From positions 372,001-436,000 of the forward strand of contig BIMP01000001.1 in assembly GCA_007996965.1 (NCBI GenBank): DNA of 64,000 nt. Direction: 5' to 3'. Below the pieces are notes generated by a model, which saw only the letters and a program-made list of their open reading frames with translations, searched no databases and was not told the DNA's origin. Source of the DNA: a cyanobiont of Ornithocercus magnificus (lineage in GTDB: Bacteria; Cyanobacteriota; Cyanobacteriia; PCC-6307; Cyanobiaceae). The position numbers and the translations under genes are program-made. Below, piece after piece: positions 1-64,000 of the stretch. Numbering within the stretch: the first letter of the stretch is position 1; each line of letters starts with the position of its first letter.

Positions 1-41
1 AAAATGCAGTAGCTTGCATGATTCTACAGTGTTTAGATAAA

Positions 42-67
42 GAAACCATATCCTTAGGTATGGTTTC
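42..67. terminator. Hairpin, possible terminator of an upstream minus-strand gene
   Basis: A perfect 9-bp inverted repeat (42-50 with 59-67) encloses an 8-base loop. On the minus strand the stem is followed by a T-rich stretch, which fits an intrinsic terminator for a minus-strand transcript; on the plus strand no T-run follows. No gene is visible in 1-216 and the gene it would serve starts or ends outside the window. Confidence 0.4.
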
Positions 68-216
68 AAGCCTAATGACAAAATTATAGTCTGGCATATT
101 TAACCCAGACTACCGTTCTCACTTGCTAACTTCAGTACCTCTTGAATGGTGAATCGATAGCCTAGTTGCACAAGAGCACCACCTCACCACTTAGAACAGC
201 TGAATGTTTTGACGAA

Positions 217-777
217 ATGTCTATGTCTTTTACCAACCCTTCTACCCTGCTGCTAACGCTTTTGTTAGCCATAGGTCTCGCTTTTTTCCTGCGGGCTGGT
301 AGCAAAGACCGCACTACTGTCGTCGATGTGCATTCTCCTATGCCAGCTCTCATGGTTCTTGATGGACTCAGCAGTTGGCTTGAAGAACGAGGCTGGCAAA
401 GTGATGGTGGTGATGCTGAGCGCCAAATTCTGCGATTTCGGGGGGAAGTAAGTGCAAGTCCAGCTCTTGCGCTGCTGCTATCCACACTAGGAGGAGTAGG
501 AGCAGCCTGCCTCGGGCTTGTTTTAAGCTATCTTCAGCCTGCTCTGGGCTGGTGGCCCCTGCTTTTGTTGTTGGCTAGCCCGCTTGTTGGATGGCTTTAT
601 AGAAAGAAAGCTCACCGAATAGAGTCTGTAGAGCTCCGTCTTATAGCTCCAGATAGCAGATATGGCAGCACTCTACAGCTACGGGCCCACCGTGATGAGC
701 TTATCGCTATTGAATTGGCTCTCGGGTCAAAGCTGAAGCTGAGCAGTGATGGGTCTTTACTCTCTTCACCAATCTAA
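217..777 (+). CDS. Cofactor assembly of complex C subunit B-like protein (CCB2/CCB4, DUF2930)
   Basis: This 186-residue membrane protein resembles the cyanobacterial/plastid CCB2/CCB4 family, which helps attach the c' haem to cytochrome b6 of the b6f complex. An N-terminal membrane segment is followed by an arginine/aspartate patch (RAGSKDRT), a soluble stretch with the pattern LEERGW, two closely spaced hydrophobic segments around the middle and a RKKAHRIESVELRL-type soluble tail. The layout and these patterns match what I recall of the family; no catalytic residue can be checked. I chose the ATG at 217; the frame is open further up to a TTG at 166, but those 17 residues look non-homologous. 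The gene stands alone on the plus strand and a terminator-like hairpin follows it. Confidence 0.6.
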   Translation: MSMSFTNPSTLLLTLLLAIGLAFFLRAGSKDRTTVVDVHSPMPALMVLDGLSSWLEERGWQSDGGDAERQILRFRGEVSASPALALLLSTLGGVGAACLGLVLSYLQPALGWWPLLLLLASPLVGWLYRKKAHRIESVELRLIAPDSRYGSTLQLRAHRDELIAIELALGSKLKLSSDGSLLSSPI

Positions 778-797
778 AACTGTGTAATTTAGTCCTG

Positions 798-842
798 GAG
801 CTAACTGGCCAGATCCTAGCATTTGGTCAGCTCTCATTTTTT
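798..842 (+). terminator. Intrinsic terminator candidate after the CCB-like gene
   Basis: A 7-bp stem (805-811 with 824-830, one G-U pair) is extended by gag/ctc with a small bulge and is followed by six T at 837-842. It begins about 20 bases after the stop of the upstream gene. The rest of 843-1149 holds no convincing open reading frame or RNA on either strand. Confidence 0.5.
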
Positions 843-1149
843 GGAGGCAACTACCATTATCTGTAACCGCTGAAGAAAGCTAAACTGTATGCCCGTAAAA
901 GAGAGTCAAGATCTGCTAGCTTGCTGCTTCCAGTTTATGTGAAGCAGATGTCCTAAAACTATTAGTAGAAGTAGGACTGCCATAAGTTAAAAGCCCAAGC
1001 TATCTTTAATTTTAACTTGTATCAGGGCCAGAGATGGCGATAGATTACTTATCAGATTTGGAGATCTGTTTATTAATCAATCAAGGTCTCTGCTGCTAGC
1101 AAGCTCCGCACTTACCTCAAAGCCTAAGACAGAAACTAACAAAGTATAG

Positions 1150-2187
1150 TCAATCGACAGCCTGATATGGGCGGCAGCGTGCCTCCAGTGTCAAATCACT
1201 GAACCAGTCTTGTGGACATGTGAAGAGCTCAGTTAACAAAGCTTCGCGGGATCCAGGCTCTACAGAATAACCGTACTCCCAACGGGCAAGCGGTGGTAGA
1301 GACATCAGAATTGATTCTGTGCGGCCACTAGTTTGTAAGCCGAAGATAGTCCCTCGATCCCAAACGAGGTTGAACTCGACATAGCGACCGCGGCGATAGA
1401 GTTGGAACTGACGCTCTCGATTGCCCCAATTGTGAGAACTGCGCTTTTCCACAATTGGTACGTAGGCTGGCAAGAAGGCTTCCCCACAGGAGCGCATTAG
1501 TTCAAAGAATTGTTCCCAACTTAACAGTCGAGGACCAAGTCTTTTGGAGACTAAGGCTGCTTGCCCATCAGGGTTTTGTCCTCTGTACAAGATGCCATTA
1601 GAATCTTGGTAGTCGAAGAAGATCCCACCTACCCCACGAGTCTCGCCACGATGTTTCAGAAAGAAGTATTCATCGCACCAAGGCTTAAAAACCTGGTAGA
1701 GGTCAGTGTGGATTGTGTCACACGCTTCCCGATGTTTCCAATGGAAGTGGCGCGCGTCTTTGAGAAAAGGATAATATGGGGTAAGGTCTGCCCCGCCACC
1801 AAACCACCAAACGGGCCCTGCCTCAAAGTAGCGATAGTTAAGGTGAACTGTTGGAATATAAGGGTTGCGAGGGTGGAGCACTATAGAGATCCCAGTAGCA
1901 AACCAGGAATGGCCCTCTGCTTCAGGACGTTGACGGAGAATCGAGGGTGGTAGCTGTCTACCATAAACTTCAGAGAAGTTAACTCCACCCTGCTCAAAGA
2001 TTCGGCCCTGTCGCATCACACGCGAACGGCCACCACCACCTTCAGGTCGTTTCCAGGAGTCTTCAATGAACTGTCCCTCGTTGTCTAGGTTTTCCAGCTC
2101 AGTGCAAATCTCATCCTGCAGTTTGAGAGCAAGTGTGCGTGCGCGCTCACCGGAGTCGATCGGGGGTTTAGAAAGGCTTAGATCCAT
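1150..2187 (-). CDS. hemF: Oxygen-dependent coproporphyrinogen III oxidase
   Basis: HemF decarboxylates coproporphyrinogen III to protoporphyrinogen IX with oxygen, a late step of haem and chlorophyll synthesis in the cytosol. The 345-residue product has the usual family length and recognisable blocks: [13 protein letters not shown] near the N terminus, [45 protein letters not shown] and a C-terminal [17 protein letters not shown]. These cover the substrate and dimer surface of the family, so the enzyme looks intact. It starts at an ATG and is transcribed divergently from mrp across a 119-base gap. The family assignment is secure. Confidence 0.97.
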
Positions 2188-2306
2188 GACGCTGGATAGA
2201 AAAAAGACAACACCCTTTCAGTCCAAGGCCTTTGTAGCAAGAGATCCAGGAAAGATTGTCACGCGAGCATCCACTTTTAGGATCACCATCCGAGTAGGGG
2301 GATACC

Positions 2307-3386
2307 ATGGCCACCGCCGAGCAGGCACGCATTGCATTAGAGAAAGTAAAGGACTCCGGAAGTGGCAAGTCTATTCTTGCACTAGGGTGGGTAGATCAAG
2401 TTCGTGTTAAGCCTCCTCGTGCTGTCTTTCGGATGAGCTTGCCGAGCTTCGCATATTCCCAAAAAGAGCGACTGGCACGCGAGGCGCGAGAGCAACTACT
2501 CAGTCTTAAGGGAATTAAGGAGGTGCAAATTGAGCTGGGGCAGCCAGCTGGCAGTATTGGAAATGCAGGACATGGCGACACAGCACCGCCAACACGGCAA
2601 CCAGTTGAAGGCATCCGTCATGTAGTTGCTGTCAGCAGTGGAAAAGGAGGTGTTGGCAAAAGCACAGTTGCTGTTAACCTTGCCTGTGGACTAGCTCGCC
2701 GCAATCTCCATGTGGGTTTGCTGGATGCAGACATATATGGCCCCAACATTCCCACTATGCTTGGAGTTGAGAACCACACCCCAATTGTACGTGGTAGTGG
2801 GACAGAACAACGCATCGTTCCTATAGATAGCTATAGCATCAAGATGGTGTCGATGGGCTTATTAATTGAAAACCACCAGCCAGTTATTTGGCGTGGGCCA
2901 ATGCTCAATGGCATTATCCGCCAATTTTTATACCAGGTAGATTGGGGCCACCAAGATGTTCTAGTAGTAGATTTACCGCCTGGAACGGGTGATGCTCAGC
3001 TCTCACTTGCCCAGGCAGTTCCAATGTCCGGAGTGATAATCGTGACGACACCCCAAACAGTATCTTTACAGGATGCTCGTCGCGGCCTTGCCATGTTCCG
3101 CCAGATGGGTGTGAACATATTGGGCATTGTTGAGAACATGACTGCCTTTATCCCACCAGACCTACCAGAAAGACGCTATGAAATTTTTGGTAGTGGTGGA
3201 GGTGCCCGCCTCGCTAGCGAGGCGGATAGCCAACTCTTGGCACAGATTCCCCTAGAGATGTCAGTACTTAAGGGCAGTGACCAAGGTGCACCTATTGTTT
3301 GCAGCAGCCCTGAATCAGCCAGCGCTAGCGCTTTTATCAACTTGGCAGACCAAATACACAGTCAGCTTCAATCTCTAACTTGCTAA
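2307..3386 (+). CDS. mrp: Mrp/ApbC family iron-sulfur cluster carrier ATPase
   Basis: Mrp/ApbC proteins are P-loop ATPases that carry and deliver Fe-S clusters. The 359-residue product has an N-terminal MIP18/DUF59-type domain (about 1-80) and a deviant Walker A motif, SGKGGVGKST, at 111-120, followed by VDLPPGTGDAQL. The paired CxxC found near the C terminus of many homologues is missing; the equivalent stretch reads VENMTAFIPPDLPERR, which I believe is usual in cyanobacteria. The ATG at 2307 follows a purine-rich stretch. Its TAA stop overlaps the ATG of rodA by one base (TAATG), so the two are probably cotranscribed. Confidence 0.93.
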   Translation: MATAEQARIALEKVKDSGSGKSILALGWVDQVRVKPPRAVFRMSLPSFAYSQKERLAREAREQLLSLKGIKEVQIELGQPAGSIGNAGHGDTAPPTRQPVEGIRHVVAVSSGKGGVGKSTVAVNLACGLARRNLHVGLLDADIYGPNIPTMLGVENHTPIVRGSGTEQRIVPIDSYSIKMVSMGLLIENHQPVIWRGPMLNGIIRQFLYQVDWGHQDVLVVDLPPGTGDAQLSLAQAVPMSGVIIVTTPQTVSLQDARRGLAMFRQMGVNILGIVENMTAFIPPDLPERRYEIFGSGGGARLASEADSQLLAQIPLEMSVLKGSDQGAPIVCSSPESASASAFINLADQIHSQLQSLTC

Positions 3387-4657
3387 TGCTCTTTAGCAGC
3401 CGAAAGCTGAACTTAAGGGCATTTAGCCACTTATCCAGGCAAATGCATTGGTGGCGTAACGCTGAACCAATACTCTGGATAATCCCTATTGGCTTAGTTG
3501 GAGTTGCCGGCATATTGATAGCTAGTACACAAAGGCAAGCTGACTACGCTGATTGGTATGACCATTGGATTACTGCATTTGCTGGTATGATTGCGGCAAC
3601 TGTGATTGCCCGTGTTCCTCTCCGGCGTCTGCGACCGCTGCTCATTCCCTTCTATAGCTTAACCGTATCGAGTCTTGTAGTTGTCCGCCTTACTGGGGCT
3701 ACAGCCCTCGGTGCCCAGCGCTGGATTGATATCGGTGGGGTCCATATTCAACCCTCTGAGTTTGCCAAACTCACGGCAATTTTGCTAGTAGCTGCAGTTC
3801 TTGATCGCCATCCTATCGAGCGGCCAGTTGATCTGATCCGACCCATTGGCATAATCACTGTTCCTTGGATTCTGGTGTTTATCCAGCCTGACCTAGGCAC
3901 ATCGCTTGTGTTCGGTGCTCTTGTCATAACTATGCTCTATTGGTCTGGTATGCCTATTGAGTGGGTACTGCTGCTACTGTCTCCCTTGATAGCTGCCTTG
4001 CTAACAGGTCTTTGCCCACTAGGCCTACTGGTATGGGTCCCCATAATTATCACGCTAGTTTATCGATCTTTCCCTTGGCAACGTACGGCTGCAGCATTGT
4101 TGACATTAGCAATCCAAGGGCTCAGTGTCATAATGACCCCTTGGCTCTGGCTATATGTCCTTAAGGATTACCAGAGGGAAAGGCTCACGCTGTTCCTTGA
4201 TCCTTCAAAAGATCCTCTTGGGGGCGGCTATCATCTTCTCCAAAGTACTGTTGTAATTGGCTCAGGTGGTCTCTTTGGAACTGGCCTGCTCCAAGGCCAG
4301 TTAACCAAGCTGCGCTTTATCCCTGAGCAGCATACTGATTTCATCTTCAGTGCGCTTGGCGAGGAGACTGGTTTCCTCGGCACGATAATTGTAGTTTTTG
4401 GCTTCACTTTACTTATGGCGCGCTTACTACAAATTGCCAACTGCGCGCAGACAGACTTTGAATCTCTGGTGGTGATAGGTGTAGCCACAATGATGATGTT
4501 CCAAGTGGTCGTGAATATCTTCATGACTATTGGCCTTGGACCAATAACCGGTATCCCTCTACCGTTTATGAGCTATGGCCGCTCCGCTCTACTTGCAAAT
4601 TTCTTGGCCTTGGGACTTTGTCTCTCAGCTGCACGTCGTAGCCTGGCAGCGTTGTGA
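3386..4657 (+). CDS. rodA: Rod shape-determining SEDS protein RodA
   Basis: RodA is the SEDS-family peptidoglycan polymerase of the elongation machinery in the inner membrane. The 423-residue product is hydrophobic with about ten membrane segments and has the conserved blocks GAQRWIDIGGVHIQPSEFAKL, QPDLGTSLVF, LGGGYHLLQS and a C-terminal TGIPLPFMSYGRSALLANF typical of SEDS proteins. I start it at the ATG at 3386, which overlaps the mrp stop; a TTG two codons upstream is the only alternative. The stop overlaps the GTG of the kinase gene (GTGA), so mrp-rodA-kinase look like one unit. RodA rather than FtsW is inferred from the N-terminal pattern and from knowledge of cyanobacteria, which is not proof. 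Confidence 0.88.
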   Translation: MLFSSRKLNLRAFSHLSRQMHWWRNAEPILWIIPIGLVGVAGILIASTQRQADYADWYDHWITAFAGMIAATVIARVPLRRLRPLLIPFYSLTVSSLVVVRLTGATALGAQRWIDIGGVHIQPSEFAKLTAILLVAAVLDRHPIERPVDLIRPIGIITVPWILVFIQPDLGTSLVFGALVITMLYWSGMPIEWVLLLLSPLIAALLTGLCPLGLLVWVPIIITLVYRSFPWQRTAAALLTLAIQGLSVIMTPWLWLYVLKDYQRERLTLFLDPSKDPLGGGYHLLQSTVVIGSGGLFGTGLLQGQLTKLRFIPEQHTDFIFSALGEETGFLGTIIVVFGFTLLMARLLQIANCAQTDFESLVVIGVATMMMFQVVVNIFMTIGLGPITGIPLPFMSYGRSALLANFLALGLCLSAARRSLAAL

Positions 4658-6000
4658 ATGTTCCCGTCTTGCTGACGGCGATTCAGAGCCGACTTGCGGA
4701 GGGTGCCCCGGTTGGCCGACTTGACGATGCAACTGCACGTCGTCAGTGGTGGGCAGCCCTCGACACACTTCAGTACGATATCTTGCTTGAAGAAGAGCCT
4801 CGTAACGGGCTGTGGCTAGCAGCTCCTCTGCCGGCACTCTATGAACCTGAGCTACTAAGCCGCCTGCATGGCTGGGTTTGGTCACCGCAGCAGATGTCGC
4901 TTGCCTTACATGCCAGCAAGGGTCTACTACTACCGGGTCAGAGCAGCATTAGGACTGGGTTCACGCAATTGCCGTTGCGTGCTGAGGATGGTCAAGATCC
5001 GTTGTTAATGATCATAACTCCTAATCTCCAGGTAGCTTTAGCTTTACAAGGTCCTTCTAACCAGCGTCGTCTTCTCGTCCGCAGCGATCCAGAGACGATC
5101 GGAGATCTACTGACATTGATCGATCGTAGACTCGAGCATGAGAACCATGTTCTAGCGAGTGAACTTCGTCAGAAGCTTAGGGAACTGGGACCTCTTGACA
5201 GCAGTAGTGATCTAGGAGAGCGACTTTGGCCTCGCCTAGCTGAGCGCTTAGCAGGAATGGCCCCAAGTATGATATTGAGTGTCTTACCGCCAAGACTAAC
5301 TAGAGAAGTTAGCCCGGATCCTGCTCCAGAACTAAACTTGCTTGAGGCATTAACCCACGAGATCCGCACACCGCTGGCCACTATACGCACACTAATTCGT
5401 TCCCTACTACGCCGTCACGATCTACCAGAGGTTGTCACAAGAAGATTACAGCAGATTGATGCAGAATGCACCGAGCAGATAGATCGTTTCGGACTGATTT
5501 TTCACGCTGCAGAGCTAGAACGTACTCCCGATGGTAGAGCGCCACTCGCTTGCACAGATCTTCGGACTATGATCGAGTGTCTTGAACCGGGCTGGCGCCA
5601 GCTACTAGAGCGACGCGGACTTGAGTTAGTTACACAGATTTCTCCGGGCCTGCCACCAGTGCTGAGTGACCCTGGTCGTCTTGAATCAATGCTCGGAGGC
5701 TTGATTGATCGCAGCAGCCGCAACTTGCTTGAAGGGGGTCGCCTGTTGCTGCTACTGAGCCCAGCAGGACACCGTCTCAAGCTTCAGATATTAGTGCAAG
5801 AGCCCTCAGAGACTTGTAGGAACTCCCGTGCGAGCGAGCCTACAGCAGAGCTTGGACCAGTGCTGAGTTGGAATCCAAGCACTGGTAGTCTACAGCTAAG
5901 CCAAGGTGCCACGCAGCGTTTACTAGCTAGCTTAGGAGGACGCCTAACGAGTCAACGTGATCCAGGTTTGACAGTGTTTTTCCCGGTTGCTGAGCAATAA
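4654..6000 (+). CDS. Degenerate sensor histidine kinase
   Basis: The 448-residue soluble protein has an N-terminal region of unknown fold (about 1-220) and a dimerisation and phosphoacceptor domain whose H-box is clear: LTHEIRTPLATI with the histidine at 235. The ATP-binding half is poorly conserved. At the expected N-box (about 345-362) the sequence is GLIDRSSRNLLEGG, with arginine where the Mg/ATP-binding asparagine normally lies, and no DxGxG motif follows; only a weak G2-like TGSLQLSQGATQRLL remains near 410. No membrane segment is seen. It starts with a GTG overlapping the rodA stop, and psaD follows 104 bases downstream. Similar kinases beside psaD occur in marine picocyanobacteria, as far as I recall. 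The partner regulator is not in the window. Confidence 0.75.
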   Translation: MNVPVLLTAIQSRLAEGAPVGRLDDATARRQWWAALDTLQYDILLEEEPRNGLWLAAPLPALYEPELLSRLHGWVWSPQQMSLALHASKGLLLPGQSSIRTGFTQLPLRAEDGQDPLLMIITPNLQVALALQGPSNQRRLLVRSDPETIGDLLTLIDRRLEHENHVLASELRQKLRELGPLDSSSDLGERLWPRLAERLAGMAPSMILSVLPPRLTREVSPDPAPELNLLEALTHEIRTPLATIRTLIRSLLRRHDLPEVVTRRLQQIDAECTEQIDRFGLIFHAAELERTPDGRAPLACTDLRTMIECLEPGWRQLLERRGLELVTQISPGLPPVLSDPGRLESMLGGLIDRSSRNLLEGGRLLLLLSPAGHRLKLQILVQEPSETCRNSRASEPTAELGPVLSWNPSTGSLQLSQGATQRLLASLGGRLTSQRDPGLTVFFPVAEQ

Positions 6001-6104
6001 GCAAATGTTGACGGGTGTGAAGCACCTGGCCAGATATTTAGGTAATAACTGAGCTATGGTGCTAGTTTTCAGCAGTGGTAGCATACCAATCTTCAGAGTA
6101 AATC

Positions 6105-6536
6105 ATGACAGCGATTGAGTTAAGCGGTCAGTTACCCCAGTTCATTGGGAGCACAGGTGGACTCCTAAATGCCGCTGAGACCGAGGAAAAATACGCGATC
6201 ACCTGGTCCAGCAAAATCTCGCAGCCTTTTGAACTCCCCACTGGTGGTGCCGCAGTAATGCATGAGGGAAATAATCTTATGTACTTTGCCCGCAAAGAGC
6301 AGTGCTTAGCCCTTGGTACACAACTACGGACTAAGTTTAAGCCCCGGATTGAGGACTTTAAAATCTATAGGGTTTATCCTGGAGGTGACACCGAATTCTT
6401 GCATCCTAAGGATGGCGTCTTCTCCGAAAAAGTGAATGAAGGTCGTCCTATGGTTGGTCATAATTCTCGTCGAATAGGCACTAACCCTAATCCTGCATCT
6501 CTAAAGTTCAGCGGGCGCGGTACCTTTGAAGTCTGA
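6105..6536 (+). CDS. psaD: Photosystem I reaction centre subunit II (PsaD)
   Basis: PsaD is a stromal-side extrinsic subunit of photosystem I that docks ferredoxin and stabilises PsaC. The 143-residue product has the expected length and hallmark stretches, including [44 protein letters not shown] and [24 protein letters not shown]. No membrane segment or signal peptide is present, as expected. It starts at an ATG. The 104 bases upstream probably hold its own promoter, since photosystem genes are normally expressed far above the preceding kinase; no clear -35/-10 pair can be named. trpE follows 76 bases downstream on the same strand. Confidence 0.98.
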
Positions 6537-6612
6537 ACACCTAATCCGGTAAAATACTGGTAAGCCGAATGCCTACGGCGCGTCCACCAAACCGTGCTGT
6601 GAGAATCTGGCA

Positions 6613-8136
6613 ATGTTGCGACCCAACCGCACTGCCTTTTATGAGGCCGTCTCTAGTGGTGCCAAATTCATCCCTGTGGCATGTAGCTGGCCTGCTGATC
6701 TTGAAACCCCACTCACGATCTGGCTGAAGATAGCAGCGGATTATCCTTCTGGCGTTCTATTGGAATCGGTAACGGGCGGTGAGACCCTTGGACGCTGGAG
6801 CGTAGTTGCCTGTAACCCACTCTGTACTTTTTCTGCGCGTGGTAATGAGCTAACGCGTCGCTGGCGCAATGGCGAAGAAGACCACTTTCAAGGGAATCCG
6901 CTTGATGGCTTGCGTCGCTGGCTATCACCACTGCGGCCCTCTACGCTCCCAGGTTTGCCACCGCTGGGGCAGCTCTACGGAGTTTGGGGTTATGAACTAA
7001 TACAGTGGATTGAGCCCAACGTACCGGTACACAAGCAATCAAGCAGAGAGCTCCCTGACGGGATCTGGATGTTGATGGATAGTGTAGTGATCTTTGATCA
7101 GGTGAAGCGCCTGATCACAGTAGTGGCTTATGGTGATCTCTCGCGCTATAGCTCCGCCAGCGCAGCTTGGAATAATGCATACGCCCGCATCTCGGAATTG
7201 CAGTGCCGGATAGCTAATCCGCTACCGTTGCTAAAAACAACATTCCAATGGAACCCTCATGAATTGTCCCAGCTAGATACCAACAGTAACCGCAGTCGCG
7301 ATGATTTTGAGGCTTGTGTGGAGAGGGCTCGGAAACACATTGCTGCTGGTGACATTTTTCAGCTCGTGATCAGTCAACGTTTGGAGACCAAAGTTTCGCA
7401 TGATCCATTGAGTCTTTACCGGAGTCTAAGGATGGTGAATCCTTCTCCCTACATGGCTTTCTTCGACTTTGGAGACTGGCAGTTAATCGGTTCCAGCCCA
7501 GAAGTTATGGTTAAAGCTGAGCCAGTCTTAGGAGGTACCCGCGCAAGTCTCAGGCCCATCGCTGGAACGCGCCCACGTGGACAGTCATTGCAAGAGGATA
7601 ACAAATTAGAGGTCGAACTACTTGCTGATCCTAAAGAGAGAGCTGAGCATGTGATGCTCGTAGATCTGGGCCGCAACGACCTGGGTCGTGTCTGTATTCC
7701 TGGCAGCATCTCTGTGCGAGAGCTGATGGTGACTGAGCGCTACTCCCATGTGATTCACATTGTGAGCGATGTTGAGGGCTTGCTGAAGCCTGAGTGCGAC
7801 GTCTGGGATTTGCTAGTGGCAACATTTCCCGCAGGGACAGTTAGTGGTGCCCCCAAAATCCGTGCTATGCAGCTGATCTACGCTCTGGAACCTGATGCCC
7901 GCGGTCCCTACTCTGGTATATACGGATCCATTGACTTGACTGGTGCCCTCAACACCGCAATCACGATCCGGAGCATGGTGGTACGCCCTGATGCTAGTGG
8001 TCAATATTGTGTGCAAGTTCAGGCTGGAGCAGGAATCGTTGCTGACTCAGTTGCTGGAGCAGAGTACAAGGAAACCTTAAACAAGGCTCGTGGCATGCTC
8101 GTCGCTTTGGCCTGTCTTACCAAGCCTGGGCCATGA
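6613..8136 (+). CDS. trpE: Anthranilate synthase component I
   Basis: TrpE converts chorismate to anthranilate using ammonia from TrpG, the first committed step to tryptophan. The 507-residue product has the N-terminal feedback-site region (YPSGVLLESVTGGE, with LLES as the tryptophan-binding signature) and the full chorismate-binding domain: RARKHIAAGDIFQLVISQR, FGDWQLIGSSPE, RPIAGTRPRG, DLGRNDLGRV and FPAGTVSGAPKIRAM. All expected catalytic blocks are present. Its TGA overlaps the ATG of gshA (ATGA), and gshA overlaps ppc the same way, so the three are probably translationally coupled. No trpG lies in the window. Confidence 0.95.
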   Translation: MLRPNRTAFYEAVSSGAKFIPVACSWPADLETPLTIWLKIAADYPSGVLLESVTGGETLGRWSVVACNPLCTFSARGNELTRRWRNGEEDHFQGNPLDGLRRWLSPLRPSTLPGLPPLGQLYGVWGYELIQWIEPNVPVHKQSSRELPDGIWMLMDSVVIFDQVKRLITVVAYGDLSRYSSASAAWNNAYARISELQCRIANPLPLLKTTFQWNPHELSQLDTNSNRSRDDFEACVERARKHIAAGDIFQLVISQRLETKVSHDPLSLYRSLRMVNPSPYMAFFDFGDWQLIGSSPEVMVKAEPVLGGTRASLRPIAGTRPRGQSLQEDNKLEVELLADPKERAEHVMLVDLGRNDLGRVCIPGSISVRELMVTERYSHVIHIVSDVEGLLKPECDVWDLLVATFPAGTVSGAPKIRAMQLIYALEPDARGPYSGIYGSIDLTGALNTAITIRSMVVRPDASGQYCVQVQAGAGIVADSVAGAEYKETLNKARGMLVALACLTKPGP

Positions 8137-9269
8137 TTTCATCCCTGATGTTGAAGGGTTTTGAGGTAGAGCTGTTCACTGGCCGAAGTGACGGCAGCAA
8201 TGTAGGTGTCTCCGAACTTGTTAGTCGGGAACTTGACGGTTTTGTAACAGAACCCGACCGCCGCAATCTTGAGTTTACGACCGCGCCAATTGCAAGCTAC
8301 CTTCCATTGCGTGAAGAGTTGCTTAGGCCGCGTCGGGTACTACGGCGCTGGCTGACTACTGACGGCTTGACCCTTCTACCTGGTAGTACGCTCAGTCTTG
8401 GAGATGAAAATTGTTTCGAGCGCTCAGACCCTAGTAACCCCTATCATGATTTGATAGAAGCTGCATATGGCACCAGGGTTGTTACAGCTAGTGTCCACAT
8501 AAATCTTGGCATAACTGATCTAAGCCTGCTATTCCGTGCCCTGCGTCTTGTCCGTTGTGAGGCAGCACTCTTTCTTTCTCTGAGCGCTAGCTCACCATTT
8601 CTTGGTGGCCGAATCTGCGGTCCACACTCGCAACGATGGCGACAGTTTCCTCTAACACCTCCTCAAGTGCCCTTGTTCCTGGGACATGAACATTACTGCC
8701 ATTGGGTCGAGCAACAACTGAGGACAGGAACAATGCAAAATATCCGTCACCTCTGGACATCTGTCCGGCCTAATGGCCCAGGTCGTCCGCATAACCTTAA
8801 TAGGCTTGAGCTGCGCATTTGTGATCTTGTAACCGACCCTGACCTGCTAATAGCTATAACAGCTCTTTTAGAGTTGCGTTTGCTCACGTTAGATCGCTAC
8901 CCTGAGCAGCTCGACCCCCTTAAATGTAGTCATCTTAATGCTGACCATCTTGCCACACTGAGTGATGATAATGATCAAGCCGCGGCAAGTCACAGCCTTG
9001 ATGCAGACTTGCGTCACTGGCGAGACGGTCAGCCAGTTCGCTGCCGAGACTGGATTACCTCCATAGTTGAGGAAGTAACTCCACTGGCCAGCGAGCTTGG
9101 ACTTCAAACACTGATACTACCACTAGAAACCGTGCTTCAGGAAGGAAACCAAGCAATGCGTTGGCTTGCTGCAGTGAGATCTGGAAGTGGTATCTCCGAA
9201 GTACTCCATGAAGGAATCAAAATTATGGAGCAGGAGGAAAACCCTATCAGCGAGGCTGCTTTGGGATGA
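8133..9269 (+). CDS. gshA: Glutamate-cysteine ligase, cyanobacterial type
   Basis: The first enzyme of glutathione synthesis joins glutamate and cysteine with ATP. The 378-residue product belongs to the cyanobacterial GshA family: the N terminus ([12 protein letters not shown]), the block [19 protein letters not shown], the [10 protein letters not shown] segment and the [10 protein letters not shown] block are characteristic, and the length fits. It starts at an ATG that overlaps the trpE stop by four bases and ends overlapping the ppc start by four bases. Membership of a trpE-gshA-ppc unit does not imply a shared pathway. Confidence 0.92.
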
Positions 9270-12200
9270 TCATGGGCACTGACTGGTCTCTCCGCCCTGA
9301 GATGCTGCAGCCCTACGCTACACCTGAGTGCGGTGACAAACTAAGGGAGGATACAGCGCAGGGCCCAGACCGCCTATTGCGGCAACATCTCAAATTAGTC
9401 GAGGACCTCTGGAAATCTGTACTCTGCAGTGAGTGCCCACCTGAGCAAGTTGAGCGACTCCTGCGTCTGAAGCAGCTAAGCGATCCGATAGCCCTTGAGG
9501 GAGCTGGTGGTAAAAGCACCAGTCAGGCAGTCGTATTGCTGATCCAGAAGATGGACTTAGCAGAGGCGATCACAGCAGCACGTGCCTTCTCACTTTACTT
9601 TCAGCTCATCAACATTCTAGAGCAGCGCATTGAAGAGGATAGTTATCTAGCAAGTATGAGCTTAGTGCAAGAACCATTTAACAGTGGCGCTCTAGATCCA
9701 TTTGCTCCGCCTCTGGCTAGCCAAACTGATCCTGCTACCTTCCGTCAGCTTTTTGAGCGACTGAGACGCCTAAATGTTCCTCCAGCCCAGTTAGAAAGCC
9801 TACTGCAAGAACTTGATATCCGGCTAGTCTTCACTGCTCACCCAACTGAGATTGTCAGGCACACAGTTCGGCATAAGCAACGTCAGGTTGCCAGTTTGCT
9901 ACAACAGCTACAACTGCTTGGCGGAGGAACAAAGGATAGAGATGCAGAATCTCTACGCCAGCATCTCGAAGAGGAGATCCGCCTCTGGTGGCGCACTGAC
10001 GAGTTACATCAGTTCAAGCCGACGGTGCTAGATGAGGTCGACTATGCACTTCACTACTTTCAGCAGGTTCTTTTCGACGCAATGCCACAGCTGCGGCGGC
10101 GTGTCACCTCAGCCTTGGCATATACATACCCTGATGTGCGCTTTCCTCAAGAGGCCTTCTCAACCTTTGGCTCTTGGGTCGGTGCTGATCGTGACGGCAA
10201 TCCATCGGTAACTCCTGAAATCACCTGGCGCACTGCGTGCTACCAGCGCAAACTCATGCTGGAGCGCTATATCAGCGCTGTGCGTAGTTTGCGCAATCAG
10301 CTCAGTATCTCTATGCAGTGGAGCCAGGTAGGTGCCCCGCTACTGGAGTCACTGGAGATGGACCGCCTACACTTTTCGGAAGTGTATGAGAAGCGTGCAA
10401 CGCGCTATAGGCTTGAGCCGTACCGACTCAAGCTCAGTTACGTGCTAGAGCGCTTACGACTAACGCAGCTCCGAAACGAAGAGTTAGCGGAGGTTGGCTG
10501 GCTAACACCTATAGAAGAGCTTGGCGCAGCTCCAAGGCCTGGTACAACTGTTGATGTCCGCCATTACCGCTCAGTAGCTGAGTTTCGCGGTGATCTTGAA
10601 CTAATTCATAATAGCTTAGTTAGTACAAGTCTGAGTTGTGAGCAGTTAGATACGCTACTTGCACAAGTACACATATTTGGGTTCTCGCTCGCCAGCCTTG
10701 ATATTCGACAGGAAAGCAGCCGCCATAGCGATGCTCTTGATGAAATCACCCGCTACCTAGAGTTGCCTTGTGCTTATGGCGACATGAAAGAGGATGAACG
10801 TGTCCGCTGGCTCCTTGACGAGTTGAGTACACGACGTCCCTTAATTCCAACAGCTATTAACTGGTCTGCGGCCACATTTGAGACCGTGGCAGTGTTCCGT
10901 ATGCTGCATCGGCTACAGAAAGAGTTTGGCCGGCGCATCTGCCACACCTATGTGATCTCGATGAGCCACACGATGTCCGACCTTCTTGAAGTACTGCTAC
11001 TAGCTAAAGAAGTTGGACTCGTTAACCCAACTTCCAAATCTGCCGATCTTCTAGTAGTACCGCTCTTTGAGACTGTAGAGGATTTGCAAAGAGCCCCAGC
11101 TGTGATGGAGGAGCTGTTCCGCACCCCTCTCTACAATGGTCTTCTACCCCGCGTAGGAGAGCGACACCAACCGTTGCAAGAACTGATGTTAGGTTACTCT
11201 GATAGTAATAAGGATTCAGGTTTTCTCTCAAGCAACTGGGAGATTCACCAAGCCCAGATTGCCCTGCAAGGTCTCGCTAACCGTGAGGGAGTTGTACTAC
11301 GCCTATTTCATGGGCGTGGCGGTTCTGTGGGGCGTGGCGGTGGACCCGCTTATCAAGCTATTCTTGCCCAGCCAAGCGGAACTATCCAGGGCCGAATCAA
11401 AATTACTGAGCAAGGAGAGGTACTGGCCTCAAAGTATAGTCTGCCCGAGTTAGCACTATATAATCTCGAGACAGTAACTACTGCTGTAATTCAAAACAGT
11501 CTCATGACAAATCAGCTAGATGCCATGCCTAGCTGGAATAAACTAATGGCTCGCTTGGCTGCACACTCGAGACAGCACTACCGTAAGCTTGTCTACGATA
11601 ACCCTGATCTGGTGGCATTCTTTCAGGAAGTGACCCCAATTGAGGAAATCAGTAAGCTCCAAATTTCTAGTAGACCTGCCCGGCGTCGCAGAGGCACCAA
11701 GGACCTTTCCAGCCTAAGAGCAATTCCCTGGGTGTTTGGCTGGACCCAAAGTCGTTTTCTGCTTCCAAGTTGGTTCGGCGTGGGTACTGCTCTAGCAGCT
11801 GAGGTTGAGGCAGATGCCAACCAGATTGATCTGCTTCGTCGGCTACATCAGAGATGGCCTTTTTTTCGTATGCTCATCTCCAAGGTAGAGATGACGCTTT
11901 CTAAAGTTGACTTGGAGCTTTCGCGTCACTATGTAGTAAGCCTAGGCGCACCTGAACATCGTGAGGCATTTGACAGAATCTTTACCGTGATTGCTGAGGA
12001 GTACAGCCTTACTCGACGCCTTGTGCTGAATATCACCGGTCAGCCAAGGCTTCTTGCTGCTGATCCAGGTCTCCAGTTGTCAGTAGATCTACGCAACCGC
12101 ACTATCGTGCCCCTAGGTTTTCTACAGGTAGCGCTTCTACGCCGTCTACGTGATCAGAGCCGACAACCACCTATGAGCGAGATTCCAGGACAATATGGGG

Positions 12201-12292
12201 GGGACAACCATACCTATAGTCGCAGTGAGCTGCTTCGCGGCGCACTGCTAACGATCAATGGCATCGCTGCAGGCATGCGTAACACCGGCTGA
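9266..12292 (+). CDS. ppc: Phosphoenolpyruvate carboxylase
   Basis: PEP carboxylase makes oxaloacetate from PEP and bicarbonate and refills the TCA cycle and amino acid pools. The 1008-residue protein has all diagnostic motifs: [13 protein letters not shown] with the catalytic histidine, [38 protein letters not shown], and the conserved C terminus [10 protein letters not shown]. Its length is typical of cyanobacteria. It starts at an ATG overlapping the gshA stop. The gene looks intact and ordinary. Confidence 0.98.
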
Positions 12293-12300
12293 ACCGTCCC

Positions 12301-12756
12301 TTGTTTCCCTTCCGATCAACTCCGACAGGACCGCGTTTGCCTCCTAACTATATGGTTGTTATGACAGCGCCAGACCCAACATTGTTGAATAAACTGCTCA
12401 GTGATTGTGGTGAGTCAATTTATTCTGTTGAACGCCTATCTCTAGCACTTGAGCGTAGCCTGTGGACACTTAGCGTTGTTAGCAAAGAGGATACAGCCAT
12501 AGCTGGGTTTGTACGAGCCACAAGTGACCGGGCCCTCAATGCAAATCTCTGGAACCTCACTGCTCGCCCGGGGCCTGATCGCGACCAATTAATTCGTGTT
12601 ATAGTCTATCGCTCCTTAGCGCTCCTGCGCCGGGATGTGCCCGGATGTAGTATTTCAGTTTCAGCAGCCCCTTACTGCTTAGAGGCACTACGGGACCAGG
12701 GTTTTATAATCGATCCAAGCGGAATCCGTGTAATGGGACTAAGCCTAACATCTTAG
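12301..12756 (+). CDS. GNAT family N-acetyltransferase-like protein
   Basis: The 151-residue product fits a small GNAT-fold acetyltransferase: an N-terminal PRLPPNYMV strand-like stretch, a central IAGFVRATSDRALNANLWNLTARP region in the acceptor-strand position, and a helix starting RDQLIRVIVYRSLALLRR followed by CSISVSAAPYCLEALRDQGF where acetyl-CoA would bind. The classic Q/RxxGxG/A loop is not evident, so activity is uncertain. The first start is a TTG eight bases after ppc; an ATG at 12352 or 12361 would give a shorter protein. I keep the TTG because the upstream residues look like part of the first strand. A similar gene follows ppc in marine Synechococcus, from memory. Confidence 0.6.
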   Translation: MFPFRSTPTGPRLPPNYMVVMTAPDPTLLNKLLSDCGESIYSVERLSLALERSLWTLSVVSKEDTAIAGFVRATSDRALNANLWNLTARPGPDRDQLIRVIVYRSLALLRRDVPGCSISVSAAPYCLEALRDQGFIIDPSGIRVMGLSLTS

Positions 12757-12784
12757 CCTCCGTAAAATTGCTGTAATCAAGTTA

Positions 12785-12858
12785 CGAGCATGGAGGGATT
12801 TGAACCCCCGACCCTCAGAACCGGAATCTGATGCTCTATCCAACTGAGCTACATGCCC
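12785..12858 (-). tRNA. tRNA-Arg (anticodon CCG)
   Basis: Read on the minus strand this 74-base stretch folds as a complete cloverleaf: acceptor stem with one G-U pair, D arm GTAGCTCAGTTGGATAGAGC, anticodon stem TCAGA/TCTGA around the loop TTCCGGT, and T arm GGGGGTTCAAATCCC. The anticodon is CCG, reading the arginine codon CGG. The CCA end is not encoded. Confidence 0.95.
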
Positions 12859-13428
12859 TTATCTTAGTGCGATTAAGACAGGCTAGATGAAATGGAGGAT
12901 TTAGAAACTCTCTGTTCCATTCAAATTTCTAGGTTCTAGATTAAGGTACTGGTTTGGTTACCATTATAGCCTTTTAAGCATCAGTGGTCATCCTAGACGT
13001 CAGATGCAGAATCTACACAATTGCTTATAATTGATTAATCTCCAGCTTAACTAGGGTTGTACAGGATGTCAAATTGCTATCACTCAGCGCAAAGTACCAA
13101 TCTACAAGCTGGCTTGACTAAGCAAACTTGAGTTCTGTGACTGCCTTGCAAGACCTTTGTTTGATAGACAAGGTCAGCCCAGCACCTCAGCACAGCTTAC
13201 CCAAAGCCATCAAAACATATTGATGAGTATCACTGCGCCTAGTTGCTGAATATGCAGTTGTGGCTGTAGCTTCTAGACACGCCGGTGCTGAGCAAATGGG
13301 AAAGATCTCCTAAGGTGTATGGCTGTTTTTACATGTCATCTTGTATGGAGCAGATTCTGTCTTGCCTACATCCCAACCCAGGATGGCAGCAGCATAACAA
13401 TCTCTCAAACGCTAGGGTTGGCGGCGAA
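12859..13428. other. Gene-free stretch upstream of speD
   Basis: About 570 AT-rich bases hold no reading frame of convincing quality on either strand and no recognisable tRNA or common RNA motif. The speD frame is open back to a GTG at 13285, but the residues encoded there look unlike the family. The stretch should contain the speD promoter. Confidence 0.5.
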
Positions 13429-13836
13429 ATGCAGGCAAGCCCCAGTGATATGGTGGGCAAGCACTGTATTCTTGACCTCTACGACTGTGATGCCAGAAAA
13501 CTCGATGATGAAGCCTTTCTGAAAACCACTATCGCAGCTGCGGCAAGATCTGCTGGCGCTACTTTGATAAGTCTTATTGCCCATCGATTTGAGCCCCAGG
13601 GTGTAACTGGTCTTGCACTTCTTGCAGAATCCCATATCTCGATTCATACATGGCCTGAGAGCTGCTATGCAGCTGTCGACGTCTTTACCTGCGGTGATCA
13701 CACTGTGCCGGAAGAGGCTTGTGAGGTATTAAGACAGGAGCTAGTAGCTGGTAGCCACACTATTAGGAGTTTTCTGCGTAAGACACCGATTACCGTTGTC
13801 AATGCTAGGCGTAAGCCTGTAACTCGGTTGATCTAA
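13429..13836 (+). CDS. speD: S-adenosylmethionine decarboxylase proenzyme
   Basis: SpeD makes decarboxylated S-adenosylmethionine, the aminopropyl donor for spermidine. It is translated as a proenzyme that cleaves itself to create a pyruvoyl cofactor. The cleavage and active-site block [14 protein letters not shown] is intact, with the Glu-Ser pair at 67-68 of the 136-residue reading, and VDVFTCGDH follows with the catalytic cysteine. I chose the ATG at 13429 because it places the serine close to its usual position; GTG and ATG codons further upstream (from 13285) would add up to 48 non-homologous residues, and an ATG at residue 8 is another option. No speE lies in the window. Confidence 0.9.
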
Positions 13837-13871
13837 GCTAAACTTAACTAAATAGGCAACAGACAGCCTCG

Positions 13872-14738
13872 TCACGGCTGATCGGCTACTCTGAGATCTC
13901 GGTTTAGCTTGCCGCTGACGAGACCCTCAAGATCTAAGCTCACAGAAGTAAAGCCTAAGCCTCTAAAATAGTTAACAATTTGATCCCGCCGATTTAACGA
14001 GAAAAGGTTGCTAATGTAACTGTTTGGTACTTCAATCCTAGCAGTCAAACCCTGCACACGTACCCGGACCTCGGGAACACCACATTCCTGCCGCAGCCAA
14101 ACTTCAGCAGTATCTACTCGCTTTAGACGCGCTGCAGTAATAGTCTCACCATACGGAAACCGTGAAGCCAGGCATGGCTGGGCAGGTTTATCCCACCAAG
14201 GCAAACCAAGTGCACGGGAGATCTGCCGTATGCTGATTTTATCGACTCTAAGCTCGGCAAGAGGAGAGCGAACACCAACTAATCGAGCTGCTTCAATGCC
14301 AGGTCGATGATCACCAAGATCATCATGGTTAACCCCATCTACGACTTGAACCTCTCCCACCATCGCTGCAATCATGGTGAGATGATGGTGCAGCTCTCTC
14401 TTGCAGGCAAAGCAGCGGTTTTCTGGATTGCTAGTGTAAAGAGGATCTTCCAGCTCCTGAGTAAAACATTCTCGATGCTGCAATCTAAGCCAGCGAGCCT
14501 GCAAACGAGCTTCTTCAAGCAAGTGGGGTGCCAGGGCCGGTGAAACACCAGTCACAGCTACAGCTCTTTCACCTAGCTGTTCATGAGCAATTGCAGCGAC
14601 AAGCGTGCTGTCAACCCCTCCGGAGTAAGCTACGCAGACGCTGCCGAGGTCATACAGCAGTCCGCGCAGGCCTTGCAATTGCTCCATACTTGCTTCAGGG
14701 AGCGACTCTAGTAGAGGATATTGTGCACTCTTAGGCAC
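13872..14738 (-). CDS. larE: LarE-like ATP-dependent sacrificial sulfur transferase
   Basis: LarE-family enzymes are ATP pyrophosphatase-type proteins that adenylate a substrate and donate sulfur, classically to build the nickel-pincer cofactor of lactate racemase. The 288-residue product has the PP-loop SGGVDST at 39-45, NPENRCFACKRELH, VDGVNHDDLGDHRPG and WDKPAQPCLASRFPYG, where Cys189 matches the sacrificial cysteine. The start is a GTG at 14738; an ATG at 14687 would begin just before the PP-loop domain. No larA, larB or larC is nearby, so its role here is unknown. It converges with speD and diverges from the CobO-like gene. Confidence 0.85.
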   Translation of the reverse strand: MPKSAQYPLLESLPEASMEQLQGLRGLLYDLGSVCVAYSGGVDSTLVAAIAHEQLGERAVAVTGVSPALAPHLLEEARLQARWLRLQHRECFTQELEDPLYTSNPENRCFACKRELHHHLTMIAAMVGEVQVVDGVNHDDLGDHRPGIEAARLVGVRSPLAELRVDKISIRQISRALGLPWWDKPAQPCLASRFPYGETITAARLKRVDTAEVWLRQECGVPEVRVRVQGLTARIEVPNSYISNLFSLNRRDQIVNYFRGLGFTSVSLDLEGLVSGKLNRDLRVADQP

Positions 14739-14859
14739 AGCTTACACCAGCAACTTCTGTGGTTTGCTTGCCAGAGATCCTAAAGTGCATCTCCCATCGC
14801 TGGGAGCAAGGGCAGATGAGCACAGGTCATGATGATATCAATAGGTGTATCAGAGACTA

Positions 14860-16020
14860 ATGCCTCCAGTTTCAGGTCGCAGTTCTCGTGGCGTTGGCAT
14901 AGTTACTGCAGCAGATAGCCGCGAGCGCAGCCTCGGCCAGCTGCACGTCTACGATGGTGAAGGCAAGGGCAAAAGCCAAGCTGCTCTTGGAGTGGTACTA
15001 CGCACAATCGGCCTTGGTATCTGCGAGAAGCGACGCACCCGCGTACTCTTGTTACGCTTTCTCAAAGGTCCTGGCCGCATCTATGATGAGGACGCAGCAA
15101 TTGAAGTTCTGCAGCAAGGTTTTCCTCATTTAATTGACCAAGTGCGGACTGGACGAGAAAGTTACTTTTCTGCTGAGGAGGTAACGCAATTCGACCGCCA
15201 GGAAGCTCAGAGAGGTTGGGATATTGCCCGGGGAGCGATTGCTAGTAATCTCTACTCAATGGTGGTCCTAGATGAGTTGAATCCTGTTCTAGGGCTCAGC
15301 CTGCTAGATGTTAGTGAGGTAGTAGAAACCCTTGGCAGGCGGCCAGCTGGGATGGAAGTCATTGTGACAGGACGAGCCGCACCACAGAGTCTTGTGCAGT
15401 TAGCAGATCTGCACTCTGAAATGCGTGCTCACCGCCGACAAGACAACTTCACTATTCCTGTTAGTGACAATGGTGCGATTGAGGTATATACTGGCGATGG
15501 CAAAGGCAAATCAACCAGTGCACTTGGTAAAGCTTTGCAGGCTATAGGTCGTGGTATCAGTATGGATAAAAGTCATAGGGTCTTGATCCTTCAGTGGCTA
15601 AAAGGTGGAAGCGGATACACTGAAGATGCTGCTATTGCAGCACTACAAAAAAGCTACCCTCACCTAGTTGATCATCTCCGATCTGGGCGTGATGCTATTG
15701 TCTGGCGAGGACAGCAAGAACTAATTGATTACGTTGAAGCGGAAAGAGCCTGGGAGATTGCCAGAGCTGCTATTGGAAGTGGCTTATATAAAACTGTGAT
15801 ACTTGATGAGCTTAACCCCACTGTTGATCTAGAACTCTTACCTGTTGAGCCTATTGTGCAAACACTACTATGCAAGCCTGCAGAAACACAGGTAGTAATC
15901 ACTGGTCGGTGTAAAATTAAGCCACCCTACTTTGATCTAGCAAGTGTGCACTCTGAGATGATTTGCCACAAGCACTATGCTGAGCAGGGCGTAGACCTCA
16001 AGCGTGGAGTAGATTACTGA
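14860..16020 (+). CDS. Tandem CobO/BtuR-like cobalamin adenosyltransferase
   Basis: The 386-residue product contains two complete copies of the CobA/CobO/BtuR P-loop fold, the family that transfers the adenosyl group to cobalt of corrinoids. The first copy (about 27-195) has P-loop GEGKGKS at 33-39, the second (about 205-385) has GDGKGKS at 212-218. Each also keeps VVLDELNP or VILDELNP and a VTGR or ITGR block followed by HSEM. CobO usually acts as a homodimer of about 200 residues, so this may be a covalent dimer. I chose the ATG at 14860; a GTG at 14845 lies five codons upstream. Both P-loops look functional. A true monodomain cobO may exist elsewhere. Confidence 0.85.
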   Translation: MPPVSGRSSRGVGIVTAADSRERSLGQLHVYDGEGKGKSQAALGVVLRTIGLGICEKRRTRVLLLRFLKGPGRIYDEDAAIEVLQQGFPHLIDQVRTGRESYFSAEEVTQFDRQEAQRGWDIARGAIASNLYSMVVLDELNPVLGLSLLDVSEVVETLGRRPAGMEVIVTGRAAPQSLVQLADLHSEMRAHRRQDNFTIPVSDNGAIEVYTGDGKGKSTSALGKALQAIGRGISMDKSHRVLILQWLKGGSGYTEDAAIAALQKSYPHLVDHLRSGRDAIVWRGQQELIDYVEAERAWEIARAAIGSGLYKTVILDELNPTVDLELLPVEPIVQTLLCKPAETQVVITGRCKIKPPYFDLASVHSEMICHKHYAEQGVDLKRGVDY

Positions 16021-16697
16021 AAGTCTAAAGCTATTTGTACAAATATATACAATCGAAGGTTCAAAAAACTTCTGCTAAAAGTGTGTTGGGCACATGAGAG
16101 CAAATAAGAATCTCTGACAGAGACATGGTCTAGTATCAAACAGAAACCGATAATTAATGAGAAGTAGTGTTCTGAATAGAACTTACTACATCAAGCTAAT
16201 TTGATCAAGACGTGTAGATTGCCGCTTTAGGAAGGCAAGTGATTTAACATTCACTATAGTGAAGAAACAGTACAGGCAAAATAGCAAGAATTAAAGTGGT
16301 GCTAATTAACAAGAAAACATATGACAATTGAAGTTTCATGTTTGACCTTGTGGTTACTTTCTTATCTCCTGAACAAGGGTTACTCTTACTTACAATACAT
16401 TGAGGCAGAAACCTTTTCCGGTTAGCCTGTCTGGTATAAAGCTACTAAATCAACACGAAAACTTGAGCTTGTGATTACCAAGGACTTTGTAGATAATCAC
16501 CTCTATGTCGAGAACTCGACAATCAGTCTTGATCTATAAAGCTTGGCTCCAGGGATCAGTCCACAGAAATAAAACTTACGAGGTTCAGTAAGTCTAGCCA
16601 GAAATCGAGCTAGAATTAGACTCTCTAAATTACCCTAAGCGGAGAACTAATCTCATTAGGTGTACCTACCGTACACAAGTTTAATTCAGCATTACGC
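16021..16697. other. Long gene-free AT-rich interval between convergent genes
   Basis: These 677 bases separate the converging CobO-like and moeB genes. The longest ATG frame I can find is 34 codons (from about 16321) and resembles nothing I know. A short inverted repeat (16660-16665 with 16671-16676) might end the moeB transcript. No tRNA or recognised RNA is visible. Confidence 0.5.
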
Positions 16698-17891
16698 TTA
16701 ATATTGTGGGATCGTAGTGTCTATCTCTCGGCTCCATGCATCAATTCCACCACTGACGTTCACAGCAACGATGCCATGCTGTGCCAAAATCCTAACAGCC
16801 TTAGCAGAACGCCCACCCAGCTTACAGTGTACATAGACACGCTTACCCCTTGCTAGATCGCGCACTTGTTCAATCGCCTCGCTATTCTCGATGTTAGCCA
16901 GGGGGATGAGCCGTGCGCCTTTGATAGTGGCTATGGCGGCTTCTTCTTGTCTGCGAACATCTAATAACAGTATATCTAGGTCATCGTTGTCTAGAATCAA
17001 CTTTAAATCTTGTACTGAGATTGAGTCTATCGAGTCCAAAGTCGAGCCTCTGTCATGTTTGCATATATTATCTAGCTGATCTTTGTAAAGCTGGTCATAG
17101 TTAACTAGAGAGGTAATAGGAACTCGATCTGGATCAGGTCGTAGTCGCATCTCTCGAAACTGCATAGTTCGACCATCTACAAGCAACAGTCTACCATCGA
17201 GTGGTTTGCCAATGCCAGTGATAACTTTAAGAGCCTCTGTAGCCTGGATTGTGCCAACCAGTCCAGGCAGAACGCCTAGAACACCAGCCTCGGCACAAGA
17301 AGGTACAAGATTTAGAGGTGGTGGTGCAGGAAGCAAATCTCGAAAGTTAGGGCTTTCAGTACTGAGATTAAATACGCTTGCCTGGCCATGAAATCCTTGC
17401 ACAGACCCATAAATGTCTGGCTTTCCAAGAATTACACAGGCATCATTGATTAAATATCGACTCGGGAAGTTATCGGTGGCGTCACAGATTATGTCATAGT
17501 CAGCAATAATTTTAAGTGCATTGCTAGTGTCAAGGATAGTGTTATGGACTTTGATACTACAGTTGGGATTAAGATCTTGAAGACGATCCCTAGCTGAGTG
17601 TGTTTTTGGCTGTCCTGTGTTGCTACTTCCGTAGATTACTTGTCGATGTAGATTGCTACCTTCAACAATATCAGAGTCGACGATTCCGATGTGACCTACG
17701 CCAGCAGCTGCTAGATAGAGCATGATCGGTGAACCTAAGCCGCCTGCACCAATGCAAAGTACAGCAGCGTTGCGCAATCGATATTGGCCCTCGCTGCCTA
17801 TCTCTGAGAGAATCATCTGTCGAGAGTAGCGCGAGTATTCCTCAGCACTAAACCCGCTGCTAGAAACTTCAATACTGCGCAAGCTATCCAT
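16698..17891 (-). CDS. moeB: MoeB/ThiF-type adenylyltransferase with C-terminal rhodanese domain
   Basis: E1-like enzymes of this type adenylate the C-terminal glycine of a small sulfur carrier protein (MoaD, ThiS) and, with a rhodanese domain, pass sulfur to it. The 397-residue product has the nucleotide-binding GAGGLGSP near 50, the conserved DxxxxSNLHRQ stretch (DSDIVEGSNLHRQ), DATDNFPSRYLINDAC, PSCAEAGVLG with the E1 cysteine, and a rhodanese domain (about 290-397) with active-site HCKLGGRS, Cys356. The zinc-binding CxxC pairs of E. coli MoeB are absent, which I believe is common in cyanobacterial fusions. It starts at an ATG 17 bases after the JAMM protease gene and is probably cotranscribed with it. 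Confidence 0.9.
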   Translation of the reverse strand: MDSLRSIEVSSSGFSAEEYSRYSRQMILSEIGSEGQYRLRNAAVLCIGAGGLGSPIMLYLAAAGVGHIGIVDSDIVEGSNLHRQVIYGSSNTGQPKTHSARDRLQDLNPNCSIKVHNTILDTSNALKIIADYDIICDATDNFPSRYLINDACVILGKPDIYGSVQGFHGQASVFNLSTESPNFRDLLPAPPPLNLVPSCAEAGVLGVLPGLVGTIQATEALKVITGIGKPLDGRLLLVDGRTMQFREMRLRPDPDRVPITSLVNYDQLYKDQLDNICKHDRGSTLDSIDSISVQDLKLILDNDDLDILLLDVRRQEEAAIATIKGARLIPLANIENSEAIEQVRDLARGKRVYVHCKLGGRSAKAVRILAQHGIVAVNVSGGIDAWSREIDTTIPQY

Positions 17892-17908
17892 ACATTAATG
17901 CCTATAGC

Positions 17909-18379
17909 CTAGACTAGATTCTTCCAGTATCCTAGTAGAAGAGGAGGAATAGCCCAGCGTAGTGGTGGTCCCGGCCAGAACCAACCTGCTGCCGCTCCGC
18001 AATCGTTGAGTATAACCATAAGAGATCCAGTGCTAGCCCAATGACAATCTGTTTGGGAAGGAGCCAGGCTTTCGTTAGGATGGCTGTGTGCACTGCCAAG
18101 AACCTGTAGTCCTCTACAACGTGCCCAGCGTTGTGCTTGTATTTGCTCGCGCGGATCTAAGGCAAAACGGGCTTGGCGCGAGACTTCTTTAGGTAGACCA
18201 GAAGCTGGCCAAACGTTACAGCATGGCCAGACCAATCGCACAATTAGCCAGATGCCTGATGTCGTTGGACGAACATCCTGTCCAAGTAAGAGAGCACACC
18301 CCTCGTCTGGCTTGGCAGCTTGGAGGGTTCGCTGCAGGATCACCAGGCAATCACTATCAAAAGCTAAGCGTGCTGGCAT
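17909..18379 (-). CDS. JAMM/MPN+ family metallopeptidase (M67-like)
   Basis: The 156-residue product matches the JAMM zinc protease core: Glu26 in DEGCALLLG, then GSAHSHP with His98 and His100, and Ser108-x-x-Asp111, the exact H-x-H-x7-S-x2-D spacing. Bacterial relatives trim or remove the C-terminal tail of ubiquitin-like sulfur carriers such as ThiS or MoaD and are often found beside E1-like genes. Here it sits immediately upstream of the moeB-rhodanese gene on the same strand, which supports a shared sulfur-carrier role. The carrier itself is not encoded between them. It starts at an ATG, and the CAAD gene starts divergently 53 bases away. Confidence 0.88.
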   Translation of the reverse strand: MPARLAFDSDCLVILQRTLQAAKPDEGCALLLGQDVRPTTSGIWLIVRLVWPCCNVWPASGLPKEVSRQARFALDPREQIQAQRWARCRGLQVLGSAHSHPNESLAPSQTDCHWASTGSLMVILNDCGAAAGWFWPGPPLRWAIPPLLLGYWKNLV

Positions 18380-18432
18380 TCTACAAGCCTCGCAGATACG
18401 CTCATGAAAATTGTTCCTACACTGACAGCTCC

Positions 18433-18831
18433 ATGAGCGAAACTACCATCGGCGTTGAAAACTCCGCAACCGGAAGTCAAAAAGAGATTCCAGCTAATGC
18501 TGAGCAGATATCTGCTGGCAAGAGTAGTGATTTTGCTAAGCGCTACGGGGAGATTATCAGCAATATCAATACTGCTCTTGACAAGGTTGACTGGAGCAAA
18601 GTAAGCCTCGCTAGTAAAGTGGTCGGTATCTTCATTGCTGTTAGTATTATCCAGGTCTTAATCAAGGGTATCCTAGATACTATCAATCTCTTGCCAATTA
18701 TCCCTGGGATACTAGAATTACTAGGTGTTGTTGTTGTAGGTCAATGGAGTTGGAAAAATCTCACTACTCTTGAGAAGCGGAACGCCTTGATAGAGAAAGC
18801 CAAGATACTCCGACGCGAATATCTTGGCTAA
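18433..18831 (+). CDS. CAAD (CURT1-like) domain thylakoid membrane protein
   Basis: The 132-residue product has the layout of the cyanobacterial/plastid CAAD/CURT1 family, which bends thylakoid membranes: a polar N-terminal tail of about 45 residues, an amphipathic helix (FAKRYGEIISNINTALDKV), two hydrophobic helices (about 61-80 and 86-104) joined by a short turn, and a basic amphipathic tail containing WKNLTTLEKRNAL. I start it at the ATG at 18433. The open frame runs back to 18223 but overlaps the JAMM gene on the other strand and looks non-homologous. It lies alone between two minus-strand genes. Confidence 0.85.
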   Translation: MSETTIGVENSATGSQKEIPANAEQISAGKSSDFAKRYGEIISNINTALDKVDWSKVSLASKVVGIFIAVSIIQVLIKGILDTINLLPIIPGILELLGVVVVGQWSWKNLTTLEKRNALIEKAKILRREYLG

Positions 18832-18891
18832 AGAATAGAGTCCTGAGACCTAATAGAATTACAGGCTCTGCTGAATTGTAGTCAAGTTTCG

Positions 18892-19782
18892 TCAAACACT
18901 TACCAGAAGCTTGCGTAACTGGGTTGCACACTGGCGGCGGTAACCGCCGCCGAACAAATTTGCGTGATTAAGCAGGTGGTATAGATTGTAAAGTTGGAAT
19001 CTATTCTCCCAACCCTCGCTTAGGCGCCACTGCTGATTATAGGAAGTAAAAAATTCTGGGCTAAATCCACCAAATAGCATAGTCATTGCAAGGTCAACCT
19101 CACGGTCAGCCCACCAACAAGCAGGATCAAACAGCACTCCTCGGCCATCGCTGAGAACAGCTGCATTGCCACTCCAGAGATCACCATGGACTAGCGATGG
19201 TGAAGGCCTATGGCCACTAAGAATTATGCGTAGCTTCTCTAGCAAGTTGCTGAGAGGCTCATTGTCTTGTCTCCAAGAACGAGCAAGATCTAATTGAGGA
19301 CGTAGACGGAGATCGATGAAGGCATTACCCCAACAATGTCTCCACCCTCCTGGCTGTGGGCCACGCCCAATAAATCCATCTTGATCCCATCCAAAACCTT
19401 TTCCCGACGACTGATTTGCTGAGTGAAAGTGTAATTGGGCTAGCCCCCGGCCAAGTGAGGATTGGTCGCCACTGCCCATGTCAAACCAGGGCAGGACTAA
19501 TACAGACTGACCACCACAAGGACCAACATACCATGGTTCTGGAACTGTGACCAAGTTAGGATCGAGGAAAGTTTTCAGCCTCTGGAGACCTTCTGCCTCC
19601 GCAACCAGCATTGGCAGATCAGTAGAGCTAGCACACTTTAAGAACACCAAACTGCCTTCATGCAGCTTGAGCTGCCATGCTGTATGGCTGTTCCCTCCTC
19701 TAAGTGAGCGGGCAATACGGATTGAGCGTCCAGCTAGAGGACCATCCTGGTTTTCTAGAGCTTGTTGCAGTTGCTCGTACAT
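18892..19782 (-). CDS. Fructosamine kinase family protein
   Basis: Fructosamine kinases phosphorylate sugar adducts on proteins (ketosamines) so that they fall off, a protein repair function; the bacterial family is often called ketosamine-3-kinase. The 296-residue product has the aminoglycoside phosphotransferase-like kinase fold: LRGGNSHTAWQL near the N terminus, VFLKCAS with the ATP lysine, VHGDLWSGN as the catalytic loop and FDPACWWADREVDLAMT with the metal-binding aspartate. I chose the ATG at 19782 (MYEQLQQALE); the frame is open a further 41 codons, but that part overlaps the start of crtD. The two genes are divergent and 34 bases apart. Confidence 0.88.
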   Translation of the reverse strand: MYEQLQQALENQDGPLAGRSIRIARSLRGGNSHTAWQLKLHEGSLVFLKCASSTDLPMLVAEAEGLQRLKTFLDPNLVTVPEPWYVGPCGGQSVLVLPWFDMGSGDQSSLGRGLAQLHFHSANQSSGKGFGWDQDGFIGRGPQPGGWRHCWGNAFIDLRLRPQLDLARSWRQDNEPLSNLLEKLRIILSGHRPSPSLVHGDLWSGNAAVLSDGRGVLFDPACWWADREVDLAMTMLFGGFSPEFFTSYNQQWRLSEGWENRFQLYNLYHLLNHANLFGGGYRRQCATQLRKLLVSV

Positions 19783-19816
19783 CACACAAGACGACTCACT
19801 GCGCCAGCATGGCCTT

Positions 19817-21337
19817 ATGAGCAAGAATGACGTAATCGTGATAGGGGCTGGTGTAGCTGGTCTTACAGCATCAGCATTACTTGCCCATGAAAATTTGCCT
19901 GTCACACTTCTAGAGTCTCATAGCCAGGTTGGCGGCTGTGCCGGTACCTTCCGCCGCGGTCCCTATATCTTTGATGTTGGAGCTACCCAAGTAGCTGGTT
20001 TAGAGCCAGGTGGCAGCCACGAGCGCCTCTTCCGCCACCTGCAGCTGAAACTGCCTCTGGCAGAACCATTAGATCTTGCTTGCGCAGTCGACCTGGCAGA
20101 CGGTACGCCGCCAGTACATCTTTGGCGGGATTCCAAGCGTTGGCAGCATGAGCGGCAGTTTCACTTTCCTGGCAGCAGTCGATTCTGGAAACTTTGTACC
20201 TGGATTCATTCTAACAATTGGGATTTTGCTGGACGCGATCCCGTGCTGCCGCCCCGCAGTCTTTGGGATCTTCGGCAATTCCTACAGGCATTACGGCCGG
20301 GCTCACTTTCTTCGTCAGTTCTTACACTATTTACCATCGCAGATCTTCTAAAAATCTGTGGCTGTAATAATGACAAGCGTCTAAGACAATTTCTTGACCT
20401 TTACCTTCGCTTGTACTCTCAAGAGTCAGCAGATAGAACTGCTGCTCTCTATGGCGCAACGGTATTGCAAGTGGCTCAAGAACCACATGGACTTTGGCAC
20501 CTCCAAGGCTCAATGCAGTCACTCAGCAACCAGTTGCTATCCGTACTAGAAAGAGACGGAGGCCGTCTATTACTACGCCATCGTGCTGTCGCATTAAAGC
20601 CTCCCCAAGTACCTGGAGAAGCCTGGGAAGTGACAGTGGAAAATCGGCAGGGCGAGAAGCTATTGCTTAGAGCAGCCGACGTAGTCTGCACTTTGCCACC
20701 GCAGGTACTACCCAACTTGATCCAGGAAAAGCAGTGTCTTCCTAAGAGTTACTGTAGGCGTCTCCAGAAGCTGCCTAAGCCGAGCGGTGCCCTTGTGTTA
20801 TATGGTGCTGTCAGTCGTCTGTCCCTGCCAGTAGATTGCCCTGCACATATGCAATGGTGCGCTAAAGACTCTAGCTCACTGTCATTGTTTGTGTCAGTTA
20901 GTCGTGATGGAGACGGGAGAGCACCAGGGGGTGAAGCAACACTAATTGCTAGCGCATTTACACCAGCTGAAGACTGGTGCTATCTCCCAGAAAATACCTA
21001 TCAACAACGTAAACTCCACACTCTCCATTCAATGCAGGCAGTGTTGAATGCTCGACTTAACCTTAGTCTTGCTGATTGGCACCATGTTGAACTGGCGACG
21101 CCGAGGGGATTTGCTTACTGGACCGGACGACCAAATGGAATTGTTGGTGGCTTAGGTCAACACCCTCTGCACTTTGGACCCTTCGGTTTGGCTAGCCGCA
21201 CTCCATTATCAGGGCTCTGGCTTTGTGGCGACTCAATCCATCCTGGAGAAGGTACAGCCGGTGTTAGTCAGTCAGCCCTGATGGTTTGCCGTCAGCTTCT
21301 AGCTACGAGAGGTCAGGAGCTTGAAATACCATCTTAA
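19817..21337 (+). CDS. crtD: CrtD-type carotenoid desaturase (C-3',4' desaturase)
   Basis: The 506-residue product is an FAD-dependent phytoene desaturase-type enzyme. It has the dinucleotide motif VIVIGAGVAGLTAS at the N terminus, GGCAGTFRR, the stretch DVGATQVAGLEPGG that distinguishes cyanobacterial CrtD from CrtH/CrtISO in my memory, DPVLPPRSLWDL, and the C-terminal GLWLCGDSIHPGEGTAGVSQSA flavin-binding signature. CrtD introduces a double bond in myxoxanthophyll-type carotenoids; its product in this organism is not evident. The start is the ATG at 19817; the upstream open frame is antisense to the kinase gene. Its stop overlaps the tyrA stop by four bases in a convergent arrangement. Confidence 0.8.
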   Translation: MSKNDVIVIGAGVAGLTASALLAHENLPVTLLESHSQVGGCAGTFRRGPYIFDVGATQVAGLEPGGSHERLFRHLQLKLPLAEPLDLACAVDLADGTPPVHLWRDSKRWQHERQFHFPGSSRFWKLCTWIHSNNWDFAGRDPVLPPRSLWDLRQFLQALRPGSLSSSVLTLFTIADLLKICGCNNDKRLRQFLDLYLRLYSQESADRTAALYGATVLQVAQEPHGLWHLQGSMQSLSNQLLSVLERDGGRLLLRHRAVALKPPQVPGEAWEVTVENRQGEKLLLRAADVVCTLPPQVLPNLIQEKQCLPKSYCRRLQKLPKPSGALVLYGAVSRLSLPVDCPAHMQWCAKDSSSLSLFVSVSRDGDGRAPGGEATLIASAFTPAEDWCYLPENTYQQRKLHTLHSMQAVLNARLNLSLADWHHVELATPRGFAYWTGRPNGIVGGLGQHPLHFGPFGLASRTPLSGLWLCGDSIHPGEGTAGVSQSALMVCRQLLATRGQELEIPS

Positions 21338-22212
21338 GACTGGAGCCTATCCGGCACAAAACTAGGTCGTAGGTTTTGAGTCAGTGTTAGCTCGGAATGG
21401 AGTTGGAACCAGTCGCTACTGATGATTATTTGTTCTAGCTGCTCTAGCTTACAACGGTAAGATGCCAGTCCTTTTAGCAAGGCTAGCCTATTATAAGAAG
21501 CCATCGCTGTTCCCAGTTCAGGATTACCACCGCCAATCCGTGTACTATCAGCAAAGCCAGAAGAAGCTAAAAGCATCGCTAGTTGACGTATATCTGGATC
21601 TTGCTCATCACACACGGTACTAAGTAGTGCCGCGCTGACAAACACTGGTAGATGAGAAACTAGGGCAACTGCTCGATCATGCTGCACAGCGTCGACTTTA
21701 AGGCAGTGGCTGCCAAGAACGCTAGCAAGCCGTTGTACAGTCTTCAGAGCATCCTGATCAGTATCGTTCTGTGGAGTAATCACCCAAGGGCAGCCATGGA
21801 AAAGAGTTGCACTGCTAGCTTCCATACCCGACTGCGCTGTGCCTGCCATCGGATGACTTGCTACAAAGCGTGGATGGAGTGTGTGCCAAACTTGCAAAAT
21901 AGGTGCCTTGACAGAGCCAACATCCATCACTACTGACATGGCTGGTAAAGCTTTGACTAAGTGCTCCTCTGGTTGTAACAGTGCAGTGAGAGGTAGAGCA
22001 AGAACCACTACATTGCAGTTCTCAAGCACTGCTGGGTTGGTGCTGACCTGTGTAACCAAACCGAGCTTTTGGGCGCGTTCGGCTGCGCTGTAATGATGGG
22101 CTAGTCCATGAACTCGCCAGCCTGCCGCCTGGAGACCTAGACTGATAGAACCGCCTATAAGTCCCAGCCCTACCACACCGACACAAGGAGTAGCTAATTG
22201 CTTTTTCTTCAT
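21334..22212 (-). CDS. tyrA: Prephenate/arogenate dehydrogenase
   Basis: TyrA oxidatively decarboxylates prephenate or arogenate on the way to tyrosine. The 292-residue product starts with a Rossmann motif VGVVGLGLIGGS, followed by VVMDVGSVKAPI, FVASHPMAGTAQSGMEAS with the conserved HPMAG, and a helical C-terminal dimerisation domain with LVSHLPVFVSAAL and ASSGFADSTRIGGGNPELG. Cyanobacterial members usually prefer arogenate and NADP; the sequence alone does not settle this. It starts at an ATG, and its 3' end overlaps crtD tail to tail. Confidence 0.93.
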   Translation of the reverse strand: MKKKQLATPCVGVVGLGLIGGSISLGLQAAGWRVHGLAHHYSAAERAQKLGLVTQVSTNPAVLENCNVVVLALPLTALLQPEEHLVKALPAMSVVMDVGSVKAPILQVWHTLHPRFVASHPMAGTAQSGMEASSATLFHGCPWVITPQNDTDQDALKTVQRLASVLGSHCLKVDAVQHDRAVALVSHLPVFVSAALLSTVCDEQDPDIRQLAMLLASSGFADSTRIGGGNPELGTAMASYNRLALLKGLASYRCKLEQLEQIIISSDWFQLHSELTLTQNLRPSFVPDRLQS

Positions 22213-22552
22213 CCAAGTCCCTCAATAAAGCTTAGCTTGTTCTGACATAGAAGATCAAATTATCATTTTCCCCAATAGACAAATCTTCTGCTACTAAATT
22301 AGAATTACACTTAACTCTTATGATCTACATCTTAACTAGTTAACGGTACACTATACTAAGCTAAGCAAACTGCATTCTTTACTAAGATATCTAACTCTAG
22401 GGCGGACAATCTGCAAGAGCTAGGCTTATGTGCGAGCCTAAATCTTACACATACTTAAACACATAATCCTCTTAACATTCCAAGTCCTAACCCAGTCTGT
22501 GTCTCTAGGATAAGCTTCCATCTAGCATGAGATAGCCTGGTCAACTGAAGCC
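22213..22552. other. Gene-free AT-rich interval
   Basis: About 340 bases lie between the tyrA start and the DUF2839 gene, which are divergent. No frame, tRNA or strong hairpin is evident. It should contain the two promoters, but I cannot name a convincing -35/-10 pair. Confidence 0.4.
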
Positions 22553-22789
22553 ATGGGCGAAGCTCGTCGACGTGCAAGCCTCGGTCTGCCATCACGGCAA
22601 CCGAAGTCCAGCAATAAATCTCCGAGAGCTCTTAATCGAATTCCTCTAGTACGCTGGCAGAGTAAGCAGTTCATGCAGATTACTACCTGGGGAGCATGGA
22701 TAGGAATTAGCTGTCTAATCATATTTTGGCTAATAGTGCGCTTTGTTGGACCAATTGCAGGCTGGTGGACTCTTGCAGATGCAGCATGA
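22553..22789 (+). CDS. DUF2839 small membrane protein
   Basis: The 78-residue product begins MGEARRRASLGLP, the conserved start of the cyanobacterial DUF2839 family, followed by a basic proline-containing linker and two closely spaced C-terminal hydrophobic stretches (TTWGAWIGISCLIIFWLIVRFVG, then IAGWW). Function is unknown. The ATG at 22553 is fixed by the conserved N terminus. It lies alone; 22790-23044 downstream holds only an AT dinucleotide-rich patch and no gene. Confidence 0.8.
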   Translation: MGEARRRASLGLPSRQPKSSNKSPRALNRIPLVRWQSKQFMQITTWGAWIGISCLIIFWLIVRFVGPIAGWWTLADAA

Positions 22790-23044
22790 AACTCTGGTCT
22801 TGCGGAATATAATAAGTAGACCATACATATATACATATATATGCCTTTAAATAGATGTAGATCTCATTGTGGCTAGAATCTAAGACAATATGGGATGAAC
22901 CTATAGACCTTACCTTGGGACCTATGGTATTTTAGTTGTTATTGTAGGAAGATAGGTTAAGTTACTACTTACGGCTATATATGCTGTTAGATCTGTCCTC
23001 AGTAATATTGAGCTTTTATAGCTAGCTTTGGACTGGGAGTGAGT

Positions 23045-24154
23045 TTAGGACTCATCCTGGCTTGATGCCTCCTCCCTTGCAGGACTAGGAGCAAGTGAGT
23101 TAGTGGTTCTGTCATCTACTTTTGGTCTATTGCCAAGGTACTGGCGCACAAGCTGCTCAATGGATTCTCGGCTTTCAGGATTCTGCTCTAGCCAAATGAT
23201 TGTGTTGTCACGGCCTTGGCCTATGTTATCACCCTGGTAACTGTACCAGGCGCCCTTACGGACAACAATGCCAGTTTCCTCAGCTAGATCAAGCAAACAC
23301 CCTAGTGTGCTAATGCCTCGGCCAAACAATATATCGAATTCTGCAACTCGGAAGGGTGGTGCTACTTTATTCTTAGCAACTTTTACCTTAGCGCGAATAC
23401 CATATTCATCCATGCCACGCTTTAGTGTTTGTATGCGACGAATATCGAGACGTACCGAAGCATAAAACTTTAGTGCATTGCCACCAGTTGTTATTTCAGG
23501 ATTACCGTAGCTGACACCGATCTTTAGGCGGAGTTGGTTTAGAAAGATTACAGTACAGCCAGACTTGCCAATGTTGCCTGTGATCTTGCGCATGGCTTGG
23601 CTCATTAGCCTGGCTTGACTGCCAACTGCAAGGTCACCCATCTCGCCCTCGATCTCAGCACGGGGTGTTAATGCTGCAACTGAGTCAATAACTACGATGT
23701 CGACAGCAGCAGAGCGAACTAGTTGATCGACAATCTCAAGGGCCATCTCGCCAGTGTCGGGCTGGGAGACAAGTAAATTTTCTATATCGACACCGAGAGC
23801 AGCGGCATAGACAGGATCAAGGGCATGCTCGGCATCGATGAAGGCAGCAACGCCACCGCGCTTTTGCACCTCAGCAATTGCGTGCAGGGTGACAGTGGTT
23901 TTGCCAGCACTTTCAGGCCCGTAGACCTCGACTACACGCCCTTTAGGATATCCTCCGCCCAGTGCTAAGTCAAGCGTGAGGGCCCCGGTAGGAATGGTTT
24001 CGACCCACATACGAGAAGCTTCCCCTAAACGCATAATCGAGCCTTTGCCGAAGTTACGCTCGATCTGGCCAAGTACCAGATTGAGCGCCTTATCACGCCC
24101 ACTGGCGGGGGGGAGATCAGATCCTGAGGACTGGGTTGCTTTAATGCCAGACAT
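23045..24154 (-). CDS. recA: Recombinase RecA
   Basis: RecA coats single-stranded DNA, drives strand exchange and stimulates LexA cleavage. The 369-residue product has the Walker A motif [18 protein letters not shown], the Walker B stretch [22 protein letters not shown], the DNA-binding loops LMSQAMRKI and [23 protein letters not shown], and the polymer-forming N-terminal helix. Length and motifs are standard. It starts at an ATG. The upstream HAD hydrolase gene is on the same strand, 156 bases away. Confidence 0.98.
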
Positions 24155-24310
24155 CGTGGATGATGGTTGTGGTTTAAGGTCTAGAACTAGAGGTAGTACC
24201 TATATGTCCATAGTCTAAACGGAGATCCTGGCATTCCTGGGCAATAATGCGTCTAGTACTAGCAGGATCGGTCTTGTCTTTGGTGGAGTAGTTTTCCATA
24301 TACTAGCTGG

Positions 24311-25090
24311 CTATGGCCATGATACAAATGGTGTTGCTAGGGTTTCCAGACTGAGCAGGTGGATTCCAGTTGGTAACAAACAGTGATCCTCTGGACGTAG
24401 GTAGCCCCAGCTGGCCAGGTAACAATATAGGCTATGTAACTCTTTTGTAGCACGCACAGTCTCTAGCGTTGCGCGGCGGTCCTCAATAAGTCCTACTAGG
24501 GGCTGACGTGACGCAAGCCTAAGCAGCACCTCAAGCTTGGAACCATCCTCGCGGCCGTAGAGCTTCGTAGAAACCAAGCCGAGACTGCCGAGTAGTTCTG
24601 CAGTAAAAGCAGTGCTTTTGGTAGTTAGGACTGCCCAGTTGATATCTTCTTCGCCTTCCTCAAGTTTAAGCAAGCGCTCGACCACACCGGGGAAAGGCCG
24701 GTGTAACTTTAACCAAGCAGCTCGGTCAGACTCTATAGCCCTACGGCGGACGCTGTCTAGGGCATTTTGTAGTCGCTCAGGAGACTGGTCCCAGTCTCTT
24801 AATGCTTCTTGACAAGAGCTGGAGTAGTTGGTACAGAAATATTTTAGACCCCGCTGGTTCAGATGACTACTCGGGCGAGCGATTTCAGACGCTATCAGTA
24901 CCATCTCCCAGCCGTAGTGCACCCAGGGACGCAGACAGCAGAACAAGTGGGGCACCTCTTCGGGAAGTGACTGCAAGTGTGGGTTTTCTGTAAGCCTGAG
25001 GTAAGCACGGCGAGCGCTGTACCAGTATTCCTGCATCCCGTCGATGATCACGCCATCGAAGTCGAATACTAGTAGTGGACGAGCAGTCAC
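24311..25090 (-). CDS. HAD superfamily hydrolase
   Basis: The 259-residue product starts with the HAD catalytic motif I, LLVFDFDGVIIDG, carries motif II in WAVLTTKST, and has GLIEDRRATLE in the motif IV area. A helical cap domain (about residues 20-135) lies between motifs I and II, as in phosphoglycolate phosphatase-like enzymes. The substrate cannot be inferred. The only start that keeps motif I is a GTG at 25090. It lies upstream of recA on the same strand and is followed upstream by tRNA-Gln. Confidence 0.8.
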   Translation of the reverse strand: MTARPLLVFDFDGVIIDGMQEYWYSARRAYLRLTENPHLQSLPEEVPHLFCCLRPWVHYGWEMVLIASEIARPSSHLNQRGLKYFCTNYSSSCQEALRDWDQSPERLQNALDSVRRRAIESDRAAWLKLHRPFPGVVERLLKLEEGEEDINWAVLTTKSTAFTAELLGSLGLVSTKLYGREDGSKLEVLLRLASRQPLVGLIEDRRATLETVRATKELHSLYCYLASWGYLRPEDHCLLPTGIHLLSLETLATPFVSWP

Positions 25091-25106
25091 AGACAGAGAA
25101 GAAAGA

Positions 25107-25178
25107 CTGGGCCGCTAGGATTCGAACCTAGGAATGGCGGGACCAAAACCCGCTGCCTTACCACTTGGCTACGGCCCA
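25107..25178 (-). tRNA. tRNA-Gln (anticodon TTG)
   Basis: On the minus strand 72 bases form a cloverleaf with acceptor stem TGGGCCG/CGGCCCA, anticodon stem GCGGG/CCCGC around the loop TTTTGGT, and T arm CTAGGTTCGAATCCTAG. The anticodon TTG reads glutamine codons. It starts 17 bases upstream of the HAD gene. CCA is not encoded. Confidence 0.96.
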
Positions 25179-25304
25179 TTGTAACTGAGTCATGCGTGTG
25201 GGTCCAAGACTGACGTGCTGGCAGAAATCTAGCTCCTCGCTTGTTAGTAGCCACAGGTAAAACCTAGCGGATTTCACCAGTATATGCATAATCTCTACCC
25301 CGTC

Positions 25305-26954
25305 TCAAGGTGGAAGAATGCGCAGTCTGCGGTAATCCTCTGGTCCAGATACATCGCTTTGCAACCGGTAGCGAGCTACTAAGTCTGCTTGCATCTGTCG
25401 GACTGCTTCACTACGAGGCAATAAATCAACTGGCCGCCTCTGAGGCAGTACAACCCGCTCGACTGCGAGGCGACATTCTTCGAGAGCTGCAAGTGCATCA
25501 TCTGTAACAATACTCATCGGTTTTACTTGGTCATCAGCACTTTCATGTGTGTATTGGTGGTGCTCGAGCAGGCGCAGAATGGCACGTTTAACTTGATGAA
25601 TTGTGTCAGACTTAATTACAAGAATAGGTACACCAGCATCGCGAGCGTCCCGACGCAGCTGAGGCTGCTGACCAAGTTTCTGACGGAGGCTCAGCACTAC
25701 ATCAGCATCAGCCAGCTCATAAACAGATTTGGCAGGCCAATGATGCTGTCGACTGATCTGGTCCAGCAAGTGTGGTGAAATGCCACAGCAGAGTACCTGG
25801 AGACCTTTGTCTCTCGCACTGGTGTATAGTGTGGGTGCCGTCTTAGTTTTTGGTCTAGGCTGTTTGTAATTTTGGAGGCCCACTATTTCAGAATTAGGTA
25901 GTCGTGTAGCAACAGTTGAACGCTGTGGTGCTACTGATCGCTGCAGCAGAGATGTACTGACCAAATGAACTACACCGTCATCTCCAAGTTCTCGCACCTG
26001 GGTGTGGGGTGACTGACCACGCAGCAAAAGGTCCACCGTTGAGGCAACGTCAGTGTGTACTGACCAGCGGTGGCGACTGTGCATCTCTACCGCCACAGGG
26101 AAGGTTGGCTCTGCTAAACGCTCTAGCACCGATTTTTGAGTTCGGCGACGACGGGCCTCATCATCGCCGAGTGTCACTGTCTGGATACCTCCAATGAGAT
26201 CACTAAGCGTGGGATTCTTAATCAGATTGGTTAGCGCATTGCCATGGGCAGTAGCCACGAGTTGCACGCCACGCTCAGCAATAGTACGCGCCGCTTGAGC
26301 TTCGAGCTCCGTTCCAATTTCATCTATTACGATAACCTCGGGCATGTGGTTTTCTACAGCTTCAATCATTACCTGATGCTGCTGCTCTGGCAAAGCAACT
26401 TGCATGCGGCGCGCTCGCCCTATTGCTGGATGGGGGATATCGCCATCACCAGCGATCTCGTTGCTGGTATCGATGACCACAACACGGCGGGCCAATTCAT
26501 CAGCTAAAACACGAGTGATCTCTCTCAGTGCAGTAGTTTTGCCTACTCCGGGTCGTCCCATCAGTAGTAAGGACTGTTCACCATCTAACAGATCACGGAC
26601 CATTGCTACAGTGCCGAAAACTGCACGACCAACACGGCAGGTAAGACCTACGACATCACCACGCCTATTGCGGATAGCACTAATGCGGTGGAGCGTTCGC
26701 TCAATGCCAGCGCGATTATCTCCCCCAAAGGTACCGATTCGCTCTACAGTCTCTCTTAAATCTTCACGACTGATAGCAGCCGGACTAAGCTCTAGTGAGA
26801 GTCCCGGATAGCGAGCTTCCGGCGGTCGCCCTAGATCGAGTACTATCTCGAGCAATTGCTGGCGTGATTCGGCATTAGTGAGTGCCGAACGTACCCCTAC
26901 AGGCAGCAACTCTAGTAGGCGGTCAAGATCGTCGGTGATGCCCTGTGGCGTCAT
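25305..26954 (-). CDS. AAA ATPase with R3H domain (Ycf45-like)
   Basis: The 549-residue product resembles the cyanobacterial/plastid Ycf45 family of secretion-type P-loop ATPases with a nucleic acid-binding R3H tail. It has Walker A LLMGRPGVGKTTALRE (about 155-170), Walker B EVIVIDEIGTELEAQAARTIAERGVQLVATAHG, and a C-terminal basic segment with RSEAVRQMQADLVARYRLQS that fits R3H. Its exact role is unknown. I chose the ATG at 26954 (MTPQGITDD), 61 bases after ldpA; the frame is open to 27119, which would overlap ldpA by over 100 bases. Confidence 0.82.
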   Translation of the reverse strand: MTPQGITDDLDRLLELLPVGVRSALTNAESRQQLLEIVLDLGRPPEARYPGLSLELSPAAISREDLRETVERIGTFGGDNRAGIERTLHRISAIRNRRGDVVGLTCRVGRAVFGTVAMVRDLLDGEQSLLLMGRPGVGKTTALREITRVLADELARRVVVIDTSNEIAGDGDIPHPAIGRARRMQVALPEQQHQVMIEAVENHMPEVIVIDEIGTELEAQAARTIAERGVQLVATAHGNALTNLIKNPTLSDLIGGIQTVTLGDDEARRRRTQKSVLERLAEPTFPVAVEMHSRHRWSVHTDVASTVDLLLRGQSPHTQVRELGDDGVVHLVSTSLLQRSVAPQRSTVATRLPNSEIVGLQNYKQPRPKTKTAPTLYTSARDKGLQVLCCGISPHLLDQISRQHHWPAKSVYELADADVVLSLRQKLGQQPQLRRDARDAGVPILVIKSDTIHQVKRAILRLLEHHQYTHESADDQVKPMSIVTDDALAALEECRLAVERVVLPQRRPVDLLPRSEAVRQMQADLVARYRLQSDVSGPEDYRRLRILPP

Positions 26955-27015
26955 GCCCGTAGCTACACCTTCCGTATCAGAGCGCAGAAGTTCTACTCTG
27001 CATAGTTTAAGGACT

Positions 27016-28038
27016 TTAGCTCCTACCTCGATCCAGCCAAGGTTGCACAAGCCTTCGCACTTCGTACAAGGCTGATCTACAACCTTCTGGCCAGTTGCGT
27101 AGTGAGATTCCCATCTCACGTGTTTGCTCTAGCCAGGGCTGGAGTAAACGGCGAGCAGCACCTCCAAAAGCTACGCCAGCAGGTGAAGAGCCACGAGGCA
27201 AAAGTCCGACTGTGCTGATGTTGGTTCCTCCAGAAAGCTGCAGGGGTCCTGGAGGTGCTATCGAGCGCAAGTTGCGCCAAAGTTCAACTGCAGCCCTGGC
27301 TGTACCCGATCCAATATCACCACTCATTGGTCGACCATCTAGTTGCCATATAGGTAGGTAGCCATGCTGCCGGAGAAGAGAGTGGCGATGCCAGAGTTCC
27401 CACGCGAGATCAGAGGCCTTAAGACTATCTGCCCCAAGGCCACAGCTAACGGCAAGGCGTCGCAAAGGTGGCGAGCCATGTTTAGTGAGATGGTGAAGGA
27501 ACCTGGAGAAGGCATCAGCACGCCCGAGAGAGGTATGAATCTCGATAGCATCAGGACGCAGCTCGTGTAGTAGCGGCACAAGATCATAGGGTGAGGTGCG
27601 ATAATCCTGTTCCTCAATTAGCCCATACGGACAACAGGGAAGGCAGCGGCCACAACCGTAGCAGCGACTAGCATCAACACCGACATTAGTAATTGCTAGT
27701 GCAGGGCAAACATGTTCACAGGGACGCGAGCATTCAGCAGGGCACCACGATGAGTCAAACCAAGCTTTGCGGAAATGTATATCAGCGCCATCACTAACAC
27801 TGATCATGAGCCACGGTGTGAGACCGTAATGGTTTTGGGCCCAGGATAATCCTTCACGAGCCGCATGTACAACGGCTACCTCAGCAGCCACATCAACACA
27901 GTGAACTCCAGCAGCAGCAAAGATGGCACATAGGTCTGCAATAGCAGGGAGATCTTGGTTACTAGCACCGCAGATAAGCTTAACCCACGAGCCACTGAAG
28001 AGGGCCTGTTCGTTCCGGTCTCTGGTCTTTAAGCTCAT
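27016..28038 (-). CDS. ldpA: Light-dependent period modulator LdpA, Fe-S protein
   Basis: LdpA is an iron-sulfur protein that relays redox or light information to the cyanobacterial circadian clock. The 340-residue product has a WVKLICGASNQDLPAI N-terminal domain and two cysteine clusters: CPAECSRPCEHVC and CYGCGRCLPCC, consistent with two [4Fe-4S] sites, followed by PYGLIEE. A C-terminal domain contains QLDGRPMSGDIGSGTARAAV. It starts at an ATG, lies 27 bases from ndhN on the same strand, and is followed by the R3H ATPase gene. ndhN-ldpA adjacency is common in cyanobacteria. Confidence 0.9.
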   Translation of the reverse strand: MSLKTRDRNEQALFSGSWVKLICGASNQDLPAIADLCAIFAAAGVHCVDVAAEVAVVHAAREGLSWAQNHYGLTPWLMISVSDGADIHFRKAWFDSSWCPAECSRPCEHVCPALAITNVGVDASRCYGCGRCLPCCPYGLIEEQDYRTSPYDLVPLLHELRPDAIEIHTSLGRADAFSRFLHHLTKHGSPPLRRLAVSCGLGADSLKASDLAWELWHRHSLLRQHGYLPIWQLDGRPMSGDIGSGTARAAVELWRNLRSIAPPGPLQLSGGTNISTVGLLPRGSSPAGVAFGGAARRLLQPWLEQTREMGISLRNWPEGCRSALYEVRRLVQPWLDRGRS

Positions 28039-28065
28039 ATAACACTAGGGTGTTGCCCTCGGCTC

Positions 28066-28527
28066 TCAGACGCTGAGGAAAGAAAGCATTGATTGCCAGC
28101 GAAGCTGGCGCGAGCCACCCATCTCTACTACGATTCGCATGCGTGGCTCGCGCCCACAAAGCTTGCAGAGAGCAAGTAACTCAGAGCGAGAGAGCACTTG
28201 TCCCTCTAACAACCACAGCACTATAGGAGATGTCCCGAGAAGGAGGTCACCAAGCTGAGGCATTACTTCTTGAACTTGTCCTACAGCTGCAGCAAGACCC
28301 ACATTTTGATGGCCAAGATGTGGAGGCCGGATACCATGCTTACGCAGCAAGAAGACTTCCGGATCGCCAAGGCCACGGGCCGAAGTAATGCGAGTACGGT
28401 AGCCAGCCGAGCGTAAACGGCGCAGTAAGCGGGTTTCTGCACCACCCTCAAGGGGAACGTGTATAGCCATACAACCGCAGGAGTCCAGTTCATGGCGGAA
28501 ATTCCGACCAGAGAGGAACAGCGGCAT
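28066..28527 (-). CDS. ndhN: NAD(P)H-quinone oxidoreductase subunit N
   Basis: NdhN is a peripheral, oxygenic-photosynthesis-specific subunit of the thylakoid NDH-1 complex, used in cyclic electron flow and respiration. The 153-residue product contains the family core: [49 protein letters not shown] and [12 protein letters not shown] start it at the ATG at 28527, which matches the usual N terminus; the frame is open to 28725 (ATG options at 28599 and 28725), giving up to 66 extra residues that I cannot match. It precedes ldpA by 27 bases. Confidence 0.9.
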
Positions 28528-28936
28528 AGCGGTCGGACTGCAAAGTTGTACTAAGTCTGACAGCTGCGGAGGTAGGCGCAGAGGACAAGACGCTGCCATG
28601 GTATTGTTTCTTCCCACGTAATTGCGCCTGTCCGCTAGGCGGGCCAGTGGGCCCAGGACCTGGCGGCAACGCCAGCTCGCCGCTTTCAGAGTGTGACGGT
28701 TCTGGATGCCTCTAAACTTTCTCACCCTTCGTCAGGCGGCAACTGTCCGACTCGGTCGAGGTGGTTTGTACAAGTTCCACCTGTTGATCCTGCTTACTAG
28801 CTTCTCTAGCCTGGAAGATTTTCATAATGGGTGGAGAGTCTCCCTCCAGCTTTTCGCACCACACTCGGATCGGTAACTACGACCACGCGCCTGTCTCAGC
28901 AAGCTGTGGTAGCCCACGCTGAACATCACCACCTCT
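28528..28936. other. Divergent promoter region between ndhN and rplC
   Basis: These 409 bases separate the minus-strand ndhN-ldpA unit from the plus-strand ribosomal protein cluster. No supported gene lies inside; the ndhN frame extends into it but without homology. It should contain the leader and main promoter of the ribosomal protein operon. I see no recognised autoregulatory leader structure. Confidence 0.5.
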
Positions 28937-29608
28937 ATGTCTATCGGTATCCTTGGGAAGAAGCTGGGAATGTCTCAGTTTTTCGACGAGCAAGGCAGAG
29001 CAATTCCAGTAACCTTGATCGAGGCTGGCCCATGCCGTGTCACTCAACTAAAGACCTCTAGCACTGACGGCTATACTGCAGTTCAAATAGGTTTTGGAGC
29101 TATACGCGAAAAGTTGGTTGGCCGCCCTTTACGAGGCCACCTCGCTAGGTCAGGCACTGGTTTTCTGCGTCACCTGCACGAGTACCGTATCAGTGTTAAT
29201 GACCTCAACAAGCTCAAGCTTGGTGAAGCCCTAACCATCGAGTCCTTTGAACTAGGACAGAGGGTGGACATTAGTGGCAACACAATGGGTCGTGGTTTCA
29301 CTGGCTACCAAAAACGCCATGGTTTTAGCCGTGGCCCGATGAGCCACGGTTCTAAGAACCATCGCGAACCAGGATCTACTGGTGCTGGCACCACCCCAGG
29401 TCGGATTTATCCTGGCAAGCGGATGGCTGGTCGCTACGGCGGCAAAAAGGCCACTATGCGCGGGCTGACTATTATCAAAATAGATGGCGAGCGTAACCTG
29501 CTAGTTGTGAAGGGATCTGTTCCAGGCAAACCAGGATCTTTGTTAAATATCCAGCCTGCTAAACGGGTAGGTCTGCCCCAGACAAAAGAGGTTTTAATTA
29601 ATGGCTAA
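28937..29608 (+). CDS. rplC: 50S ribosomal protein L3
   Basis: L3 is an early assembly protein near the peptidyl transferase centre. The 223-residue product starts [14 protein letters not shown] and contains the conserved [36 protein letters not shown]-type loop, seen as [17 protein letters not shown]. It opens the cluster: no rpsJ precedes it, as usual in cyanobacteria where rpsJ lies elsewhere. The TAA stop lies inside the first codons of rplD (8-base overlap), suggesting coupling. Confidence 0.98.
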
Positions 29609-30230
29609 CTGTGTTGTGCGTGATTGGCAGGGTGAAGAAGTTGGCAAAGCCAGCCTTGAACTAAGGGTAGCAAAAGAGTCCACAACTATTGACCTTGTGC
29701 ATCGCGCTGTTTTACGTCAGCAGGCCCACAGCCGCCAGGGAACAGCCAGTACTCTAACTCGCTCCGAGGTACGAGGTGGGGGACGTAAGCCGTACAAACA
29801 AAAGGGAACAGGACGAGCTCGACAAGGGTCTGTCCGTACGCCTTTGCGGCCTGGTGGCGGAGTTATTTTTGGCCCTAAGCCACGCACTTATACCTTAGCG
29901 ATGAACCGCAAAGAACGTCGTCTTGCCTTACGCACTGCGTTAATGTCGCGCTTCTCCGATCTTGTAATAGTCAAAGACTTTGGCATAGCGCTAGAGGCGC
30001 CCAAAACCCGGGAAATTACCTCCGCACTTGAACGTCTTGGTATTGCTAAGGGTGCTAGAGTTTTATTAATCCTGCAAGAACGCTCCGAAATTATAAGACG
30101 TTCTGTACGTAATCTCCCTAAAGTTAAGTTGATTGCTGCAGATCAGCTTAATGTTTTGGATTTGCTCCGCGCTAATAGGCTAGTGCTAGACGAAGGCGCA
30201 GTCACGAAAATCCAGGAGATTTACAGCTAG
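29601..30230 (+). CDS. rplD: 50S ribosomal protein L4
   Basis: L4 binds 23S rRNA and lines the exit tunnel; in some bacteria it represses its own operon. The 209-residue product has the tunnel-loop signature [24 protein letters not shown] and the following [17 protein letters not shown]. The ATG overlaps the rplC end by eight bases, and rplW follows after two bases. Confidence 0.98.
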
Positions 30231-30232
30231 CT

Positions 30233-30535
30233 ATGACTAAACAATTCACTGATCGTTTAGCAGATGTGATTCGCCGGCCCTTGATCACAGAAAAGGCTAC
30301 TCGTAGTCTTGAACTGAATCAATATACATTTGAGGTGGACCACCGTGCTGCCAAGCCCGATATTAAGGCAGCAGTTGAACAACTATTCAAGGTCAAAGTG
30401 ATCGGGGTAAGTACAGCCAATCCTCCTAGAAAGACTCGTCGAGTTGGGCGTTTTGCTGGTAAACGAGCTCGGGTAAAGAAGGCTATAGTTCGGCTAGCTG
30501 ATGGTGACGCGATTCAACTGTTCCCCGAATCTTGA
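30233..30535 (+). CDS. rplW: 50S ribosomal protein L23
   Basis: L23 sits at the exit of the peptide tunnel and docks trigger factor and SRP. The 100-residue product has [23 protein letters not shown] and the [23 protein letters not shown] core typical of L23. It starts at an ATG two bases after rplD and ends 15 bases before rplB. Confidence 0.97.
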
Positions 30536-30550
30536 GGAATCTGAAGTATC

Positions 30551-31414
30551 ATGGCAATTCGCTCCTTCCGCCCTTACACGCCTGGCACACGCACCCGTGA
30601 CGTTACTGACTTTGGTGACATCACAGAACGGAGGCCTGAGCGTAGGCTAGTTGTAGCAAAGCATCGGCGTAAGGGCCGCAACAACCGCGGTGTAATTACC
30701 TGCCGTCACCGTGGTGGTGGACATAAGCGTCTTTGTAGAGTCGTGGACTTTCGACGTAACAAACGTGGAATCCCGGCCAAGGTAGGCGGAATACACTACG
30801 ATCCCCACCGCAATGCCCGTCTAGCGCTTCTTCTCTACGCCGATGGTGAGAAGCGCTACATACTTGCTCCAGAAGGATTAAGAGCCGGCCAGCAAGTTAT
30901 ATCGGGCCCTGAAGCACCAGTCGAGGTGGGCAATGCTATGCCATTATCGGCAGTCCCTCTCGGTTCAAGCGTCCACTGTGTAGAACTTTACGCTGGTCGT
31001 GGTGGTCAGATTGTCCGAACTGCGGGCGCTAGTGCTCAAGTTATGGCAAAAGAGGGTAACTACGTCGCTCTCAAACTGCCCTCCACGGAAGTACGCCTAG
31101 TACGCCAGGAGTGTTATGCCACACTTGGAGAGGTTGGAAACTCTGAGATCCGCAACACCAGCTTGGGCAAAGCTGGTCGCCGTCGCTGGCTTGGACGGCG
31201 ACCACAAGTACGCGGAAGTGTGATGAACCCTTGTGACCATCCTCATGGTGGTGGTGAGGGGCGTGCACCAATAGGCCGTTCTGGACCAGTAACCCCTTGG
31301 GGCAAGCCCGCACTCGGCCTAAAAACGCGCAAGCGGAACAAGCCTAGCAACCGCTTCATACTTCGGAAGCGTCGCCGCACCTCTAAGCGGAGTCGTGGTG
31401 GGCGCGACTCCTGA
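30551..31414 (+). CDS. rplB: 50S ribosomal protein L2
   Basis: L2 supports the peptidyl transferase centre and subunit joining. The 287-residue product has the conserved [26 protein letters not shown] region and the C-terminal signature [27 protein letters not shown], including the functionally important histidine. Length and ends are normal, and the start is an ATG. Confidence 0.98.
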
Positions 31415-31458
31415 AATATTGACTTCTCCTCGTTGCTATCCACCCAACTTACTTCACT

Positions 31459-31734
31459 ATGGGACGTTCACTTAAGAAAGGCCCTTTCATTGCCGACAGC
31501 CTTCTTCGTAAAATCGAAAAGCAGAATGAAGACGATAACAAATCTGTAATCAAGACATGGTCACGTGCCTCAACAATCCTCCCAATGATGATTGGTCACA
31601 CTATCGCCGTTCACAATGGCCGTGCTCATGTACCAGTTTTCATCACTGAGCAGATGGTGGGCCATAAACTAGGCGAGTTTGCCCCGACTCGCACCTTTAA
31701 GGGCCACACAAAAGATAAGAAAGGAGGTCGCTGA
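31459..31734 (+). CDS. rpsS: 30S ribosomal protein S19
   Basis: S19 lies in the head of the small subunit next to S13 and the A site. The 91-residue product begins [20 protein letters not shown] and contains [32 protein letters not shown], the family signature. The start ATG is fixed by homology. It lies 44 bases after rplB and 6 bases before rplV. Confidence 0.98.
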
Positions 31735-31740
31735 GCTTAT

Positions 31741-32106
31741 ATGTCTACCAAAACCTCATCGACCCTGGCTGTTAAGGCACATGGCCGTTTCATTCGTGGT
31801 TCTGCTTCAAAGGTGAGGCGGGTACTCGATCAGATTCGTGGCCGTACATACCGCGACGCGCTAATCATGCTTGAGTTTATGCCTTACCGTTCTACTGGTC
31901 CAATCACTAAAGTATTACGGTCAGCTGTAGCAAATGCTGAACACAACTTCAACTTAGATCCCTCTACCCTTGTAATTGCCTATGCCAATGCTGACATAGG
32001 GCCTTCAATGCGCCGCTATCGCCCACGTGCCCAGGGTCGTGCTTATGCGATCCAGAAACAGTTTTGCCACATCAGCATAGCTGTGGCAGCCCAAAATAAC
32101 TCCTGA
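31741..32106 (+). CDS. rplV: 50S ribosomal protein L22
   Basis: L22 reaches into the exit tunnel through a beta hairpin. The 121-residue product has the [29 protein letters not shown] core and the [22 protein letters not shown] hairpin end; the macrolide-contact loop is present. It starts at an ATG six bases after rpsS. Confidence 0.97.
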
Positions 32107-32130
32107 CACCTTGAGACAGAGGAATAGCCG

Positions 32131-32850
32131 ATGGGACACAAAATCCACCCAACTGGTCTGAGGTTGGGAATTACACAGGAGCATAGATCTCGTTGGTACG
32201 CTCCTAGCAGGAGCTACCCTAACCTCTTGCAAGAGGATGACCAGATCCGCAAGTTCATCCATAAGAAATATGGCTCGGCTGGCATCAGCGATATGCGAAT
32301 TGCCCGGAAAGCTGACCAACTTGAAGTTGAACTGAAGACAGCGCGACCTGGTGTTCTCGTTGGGCGCCAGGGTAGCGGTATCGAGGAGTTGCGTAGTGGC
32401 ATCCAAAGAACAGTTCGGGACATTAACCGTCAGGTGCGCATTAATGTAGTTGAAGTTGAGCGTATCGATGCTGATGCTTTCTTGCTAGCTGAGTACATTG
32501 CCCAGCAACTAGAGAAAAGGGTTGCCTTTCGCCGCACAATTCGTATGGCTCTACAGCGTGCCCAACGTGCAGGCGTTCTCGGCTTAAAGATTCAGGTATC
32601 TGGACGCCTCAACGGTGCAGAAATTGCCCGAACTGAATGGACTAGAGAAGGCCGCGTACCCTTACACACTTTGCGGGCTGACATTGACTACGCCACTAGA
32701 GTGGCCCGCACTACCTATGGTGTTTTGGGAATTAAGGTCTGGGTATTTAAAGGTGAAGTTTTAGGTGACAAGGTACCTGTAGGAGCAACTCCGCGGCGCC
32801 GGAGTAGTCGCAAACCTCAGCAGTTCGAAGATCGTTCTAACGAGGCATGA
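32131..32850 (+). CDS. rpsC: 30S ribosomal protein S3
   Basis: S3 helps form the mRNA entry channel and has helicase activity with S4. The 239-residue product starts [15 protein letters not shown], has a KH domain with [14 protein letters not shown], and the C-terminal [30 protein letters not shown] signature. The tail is basic. ATG start. Confidence 0.98.
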
Positions 32851-32866
32851 TAAGAGGAGCAAAACT

Positions 32867-33343
32867 ATGCTGAGTCCAAAACGCGTTAAATTTCGTAAGC
32901 AGCAGCGCGGTCGCATGCGTGGCATTGCTACCCGCGGCAACACGATCGCCTTTGGCAAATTTGCACTTCAGGCTCAGGAATGTGGCCGAATTACCTCTCG
33001 TCAGATTGAGGCTAGTCGCCGAGCCATGACCCGCTATGTTAAACGTGGCGGCAAGATCTGGATCCGGATTTTTCCAGACAAACCGGTCACGATGCGACCT
33101 GCCGAGACCCGGATGGGCTCTGGTAAAGGCAACCCAGAGTTTTGGGTAGCCATCATTAAGCCTGGCCGAGTCTTATTCGAGATGGGCGGCATCGAGATTA
33201 CTGAACCTATAGCCAGGCAGGCCATGCGTCTTGCGCAGTACAAACTCCCCGTTAAGACCAAGTTCATTACCCTCAATGAACAAGAGGAAGAAGCCAGCGT
33301 TGAGCTGCTGGCTGCTCAAGCCACCACCGTTATGGAGTCCTAA
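32867..33343 (+). CDS. rplP: 50S ribosomal protein L16
   Basis: L16 organises the A-site region of the large subunit. The 158-residue product starts [19 protein letters not shown] and contains [24 protein letters not shown] and [16 protein letters not shown], the standard motifs. It is slightly longer than E. coli L16 because of a C-terminal tail. A GGAGC stretch upstream of the ATG is a plausible ribosome binding site. rpmC follows after four bases. Confidence 0.98.
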
Positions 33344-33347
33344 GTTC

Positions 33348-33560
33348 ATGGCACGTCCGAAAGCTACTGAATTACGCAATCTTTCTGATAATGACCTAAT
33401 AGAGCAAATCAACAGTATTCGCCACCAACTGTTTGATCTTCGCTTTAAGCAAGCCACACGTCAGCTAACCAATACACACCATTTTAAGCAGGCACGAATT
33501 AAGCTAGCGCAACTGCTAACAGTGCAGGAAGAGCGTAGCAACTCCTCCACCAACTCCTAA
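33348..33560 (+). CDS. rpmC: 50S ribosomal protein L29
   Basis: L29 sits near the tunnel exit next to L23. The 70-residue product [20 protein letters not shown]... has the coiled helical hairpin with [18 protein letters not shown] start it at the ATG at 33348, four bases after rplP; the frame remains open upstream inside rplP, but that part is antisense in meaning. Length is typical. Confidence 0.96.
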
Positions 33561-33578
33561 ATTCCCCATTGTGAAGTT

Positions 33579-33866
33579 ATGGCACTCAAGGAAAGGGTCG
33601 GTATTGTTGTTAGTGACAAGATGCAGAAGACAGTGGTGGTAGCAGTAGAAAACCGCTTCCCTCATCCCATCTATAAAAAAACAGTCAGCCGTACCACCCG
33701 CTACAAGGTCCATGATGAAGACAATAGTTGTAATGTTGGCGACCGTGTACGCATCACTGAAACTCGACCTCTCAGCCGTCATAAGCGCTGGGCTATCACC
33801 GAGGTACTGAGTCATAGCGACAAAGCTCAAGCTGAAGGAACCAAACAAACAATCGAGGAGATGTAA
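33579..33866 (+). CDS. rpsQ: 30S ribosomal protein S17
   Basis: S17 binds 16S rRNA near the base of the platform. The 95-residue OB-fold product begins [24 protein letters not shown] and contains [30 protein letters not shown], the family signature. ATG start; rplN follows after four bases. Confidence 0.97.
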
Positions 33867-33870
33867 GACG

Positions 33871-34236
33871 ATGATTCAACAAGAGACCCTTCTCACCGTG
33901 GCCGATAATAGTGGTGCTAAGCGCATACAATGTATCCGAGTGCTAGGCACAAACCGCCGCTACGCCCATGTTGGAGATGTTGTTGTGGCTACTGTCAAAG
34001 ATGCTATGCCCAACATGGGTGTAAAGAAGTCCGATGTCGTTAAGGCTGTGATAGTGCGTACTAAGGCTACCCTTCGTCGAGAGACTGGTAACTCGATTCG
34101 CTTCGATGATAACGCCGCAGTAATCATCAATAATGAAAATAATCCACGGGGGACACGAGTATTCGGACCAGTTGCCCGCGAGCTGCGTGAGCGTAGTTTT
34201 ACCAAGATTGTATCTCTTGCCCCAGAGGTTATCTAA
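33871..34236 (+). CDS. rplN: 50S ribosomal protein L14
   Basis: L14 forms an intersubunit bridge. The 121-residue product begins [26 protein letters not shown] and contains [14 protein letters not shown] and [17 protein letters not shown]. The stop codon is directly followed by the rplX start with no spacer. Confidence 0.98.
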
Positions 34237-34584
34237 ATGGCACCTAATACAGTAACTAAGCGACGCACTAAGATGCGTATACATAAGGGTGACACTATTC
34301 AAGTTATTAGCGGCAAGGACAAGGGTAAAACTGGTGAGGTTTTGCGCACCCAGCCTAATGAGAATCGTGTAGTAGTTCAGGGCATTAACTTACACACCCG
34401 CCATATAAAGCCAACCCAAGAAGGTGAGACAGGTCGTATTGTTACTGAGGAAGCCCCATTGCATGTCTCTAACGTAATGCTTTACTCCACTGTTAAGAAA
34501 ACAGCAAGCCGTGTTGAGATTGTCACTGAGGAAGATGGTAGTAAGAAACGGCGCTTAAAGAAGACTGGAGAAGTAATTGGCTAA
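34237..34584 (+). CDS. rplX: 50S ribosomal protein L24
   Basis: L24 starts assembly of the large subunit. The 115-residue product has the KOW motif [25 protein letters not shown] and [18 protein letters not shown]. The ATG follows the rplN stop directly. After it comes a 91-base gap, the largest in this part of the cluster, before rplE. Confidence 0.97.
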
Positions 34585-34675
34585 TCCCAGATACCAGCAG
34601 GAGCCATTCTGGCTATACTTATGCTACTAGCTCCGATTTCTGGACAATGCCCAGGACTCATTCTCACTATAGACT

Positions 34676-35215
34676 ATGTCACTCAAACAGCGCTACCAAA
34701 AGTCAATTCAGCCTAAACTTTTAAAAGATCTCTCCTTAGGGAACATCCATCAGGTTCCCAAAGTAACTAAGGTTAGCCTTAATCGAGGGCTTGGCGAGGC
34801 TGCGCAAAATGCTAAGGCACTTGAAGCTTCTATTGCAGAGCTAGCCACTATTACCGGTCAGAAAGCAATCGTAACACGTGCTAAGAAAGCTATTGCAGGC
34901 TTTAAGATTCGTCAGGGCATGCCAATTGGTTGTGCTGTAACTCTACGCGGTGACCGAATGTATGCCTTTCTTGAACGACTAATCAATTTGGCACTGCCAC
35001 GTATCCGCGATTTTCGTGGCGTCAGCCCTAAGAGTTTCGATGGCCGTGGCAATTACACCCTTGGAGTCAAAGAGCAAATTATCTTCCCTGAAATCTCATT
35101 TGATAGAATTGACGCTATTAGAGGTATGGACATTACTATTGTTACTTCTGCCCGAACTGATGAAGAAGGCCGAGCCCTCTTGCGTGAGATGGGAATGCCA
35201 TTTCGCAGTAATTGA
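34676..35215 (+). CDS. rplE: 50S ribosomal protein L5
   Basis: L5 binds 5S rRNA and bridges to the small-subunit head. The 179-residue product has [62 protein letters not shown] and [21 protein letters not shown], all family blocks. ATG start. Confidence 0.98.
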
Positions 35216-35244
35216 TTCCCTTCCTCCCTATTTAAGAGACGATC

Positions 35245-35646
35245 ATGGCTAACCACGATCCTATTTCTGACATGCTCACCCGCATTCGGAACGCAAGTGA
35301 GATGCGCCACCAGAAAGCCAAAGTTCCTGCTTCCCGTATGTCCCGCAGTATTGCCCAGGTACTGCACCAGGAGGGTTTTATCTCCGCTATTAGCGAGGAG
35401 GGTAGTGATATGCGTACGCAAATCGTGCTTGAACTCAAGTATAGTGGCAAACATCGTCAGCCAAGCATCCGTTCTATGCAGCGGGTAAGTAAACCTGGTC
35501 TTCGCATTTACAAGAACACCCGCAGCATACCCAAAGTGCTAGGCGGCCTGGGAGTAGCTATTATATCTACATCCAAAGGCGTAATGAGTGACCGCGATGC
35601 CCGCAAACAAGGTGTTGGTGGTGAAGTGCTCTGCTACGTCTACTAA
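35245..35646 (+). CDS. rpsH: 30S ribosomal protein S8
   Basis: S8 binds the central domain of 16S rRNA and is a known autoregulator of the spc operon in E. coli. The 133-residue product begins [17 protein letters not shown] and ends with [22 protein letters not shown], the conserved C terminus. It follows rplE directly; rpsN is absent between them, as usual in cyanobacteria. Confidence 0.98.
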
Positions 35647-35663
35647 GCTCTAGAGCTAAAGCT

Positions 35664-36203
35664 ATGTCCCGTATCGGCAAATCACCTATTCTCATCCCTG
35701 ATGGGGTAACAGTTACTCTTGAAGGATTAAAAGTAACTGTGAATGGTCCCAAAGGTAGTCTGGAGCGTGTTCTTCCAGATGGCATCAGTATTAGTCAGAC
35801 TGCAGCTGCCCTCGTTGTAGTTCCTACTGGCAATAGGCGTAGCTCTCGTGAGCGCCATGGTCTTTGCCGTACACTAGTGGCCAACATGGTCGAGGGCGTT
35901 AGCAAAGGCTATGCAAAAAAATTAGAGGCTGTCGGCATAGGGTTTCGTGCCCAGGTTAAGGGAGAAGTCCTGGTGGTAAGCGCTGGCTATAGCCATTCAG
36001 TGGAAATGCTTCCTCCAAGTGGTATCACATATATAGTAGAGAACAACACCAATATTACCGTCTCGGGCACAGATAAGGAGTTAGTCGGAAACGAGGCTGC
36101 CAAGATACGTGCTGTCCGCCCACCCGAGCCTTACAAGGGTAAAGGTATTAGGTATTTAGGTGAACGCATTAACCGCAAGGCTGGTAAGTCTGGCAAAAAA
36201 TAG
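35664..36203 (+). CDS. rplF: 50S ribosomal protein L6
   Basis: L6 lies near the factor-binding site. The 179-residue product begins [17 protein letters not shown] and has [19 protein letters not shown] and the C-terminal [28 protein letters not shown] signature. ATG start, 17 bases after rpsH. Confidence 0.98.
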
Positions 36204-36252
36204 GTGTTTATTTAGATATCTCTACCCCTTCGCCAACCTCTGACTGTAGCTT

Positions 36253-36621
36253 ATGTCAATCCCATCTCGGAAACAGCAGACCCAGAAACGTCACCGGCGT
36301 CTACGCCGGGAACTAAGTGGCACGTCGCAGCGACCCCGATTATCAGTATTTCGCTCCAACAATCACATATATGCCCAGGTTATCGATGATAGATCGCAAA
36401 ATACTCTCTGTGCAGCTTCGACCCTCGACAAAGAATTGCGTGCCAATCTCAAAGTCAATAGTAGTAGCTGCGATGCCTCTCTGGCTGTTGGCGAGCTGGT
36501 GGCTAAGCGCGCTCTCACAAAAGGTATTCAGCAGGTAGTCTTTGACCGTGGCGGCAATTTGTACCACGGTCGGGTAAAGGCTCTCGCCGATGCTGCCCGG
36601 GAAGCAGGCCTTCAATTCTAA
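36253..36621 (+). CDS. rplR: 50S ribosomal protein L18
   Basis: L18 binds 5S rRNA with L5. The 122-residue product has a basic N terminus ([35 protein letters not shown]) and ends [26 protein letters not shown], as in the family. ATG start; rpsE follows after 15 bases. Confidence 0.97.
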
Positions 36622-36636
36622 GCTATTACTCTTAGC

Positions 36637-37257
36637 ATGACTGACTCCAAGACCAAGACTAATTCCAGCGAAGTTCCAGCAGCTGAGAGCCAACAGGAAC
36701 AACGTCGTGGAAACCGTGGTGGTGATCGCGATCGCCGTGGAAGCCGCCGCAGTGACCGGCGTAGTCAGGATCGCGACTCTGAATGGCAGGAGCGTGTGGT
36801 TCAGATCCGCCGTGTTTCTAAGACCGTAAAAGGGGGTAAGAAGATGAGCTTCCGAGCCATCGTTGTCGTTGGCAATGAACGTGGGCAAGTTGGTGTTGGT
36901 GTTGGCAAGGCCGGTGATGTAATAGGTGCTGTGCGCAAGGGCGTGGCTGATGGCAAAAAGCACCTAGTTAAGGTGCCTCTAACGCGCCACAATTCGATTC
37001 CTACGCTTTCCAATGGTCGAGATGGTGCTGCTATTGTGCTCATTCGTCCGGCAGCTCCAGGAACAGGAGTAATTGCAGGTGGATCAATTCGTACAGTGCT
37101 TGAGCTAGCTGGTATCAGAAATGTGCTAGCTAAGCGATTAGGTAGCAAAACTCCCCTGAACAATGCCCGTGCTGCGATATTAGCTCTATCTGCACTCCGG
37201 ACACACAAGGAAGCAGCAAAAGAGCGTGGTATTTCTCTTGAGCAAATCTACTGCTGA
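36637..37257 (+). CDS. rpsE: 30S ribosomal protein S5
   Basis: S5 acts in decoding accuracy and mRNA entry. The 206-residue product has a charged, low-complexity N-terminal extension of about 45 residues rich in Arg and Asp, then [32 protein letters not shown] and [27 protein letters not shown], the family core. Such extensions are common in cyanobacterial S5. One GCGATCGC octamer (36728-36735) lies in the extension. Confidence 0.97.
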
Positions 37258-37268
37258 GGATTTCGGAG

Positions 37269-37727
37269 ATGACACTTAAACTAAATTCTCTAAGAGCAAA
37301 CAAGGGATCTCGTCGTGCCAAGCTACGTAAAGGACGTGGTATTGCGGCTGGTCAAGGTGCCAGTTGCGGCTTTGGAATGCGCGGTCAGAAATCGCGTTCT
37401 GGGAGACCTACACGTTCTGGCTTTGAAGGTGGCCAAATGCCACTCTACCGACGTGTACCAAAGCTAAAACATTTTCCGCTGGTCAAGCCGAGAAGGTTTA
37501 CTATAATAAATTTATCTTCCCTCAATGCATTTAGCGAAGCTACAGTAGTTGACCTTAATTCGCTTATCAAAGCCGGTATTATCAGCAGTTCAAAGTACCC
37601 TCTTAAGATCCTGGGCAATGGCACTCTTAAGGTAGGATTAACAATTCATGCAGCAGCTTTCACAGCCTCGGCTAAAAGCAAGATTGAGGCTGCTGGCGGC
37701 AGCTACGAAATCCAAGCCTTAACTTAA
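37269..37727 (+). CDS. rplO: 50S ribosomal protein L15
   Basis: L15 is a late-assembly large-subunit protein. The 152-residue product has the Gly/Arg-rich N-terminal extension [26 protein letters not shown] and the [14 protein letters not shown] signature. A GGAG stretch lies six bases before the ATG. Its last codons and stop form the left arm and loop of a perfect 12-bp hairpin (37713-37743). Confidence 0.97.
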
Positions 37728-37743
37728 TGGGAGTTAAGGCTTG
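37713..37743 (+). terminator. Perfect 12-bp hairpin across the rplO stop codon
   Basis: Bases 37713-37724 pair perfectly with 37732-37743 around a 7-base loop; the stop codon of rplO is the start of the loop. The following sequence is T-rich but has no uninterrupted T-run. It could end part of the ribosomal protein transcript before secY, protect a 3' end or mark an RNA processing site. Confidence 0.5.
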
Positions 37744-37839
37744 TTAAGTCTTACAAACTCTAGATAGCTCTAGTCTCAGGTTAATATCTTGATCCTTAGT
37801 TACCTGCCACACTCTTAATCCCACACTAATTTGAAATTC

Positions 37840-39159
37840 ATGCTTGTCAGTCGGGGGCGTAATCCTAGTGCTGTGGAAGTAATAGTTCAGGTAGTGACTA
37901 ATCCCGACCTGCGTAGCCGGATTCTAACTACCCTGGGCTTGCTATTGCTGGTCCGATTAGGCATTTACATACCTGTACCTGGCATTGACCGTACTGCTTT
38001 CCAGTCTTTTCTTTCACAGGGAGGGCAACTAATTGGTTTCTTGGATATTTTCACAGGTGGAGGTATCTCGACACTCGGGGTTTTTGCTCTCGGTATCCTA
38101 CCTTTCATCAACGCCTCAATTATAATTCAGCTACTAACAGCTGCTCTACCGCAATTAGAAGACCTGCAAAAAAACGAGGGTGAGGCTGGACGCCGAAAGA
38201 TTGCTCAGCTCACCCGTTATGTAGCTCTCGGTTGGGGTCTTCTTCAGAGTGTAGCCTTTGCATTAATCCTTCGCCAATACACTCTTGAAGATCTTAGCCA
38301 GACTGTCTTTGTGATTCAAACAGCACTGGCACTAGTTACAGGATCAGTGGTAGTGATGTGGATTGCTGAGGTAATCACAGAGCGAGGTATTGGACAAGGA
38401 GCCTCACTGATAATTTTCCTAAACATTGTGGCTACATTGCCTCAAGCTCTTGGCAACACCATCCAACAAGCTCAGTCTGGTGACCGACGTGATGTGCTCG
38501 GAATCATTGTACTAACTCTAGTATTTCTAATCACAATTATCGGTATTATCTTTGTACAGGAAGGATCTCGACGGCTGCCAATCGTAAGTGCTAAGCGCCA
38601 GGTAGGTGGCTCTTCGTTACTGCCTAGCCGCCAAAACTATTTGCCGCTAAAGCTTAATGCCGGCGGCGTAATGCCGATTATCTTTGCCTCAGCAGTAATC
38701 TTTCTTCCAGCAGCCTTAGCTGGGTTCACCAACAATCAAATACTGCTAACCATTGCTAATACGATTAGTCCTAGTGCTAGCAATCCCTGGCCTTACGCCC
38801 TTGTTTTTTTTACTCTAATATTGGCTTTCTCCTATTTTTATGCTACTCTTATGGTAACTCCAGCAGATATTGCTACTAACCTTAAGCGTGGCGGTGTAGC
38901 AATTCCGGGCGTACGGCCTGGTAGTGCAACAGCTACTTACATCAGTGGCGTACAGAACAGATTAACCCTACTTGGTGGTCTGTTTCTTGGCGCTGTTGCA
39001 ATAATACCCTCAGCTGTTGAACGAGCTACAGGCGTCCGCACATTCGAAGGTCTTGGAGCTACCTCGCTCCTAATTCTTGTTGGTGTGGCTATTGAGACGG
39101 CTAAACAAGTACAGACCTTTGTAATTTGCCAGCGATACGAGGGACTGGTCCGTCAGTAG
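37840..39159 (+). CDS. secY: Preprotein translocase subunit SecY
   Basis: SecY is the channel of the Sec translocon in plasma and thylakoid membranes. The 439-residue product has ten hydrophobic segments and the signatures GIYIPVPGIDR, GGGISTLGVFALGILPFINASIIIQL, ITERGIGQGASLIIFLNIVA and NLKRGGVAIPGVRPG. I start it at the ATG at 37840 (MLVSRGRNPSA), which matches picocyanobacterial SecY from memory; a TTG three codons upstream is the alternative. It lies 112 bases after rplO, behind a hairpin. Confidence 0.97.
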   Translation: MLVSRGRNPSAVEVIVQVVTNPDLRSRILTTLGLLLLVRLGIYIPVPGIDRTAFQSFLSQGGQLIGFLDIFTGGGISTLGVFALGILPFINASIIIQLLTAALPQLEDLQKNEGEAGRRKIAQLTRYVALGWGLLQSVAFALILRQYTLEDLSQTVFVIQTALALVTGSVVVMWIAEVITERGIGQGASLIIFLNIVATLPQALGNTIQQAQSGDRRDVLGIIVLTLVFLITIIGIIFVQEGSRRLPIVSAKRQVGGSSLLPSRQNYLPLKLNAGGVMPIIFASAVIFLPAALAGFTNNQILLTIANTISPSASNPWPYALVFFTLILAFSYFYATLMVTPADIATNLKRGGVAIPGVRPGSATATYISGVQNRLTLLGGLFLGAVAIIPSAVERATGVRTFEGLGATSLLILVGVAIETAKQVQTFVICQRYEGLVRQ

Positions 39160-39204
39160 TCAGTAGTCATTGTGTCTTAACTCTACCCAAGTGAGCAAAC
39201 GGAC

Positions 39205-39753
39205 ATGAAGCACCGTATTCTCTTCCTAGGCCCTCCAGGTGCTGGTAAGGGCACTCAGGCGCAGCGGCTTTGCGCCACGCATGACATGATTCACCTCTCA
39301 ACCGGGGATCTGCTACGTGCCGAGGTTGCTGCCGGCAGCAAGCTCGGGTACGAAGTCGAAGCCACAATGAACCGCGGTGAATTAATCACTGATTCACTTG
39401 TGTTCGCGATAGTTGAGAGCCACTTACGCAGTCAATGCGGTTACTGGTTGCTTGATGGTTTCCCCCGTAGCTTGGCTCAAGCTCAGTCACTAGAGGTGCT
39501 ACTACTACAACTTGGTCAGCCAATTGAAGCCGTAGTCCTGCTAGACCTAGATGACAGTATGGTCCTAAGACGCCTGGCAGCGCGTGGACGCACAGACGAC
39601 AGCGAAACTGTAATTCGGCATCGACTCGAAGTCTACCACGAGAAAGCTAGCCCGTTAATCAACTACTACCGGCAACAGGGACTGCTCAGTACCGTCGCTG
39701 CGCAAGGCACAGCTGAGGAGACTGCTGCGCGTATTGAGGAGGTGATCCGCTGA
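39205..39753 (+). CDS. adk: Adenylate kinase
   Basis: Adk balances ATP, ADP and AMP. The 182-residue product has the P-loop [15 protein letters not shown], the AMP site [26 protein letters not shown] and [19 protein letters not shown]; it is the short type without the zinc lid. ATG start, 45 bases after secY. Confidence 0.98.
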
Positions 39754-39799
39754 CTGGTATGATACAGTCGCCACTTGGAATTTTGGAGAGCCACACCCC

Positions 39800-39913
39800 A
39801 TGAAGGTGCGCGCTTCTGTCAGAAAGATGTGCGACAAATGCCGTCTGATCCGTCGCCATGGCCGGGTCATGGTCATTTGCACTAATCCCAAGCACAAGCA
39901 GCGCCAGGGCTGA
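39800..39913 (+). CDS. rpmJ: 50S ribosomal protein L36
   Basis: This 37-codon gene encodes the smallest large-subunit protein. The product begins [19 protein letters not shown] and ends [10 protein letters not shown], with the zinc-ribbon residues Cys11, Cys14, Cys27 and His32 all present, so it is the zinc-binding (C+) form. It lies between adk and rpsM. Confidence 0.96.
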
Positions 39914-40014
39914 GACCCGGCGATAGGTGAGAGTGGTTTGGCGGCTACCTCACTAGACCTTCTCGCAACTAGCCGGTACGCAAACCGGTGTTCTGTCCCC
40001 TCGATTAACCTTCC

Positions 40015-40380
40015 GTGGCAAGGATTGCTGGCATTGACATCCCTCGCGACAAGCGAGTTGAAGTTTCACTAACCTACATTTATGGAATTGGTCCAACCCG
40101 GGCTAAGAGCATCCTTGTAAAGACCGGGGTTGATCCTGACATCCGGGTTAAAAACCTTGAGGATGCCGATGTACAGAAACTCCGCGGCGCAACCGAGGCT
40201 TACACAGTTGAGGGTGACCTGCGCCGCCAGGAAGGCATGGCTTTAAAGCGCCTCCAGGACATTGGCTGCCTCCGCGGTCGTCGTCATCGTATGAGCTTGC
40301 CTGTACGAGGACAGCGGACCCGGACTAATGCCCGTACACGCCGTGGTGCTCGTAAAACTGTTGCCGGTAAGAAGAAGTAG
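40015..40380 (+). CDS. rpsM: 30S ribosomal protein S13
   Basis: S13 lies in the small-subunit head and contacts the P-site tRNA and L5. The 121-residue product begins [26 protein letters not shown] and ends with [24 protein letters not shown]. The start is a GTG, followed immediately by the conserved second residue; no ATG is available nearby. Confidence 0.97.
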
Positions 40381-40459
40381 GTACCCCCAATCCCAAAATA
40401 TGGTCAGCTTCTCTACACACTATCCATAACCCCTACCGAATCTCCCCAGGCCCAACTCC

Positions 40460-40852
40460 ATGGCCAAAACCATCAAGAAATCCGGCCCAAAGAAAGCCAA
40501 GCGCAATGTTCCAAATGGTGTAGCCCATATTCAAAGCACTTTCAACAACACCATTGTGTCTATTACTGACACAGCAGGGGAGGTTATCTCCTGGTCATCT
40601 GCTGGTGCTAGTGGTTTTAAGGGTGCCCGCAAGGGCACTCCATTTGCTGCTCAGACAGCAGCCGAGGCAGCAGCCCGCCGTGCTCTTGAACAAGGTATGC
40701 GACAGATTGAAGTGCTGGTTCGTGGACCAGGATCTGGGCGCGAGACGGCCATCCGTGCACTTCAGGTTGCCGGCCTGGAAATCACGCTGATCCGCGACGT
40801 TACGCCCCTGCCTCATAATGGCTGTCGCCGTCCCAAGTGTCGTCGCGTCTGA
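40460..40852 (+). CDS. rpsK: 30S ribosomal protein S11
   Basis: S11 forms part of the platform and the mRNA exit region. The 130-residue product has [36 protein letters not shown] and the C-terminal [16 protein letters not shown] signature. ATG start, 79 bases after rpsM. Confidence 0.98.
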
Positions 40853-40900
40853 GTCCTAACTCTTCACTCCGGTTCCCGACCTCACATCTCTGTACAGACC

Positions 40901-41839
40901 GTGCTGCAATACCAGATTGATCGAATCGAGCACCAGATCAGTGATGATCGTACTCAGATCGGCATATTCCTGATCGGCCCTCTCGATCGTGGTCAGGCAA
41001 CAACCCTTGGGAACTCTCTGCGAAGGGTGCTTTTGGGAACTCTCGAAGGCAGTGCTGTTACAGCCGTCCGCATTGCTGGAGTCAATCACGAGTACGCCAC
41101 AGTGCCAGGTGTCCGTGAAGACGTTCTTGACATTCTACTCAACTGTAAACAGTTATCCATCAACAGCCGCAGTTCTCAGCTGGAGATTGGCCGGCTCATG
41201 ATAGCTGGACCAGCAGATGTGAAAGCACGTGACCTCCAGTTTTCTCCTCAAGTCCAGGTAGTAGATATTGAGAGGCCAATAGCCACTGTAGCTGATGGTC
41301 ACAGCCTAGAGTTAGAGGTTCATGTCGAACGTGGCGTCGGTTACCGACCAGTAGACCGGCATAGCGAGGATACTAGCGCCATTGACTTACTCCAGATTGA
41401 TGCAGTATTCATGCCTGTGCGGCGCGTTAATTTCAGCATAGACGAGACTGCTGTTGCTGAAGGCGGGTCAGCACGCGAGCGGCTTCGAATCGAAATTGTA
41501 ACCGATGGCTCAATTAGTCCTGACGATGCATTGACGCAGGCAGCTAATCAGTTAATCGAATTGTTTCAGCCTCTGGCAACCGTAAGCATGGTAGAGGAGC
41601 CTGGTCTTGAGCCTGAGCCTGCTGCCGAAGCCCAGATACCCCTGGAAGAACTTAACCTTTCTGTCCGCGCCTACAATTGCCTTAAGCGTGCCCAGGTAAA
41701 TTCCGTCTCAGACTTAATGGGCTTTAGCTATGAGGATCTTCTCGAGATCAAGAACTTTGGCTCCAAATCAGCCGACGAAGTCATCGAGGCTCTTGAACGT
41801 ATAGGAATCTCCATACCGCAGAGCCGGACCAGTGCCTAG
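40901..41839 (+). CDS. rpoA: DNA-directed RNA polymerase subunit alpha
   Basis: RpoA is the assembly scaffold and promoter UP-element reader of RNA polymerase. The 312-residue product has the N-terminal dimerisation domain ([36 protein letters not shown]) and the C-terminal domain ([40 protein letters not shown]). The start is a GTG. A 6-bp hairpin (41837-41852) begins with the stop codon. Confidence 0.98.
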
Positions 41840-41852
41840 TCTTTATAGACTA
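41837..41852 (+). other. Small hairpin starting at the rpoA stop codon
   Basis: Bases 41837-41842 pair with 41847-41852 around TTAT. The first arm contains the rpoA TAG stop. There is no T-run, so it is more likely a minor structure than a terminator. Confidence 0.3.
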
Positions 41853-41889
41853 CATCTCAACCCTTGCTTAATTTTAGGATCATAGAACT

Positions 41890-42240
41890 ATGCGTCACCA
41901 GTGTCGTGTTACTAAGCTCGGGCGCCCTGCTGATCAAAGAAAAGCCATGCTGCGCGGCTTAACCACTCAGCTTATCCGCGAGGGACGGTTAACAACCACC
42001 AAGGCACGCGCGAAAGCTTTAAGAAGTGAAGCAGAGCGCATGATTACCCTAGCAAAAGAAGGTAGCCTGGCCTCGCGTCGTCGTGCTCTGGGCTACATTT
42101 ACGATAAGCAATTAGTTCACGCACTTTTTCAAAAGGCACAGGGACGTTACAAAGAGCGCTGTGGTGGCTATACCCGCATTATTCGTACTATCCGGCGACG
42201 GGGCGACAGCGCTGAAATGGCTATTATTGAGCTGGTTTAA
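41890..42240 (+). CDS. rplQ: 50S ribosomal protein L17
   Basis: L17 lies near the tunnel exit. The 116-residue product begins [42 protein letters not shown]-like and ends [23 protein letters not shown], standard for the family. ATG start; truA follows after 22 bases. Confidence 0.97.
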
Positions 42241-42262
42241 GATACTTTACAATTAAGAACCT

Positions 42263-43126
42263 GTGCAGTCTATAAGGCGAATTGCGATTTGTCTACAGTA
42301 CGAAGGTACAAGTTTTTGTGGTTGGCAGCGCCAGCCTAGTAACCGTAGCGTACAAGAGGTTCTCGAACATGCAATAGAGCAGCTTGATCCGTATAGACCA
42401 GTTCGTGCAATTGCAGCAGGTCGTACAGACGCAGGCGTACATGCTGCTGGCCAAGTAGTACATTTCGATTGCTGCGGTTCAATTCCAATTCACCGCTGGT
42501 CTGCAGCCTTGAATGGGCGTCTTCCGGAGAGTATACGTGTTCGCGAGGCAGTAAATCGCCCTTATGATTGGCATGCCTGTCGCTCTGCGGTGTACCGACG
42601 TTATCGCTACATCCTTTACAATGGACAACAACCTAACCTCTTCCTGGCACGTTGGAGTTGGCATCGCTCCAGTACATTGCTTGACGAGCAAAGTATGCAG
42701 GCTGCTCTACAAGGGCTGTTAGGCTTACATGATTTTAGTGCATTTCAGAAAGCAGGTAGCTACCGCTCCCACGCCTACACTACAGTTCAGGAGGTGAGCG
42801 TAGAGCGCCGCGGCGACCTTATCGAGATAGAAATACAAGCTAGTGGCTTTCTTTATGGGATGGTGCGGCTGTTAGTAGGTCAATTAGTTGCTGTTGGTGA
42901 GCATCGCCTAAGTGTTGAAAACTTTGACCACTCCTGGCGTAAGTGGCACCATAGTCAAGCCAGAAAGTCAGCACCGCCGCAAGGTTTGTGCTTGCTACGG
43001 GCAGGATACATGGAAGAACTTTTTGAAAATCCTGGGTGGTATGACAGCCAGGCGCGATTTTTATTGTCCTACAGAGATCCACCTTCTTTGACTGTTCCCA
43101 GATCTGTACCGAGCTGTAGTCAATAA
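42263..43126 (+). CDS. truA: tRNA pseudouridine synthase A
   Basis: TruA makes pseudouridine 38-40 in the anticodon stem-loop of tRNAs. The 287-residue product has [17 protein letters not shown], the catalytic [19 protein letters not shown] with Asp, [15 protein letters not shown] and the RIM-like [18 protein letters not shown]. The start is a GTG. It carries a C-terminal tail of about 20 residues beyond the core. It belongs to the rpoA-rplQ-truA-rplM stretch conserved in cyanobacteria. Confidence 0.95.
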
Positions 43127-43184
43127 TTAGATTGTAATTAATATCATTGTCGTCTGGCCCTAAAATCATCTTAAGATAACCCCC

Positions 43185-43213
43185 AACCTTTAATGTCTAG
43201 ATGGCTAAAGGTT
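43185..43213 (+). promoter_or_regulatory. Hairpin and extended -10 promoter candidate upstream of rplM
   Basis: An 8-bp perfect stem (43185-43192 with 43206-43213), extendable by three C-G pairs across a bulged A, lies just after truA. It is followed by TGGTATACT (43226-43234), which fits an extended -10 element; transcription from it would start next to or at the rplM ATG at 43241. The hairpin may end the truA transcript. No clear -35 box is visible. Confidence 0.4.
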
Positions 43214-43240
43214 AGGGTTCTCAGCTGGTATACTAACACC

Positions 43241-43702
43241 ATGAACAAGACCTTCGTTCCTTGTGCAGATTCCACCAACCGCCGATGGTGTCTCGTAGAT
43301 GCTGAAAACCTGACTTTGGGTCGGCTAGCTACCGAGGTTGCATCCATTCTACGAGGAAAAAACAAGCCTTCTTATACCCCCTACCTAGATACTGGCGATT
43401 TCGTCATAATCATAAATGCTGAGAAGGTACGGGTGAGTGGCAACAAAGCTAGCCAGAAACTGTACCGACGTCACTCTGGACGTCCAGGGGGCATGAAGAC
43501 AGAAACTTTCAACGCACTTCAAAAGCGCCTACCAGAGCGGATAGTTGAAAAGGCAGTAAAGGGCATGCTTCCTCACAACTCGCTTGGCCGCCAACTATTC
43601 CGCAAGCTTAAGGTTTACCGTGGTGCTGATCATCCGCACGCTGCTCAGGTGCCTCGGCATCTCAAACTTTATACAGCAACCTACTCCACACATAGCCAAT
43701 GA
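43241..43702 (+). CDS. rplM: 50S ribosomal protein L13
   Basis: L13 is an early assembly protein. The 153-residue product begins [34 protein letters not shown] and contains [23 protein letters not shown] and [29 protein letters not shown] use the ATG at 43241; the open frame upstream starts at a GTG inside the hairpin region and looks non-homologous. Its stop overlaps the rpsI start (ATGA). Confidence 0.97.
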
Positions 43703-44106
43703 GCAATTCATTTAATAGTGTTGTCTACTGGGGCACTGGTCGCCGTAAGACTTCCGTAGCCCGTATACGTCTTGTTCCTGGGTCAGGATTGATCACAATC
43801 AACGGTCGTCCAGCCGATAATTACCTCAACTATAACCCTGCATATCTGGCCGCAGTAAAAGCACCTATGCAAACACTGGGACTAGAAGGTGAATACGATA
43901 TATTAGTAAATGTTCGTGGTGGTGGACTCACTGGGCAAGCCGATGCTATTAAGCAAGGTGCTGCACGTGCTCTCTGTGAGCTATCACGCGACAACCGCAA
44001 GCCGCTAAAAATCGAGGGTCACCTGAGCCGCGATCCACGCGCCAAGGAGCGGCGTAAGTATGGTCTCAAGAAAGCGCGCAAGGCTCCTCAGTTCTCTAAG
44101 CGCTGA
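43699..44106 (+). CDS. rpsI: 30S ribosomal protein S9
   Basis: S9 reaches the P site with its C-terminal tail. The 135-residue product has [40 protein letters not shown] and the C-terminal [24 protein letters not shown] with its terminal Lys-Arg. It overlaps rplM by four bases. Confidence 0.98.
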
Positions 44107-44145
44107 ACCCTGAATTTTTACAGAGCCTTACCAACCTAAAAACTG

Positions 44146-44397
44146 ATGCCAAAAGCTAACATTCATCCCACTTGGTACCCTGATGCAAAAGTTATCTGTA
44201 ATGGGGAGGTGGTAATGACTACAGGCTCTACGCAGCCTGAAATTCATGTTGATGTTTGGAGCGGCAACCACCCTTTCTTTACTGGCACGCAGAAAATTTT
44301 AGACACCGAAGGACGTGTAGACCGCTTTATGCGCAAGTACGGCATGAACGGGACTAGCAAAGCGACAGGACTAAGCGATGGGACAGCAGTGAATTAA
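44146..44397 (+). CDS. rpmE: 50S ribosomal protein L31
   Basis: L31 links the large subunit to the small-subunit head. The 83-residue product begins [23 protein letters not shown] and contains [36 protein letters not shown]. Only one cysteine of the zinc site remains, so it looks like a zinc-free (C-) form, as in other cyanobacteria and plastids to my knowledge. ATG start. Confidence 0.96.
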
Positions 44398-44437
44398 ACT
44401 TGCAGGCTCCGCACTGCTAGCAGAATACTTGCCTGCT

Positions 44438-45535
44438 ATGGAGTCCACTGACCTGACAGCTCGCCTAGAAGCCGCCTCTAGCAGCCTGCGGGCCCTTGAA
44501 CTTCAGTTAGCCGACCCTAGTACGGCAACTGACCCGCGTCGGCTACAGACAATCGCTCAGCAACACGCTCGTCTCGAGCCTCTTGTAGCTGACTACACCG
44601 CGCTCTGTGACACCGAGTCTGAGATTTGTCAGACACTCGACTTGTTACGTGAGAGCTACAGCGACGCAGCGATGGAGGAACTTGCTCGACAAGAATTAGA
44701 GAGATTGGAGCAACAACGCACTGATCTGGTCCAGCGAATTACATTAGCTCTCCTGCCACATGACCCTCGAGATGAGCGCAGCGTAATGCTTGAGATTCGG
44801 GCTGGCGCTGGTGGTAATGAAGCCTGTCTTTGGGCGGGGGATCTGGCAAGAATGTATGACCGATTCGGCCAACGCCGCGGTTGGACAGTGCTTCCTGTAA
44901 GTGCCACGGAAGCTGACCTAGGTGGGTATCGCGAGCTTATTCTCTCAGTGAGAGGTGATTCTGTGTTTAGCCAACTCAAATTCGAGGCAGGTGTGCATCG
45001 TGTCCAGCGAGTGCCTACTACAGAGTCTCAAGGTCGTGTTCATACTTCAACCGCAACCGTTGTGGTGATGCCGGAGGCTGATCCAGTTGAAGTCCGTATA
45101 GAACTGTCTGACCTAGATATTAGCACTGCTCGCTCCGGAGGCGCCGGGGGACAAAATGTCAATAAGGTGGAGACGGCTGTCGATTTATTACACCGCCCCA
45201 CTGGCATCCGTGTTTTCTGTACACAGGAGCGTTCTCAGCTCCAGAATCGCGAACGGGCTATGGAAATTCTACGGGCCAAGCTCTACGAACGCCAGCTAAG
45301 GGAAGCAAATGAAAGGGAGAGTTCTAACAGACGCTCTCAGGTAGGTACTGGTGATCGCAGCGAAAAAATTCGTACCTACAACTTCAAAGATAACCGTATG
45401 ACTGACCACCGTCTTGGTAAAAACTTCACACTTGAGACAGTACTTGGGGGCCAGCTTGAGGAGATTACTAATGCTTGCATTGCTGCTGACCAGCAAAAGC
45501 AGCTTGAGGCAATAAGTCAGCAGAGAGGCAGCTAA
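44438..45535 (+). CDS. prfA: Peptide chain release factor 1
   Basis: RF1 ends translation at UAG and UAA. The 365-residue product has the codon-recognition PxT-type stretch [25 protein letters not shown] and the catalytic GGQ motif [27 protein letters not shown] use the ATG at 44438; a TTG three codons upstream is the alternative. It closes the ribosomal cluster, 40 bases after rpmE. Confidence 0.97.
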
Positions 45536-45546
45536 CTTCTGCCGAC

Positions 45547-46047
45547 TCAGAAACCGACCACATATTTAGCCCATTCCTGATGATGACCGGAGTGGATCTG
45601 ACGAGTTGCTTCAAAGCTTAAACTGCTTAGAGGCCGGCATGGCACTTGGCGCAGAGGCATACCAGCCTCTTGGGGAGTACGATTACCCTTACGAACGTTG
45701 CAACGTAGGCAGGCTGTAGTGACATTTTCCCATGTGTCAGCGCCGCCCCGGCTACGAGGAACTACATGGTCAATGGAAAGTTGCTCACTGCAACAACCGC
45801 AATATTGGCAAAGATTTCCGTCACGGTGGAAGATATTACGCCGAGTTAGAGGCAGTTGTCGGAAAGGGACATGGACAAACTGGCGCAACCGGATCACTGT
45901 GGGAAGATTTGTGCCAGGTCGGACAGTCCGTTCACTATCTGACTCGAGGCTCTCAGCTTTTCCCTTTAGCATCATCACGAGCGCGCGACGCCAGGTGGTT
46001 ATGTTGAGAGGTTCGTAGGACGCGTTAAGAACGAGAACGTGGCCCAT
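45547..46047 (-). CDS. HNH endonuclease family protein
   Basis: The 166-residue product is a conserved cyanobacterial HNH protein: MGHVLVLNASYEPLNITTWRRALVMMLKGKAE, then a zinc-ribbon pair CQYCG and CLRCN flanking the HNH core LSIDHVVPRSRGGADTWENVTTAC. All nuclease and zinc residues are present. The cellular substrate is unknown; related proteins are often housekeeping-like and not mobile. It converges with prfA (11-base gap) and diverges from alr. Confidence 0.88.
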   Translation of the reverse strand: MGHVLVLNASYEPLNITTWRRALVMMLKGKAESLESDSERTVRPGTNLPTVIRLRQFVHVPFRQLPLTRRNIFHRDGNLCQYCGCCSEQLSIDHVVPRSRGGADTWENVTTACLRCNVRKGNRTPQEAGMPLRQVPCRPLSSLSFEATRQIHSGHHQEWAKYVVGF

Positions 46048-46118
46048 GCCAGTCTCTAGTTCTATAGATGGTATCGGGGCTTATCACCAGATGCCAAGGC
46101 TGACATTATCTTGCCGTC

Positions 46119-47324
46119 ATGTGGGATTCGATCGCCAGCACCAGTAGTAGTGATGCCAACTGGATTCAGAGACCCGGTATCTTGACTGAACTGGATCATT
46201 ATCAGCGGGCCTGGGTAGAGGTGTCGCCTGCTGCGATTACTTCTAATGCCCGCACGCTTGTAAAAAAGCTAAACGCTGGTTGTTGCCTGATGGCTGTAGT
46301 AAAAGCTGATGGCTACGGTCATGGTGCAGTGACAGTTGCTAGGGCCGCCATCACTGGTGGGGCTTCTCAACTTGGGGTGGCTACACTACCAGAGGGCATC
46401 CAGCTGCGACAGGCTAACCTTCAGGTCCCAATCTTAGTGTTAGGAAATCTAACACATGTCGAAGAGCTACGAGCTTGTCTCCATTGGCGATTAATGCCAA
46501 GCTTCAGTGGCATACGCGAGGCACTACTCTGTCAGAGCCTAGCAGCCGATAGTGGGCGGCGAATGGCGACCCAGCTAAAACTAGATACTGGTATGGCACG
46601 CTTGGGATGTGCTTGGCAAGAGGCACCACAGCTTATTAGAGCAATCCGCCAGCTTCGTGATCTTGATCTTGTGGGTGTATATAGTCATCTTGCACTTGCC
46701 GAAGCAAGGCTAGGCAGCTCTGAGGAAATTACTACGCTTCAGCAACAGAGGTGTTTTGAAGAGGTCACGCGTAGTTTTCAGGCTAGCGCGGGCGGCTTCT
46801 GTTGCCATTTGGCAAACTCAGCCGCAACTCTCCGCAGTCAACTATTTCATTACGACATGGTGCGTGTCGGTCTGGCCCTTTATGGCTATGCGCCAGCACC
46901 TCACTTAGAAACAGAAGCTACCGACCTTAAGCCAGCCTTAGCTATCAAGGCTAAGGTAACTCTTATACGTGATGTACCAGCTGGTACAGGAGTCAGCTAT
47001 GGGCACCACTACGTAACTACTAGGGCAAGTCGGTTAGCCGTTGTGGCAATTGGTTATGCTGACGGTGTCAGTCGAGCATTATCCGGACGAATAAGCGTGC
47101 TCAGTCAAGGCCACAAACTGCCACAAGTAGGAGTAATCACAATGGACCAACTTTTAATAGACAGTACTGACCACCCCAGTTTAGATATTGGCAGCACTGT
47201 AACTCTACTAGGGCATGAAGGTGATCAGGAGATCGCACTACGGGATTGGAGCAACCACGCCGGTCTGATTCCCTGGGAAGTGCTATGCGGTTTCCGGCAC
47301 CGCCTACCACGCCTCGAGGTGTAA
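46119..47324 (+). CDS. alr: Alanine racemase
   Basis: Alr makes D-alanine for peptidoglycan with PLP. The 401-residue product has the PLP lysine in VVKADGYGHGAVTVARAA, LKLDTGMARLG, CHLANSAAT, RVGLALYGYAP and the second catalytic base in GTGVSYGHHYVT. It has an N-terminal extension of about 30 residues before the barrel; an internal start is possible, but the ATG at 46119 is the longest. The gene looks intact. Confidence 0.95.
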   Translation: MWDSIASTSSSDANWIQRPGILTELDHYQRAWVEVSPAAITSNARTLVKKLNAGCCLMAVVKADGYGHGAVTVARAAITGGASQLGVATLPEGIQLRQANLQVPILVLGNLTHVEELRACLHWRLMPSFSGIREALLCQSLAADSGRRMATQLKLDTGMARLGCAWQEAPQLIRAIRQLRDLDLVGVYSHLALAEARLGSSEEITTLQQQRCFEEVTRSFQASAGGFCCHLANSAATLRSQLFHYDMVRVGLALYGYAPAPHLETEATDLKPALAIKAKVTLIRDVPAGTGVSYGHHYVTTRASRLAVVAIGYADGVSRALSGRISVLSQGHKLPQVGVITMDQLLIDSTDHPSLDIGSTVTLLGHEGDQEIALRDWSNHAGLIPWEVLCGFRHRLPRLEV

Positions 47325-47372
47325 ACTGGGAAGACAACAGTGTCGGTAGTTGATAAGCTTGTAGTCGCTACT

Positions 47373-47461
47373 GGAGAGGTGGCTGAGCGGTTGAAAGCGG
47401 CTCCCTGCTAAGGAGTTACAGAAGGTAGCTTCTGTCGAGGGTTCGAATCCCTCCCTCTCCG
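47373..47461 (+). tRNA. tRNA-Ser (anticodon GCT)
   Basis: The 89-base class II tRNA has acceptor stem GGAGAGG/CCTCTCC, anticodon loop CTGCTAA giving GCT for AGC/AGU codons, a long variable arm (acagaaggtagcttctgt) and T arm GAGGGTTCGAATCCCTC. CCA is not encoded. A perfect hairpin follows eight bases later. Confidence 0.97.
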
Positions 47462-47468
47462 CTGTGAG

Positions 47469-47510
47469 GTAACTTCTCAGGGAGTCTGCAAAGACTCCCT
47501 GAGAAGTTAC
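47469..47510 (+). terminator. Perfect 18-bp hairpin after tRNA-Ser
   Basis: Bases 47469-47486 pair without mismatch with 47493-47510 around a 6-base loop (tgcaaa). It begins just after the tRNA and probably terminates or protects its transcript. There is no T-run directly after the stem, which is unusual for an intrinsic terminator. Confidence 0.6.
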
Positions 47511-47631
47511 TGTCAAGATAGCTTAGCTTCTTAAAGACCTTTTTACTCTAAATTATGCTCACACTATCATTCTACAGCGAAATCGCGAGTATCCCTAGCC
47601 TCTCTTGAGACCTTTGTGGAGCAAATCTCAT

Positions 47632-47796
47632 ATGCAAGGATCTTTATGGATTTCTCTGTCGTGGTTTTTAGTCGTTACCGCTGCTGCTATAAAAATTTGG
47701 AGAATTTCCCAGTTTCTACGCAGCAAGACAATTACTAGGAGAGTTAACCTGGAAAAAGCTAAGGCTTCACTAGAGAGAATCTGGAAAAATACCTGA
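47632..47796 (+). CDS. Small single-span membrane protein, hypothetical
   Basis: The 54-residue product has one hydrophobic helix (LWISLSWFLVVTAAAIKIW) and a basic, helical tail (RRVNLEKAKASLERIWKNT). The distribution of residues looks protein-like, and the tail resembles small picocyanobacterial membrane proteins, but I cannot name a family. I use the ATG at 47632; a TTG at 47605 is the alternative. It may equally be a chance frame. Confidence 0.45.
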   Translation: MQGSLWISLSWFLVVTAAAIKIWRISQFLRSKTITRRVNLEKAKASLERIWKNT

Positions 47797-47847
47797 AGAA
47801 ATCTTAGTACTCTAAGATAGTAAAACAAGCTGAGTATGTAAATCCTG

Positions 47848-47872
47848 AAAAAAGCCAATTTCCCTTAAGGCT
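47848..47872 (-). terminator. Possible terminator of the beta-lactamase-like gene
   Basis: On the minus strand a short AGCC/GGCT stem (47869-47872 with 47853-47856) starts at the stop codon and is followed by six T (47853-47848). The stem is short, so the call is weak. Confidence 0.35.
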
Positions 47873-48768
47873 CAAGTTGTCTCTAGAAACTGAAGTACTG
47901 TAGCAAGACCAGGCAGCAAGAGATCGTCATTAGACCTTTCCTCTCCAGCGCTAAACACAACTAGCAGTGTTGTTGGTCCATTATCTGATGGCTGCCAGCA
48001 GGCCGCTTCGTGGCGCACCTGATTCGTCCAACCAGTTTTGCTCCAGAGACGACTACTTGACGGAATACCTGCTCCAAGAAATCCGGCTATCTGATTTCTG
48101 GAATTACGGCAACAGTTCGAGTTGAGGTTTAGAGGGCGAAGCAGAAGACTTCGCAATCGGGAGCAGGCAACTGGCGATACTATAGCATTACTCATTACTG
48201 CTTCAAGCATTACTGCTGTTGCTTCTGTTGTAAGAGTATTGCACCAGCCTGCCAGATTAGCAAAGTCATACTCACGGCCATAAGGACCATTTCCCCAAAT
48301 CTTTTGACAGCAGTTAACTTGCTCTAGCTCTTTCCATTTTAGGCTACGCAACCATTGGTTAACTACTTGTCTCTGCTCCTTCCAGTTTTGCCACACAGCA
48401 CCATATAGACTGGGACCGCTGGTAGTCCCAGTTAGTAGATCGACAATGAATCCTGCAGCATCATTATTCGACTCAACAAGCATATCGTGTAGAGCACGAC
48501 GTAGCTCATGACTATCAGGTAGCCAGTCGCGCTTTAGCCATTCTTCAATAGCAATCGCATATACAAAACCGGCAATACTAGAGGGGTAAAATAGACATCT
48601 ATGTCTCCAGCTAGCTCCACGACCATTACCGGTTCTAGGGTATGTCTCGTAGCGGACCCAGGTAATTGCTATGCTATCGCTAAGACCGGGCCGATTCTGA
48701 GCCTCAAAGTATTTTAACCAATGTAGAAGCTGGGCTTCCATGGCTGTATCAAGACTATAAAATGCCAC
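47872..48768 (-). CDS. Beta-lactamase-like serine hydrolase lacking the SxxK lysine
   Basis: The 298-residue product has the class A beta-lactamase fold layout known from picocyanobacterial homologues: the catalytic-serine region FYPSSIAGFVYAIAIEEW, an SDN-like SNN at 100-102 followed by DAAGFIVDLLTGTTSGPSLYG, and the KTG motif in LWSKTGWTNQ at 244-246. The SxxK lysine that activates the serine is replaced by glycine (Ser64-x-x-Gly67; codon GGT). No signal peptide is evident. It may be catalytically dead or use other chemistry; I would not expect drug resistance from it. The start is a GTG at 48768; an ATG nine codons downstream is possible. Confidence 0.75.
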   Translation of the reverse strand: MAFYSLDTAMEAQLLHWLKYFEAQNRPGLSDSIAITWVRYETYPRTGNGRGASWRHRCLFYPSSIAGFVYAIAIEEWLKRDWLPDSHELRRALHDMLVESNNDAAGFIVDLLTGTTSGPSLYGAVWQNWKEQRQVVNQWLRSLKWKELEQVNCCQKIWGNGPYGREYDFANLAGWCNTLTTEATAVMLEAVMSNAIVSPVACSRLRSLLLRPLNLNSNCCRNSRNQIAGFLGAGIPSSSRLWSKTGWTNQVRHEAACWQPSDNGPTTLLVVFSAGEERSNDDLLLPGLATVLQFLETT

Positions 48769-49125
48769 AGCAATAGCCTCTAAGTTAACTGGTAGTCAAC
48801 ACTAGTTTTAATAGCATCGACTATGCCAAGTCTGTCACAGCTGGGCTCTTATCGTGGGCTTTTGGTTAATATTGTTAGTTATGTCCATGCTAATAGGATT
48901 TTACGCAGGTAAAATGCTTTACTTACTTGTTTATCAGTGTGCTATTAATCTAGATTTGCTCCTTTTAGTCTTTTTAAGAGGTGGGCACTTTGCAGCAAAC
49001 TACTATAGTATCTATTCATCAACTTTCTTACCACATTAAACATTAATGTAGCATATTCACATAGCCTGGGGTATTAAATTTGAGATAGCTCTTTGGACTG
49101 TAGTTGTTATCAGTACATTACTGGC
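48769..49125. other. Gene-free interval before the glycosyltransferase
   Basis: About 357 AT-rich bases hold a hydrophobic frame (48854-49039, GTG start) that I do not accept as a gene because it has no recognisable family pattern. No tRNA or strong hairpin is visible. Confidence 0.4.
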
Positions 49126-50088
49126 ATGGATTCATCTTTGGACCTCTCAGTGGTAGTACCCCTTTACAATGAAGAGAAAAGTCTTCCAGAGTTGGTTGAG
49201 CAACTACTAGCTGCTCTAAGGCCAATAGAAGAACGTTTCGAGCTTGTACTTGTGAATGATGGTTCAAAGGATAATACAGCTACCGTATTACAGCAACTAA
49301 GCAACACAATTCCAGAGATTGTTGCTGTGCTACTCCGCAGAAATTATGGGCAGACAGCCGCTATGGCTGCAGGCTTTGACATAGCTCGAGGAAGCATAAT
49401 TGTTAGTCTTGATGGTGATTTGCAGAATGATCCGGCAGATATTCCTCTGCTACTTGGAGCACTACGTAAGGGCTATGACCTTGCAAGCGGCTGGCGCTAC
49501 CAGCGTCAGGATGCCACTCTGCAGCGAAAGCTACCATCACGTATCGCGAACAGTTTAATTGGAGGCATTACTGGAGTACGTCTACATGATTATGGCTGTT
49601 CCTTGAAAGCCTATCGCCGTGAGGTTCTTGCTGATATGCGTCTCTATGGTGAGCTACATCGTTTTCTACCGGCGCTGGCTTTTATCGAGGGAGCACGTAT
49701 CACCGAGGTAAAGGTGAATCACCGTGCCCGTCAATATGGCAGCAGCAAATATGGCATCGACCGAACCTTTCGTGTCCTGATGGATCTGCTAACAGTCTGG
49801 TTTATGAAACGTTTCTTGACTAGGCCAATGCATGTCTTTGGTCTTGGTGGTCTTATCGCGATTGCCTTTAGCATCATGGCAGGTGCCTACCTACTCGCAA
49901 TCAAAATGCTTGGTGAGAATATAGGCAATCGACCATTATTAACACTAGCAGTAGTACTAGGACTAGGTGGTATCCAACTATTCTGCTTTGGTCTATTAGC
50001 AGAGCTGTTGATTCGCACCTATCATGAAAGTCAAAACCGGCCTATCTACCGTATCCGTGAGACACTGCGGGGTGGACGGTCAGCCTAA
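49126..50088 (+). CDS. Family 2 glycosyltransferase (DPM/GtrB-like)
   Basis: The 320-residue product transfers a sugar from a nucleotide donor, probably to a polyprenyl phosphate in the membrane. It has LSVVVPLYNEEKSLPELV, FELVLVNDGSKDNT, RRNYGQTAAMAAGFDIARG, the metal site VSLDGDLQNDPADI, and two C-terminal membrane helices (about 230-255 and 268-292), the layout of GtrB/dolichol-phosphate-mannose synthase-like enzymes. I use the ATG at 49126; a TTG at 49093 lies upstream. Its acceptor is unknown. Confidence 0.88.
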   Translation: MDSSLDLSVVVPLYNEEKSLPELVEQLLAALRPIEERFELVLVNDGSKDNTATVLQQLSNTIPEIVAVLLRRNYGQTAAMAAGFDIARGSIIVSLDGDLQNDPADIPLLLGALRKGYDLASGWRYQRQDATLQRKLPSRIANSLIGGITGVRLHDYGCSLKAYRREVLADMRLYGELHRFLPALAFIEGARITEVKVNHRARQYGSSKYGIDRTFRVLMDLLTVWFMKRFLTRPMHVFGLGGLIAIAFSIMAGAYLLAIKMLGENIGNRPLLTLAVVLGLGGIQLFCFGLLAELLIRTYHESQNRPIYRIRETLRGGRSA

Positions 50089-50194
50089 TAACTATTGAGG
50101 AAGAGCAATGTAGATCAAGCAATGTGATCTCGTTCACTTTTGTACCAATCTTGAAATAACAAAGCGCAAGGCTGTTGTACTAGCAAGAGCAGCG

Positions 50195-50217
50195 AATGCT
50201 AGACTATATCTAGCATT
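50195..50217. repeat. Inverted repeat between glycosyltransferase and psaI
   Basis: A perfect 9-bp inverted repeat (50195-50203 with 50209-50217) encloses CTATA. It could be a weak terminator for the glycosyltransferase gene or an operator near the psaI promoter. The T-rich downstream sequence has no long T-run. Confidence 0.4.
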
Positions 50218-50298
50218 AAACTTTTATGTAGCGCCCTAGACAATCTTCAGGCTGCGAGAAGTTCGATTCCTAAAGTGTTGTCAGTTTAGCGCTTTGCT

Positions 50299-50415
50299 AT
50301 GATCGGAGACTTTGCTGCGGCTTGGATGCCTTCTGTGTTTGTTCCTCTTGTGGGAATTATGCTCCCCGCAGTAGCTATGGCCCTGCTATTTAATGTGATT
50401 GAGGTACGCAGCTGA
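50299..50415 (+). CDS. psaI: Photosystem I reaction centre subunit VIII (PsaI)
   Basis: PsaI is a one-helix subunit that anchors PsaL in photosystem I. The 38-residue product begins MIGDFAAAWMPSVFVPLVG and continues with a hydrophobic helix rich in Leu, Val and Ala, ending FNVIEVRS. The pattern and its position 42 bases upstream of psaL support the call. Confidence 0.9.
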   Translation: MIGDFAAAWMPSVFVPLVGIMLPAVAMALLFNVIEVRS

Positions 50416-50457
50416 TTAACTTTCTTACTCCGATCTACTCTAAACTTCTCATATTAA

Positions 50458-50949
50458 ATGACTGTTACCCCTGTCGCTGACCCGACTGTTGGCAATCTAG
50501 TTACCCCAGTAAATGGTAGCTACTTTACCAAGGCTTTCCTTAACGCTCTGCCTGCCTACCGGCCAGCATTATCGCCGAATCGACGTGGCTTGGAAATTGG
50601 CATGGCCCATGGCTTTTTCCTATATGGTCCATTCTCAATTTGTGGACCTCTCAGAGCTAGTGAATTTGCTTCTTCCGCAGGCTTGCTGTCATCTATAGGA
50701 CTGGTGTCAATATTAACAGTATGTCTCTCAATCTATGGCACTGCCGGAGATGGGCCTAATGTTCAGCCTCCTGACGCTACGATCGATGACCCTCCAGCTG
50801 ACCTGTTTACTAAACCTGGCTGGGCTGAATTTGCTAGTGGCTTCTGGCTAGGTGGCTGTGGCGGCGCTGCCTTTGCCTGGTTTTTATGTGCTACACCGGT
50901 AGTGGCACCTCTGGTAGAACTTGCTGGCAGTGTTTGGAGCGTTGGCTGA
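50458..50949 (+). CDS. psaL: Photosystem I reaction centre subunit XI (PsaL)
   Basis: PsaL forms the core of the photosystem I trimer interface. The 163-residue product has the N-terminal [44 protein letters not shown] block and two or three membrane helices, ending [10 protein letters not shown]. Sequence and length are standard. It follows psaI on the same strand and ends at a bidirectional hairpin terminator facing psaB. Confidence 0.97.
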
Positions 50950-50999
50950 CCACTGGAGGTTTATTGACTATCTCCCTGCTCTAATGTACTACTAAACAA

Positions 51000-51043
51000 A
51001 AAACAAAAGCTCTATCTGTTCAGCCAGATAGAGCTTTTGTTTT
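51000..51043. terminator. Bidirectional intrinsic terminator between psaL and psaB
   Basis: A perfect stem (51000-51018 with 51025-51043) with loop ttcagc ends in T-runs on both strands (TTTTGTTTTT on the plus strand and its complement). It should terminate psaI-psaL and psaA-psaB transcripts. Confidence 0.9.
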
Positions 51044-51060
51044 TAGAAATTAGGCCTAGA

Positions 51061-53268
51061 TCAACCGAACTTACCAGCTGTGGATGCAATTAGGAAGGCT
51101 GCGTAAGTGAGTATGTAGCCAATAGTGAAGTGGGCAAGCCCAACCACACGAGCCTGGACAATGGATAGTGCCACTGGTTTATCGCGCCAGCCAACCAGGT
51201 TAGCCAGAGGGGTACGCTGATGAGCCCAGACAATAGTTTCAATCAGCTCCTGCCAATAACCCCGCCAGGAAATCAGGAACATAAATCCGGTGGCCCATAC
51301 AAGGTGACCAAACAGAAACATCCATGCCCAAACAGCAAGGTTATTACTGCCAAACGGGTTGTAACCGTTAATCAGCTGAGAGCTGTTAAGCCACAGATAG
51401 TCACGGAACCAGCCCATTAGATACGTGCTAGATTCATTAAATTGAGCTACGTTACCAGACCAAATTGCTAGATGTTTCCAGTGCCAATAGAAGGTAAGCC
51501 AGCCCACAGTGTTTAAGGCCCAGAAAACAGCTAGATAAAATGCATCCCAAGCACTGATATCACAAGTACCACCGCGACCAGGACCATCGCAAGGGAAAGA
51601 ATAGCCAAAATCTTTTTTATCTGGCATCAACTTGGAGCCACGGGCATCTAGAGCACCCTTTACAAGGATTAGGGTAGTTGTATGCAAACCTAGCGCGATA
51701 GCGTGATGAACAAGAAAATCACCAGGTCCAATTGGTAAAAATAGGTCGTTGTTACCATTGATTGCACCTAGCCATCCGTCCATATAGGCAGCATTCGCGT
51801 TGGAAGCTACACCACCAGCATTTGAGAGAAGTACATCAAATCCATAGATTGCTTTTCCAGAGGCAGCTTGAACAAACTCAGCAAAGACAGGCTCAACCAG
51901 GATTTGCTTCTCGGGGGTGCCAAAGGCAACTACCACATCGTTGTGGACATAGAGGCCAAGTGTATGAAAGCCGAGAAAGAGCGAAACCCAGCTTAAGTGA
52001 CTAATGATCGCTTCTTTGTGCTCAAGCATTCGCGCTAGCACATTATCCTTATTAGCTTCGGGGTCGTAATCACGGATGAAGAAGATTGCACCATGCGCGA
52101 ATGCACCACACATCAAGAAGATAGCTATATACTGATGGTGTGTGTAGAGAGCAGCCTGAGTAGTATATGCTTTAGCAATAAAGGCGTAAGATGGCATCGC
52201 ATACATATGCTGGGCCACCAAACTGGTAATAACTCCTAAGCTAGCAAGTGCTAGGCCTAGCTGGAAGTGTAGTGAATTGTTTATAGTATCATAAAGACCT
52301 TTATGACCAGCACCTAAATCACCAGGAGTACCCTTAGGAGGATTATGGGCTTCGAGGATTTCGCGAATGGAGTGACCGATACCAAAGTTTGTGCGGTACA
52401 TATGACCAGCAATCACAAATATGACACCGATAGCCAAGTGGTGATGTGCGATGTCTGTTAGCCAGAGTGCCTCAGTCTGTGGGTGAAATCCTCCTAGGAA
52501 AGTTAGAATCGCTGTACCAGAGCCTTCAGCAGTGCCAAATACCTGACTTAGGTTGTCGGGGTTCTGAGCGTATACACCCCAATTGCCAGTGAAGAAAGGC
52601 CCTAATCCAGCAGGGTGCGGCATCACGTTCAGAAAATTGCCCCAGCCAACGTGCTGACCACGAGACTCAGGGATAGCTACGTGAACTAGGTGGCCTGTCC
52701 ATGCGATTGAGCTGAAGCCAAACAGGACAGCAAGGTGGTGATTCAGACGCGATTCGGCGTTCTTGAACCAAGCAAGAGATGGACGGAATCTAGGTTGTAG
52801 GTGAAGCCAGCCGGCAAACAGAGCCCAGACTGACAAGATCATCATAAAGATGGAACCCTGATATAGCTCGGCATTGGTGTGCATGCCAATCGTGTACCAC
52901 CAATGGTACAGACCAGAGTAAGCAATGTTTACAGGGGAAGAAGCACCTGCCTGAGTGAAAGCGCGAGTAGCACCTTCACCAAAGTGAGGGTCCCAAATTG
53001 CGTGTGCAATAGGGCTTATGTGTAGTGGGTCAGCAACCCACTGCTCAAAGTTACCTTGCCAGGCGATGTGGAACAGGTTGCCCGAAACCCAGAGGCCAAT
53101 AATTGCGAGATGCCCGAAATGAGTGGAGAAAAGCTTTTGGTATAGCTTTTCCTCAGTCATTCCATCATGGCTCTCGAAATCGTGAGCCGTGGCGATCCCG
53201 TACCAGATACGACGGGTTGTCGGGTCCTGAGCCAGACCCTGGCTAAACGAAGGAAATTTCGTTGCCAT
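51061..53268 (-). CDS. psaB: Photosystem I P700 chlorophyll a apoprotein A2
   Basis: PsaB binds half of P700, the electron-transfer chlorophylls and part of cluster FX. The 735-residue product starts [35 protein letters not shown] and has the FX cysteine loop [18 protein letters not shown] and eleven hydrophobic helices. Length is normal. It lies 27 bases after psaA and is almost certainly cotranscribed with it. Confidence 0.99.
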
Positions 53269-53295
53269 GAAGGGTGTTGAAGGTACAGGTGAAGA

Positions 53296-55599
53296 TCAAC
53301 CGACCACAAGAATGTGGGCGTGGAAGAAAGCCCAGGTGGTCGCAATTCCACCTAGAAGATAGTGGGCGACACCAGCGGCACGGCCTTGTGTAATGGACAA
53401 AGCACGAGGCTGAATAGTGGGCGCTACTTTAAGTTTATTATGAGCCCAAACAATTGACTCGATTAGCTCTTGCCAATAACCACGGCCGCTAAACAGGAAC
53501 ATTAGGCTAAAGGCCCAGATAAAGTGGGCACCAAGGAACATAATTCCGTAAGCGCTAGTGGCAGAGCCATAGCTATTGATAACCTGCACAGCTTGAGCCC
53601 ACAAGAAATCACGCAACCAGCCATTAATTGTGATAGCACTACTAGCAAAATTGCCGTTAGTGATGTGGGCAATACTGCCATCAGAGCTCATAGAGCCCCA
53701 GACATCGCTCTGCATCTTCCAACTAAAGTGGAAGATCACAATCGATAGAGAATTATACATCCAGAATAAGCCTAAGAAAACATGATCCCAGGCTGATACT
53801 TGACAAGTACCACCACGGCCAGGGCCGTCGCAAGGAAAACGGAATCCTAGGTTGGCCTTATCGGGTACTAGGCGTGAGCTTCGGGCATAGAGTACACCCT
53901 TTAATAAGATTAGGACTGTTACGTGAATTGTGAAGGCATGGATATGGTGGACCATGAAGTCGGCGGTGCCGAGAGGAATCCCCATCGAAGCCACCTTGCC
54001 ACCAACGGCCACGGCTGTGCCATCGAAAACCTGGCTTACCCCAGCTAGCGCATTTGGAGCAGTGCTACCAGCTGCAGACGCATGAAGACCCTGAATCCAT
54101 TGGGCAAAGATAGGCTTTAGCTGAATCGCTGAGTCACTGAACATGTCCTGGGGACGGCCCAGAGCACGCATAGTGTCATTGTGAATATAGAGGCCGAAGC
54201 TATGGAAGCCTAACCAGATGCAAACCCAGTTAAGATGACTAATGATCGCATCACGAGCTTTCAACACGCGATCAAGGACATTGTCAATGTGCTTAGCAGG
54301 ATCATAGTCCCGAATCATGGCAATGGCACCATGAGCAGCAGCGCCAACTATAAAGAATCCACCTATCCACATGTGATGAGTGAATAACCCAATCTGAGTT
54401 GGGTAGTCAGTGGCAATGTATGCGTAAGGGGGCATTGCGTACATGTGCTGGGCCACAATGATGCTCAGGGATCCAAGCATCGCCAAGTTGACTGCTAACT
54501 GAGCATGCCAGGAGTTAATCATAAACTCGTAGAGGCCATCATGACCACGGCTGGCTGGGAAAAGCAAAGGATCACCCTTTTGTCCTTCAAGGATTTCTTT
54601 GATCGAGTGACCAATTCCCCAGTTAGTCCGGTACATATGACCGGCTACAATGAATAGTACCGCAATTGCTAGATGGTGATGAGCAATGTCACTCATCCAA
54701 AGACTGCCAGTAACGGGATTTAAACCGCCTTTAAAGGTAAGGAAGTCACTATAAGCTGCCCAGTTGCCGTTGAAAAAGGCAGTGATACCTGCACTGAAAC
54801 CCGGGAACAGTTGAGCTATCAGATCCTGACTAAAAAACTCATGCGGCAGAGGTATATCTGAAACTGTGGCTATGGTCTTGCCATCGAGCACCAATGGTTC
54901 ACCAGCATCGATAGCATCCATCAGAGTTGTAGTGGGCAGAGACACATGTAGCAGGTGTCCTGTCCAAGAGAGTGAGCCGAGTCCTAGCAATCCTGCTAGA
55001 TGATGGTTAAGCATCGACTCAACGTTTTGGAACCACTCAAGCTTCGGTGCAGCTCGGTGGTAATGGAATACGCCGGCGTTGAGCATTAGGCCAGCCATCA
55101 CCAGAGCACCGATGGCTAGAGACATTAGCTGGGTCTCACTGGTGATGCCCCAGGCGCGCCATACATGGAACAAGCCTGAGGTGATCTGGATTCCATGGAA
55201 GCCAGCACCAACGTCACCATTAAGAATCTCCTGGCCAAAGATTGGCCAGACTACCTGCGCACTGGGCTTAACATGTGTAGGGTCAACAAGCCAGCCAGAG
55301 TAGTTAGAAAAGCGGGCGCCATGGAAGAAAGCACCGCTTAACCAGATGAAAATGACGGCTAGGTGGCCGAAATGAGCACTGAAGATCTTGCGAGAGACCT
55401 CTTGCAGATCGTTTGTGTGGCTGTCGAAATCATGAGCGTTGGCGTGGAGGTTCCAGACCCAAGTTGTGGTCTTAGGACCCTTTGCGAGAGATCGGTCGAA
55501 GTGCCCGGGCTTGCCGAACGTTTCGAAGGTCGCCGGCTTGTTGACCTTCTCGACCTGGCTCTTCGCGTTGGTCCCACGCTCTGGTGGGCTGATGGTCAT
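53296..55599 (-). CDS. psaA: Photosystem I P700 chlorophyll a apoprotein A1
   Basis: PsaA pairs with PsaB to carry P700 and cluster FX. The 767-residue product starts [22 protein letters not shown], has the FX loop [19 protein letters not shown], and ends [12 protein letters not shown] chose the ATG at 55599; the frame is open 14 codons further. Expression is probably controlled by the structured leader upstream (55736-55945). Confidence 0.99.
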
Positions 55600-55735
55600 C
55601 GAGTCGTTTCTCGAGGGACGGGATCGGAGATGGAGGACCACCCCTTTATTGGAGTGGGCTTTGCATGGCCCCAGCTATAGAGACATCTCACTGAAATAGA
55701 GTGTCTAAACCTGCCGGGGACTGCGTCGATTTTGG

Positions 55736-55945
55736 CGAAGTCGAGACTTCGCGACCGACGTCAGAGCAAAGGCTCCTAAGGGGAGCCGCTTGTGAAGATG
55801 CTAAACGTGGAGCAACCATCTCTTAACGTACGAGTTACAAAGATTCAATCCACTTAAGTCCGCCTCGCAGCTAGGCCCTAACTAAAAGACTTGGCAAACC
55901 GCTAAGCAGGAGGGCAAAACCCTGCCCTGTTAATCTGCGCGGACT
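55736..55945 (-). promoter_or_regulatory. Structured psaA leader, candidate psaA RNA motif
   Basis: Upstream of psaA on the same strand lie three stem-loops: 55736-55751 (GCGAAGT-type stem, YNMG-like CUCG loop when read on the minus strand), 55765-55790 (GGCTCC/GGAGCC plus AGC/GCT around a 3-base bulge) and 55857-55945 (outer AGTCCGC/GCGGACT plus GCAG/CTGC with a 3-base bulge, enclosing an inner AGGGCA/TGCCCT hairpin). A cyanobacterial psaA RNA motif with about three hairpins in the psaAB 5' region has been described; I cannot align to it here. It probably regulates psaAB. Confidence 0.5.
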
Positions 55946-56045
55946 CACAATCTAGGCTACTAATTGCCAAATATCATGTCGGCAAGCTCTTAATCGAGGT
56001 CCACCACCGGTCTAATTTCCATATTCCTTGAAGTCCCTTTGCGCA

Positions 56046-57110
56046 ATGACGTTGCAGCTAGAGGCTGGTTCTGCACCTGTAGAGATAGCTCAAGTCTGGC
56101 GCCCAATTATATCCTTTTGCTTCATGCTGTTGGCAGTAGCTATGTTGTTAGTAATACCTACAACAGCGAAAGCTTTCCCTCTTTATACAAACAACATTAA
56201 AGAACCTGGGCGTCTAGCTAGAACTAACGGGGTGCTAACAATGTCGGGTCAGCTGCAAGAAGTTCCGCCGCCTCAGGCAATTCAGCAGCTGCGGCTACGG
56301 CTCAGTGAGTATCAGCCACGATTGACTTTGCTAGCTCCCCAAGATGGTAGTATTTTACCTATGGGACCCTGGCGTTTGAGGCTATGCATTGAAGGCTGGC
56401 CCGTATATGAAGATCCGGAGTTAGGAATTGGTGCTCATGTAGTACTGCAAGTAGATAACAACGCACCAATCCGGTTAGCTAGGGCCGAGAATGGATTACT
56501 GGACGAACTAATTTTACCCTTAAGGCCGGGCAGTCACAGAATTGCAGCTTATGCAGCTTACCCTTGGGGCGAAGCAGTTAAGGGATCTAATGCTGGTGTG
56601 CAGTGGCGTTTGCATGTACTACAACCATTAGAGGGAACCCAGCCAGAAGAATATGCTCCTTGGCTGTCTGCGGTAAGCCCTAATGAGATGACAAGCTATG
56701 GTCCCCTGCTACTCGACTGGATCCTCTGGAACGCTCCAATACAGAACCTGCATGAGGGTGATGATCGTTGGAGACTGCGGGCCTCGATCGGCAAGGAGAC
56801 AGTAGTGCTTAACCGTCAGGTGCCTCTCTGGCTTCAAGGCATACCGCCTGAAACGACGGCAGTACAGATTGAGCTGCTTGATGCATTGGGGACGCCGATC
56901 GCACCAGTTTTCAACAACTGGCTTTTACCTCTACCGCCGAGAAGTGCTGAAGAGCCTATCTGGTTACAACATCTAGATGAAGCCTCGATTGAGCGATTGC
57001 TCGGGGTAGTGCCTCCAGAAAATCGCCCTAGCAAGGCGAACAGTAATACTAATTTGAAGTCGGTGGTTACAGATCAGGAGCCAGACAGCTCGCAGGACAG
57101 TACATCTTAG
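56046..57110 (+). CDS. Hypothetical secreted or membrane-anchored protein
   Basis: The 354-residue product has an N-terminal hydrophobic segment (PIISFCFMLLAVAMLLVIP) followed by TTAKA-F, a good signal peptidase site, so it is probably exported to the periplasm or thylakoid lumen. The mature part is rich in Leu and Pro with beta-strand-like stretches such as RLTLLAPQDGSILPMGPWRLRLCIEGWPVYEDPELGIGAHV, and has a polar Ser/Asn tail. I do not recognise the family. I use the ATG at 56046; a TTG at 56028 is possible. It lies between psaA (divergent) and cobJ (same strand, 107 bases). Confidence 0.7.
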   Translation: MTLQLEAGSAPVEIAQVWRPIISFCFMLLAVAMLLVIPTTAKAFPLYTNNIKEPGRLARTNGVLTMSGQLQEVPPPQAIQQLRLRLSEYQPRLTLLAPQDGSILPMGPWRLRLCIEGWPVYEDPELGIGAHVVLQVDNNAPIRLARAENGLLDELILPLRPGSHRIAAYAAYPWGEAVKGSNAGVQWRLHVLQPLEGTQPEEYAPWLSAVSPNEMTSYGPLLLDWILWNAPIQNLHEGDDRWRLRASIGKETVVLNRQVPLWLQGIPPETTAVQIELLDALGTPIAPVFNNWLLPLPPRSAEEPIWLQHLDEASIERLLGVVPPENRPSKANSNTNLKSVVTDQEPDSSQDSTS

Positions 57111-57217
57111 ATCTATCACTGTTAAGGAGTTACTAAGCTGTAATATTAAGGAAGTCATAGTGAGGTCACCATCTTAAGCAGTATTGAATTATTTTGGGCC
57201 TGCCCCCAAATATATTG

Positions 57218-59044
57218 ATGTTGCGGCTAGCTCTAGGCCTTTCAGCATCATCATGGCCATTGCTATTAAGACTAAAAAGAAATGGTCACGTTGATCAGTT
57301 AGCCCTCACGCCTGCAGCAGCTGAAACTCTGACAGCTCACATTGGTTCACTTGCGCAGGAAACATTACTGATAGCCCGTGGTGCCGAGGTTTTCAAACAG
57401 CACTGGCAAAAAGATGGAATATTCATAGTAGTAGGGGCAATAGGTGCAGTGACCCGACTAATTGCACCAATGGTGACAGACAAGGAATGTGATCCAGCAG
57501 TGCTAGTAGTTGATGCACGGGGTGATGTGGTAATTCCTTTATTAGGAGGGCACTGGGCTGGTGCTGAGCACCTGGCATTGGAGTTGGCGGCGGAACTCGG
57601 TGGTCAAGCAGGAATAACAGGAGACTGTACTGTGTCAGCAAAAACCAGTTGGGACTGCTTTGGCAAGCTTTGGGGCTGGCGTCGATCTGGTAAAGGCAAC
57701 TGCTGGAATGCTTTGATGCGCCGCCAGGCTACTGCAAGATTACCGGTAGTTCAGCAGGAAAGTGGCAGCAACCTGTGGCAAGCGGCAGTAAACTTCCAGA
57801 AGCTTCAGTGTAATAGAGCAACAACACCAGACTTACTGATCGGGCCAGGATTAAATGCGCCATGTTGCTGGCATCCCGCAACTCTATGGTTAGGTATTGG
57901 TTGTGAGCGGAATACTAGTTTCTCACTACTAAAACGAGCAGTTTCTGAAGCCCTAGAAGTAGGTCAGCTGGCAATAGAAGCAGTAGCAGGATTGGCCAGC
58001 ATTGACCTGAAGGCTAACGAGCCAGGGCTTTTAGAATTGGTACAGGCGAATGGTTGGTTCCTACGCCTCTATAAGGCCTCCGAGTTAGCTACTGTGGATG
58101 TCCCAACCCCATCGGCGTCAGTCGCATTAAAGATAGGAACCCCTTCAGTTGCTGAAGCAGCTGCCCTAAGAGCAGCAGGCACAGGGGCAAACCTTAAATT
58201 GACTAAGAGAATTCAGCGAGCACAGGATGGTGAACATGGAACTGCAACCATAGCTGTTGCTTCTGCTGTACGCGCTTTTGCCCCAGAACGTGGCGAGCTA
58301 CACCTAGTTAGCAGCGGGCCAGGTGATCAAGCTCTACTCACACATGATGCCCGTGCTGCTCTAATACGTTGCCCGGTCTGGTTTGGTTATAGCTTTTACC
58401 TAGATTTACTTGAGCCTCTGCGCCGTCAAGACCAAGTACGCTGTGACAGTAACCTCACGCAAGAGATAGATCGTTGTCAGCAGGCCATTGACCTTGCTAC
58501 CGAAGGGGTACGCGTAGCCCTGGTTTCCTCAGGCGACAGTGGTATCTACGGTATGGCGGGTCTTGCACTAGACCTCTGGTTACGGCAGCCTAGTCAAGAG
58601 CGACCAAGCTTTCAGGTACACCCCGGCGTCTCAGCATTGCAGCTTGCTGCTGCTCGGGTTGGGGCTCCGCTAATGCATGATTTCTGCACGGTCAGTCTCA
58701 GCGATAGACTTACCCCATGGGATGTAATTGAATCTCGCGTACGTGCAGCTGCCGAGGGTGATTTTGTAGTAGCATTCTATAATCCCCGTTCCCGTGACCG
58801 CAATTGGCAATTATCTAGGGCTATTAATCTGTTGTTAGAGCATCGGCCCATGTCTACACCTGCCGTAATAGCTCGCCAGCTAGGACGTCAAGGAGAAAAA
58901 ATAAGTTTGCACCGACTTAGCGATATTCCCATCGAGGATGTTGATATGTTTAGCCTTGTCCTTGTGGGCAACAGTACTAGCCAGATTCATGGCAATTGGA
59001 TGCTGACTCCCCGAGGCTACTCAAGTAGAGGCAAGCTTGCTTGA
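57218..59044 (+). CDS. cobJ: CbiG-CobJ fusion (precorrin-3B C17-methyltransferase)
   Basis: The 608-residue product joins two cobalamin pathway enzymes. The N-terminal half (about 1-340) is CbiG-like, with IFIVVGAIGAVTRLIAPMVTDKECDPAVLVVDARGDVVIPLLGGHWAGAE and a C-terminal CbiG domain LWLGIGCERNTSFSLLKRAVSEAL. The C-terminal part (about 370-608) is CobJ/CbiH with GPGDQALLTHDAR, VALVSSGDSGIYGMAGLALD, FQVHPGVSALQLAAARVGAPLMHDFCTVSLSDRLTPW and SFDFVVAFYNPRSR-like SAM-binding blocks. It uses the ATG at 57218; a TTG lies upstream. Such fusions are known in cyanobacteria. Confidence 0.9.
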   Translation: MLRLALGLSASSWPLLLRLKRNGHVDQLALTPAAAETLTAHIGSLAQETLLIARGAEVFKQHWQKDGIFIVVGAIGAVTRLIAPMVTDKECDPAVLVVDARGDVVIPLLGGHWAGAEHLALELAAELGGQAGITGDCTVSAKTSWDCFGKLWGWRRSGKGNCWNALMRRQATARLPVVQQESGSNLWQAAVNFQKLQCNRATTPDLLIGPGLNAPCCWHPATLWLGIGCERNTSFSLLKRAVSEALEVGQLAIEAVAGLASIDLKANEPGLLELVQANGWFLRLYKASELATVDVPTPSASVALKIGTPSVAEAAALRAAGTGANLKLTKRIQRAQDGEHGTATIAVASAVRAFAPERGELHLVSSGPGDQALLTHDARAALIRCPVWFGYSFYLDLLEPLRRQDQVRCDSNLTQEIDRCQQAIDLATEGVRVALVSSGDSGIYGMAGLALDLWLRQPSQERPSFQVHPGVSALQLAAARVGAPLMHDFCTVSLSDRLTPWDVIESRVRAAAEGDFVVAFYNPRSRDRNWQLSRAINLLLEHRPMSTPAVIARQLGRQGEKISLHRLSDIPIEDVDMFSLVLVGNSTSQIHGNWMLTPRGYSSRGKLA

Positions 59045-59084
59045 GCATAAGAGGCACAGGAGAGATTATTAACTCGCAGTCAGG

Positions 59085-59158
<74 letters not shown>

Positions 59159-59243
59159 ATTTACTTAAAGTCTAGTTGATAGTCTCCCAAGTGCTCGGTG
59201 TGGGAAGAATTTCGTCTAGAGTATGTCGCGAGTCTAGACTGCG

Positions 59244-60113
59244 ATGCTCAAGCCTGACTGGTTACGCGTCAAGGCTCCGCAGCGGGAGCGCATAGGCGAA
59301 GTCGCTGACCTTCTACTAGATCTGAATCTGAATACAGTCTGTCAGGAAGCAAGCTGCCCAAACATCGGTGAGTGCTTTGCCGGTGGCACAGCTACCTTCC
59401 TGATTATGGGTCCAGGTTGCACCCGAGCCTGCCCATATTGCGATATCGACTTCGATAGAAGTGTCCGCAATCTTGACCAAACCGAACCTTTAAGGCTGGG
59501 AGAGGCAGTAGCCCGCTTGAGACTGCGCCATGTGGTTATTACATCAGTAAACCGTGATGATCTGATCGACGGTGGCGCTTCCCAGTTCGTAGCTTGCATT
59601 GAACAGGTACGCCACCGCTCACCACTCACAACGATTGAGTTACTGATTCCTGATCTCTGTGGCAACTGGAGTGCGCTTGACACAGTGATGGCAGCAGCGC
59701 CTGATGTCTTAAACCATAATATAGAAACTGTGCCGAGACTCTACAAACGAGCCCGGCCGCAGGGTGATTACAGACGCTCTTTGGAGTTACTCCAGCTTGT
59801 CCGTCGCAATTGGCCTAAAGCCTATTCGAAGTCAGGTTTGATGGTAGGGCTAGGAGAAACTGATGAAGAGGTCCTAGATGTAATGTATGATTTGCGTCAA
59901 AATGCAGTAGATATAGTTACTATAGGTCAATACCTTTCGCCAGGTCCTAAGCATCTACCAGTAGATAGGTTTGTGACTCCAGAGCAATTTGCTCGCTACC
60001 GTTGCTATGGTGAGGAAAAGCTTGGATTCCTTCAGGTGGTAAGTACACCTCTGACCCGGAGTAGTTATCATGCCGGTGAAGTTCAAAAACTGATGCAAGC
60101 TCATCCTCGCTAA
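59244..60113 (+). CDS. lipA: Lipoyl synthase
   Basis: LipA inserts sulfur into octanoyl-protein using two [4Fe-4S] clusters and radical SAM chemistry. The 289-residue product has the auxiliary cluster motif [12 protein letters not shown], the radical SAM motif CTRACPYCD, and the C-terminal RSSYHAGE whose serine binds the auxiliary cluster. Start at an ATG. It converges with gltS across 43 bases. Confidence 0.97.
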
Positions 60114-60125
60114 ACTTGGAGACCC

Positions 60126-60143
60126 ACTTGAGTTATCTCAAGT
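60126..60143. terminator. Hairpin between convergent lipA and glutamate synthase genes
   Basis: A perfect 7-bp stem (60126-60132 with 60137-60143) around TTAT lies in the 43-base gap between the two stops. No strong T-run follows on either strand, so it may be a weak bidirectional terminator. Confidence 0.4.
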
Positions 60144-60156
60144 TGCCCACAGTTAG

Positions 60157-63100
60157 TTAGAAATTCTTAGCTGCTGACGCAACCTTACAGGACCCTAGTC
60201 CCATCGCAGCGCGCTCACTAGGAGGTACTAGGACTTTGAAGTGCCCGCACCATTCCTCCCAACTTTCTAAAATTAGAGTGGCCTTTGTGCTGTTAGTGGT
60301 ACGTTGATAGATTTCAAGAAGCGATCTTAGTAGTACTTCTTGCTCAGGTGTCTCGAGTACATAAGCGTCAACAGTCTCAGGATTTATACGTTCTTCTAAC
60401 CTACCATTTTTATCCAGCAGGAAAGCCACACCACCAGTCATACCAGCAGCAATGTTACGGCCAGTATCACCGAGTACCACTATAACTCCATTGGTCATGT
60501 ATTCACAGCAATGATCACCAACACCCTCGACAACGGCACGAGCTCCACTATTACGCACGGCAAAGCGTTCGCCAGCACAGCCAAGTGCATATAGTTCACC
60601 TCCAGTAGCCCCATAGAGACATGTGTTGCCAAGGATCACCTGATCAGTTGGCATAACTGTATTAGGTGGCGGTACTAGAACAATCCGGCCACCATTCATG
60701 CTCTTACCTACATAATCGTTTGCTTCACCTTCGAGGTGGATATTTATTCCTTGTACTAGGAAAGCTCCTAAGCTTTGACCTGCAACCCCCCAGAAGTGCA
60801 GATCCAGTTGTCCTTGGAAACCGCGATTCCCGTGATGTTGGGCAATTTCACCGGCCAAGCGAGCCCCCACGCTGCGGTCAGTATTGGCAATCTCCATTGA
60901 GCGGTTAAGTGAACCATGAGTGCTGATAGCAGTTATCAACTCGGGATCGGCTAGCAACTGATCCTCGAGAATTTTGCCGTTGCCATGTGCATGCTGGGCG
61001 TGTACAAGCCAGCTACGCTCTTTGGCCTTGGTTGGTACTGCTGAGAGCAGACTAGTAAGATCGAGTGCTTGGGTCTTAGCCAGACGAACATTGCGTGGCT
61101 TTAGGAGGTCTGTGCGGCCGACCAGGTCTTCCAACTTTGCGATTCCCAGTAAGCTCATGAGCTGGCGTACCTCCTCGGCCACATACAGGAAAAAGTTAAC
61201 TACATGCTCTGGTAAAGCCTTAAAGCGGCGTCGCAGCTCTTGTCTCTGAGTGGCTACACCTACTGGGCAGCTGTTGAGGTGGCAAACACGCGCCATAACA
61301 CAGCCCTCAGCAATCATTGCCACGGAACCGAAGCCAAACTCTTCAGCACCTAAAAGTGCAGCCATTACGACATCCCAGCCAGTTTTTAGGCCACCATCTG
61401 CTCTTAGAAGAACCCTCTCGCGTAATCCATTTTCGATTAGACAACGGTGTACTTCGGAAAGCCCAAGCTCCCACGGGCTACCGGCATGCTTAATTGAGCT
61501 CAGTGGTGAGGCACCTGTGCCACCATCATGGCCTGAGATCTGGATTATATCAGCGTTCGCCTTGGCAACACCTGCAGCAATGGTGCCAATACCAACTTCA
61601 GCAACAAGTTTGACCGAGACACGAGCACTGGGATGAACTTGGTGCAAATCATGTATGAGCTGGGCTAGATCCTCAATGGAATAGACATCGTGGTGTGGAG
61701 GAGGAGAAATTAGCGCCACGCCAGGCTTGCTATTTCTCAGGCGGGCAATGTAAGTGTCAACTTTGGGACCTGGTAGCTGGCCTCCTTCCCCAGGCTTAGC
61801 GCCCTGCGCTACCTTAATCTCAAGCTGTTGACCACTGCGTAGGTACTCAGCCGTTACACCAAACCGTCCAGAAGCAATTTGCTTGATTGCTGAGCAAGCA
61901 GTATCACCATTCCGTAACCCGCCAATATTTGGTAGGGCTGCTGAATATCCTTCAGCATCAACGTCGTTAAGCACCTTGAAGCGTACAGGGTCTTCTCCTC
62001 CCTCACCGCTATTGCTCTTCGCACCTATTCTATTCATTGCTATAGCTAAGACCTCATGGGCCTCTCGTGAAAGAGCACCTAGGCTCATTCCACCCGTGCA
62101 AAAGCGACTACAGATGCTTTCAACACTCTCTACTTTACTGAGTGGCAATGGTGCTAGTGCTAAGTTAAAATCTAGCAAGTCGCGCAGTGCCGTCACAGGT
62201 CGATTTTCTAGTAGTGACTGGTAAGTAGCATAGTGGTTATATCCTGTCCCTTTGGCAACAGCTTTATGCAAAAGTTTAGCCATCTCCGGACCATTGAGGT
62301 GGTACTCACCTTTGGAGCGATACTGCACGAAACCCATAAACTCAAGCTTGCTTTGTTTAAGTTCGGGAAAAGCTTTTGAATGAAATACAGCTGTCTCACG
62401 GGCAAGATCATCTAGCGATAGGCCAGCAACACGACTGGTAGTACCTTCAAAAGCAACAGCAATAACATCAGCACCTAGCCCAATGGCCTCGAAAATTTGG
62501 GCACCGTGATAACTAGTTAGTAAAGAGATGCCAATTTTTGAGAGGATCTTGCGCAAGCCGTTCTCTAGGGCTTGGCGTATGTTTGCCTGGACCTGAGCAG
62601 ATTCAAGTGCAGCAAGTTTACCCTGTTCAATACGTTTCTTCACCTTAGATTGCATTATCCAGTGGCGTGCAGTTTCCCAAGCAAGCCAAGGACAAACAGC
62701 ACTAGCACCATAACCGATTAGGCAAGCTAGATGATGTGTACTCCAGCACTGACCTGTATCAACCACTATAGAGCAGTGCAGACGTAAACCACAGCGAAGT
62801 AAGTGGTGGTGTATAGCGCCAACTGCTAAAAGAGGTGGAATAGCCAATCTCGTGGCCGAAATGTGCGCAGGATGCCCATCAGCTTTGATGCGGTCGCTAA
62901 GTACTAGAATTTGAACACCATGCATAATAGCCTTCTCAGCATCCTGGCAAAGACCTCTCAGATGGGCTGCCAGGCCTCCTACTTCTGTACATGTTATGGG
63001 GTTAATCTGAGTAGATAGATGGCGAGCGGAAAGTTTGCATTTTCCGAGTTCAGCTAACTCATTTTCATTTAAGATAGGAGACTCAAGGTGCAAGAGAGCA

Positions 63101-64000
63101 GCACCCTCTGGTTGTGGCCTTAGAGCAGGGCGACGCCTGCCTAGATGCACCTCGAGGCTCATGACAAGCTTCTCACGCAGCGGATCGATTGGCGGATTTG
63201 TAACTTGGGCAAAGCGTTGCTTGAAGTAGTCGTAGAGCAGGTGAGGTTTGTCAGAAAGAACTGCTAGGGGTATATCGTCCCCCATACAATAAGTCGGCTC
63301 TCTTCCCTGTACCGCCATGTTCTCAATTATAAGATCTAAGTCCTCAGCAGTAAAACCCATGGCAGTTTGTAGCTGCAGTAAGCTAAGTTCAGCGGTTTGA
63401 TGGCTTAACAGCCAAGGGCAAGGCTTTAGATTCCTGCGCTGCTCTTGAAGCCAAGCTGCATAGGGATACTGAGCAGCAGCGTCTTCTTTTACAGACCAGT
63501 TATCAAGCACAATACCTCGCTCGAGATCAACAGCGAGCATTTGGCCAGGCCCTAGTCTTCCCTTTGACAGAATAGTTTTACCAGAAAGATCAACAGCTCC
63601 AACCTCTGATCCCATTACTATAAAACCATCAGCAGTAATGCAATACCGACCAGGTCGTAGACCATTGCGATCTAACATTGCACCAACGCGCTTGCCATCG
63701 GCAAATACAAGCAAAGCTGGTCCATCCCAGGACTCCTGGATACCAGCATTATAAGTATACATTGCCTTGATATCTGGCCTTGTTTCAAGCTCTGCTTGGT
63801 GCTGGAAAGACTCTGGCACAAGAGTAATTAGACTTTCGGTAATGGAGCGGCCACTACGTACCATCAACTCAAGAACTGCATCAAGATTTGCTGAATCACT
63901 AAAAGCTGCATCAACTATAGGAGTAATATCAGCAGTAGCCTCACCCCAAATAGATACCAGACTAGCTTCTGCTGCCTTTGCCCAATTAAGATTTCCTAGC
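60157..64000 (-). CDS. gltS: Ferredoxin-dependent glutamate synthase, partial (5' end beyond window)
   Basis: This enzyme makes two glutamates from glutamine and 2-oxoglutarate with ferredoxin electrons. The window holds 1280 C-terminal residues; the frame stays open to base 64000, so the N-terminal amidotransferase part lies outside. Visible blocks include DSANLDAVLELMVRSGRSITES, LVFADGKRVGAMLDRNGLRPGRYC, the FMN domain SGEGGEDPVRFK and ISGHDGGTGASPLSSIKHAG, the [3Fe-4S] motif CHLNSCPVGVATQ, and the C-terminal GXGXG domain ending GSCKVASAAKNF. The ferredoxin-dependent type is inferred from cyanobacterial context. Confidence 0.95.
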   Translation of the reverse strand, partial: LGNLNWAKAAEASLVSIWGEATADITPIVDAAFSDSANLDAVLELMVRSGRSITESLITLVPESFQHQAELETRPDIKAMYTYNAGIQESWDGPALLVFADGKRVGAMLDRNGLRPGRYCITADGFIVMGSEVGAVDLSGKTILSKGRLGPGQMLAVDLERGIVLDNWSVKEDAAAQYPYAAWLQEQRRNLKPCPWLLSHQTAELSLLQLQTAMGFTAEDLDLIIENMAVQGREPTYCMGDDIPLAVLSDKPHLLYDYFKQRFAQVTNPPIDPLREKLVMSLEVHLGRRRPALRPQPEGAALLHLESPILNENELAELGKCKLSARHLSTQINPITCTEVGGLAAHLRGLCQDAEKAIMHGVQILVLSDRIKADGHPAHISATRLAIPPLLAVGAIHHHLLRCGLRLHCSIVVDTGQCWSTHHLACLIGYGASAVCPWLAWETARHWIMQSKVKKRIEQGKLAALESAQVQANIRQALENGLRKILSKIGISLLTSYHGAQIFEAIGLGADVIAVAFEGTTSRVAGLSLDDLARETAVFHSKAFPELKQSKLEFMGFVQYRSKGEYHLNGPEMAKLLHKAVAKGTGYNHYATYQSLLENRPVTALRDLLDFNLALAPLPLSKVESVESICSRFCTGGMSLGALSREAHEVLAIAMNRIGAKSNSGEGGEDPVRFKVLNDVDAEGYSAALPNIGGLRNGDTACSAIKQIASGRFGVTAEYLRSGQQLEIKVAQGAKPGEGGQLPGPKVDTYIARLRNSKPGVALISPPPHHDVYSIEDLAQLIHDLHQVHPSARVSVKLVAEVGIGTIAAGVAKANADIIQISGHDGGTGASPLSSIKHAGSPWELGLSEVHRCLIENGLRERVLLRADGGLKTGWDVVMAALLGAEEFGFGSVAMIAEGCVMARVCHLNSCPVGVATQRQELRRRFKALPEHVVNFFLYVAEEVRQLMSLLGIAKLEDLVGRTDLLKPRNVRLAKTQALDLTSLLSAVPTKAKERSWLVHAQHAHGNGKILEDQLLADPELITAISTHGSLNRSMEIANTDRSVGARLAGEIAQHHGNRGFQGQLDLHFWGVAGQSLGAFLVQGINIHLEGEANDYVGKSMNGGRIVLVPPPNTVMPTDQVILGNTCLYGATGGELYALGCAGERFAVRNSGARAVVEGVGDHCCEYMTNGVIVVLGDTGRNIAAGMTGGVAFLLDKNGRLEERINPETVDAYVLETPEQEVLLRSLLEIYQRTTNSTKATLILESWEEWCGHFKVLVPPSERAAMGLGSCKVASAAKNF

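Follow-up and report, generated by a model that had tools for sequence, protein, structure and literature searches.

The psaA start codon lies at position 55599 on the minus strand of the window (the whole stretch of DNA that was analysed, 64,000 nucleotides), with psaA and psaB reading away from the intergenic region. A spacer of 446 bases separates it from the divergent gene, which starts at 56046 on the plus strand. The product of this gene (56046-57110, plus strand) had no Pfam match; orthologues adjoin psaA in nearly all relatives examined, and the divergent arrangement is therefore old. Farther on, at 57194-59044 (plus strand), one reading frame encodes both the N- and the C-terminal domain of CbiG, fused to a tetrapyrrole methylase domain of the CobJ type. 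Among short stretches of the window, those that folded most strongly, with z of about -5 to -7 on both strands, were 47424-47565, directly after a tRNA-Ser, and 50949-51090, between the end of psaB and the gene that finishes at 50949; both are probably terminators.

A preliminary description of this DNA had listed three inverted repeats upstream of psaA, and these are present at 55735-55752, 55771-55787 and 55857-55945 (hairpins 1, 2 and 3 below), at the distances of about 135-345 bases from the psaA ATG that it had given. Its remark that the outer stem of hairpin 3 stands in otherwise AT-rich DNA was mistaken, because the intergenic region is 51.3% GC (window, 49.7%; hairpin 3, 56.2%). The features of the spacer are as follows.

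55597-55599, minus strand: psaA start codon ATG, aligned with the starts of more than 70 relatives.
55596-55804, minus strand: psaA RNA (RF01752), the structured leader ending on the psaA start codon; matched by the Rfam model and by an independent model.
55605-55632, minus strand: hairpin around the ribosome-binding site, UCUC(C)GA (55624-55630) with UCGAGA (55609-55614), from comparison with 78 relatives.
55638-55657, minus strand: window-specific hairpin CCACUCC/GGGGUGG in the minimum-energy fold, in place of the third conserved hairpin.
55669-55719, minus strand: second conserved hairpin (helix 4, also in the independent model), outer stem CCCCGGC (55713-55719) with GCUGGGG (55669-55675).
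55721-55764, minus strand: first conserved hairpin (helix 3), stem CUGaCGUCG (55756-55764) with CGACGCAG (55721-55728).
55735-55752, minus strand: hairpin 1, the inverted repeat GCGAAGTC/GACTTCGC, tip of the first conserved hairpin.
55771-55787, minus strand: hairpin 2, GGCUCC/GGAGCC, at the 5' end of the leader, from the fold and the inverted repeat.
55798-55803, minus strand: predicted -10 box TAGCAT, from its spacing to the upstream block.
55834-55851, plus strand: HLR1-like element GTTACAAA-GA-TTCAATCC, a highly conserved promoter block, from comparison with relatives and the HLR1 definition (PMC13421787).
55857-55945, plus strand: hairpin 3, separate from the leader and folding better on this strand, from z by strand and a comparison of 77 sequences.
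55862-55876, no strand: imperfect palindrome at the place of the relatives' CCWGT-N4-ACWGG palindrome.

The Rfam model RF01752, which represents the psaA RNA motif of Weinberg et al. 2010 (PMC2864571), gave a full-length match on the minus strand at 55596-55804, with its 3' end on the psaA ATG. The score of 51.7 bits was barely above the curated gathering score of 50 bits. Since this single score was marginal, we built an independent covariance model, for which 29 relatives were aligned without the window and a consensus structure was predicted. It matched 55597-55800 on the minus strand with 53.8 bits (E 3e-17); the second-best match within the 64 kb window reached only 9.4 bits, and there were no others. 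Among the genuine leaders recovered by this model from the 42 sources searched, that of the window scored lowest, and it is therefore a diverged member. The RF01752 model matched in 92 of the 121 genomes of the same family, and the relatives' matches end at the psaA start where they were compared. No second copy was found in the organism's own genome or in its genus, which consists of one genome. When the whole upstream region was searched against 60 relatives, sequence similarity was confined to the last ~46 bases before psaA, the one exception being a stray match of 31 bases outside the family.

In the window, the complete leader has a fold z of -4.25. Across 44 aligned matches, 94.2% of the cells pair, and double changes occur in 22 of the 38 pairs, amounting to 157 cells compared with 42.9 in shuffles (0/500 shuffles reach 157). 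Sliding the partners by 1-3 bases abolished the pairing and covariation signal. The 44-match alignment includes two weak stray matches, which leave the conclusion unaffected: the 29-sequence alignment without them has double changes in 18 of 38 pairs. The strongest helices form three hairpins, as in the published description (PMC2864571). The leader belongs to the psaA RNA family, which heads the photosystem I (psaAB) message in small cyanobacteria, and its structure has been kept by compensatory change. Chance does not account for hairpins 1 and 2, since they lie inside a leader with this fold and with family-wide covariation. Among the outcomes that the preliminary description had named as fatal to its proposal were a missing covariance-model match and stems without compensatory changes in relatives; the proposal survived both because the psaA RNA is found on the psaA strand and its stems do covary. 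We rejected one further pairing, GCGG/CCGU (helix 1), which would join the 5' end to the loop of the ribosome-site hairpin: relatives with CCCAU at that place cannot form it, and its sole double changes appear to stem from the two weak stray matches of the 44-match alignment.

The psaA RNA motif is thus present at the locus as had been suggested, but its borders are 55596-55804 instead of 55736-55945. Nor are the three hairpins listed earlier the three conserved hairpins of the family: hairpin 1 caps the first of these, hairpin 2 is a stem formed locally at the 5' end, and hairpin 3 falls outside. What had been missed is the remainder of the leader downstream, as far as the hairpin around the ribosome-binding site. 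In the first conserved hairpin, five base pairs of the window have both partners changed from the consensus yet remain paired, by our own reading of the Rfam alignment. The second, absent from the preliminary list, shows double changes among relatives in all 7 pairs. Both are present, with compensatory changes, whereas the third is unrecognisable and CCACUCC/GGGGUGG stands in its place. Compared with the family description, the leader is alike in its location 5' of psaAB, its strand, its end point on the start codon, its first and second hairpins and its conserved 3' end. Ending on the ATG at 55599 on the same strand, it occupies the position of a potential 5' UTR of psaAB. It differs in its replaced third hairpin, in a weaker long-range helix and in the lack of UNCG loops from its hairpins (the loop of hairpin 1 is CUCG). 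The hairpins of psaA RNAs carry UNCG loops often, not always (PMC2864571), and because the source says "often", this absence is no bar to membership. The original description gave no tested function (PMC2864571), and no later functional test was found in the literature searched.

The sequence CCUCGA/UCGAGG just before the psaA ATG is nearly invariant among 78 relatives, and in the window alone the closing C-G pair of the ribosome-site hairpin is replaced by U-A. Such a replacement is what selection for pairing would give, although as a single event it is only suggestive. The hairpin otherwise lacks covariation evidence because it is nearly invariant in all the other genomes. It may limit translation. 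At the other end of the leader, the segments forming hairpin 2 are two that Rfam pairs with partners farther downstream, so that hairpin 2 might be one state of a switch in which the 5' segments pair either locally or with the distant partners. The local hairpin and the long-range helices can indeed be formed from the same bases in nearly all relatives. However, covariation exceeds that of shuffles only in the long-range b:b' helix (11 cells, 0/300 shuffles); the local hairpin 2 shows no such excess (2 cells, 186/300 shuffles), the long-range a:a' helix has 0 cells, and two of the seven b:b' pairs are mismatched in the window. We consider a switch improbable and, since the covariation is restricted to b:b', claim none.

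Upstream of the leader, nearly all relatives share the block GgaTtGAACcTTTGTaACT, located 37-38 bases before TATGCT or TATACT. Its counterpart in the window is GGATTGAATCTTTGTAACT, with TAGCAT at the same spacing; this distance was constant in the six genomes measured, the window included, and the -10 box was aligned in the rest. Reverse-complemented, the block contains GTTACAAA, one canonical half-site of HLR1. HLR1 is the RpaB site, KTTACAWW-N2-KTTACAWW, and activates ~45-66 bases upstream of the start (PMC13421787). Relative to the predicted start, the GTTACAAA half-site of the window would occupy roughly -43 to -60, near this activating range (-45 to -66). The second half-site, TTCAATCC, does not fit KTTACAWW, which is why we call the element only HLR1-like. 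The psaA transcript is predicted from these signals to start near 55791 on the minus strand, ~7 bases after the -10 box. As the promoter block lies between the leader and hairpin 3, the predicted start falls between hairpins 2 and 3.

In many relatives (e.g. L002, L027, L067, L110), a palindrome CCWGT-N4-ACWGG occurs upstream of the psaA HLR1-like block, ~28 bases upstream of TTTGTWAC. In L059 and L113-L116 it is shifted by ~10 bp, one helical turn, nearer to the block, as would be expected for a protein operator. The palindrome was rejected as an RNA hairpin because the W positions of one arm vary without regard to those of the other, which is the pattern of a protein site. The window retains no more of it than GCCT/AGGC. 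A separate pattern was seen in L058, L059, L113-L116 and several genomes without an RF01752 match: the promoter block is kept, as is the end of the leader at the ribosome site, and the psaA RNA between them is largely changed or lost.

Hairpin 3 consists of the outer arms AGTCCGC and GCGGACT (55857-55863 with 55939-55945) and an inner GCAG/CTGC. It is outside both model matches, which end at 55800-55804, and the conserved promoter block separates it from the leader. Its near edge is 66 bases upstream of the predicted start, beyond the HLR1-like element, and its left arm overlaps the position of the relatives' palindrome. Because the predicted start lies downstream of it, hairpin 3 is predicted to be absent from the psaA message. 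Its fold z is -2.96 on the plus strand and -1.0 to -1.8 on the minus strand; the plus strand folds better because a G-U pair in the stem CUUGGC/GCUAAG becomes A-C on the other strand. In the fold statistics, which cover the 64 kb window, the plus-strand value was equalled or bettered by 41 of 2720 stretches of the same length. Of the shuffled intergenic regions, 3.7% contain a bulged 7+4 bp inverted repeat with this span, and 31 comparable 7+4 bp repeats were counted in the 64 kb window versus 6-12 in shuffled windows. Hairpin 3 is only marginally unusual. No consistent structure was found on either strand in the 94 bases upstream of the block among 77 sequences including the window (mean z -0.47 and -0.24), while the leader averaged -3.55 in the same comparison. 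Tried as a tRNA or as another Rfam family, hairpin 3 gave no match, nor was a promoter-like site found there or a second copy elsewhere in the organism's own genome.

The preferred reading, to which we assign a probability of about 0.82, is a diverged psaA RNA leader on the minus strand, from ~55791 to the ATG at 55599, together with a separate and most likely incidental hairpin 3 in the spacer. Transcription of psaAB would begin near 55791, driven by a promoter that combines an HLR1-like activator site (55834-55851) with a -10 box (55803-55798), and the leader would act in cis on psaAB expression. The most likely mode of action, with roughly even odds, is control of ribosome access via the hairpin covering the ribosome-binding site; alternatively, the leader may protect the psaAB message from decay or expose it. 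Hairpin 3 would then lie farther upstream than this promoter, in the spacer that psaA and the divergent gene at 56046 have in common. Weighing against this reading are the Rfam score barely over the cut-off, the unrecognisable third hairpin, the lack of UNCG loops, and a plus-strand fold of hairpin 3 that is somewhat better than those of shuffles.

Hairpin 3 had been put forward as a possible divergent or additional structure of the leader, and the repeat does exist, but outside the psaA RNA match and beyond the predicted promoter. For it to form one leader with hairpins 1 and 2, a distal psaA promoter would have to yield a long message. Takahashi et al. 2010 report dual psaAB promoters with several HLR1 sites for Synechocystis, and the minus-strand fold of hairpin 3 is stable at -36.9 kcal/mol. 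However, this fold is weak relative to shuffles (z only -1.0 to -1.8), both models stop at 55800-55804, relatives have no structure at the position, and no sigma-70-like promoter was found in the region; such a long leader is quite unlikely. The orientation, which had been left unsettled, is clear for the psaA RNA, which is on the psaA (minus) strand, but hairpin 3 folds better on the plus strand (z -2.96 against -1.80). This preference could point to a plus-strand RNA, either as the leader of the gene at 56046 or as a small RNA of the lineage. Yet no promoter-like site was found on the plus strand, the hairpin has no Rfam family and no conserved counterpart in relatives, it is not unusual among stretches of its size, and it ends 100 bases before the divergent ATG. 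We regard a plus-strand RNA as unlikely, and it is decidedly improbable that hairpin 3 is a lineage-specific plus-strand regulatory RNA, with the spacer making two structured RNAs, one per direction. Most probably, the inverted repeat of hairpin 3 is incidental, lies in regulatory DNA and does not belong to the leader.

The locus is an ordinary, diverged member of an already described RNA family plus one probably incidental structure. Our analysis redraws the borders of the psaA leader for this lineage and sets the leader apart from its promoter. As a diverged member, the leader provides stem changes on both sides, which strengthen the case for the first hairpin and, to a lesser degree, for the ribosome-site hairpin. 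Lineages in which the middle of the psaA RNA is changed or lost could help to find the functional core, and the very conserved promoter-plus-leader unit would be suited to direct reporter tests.
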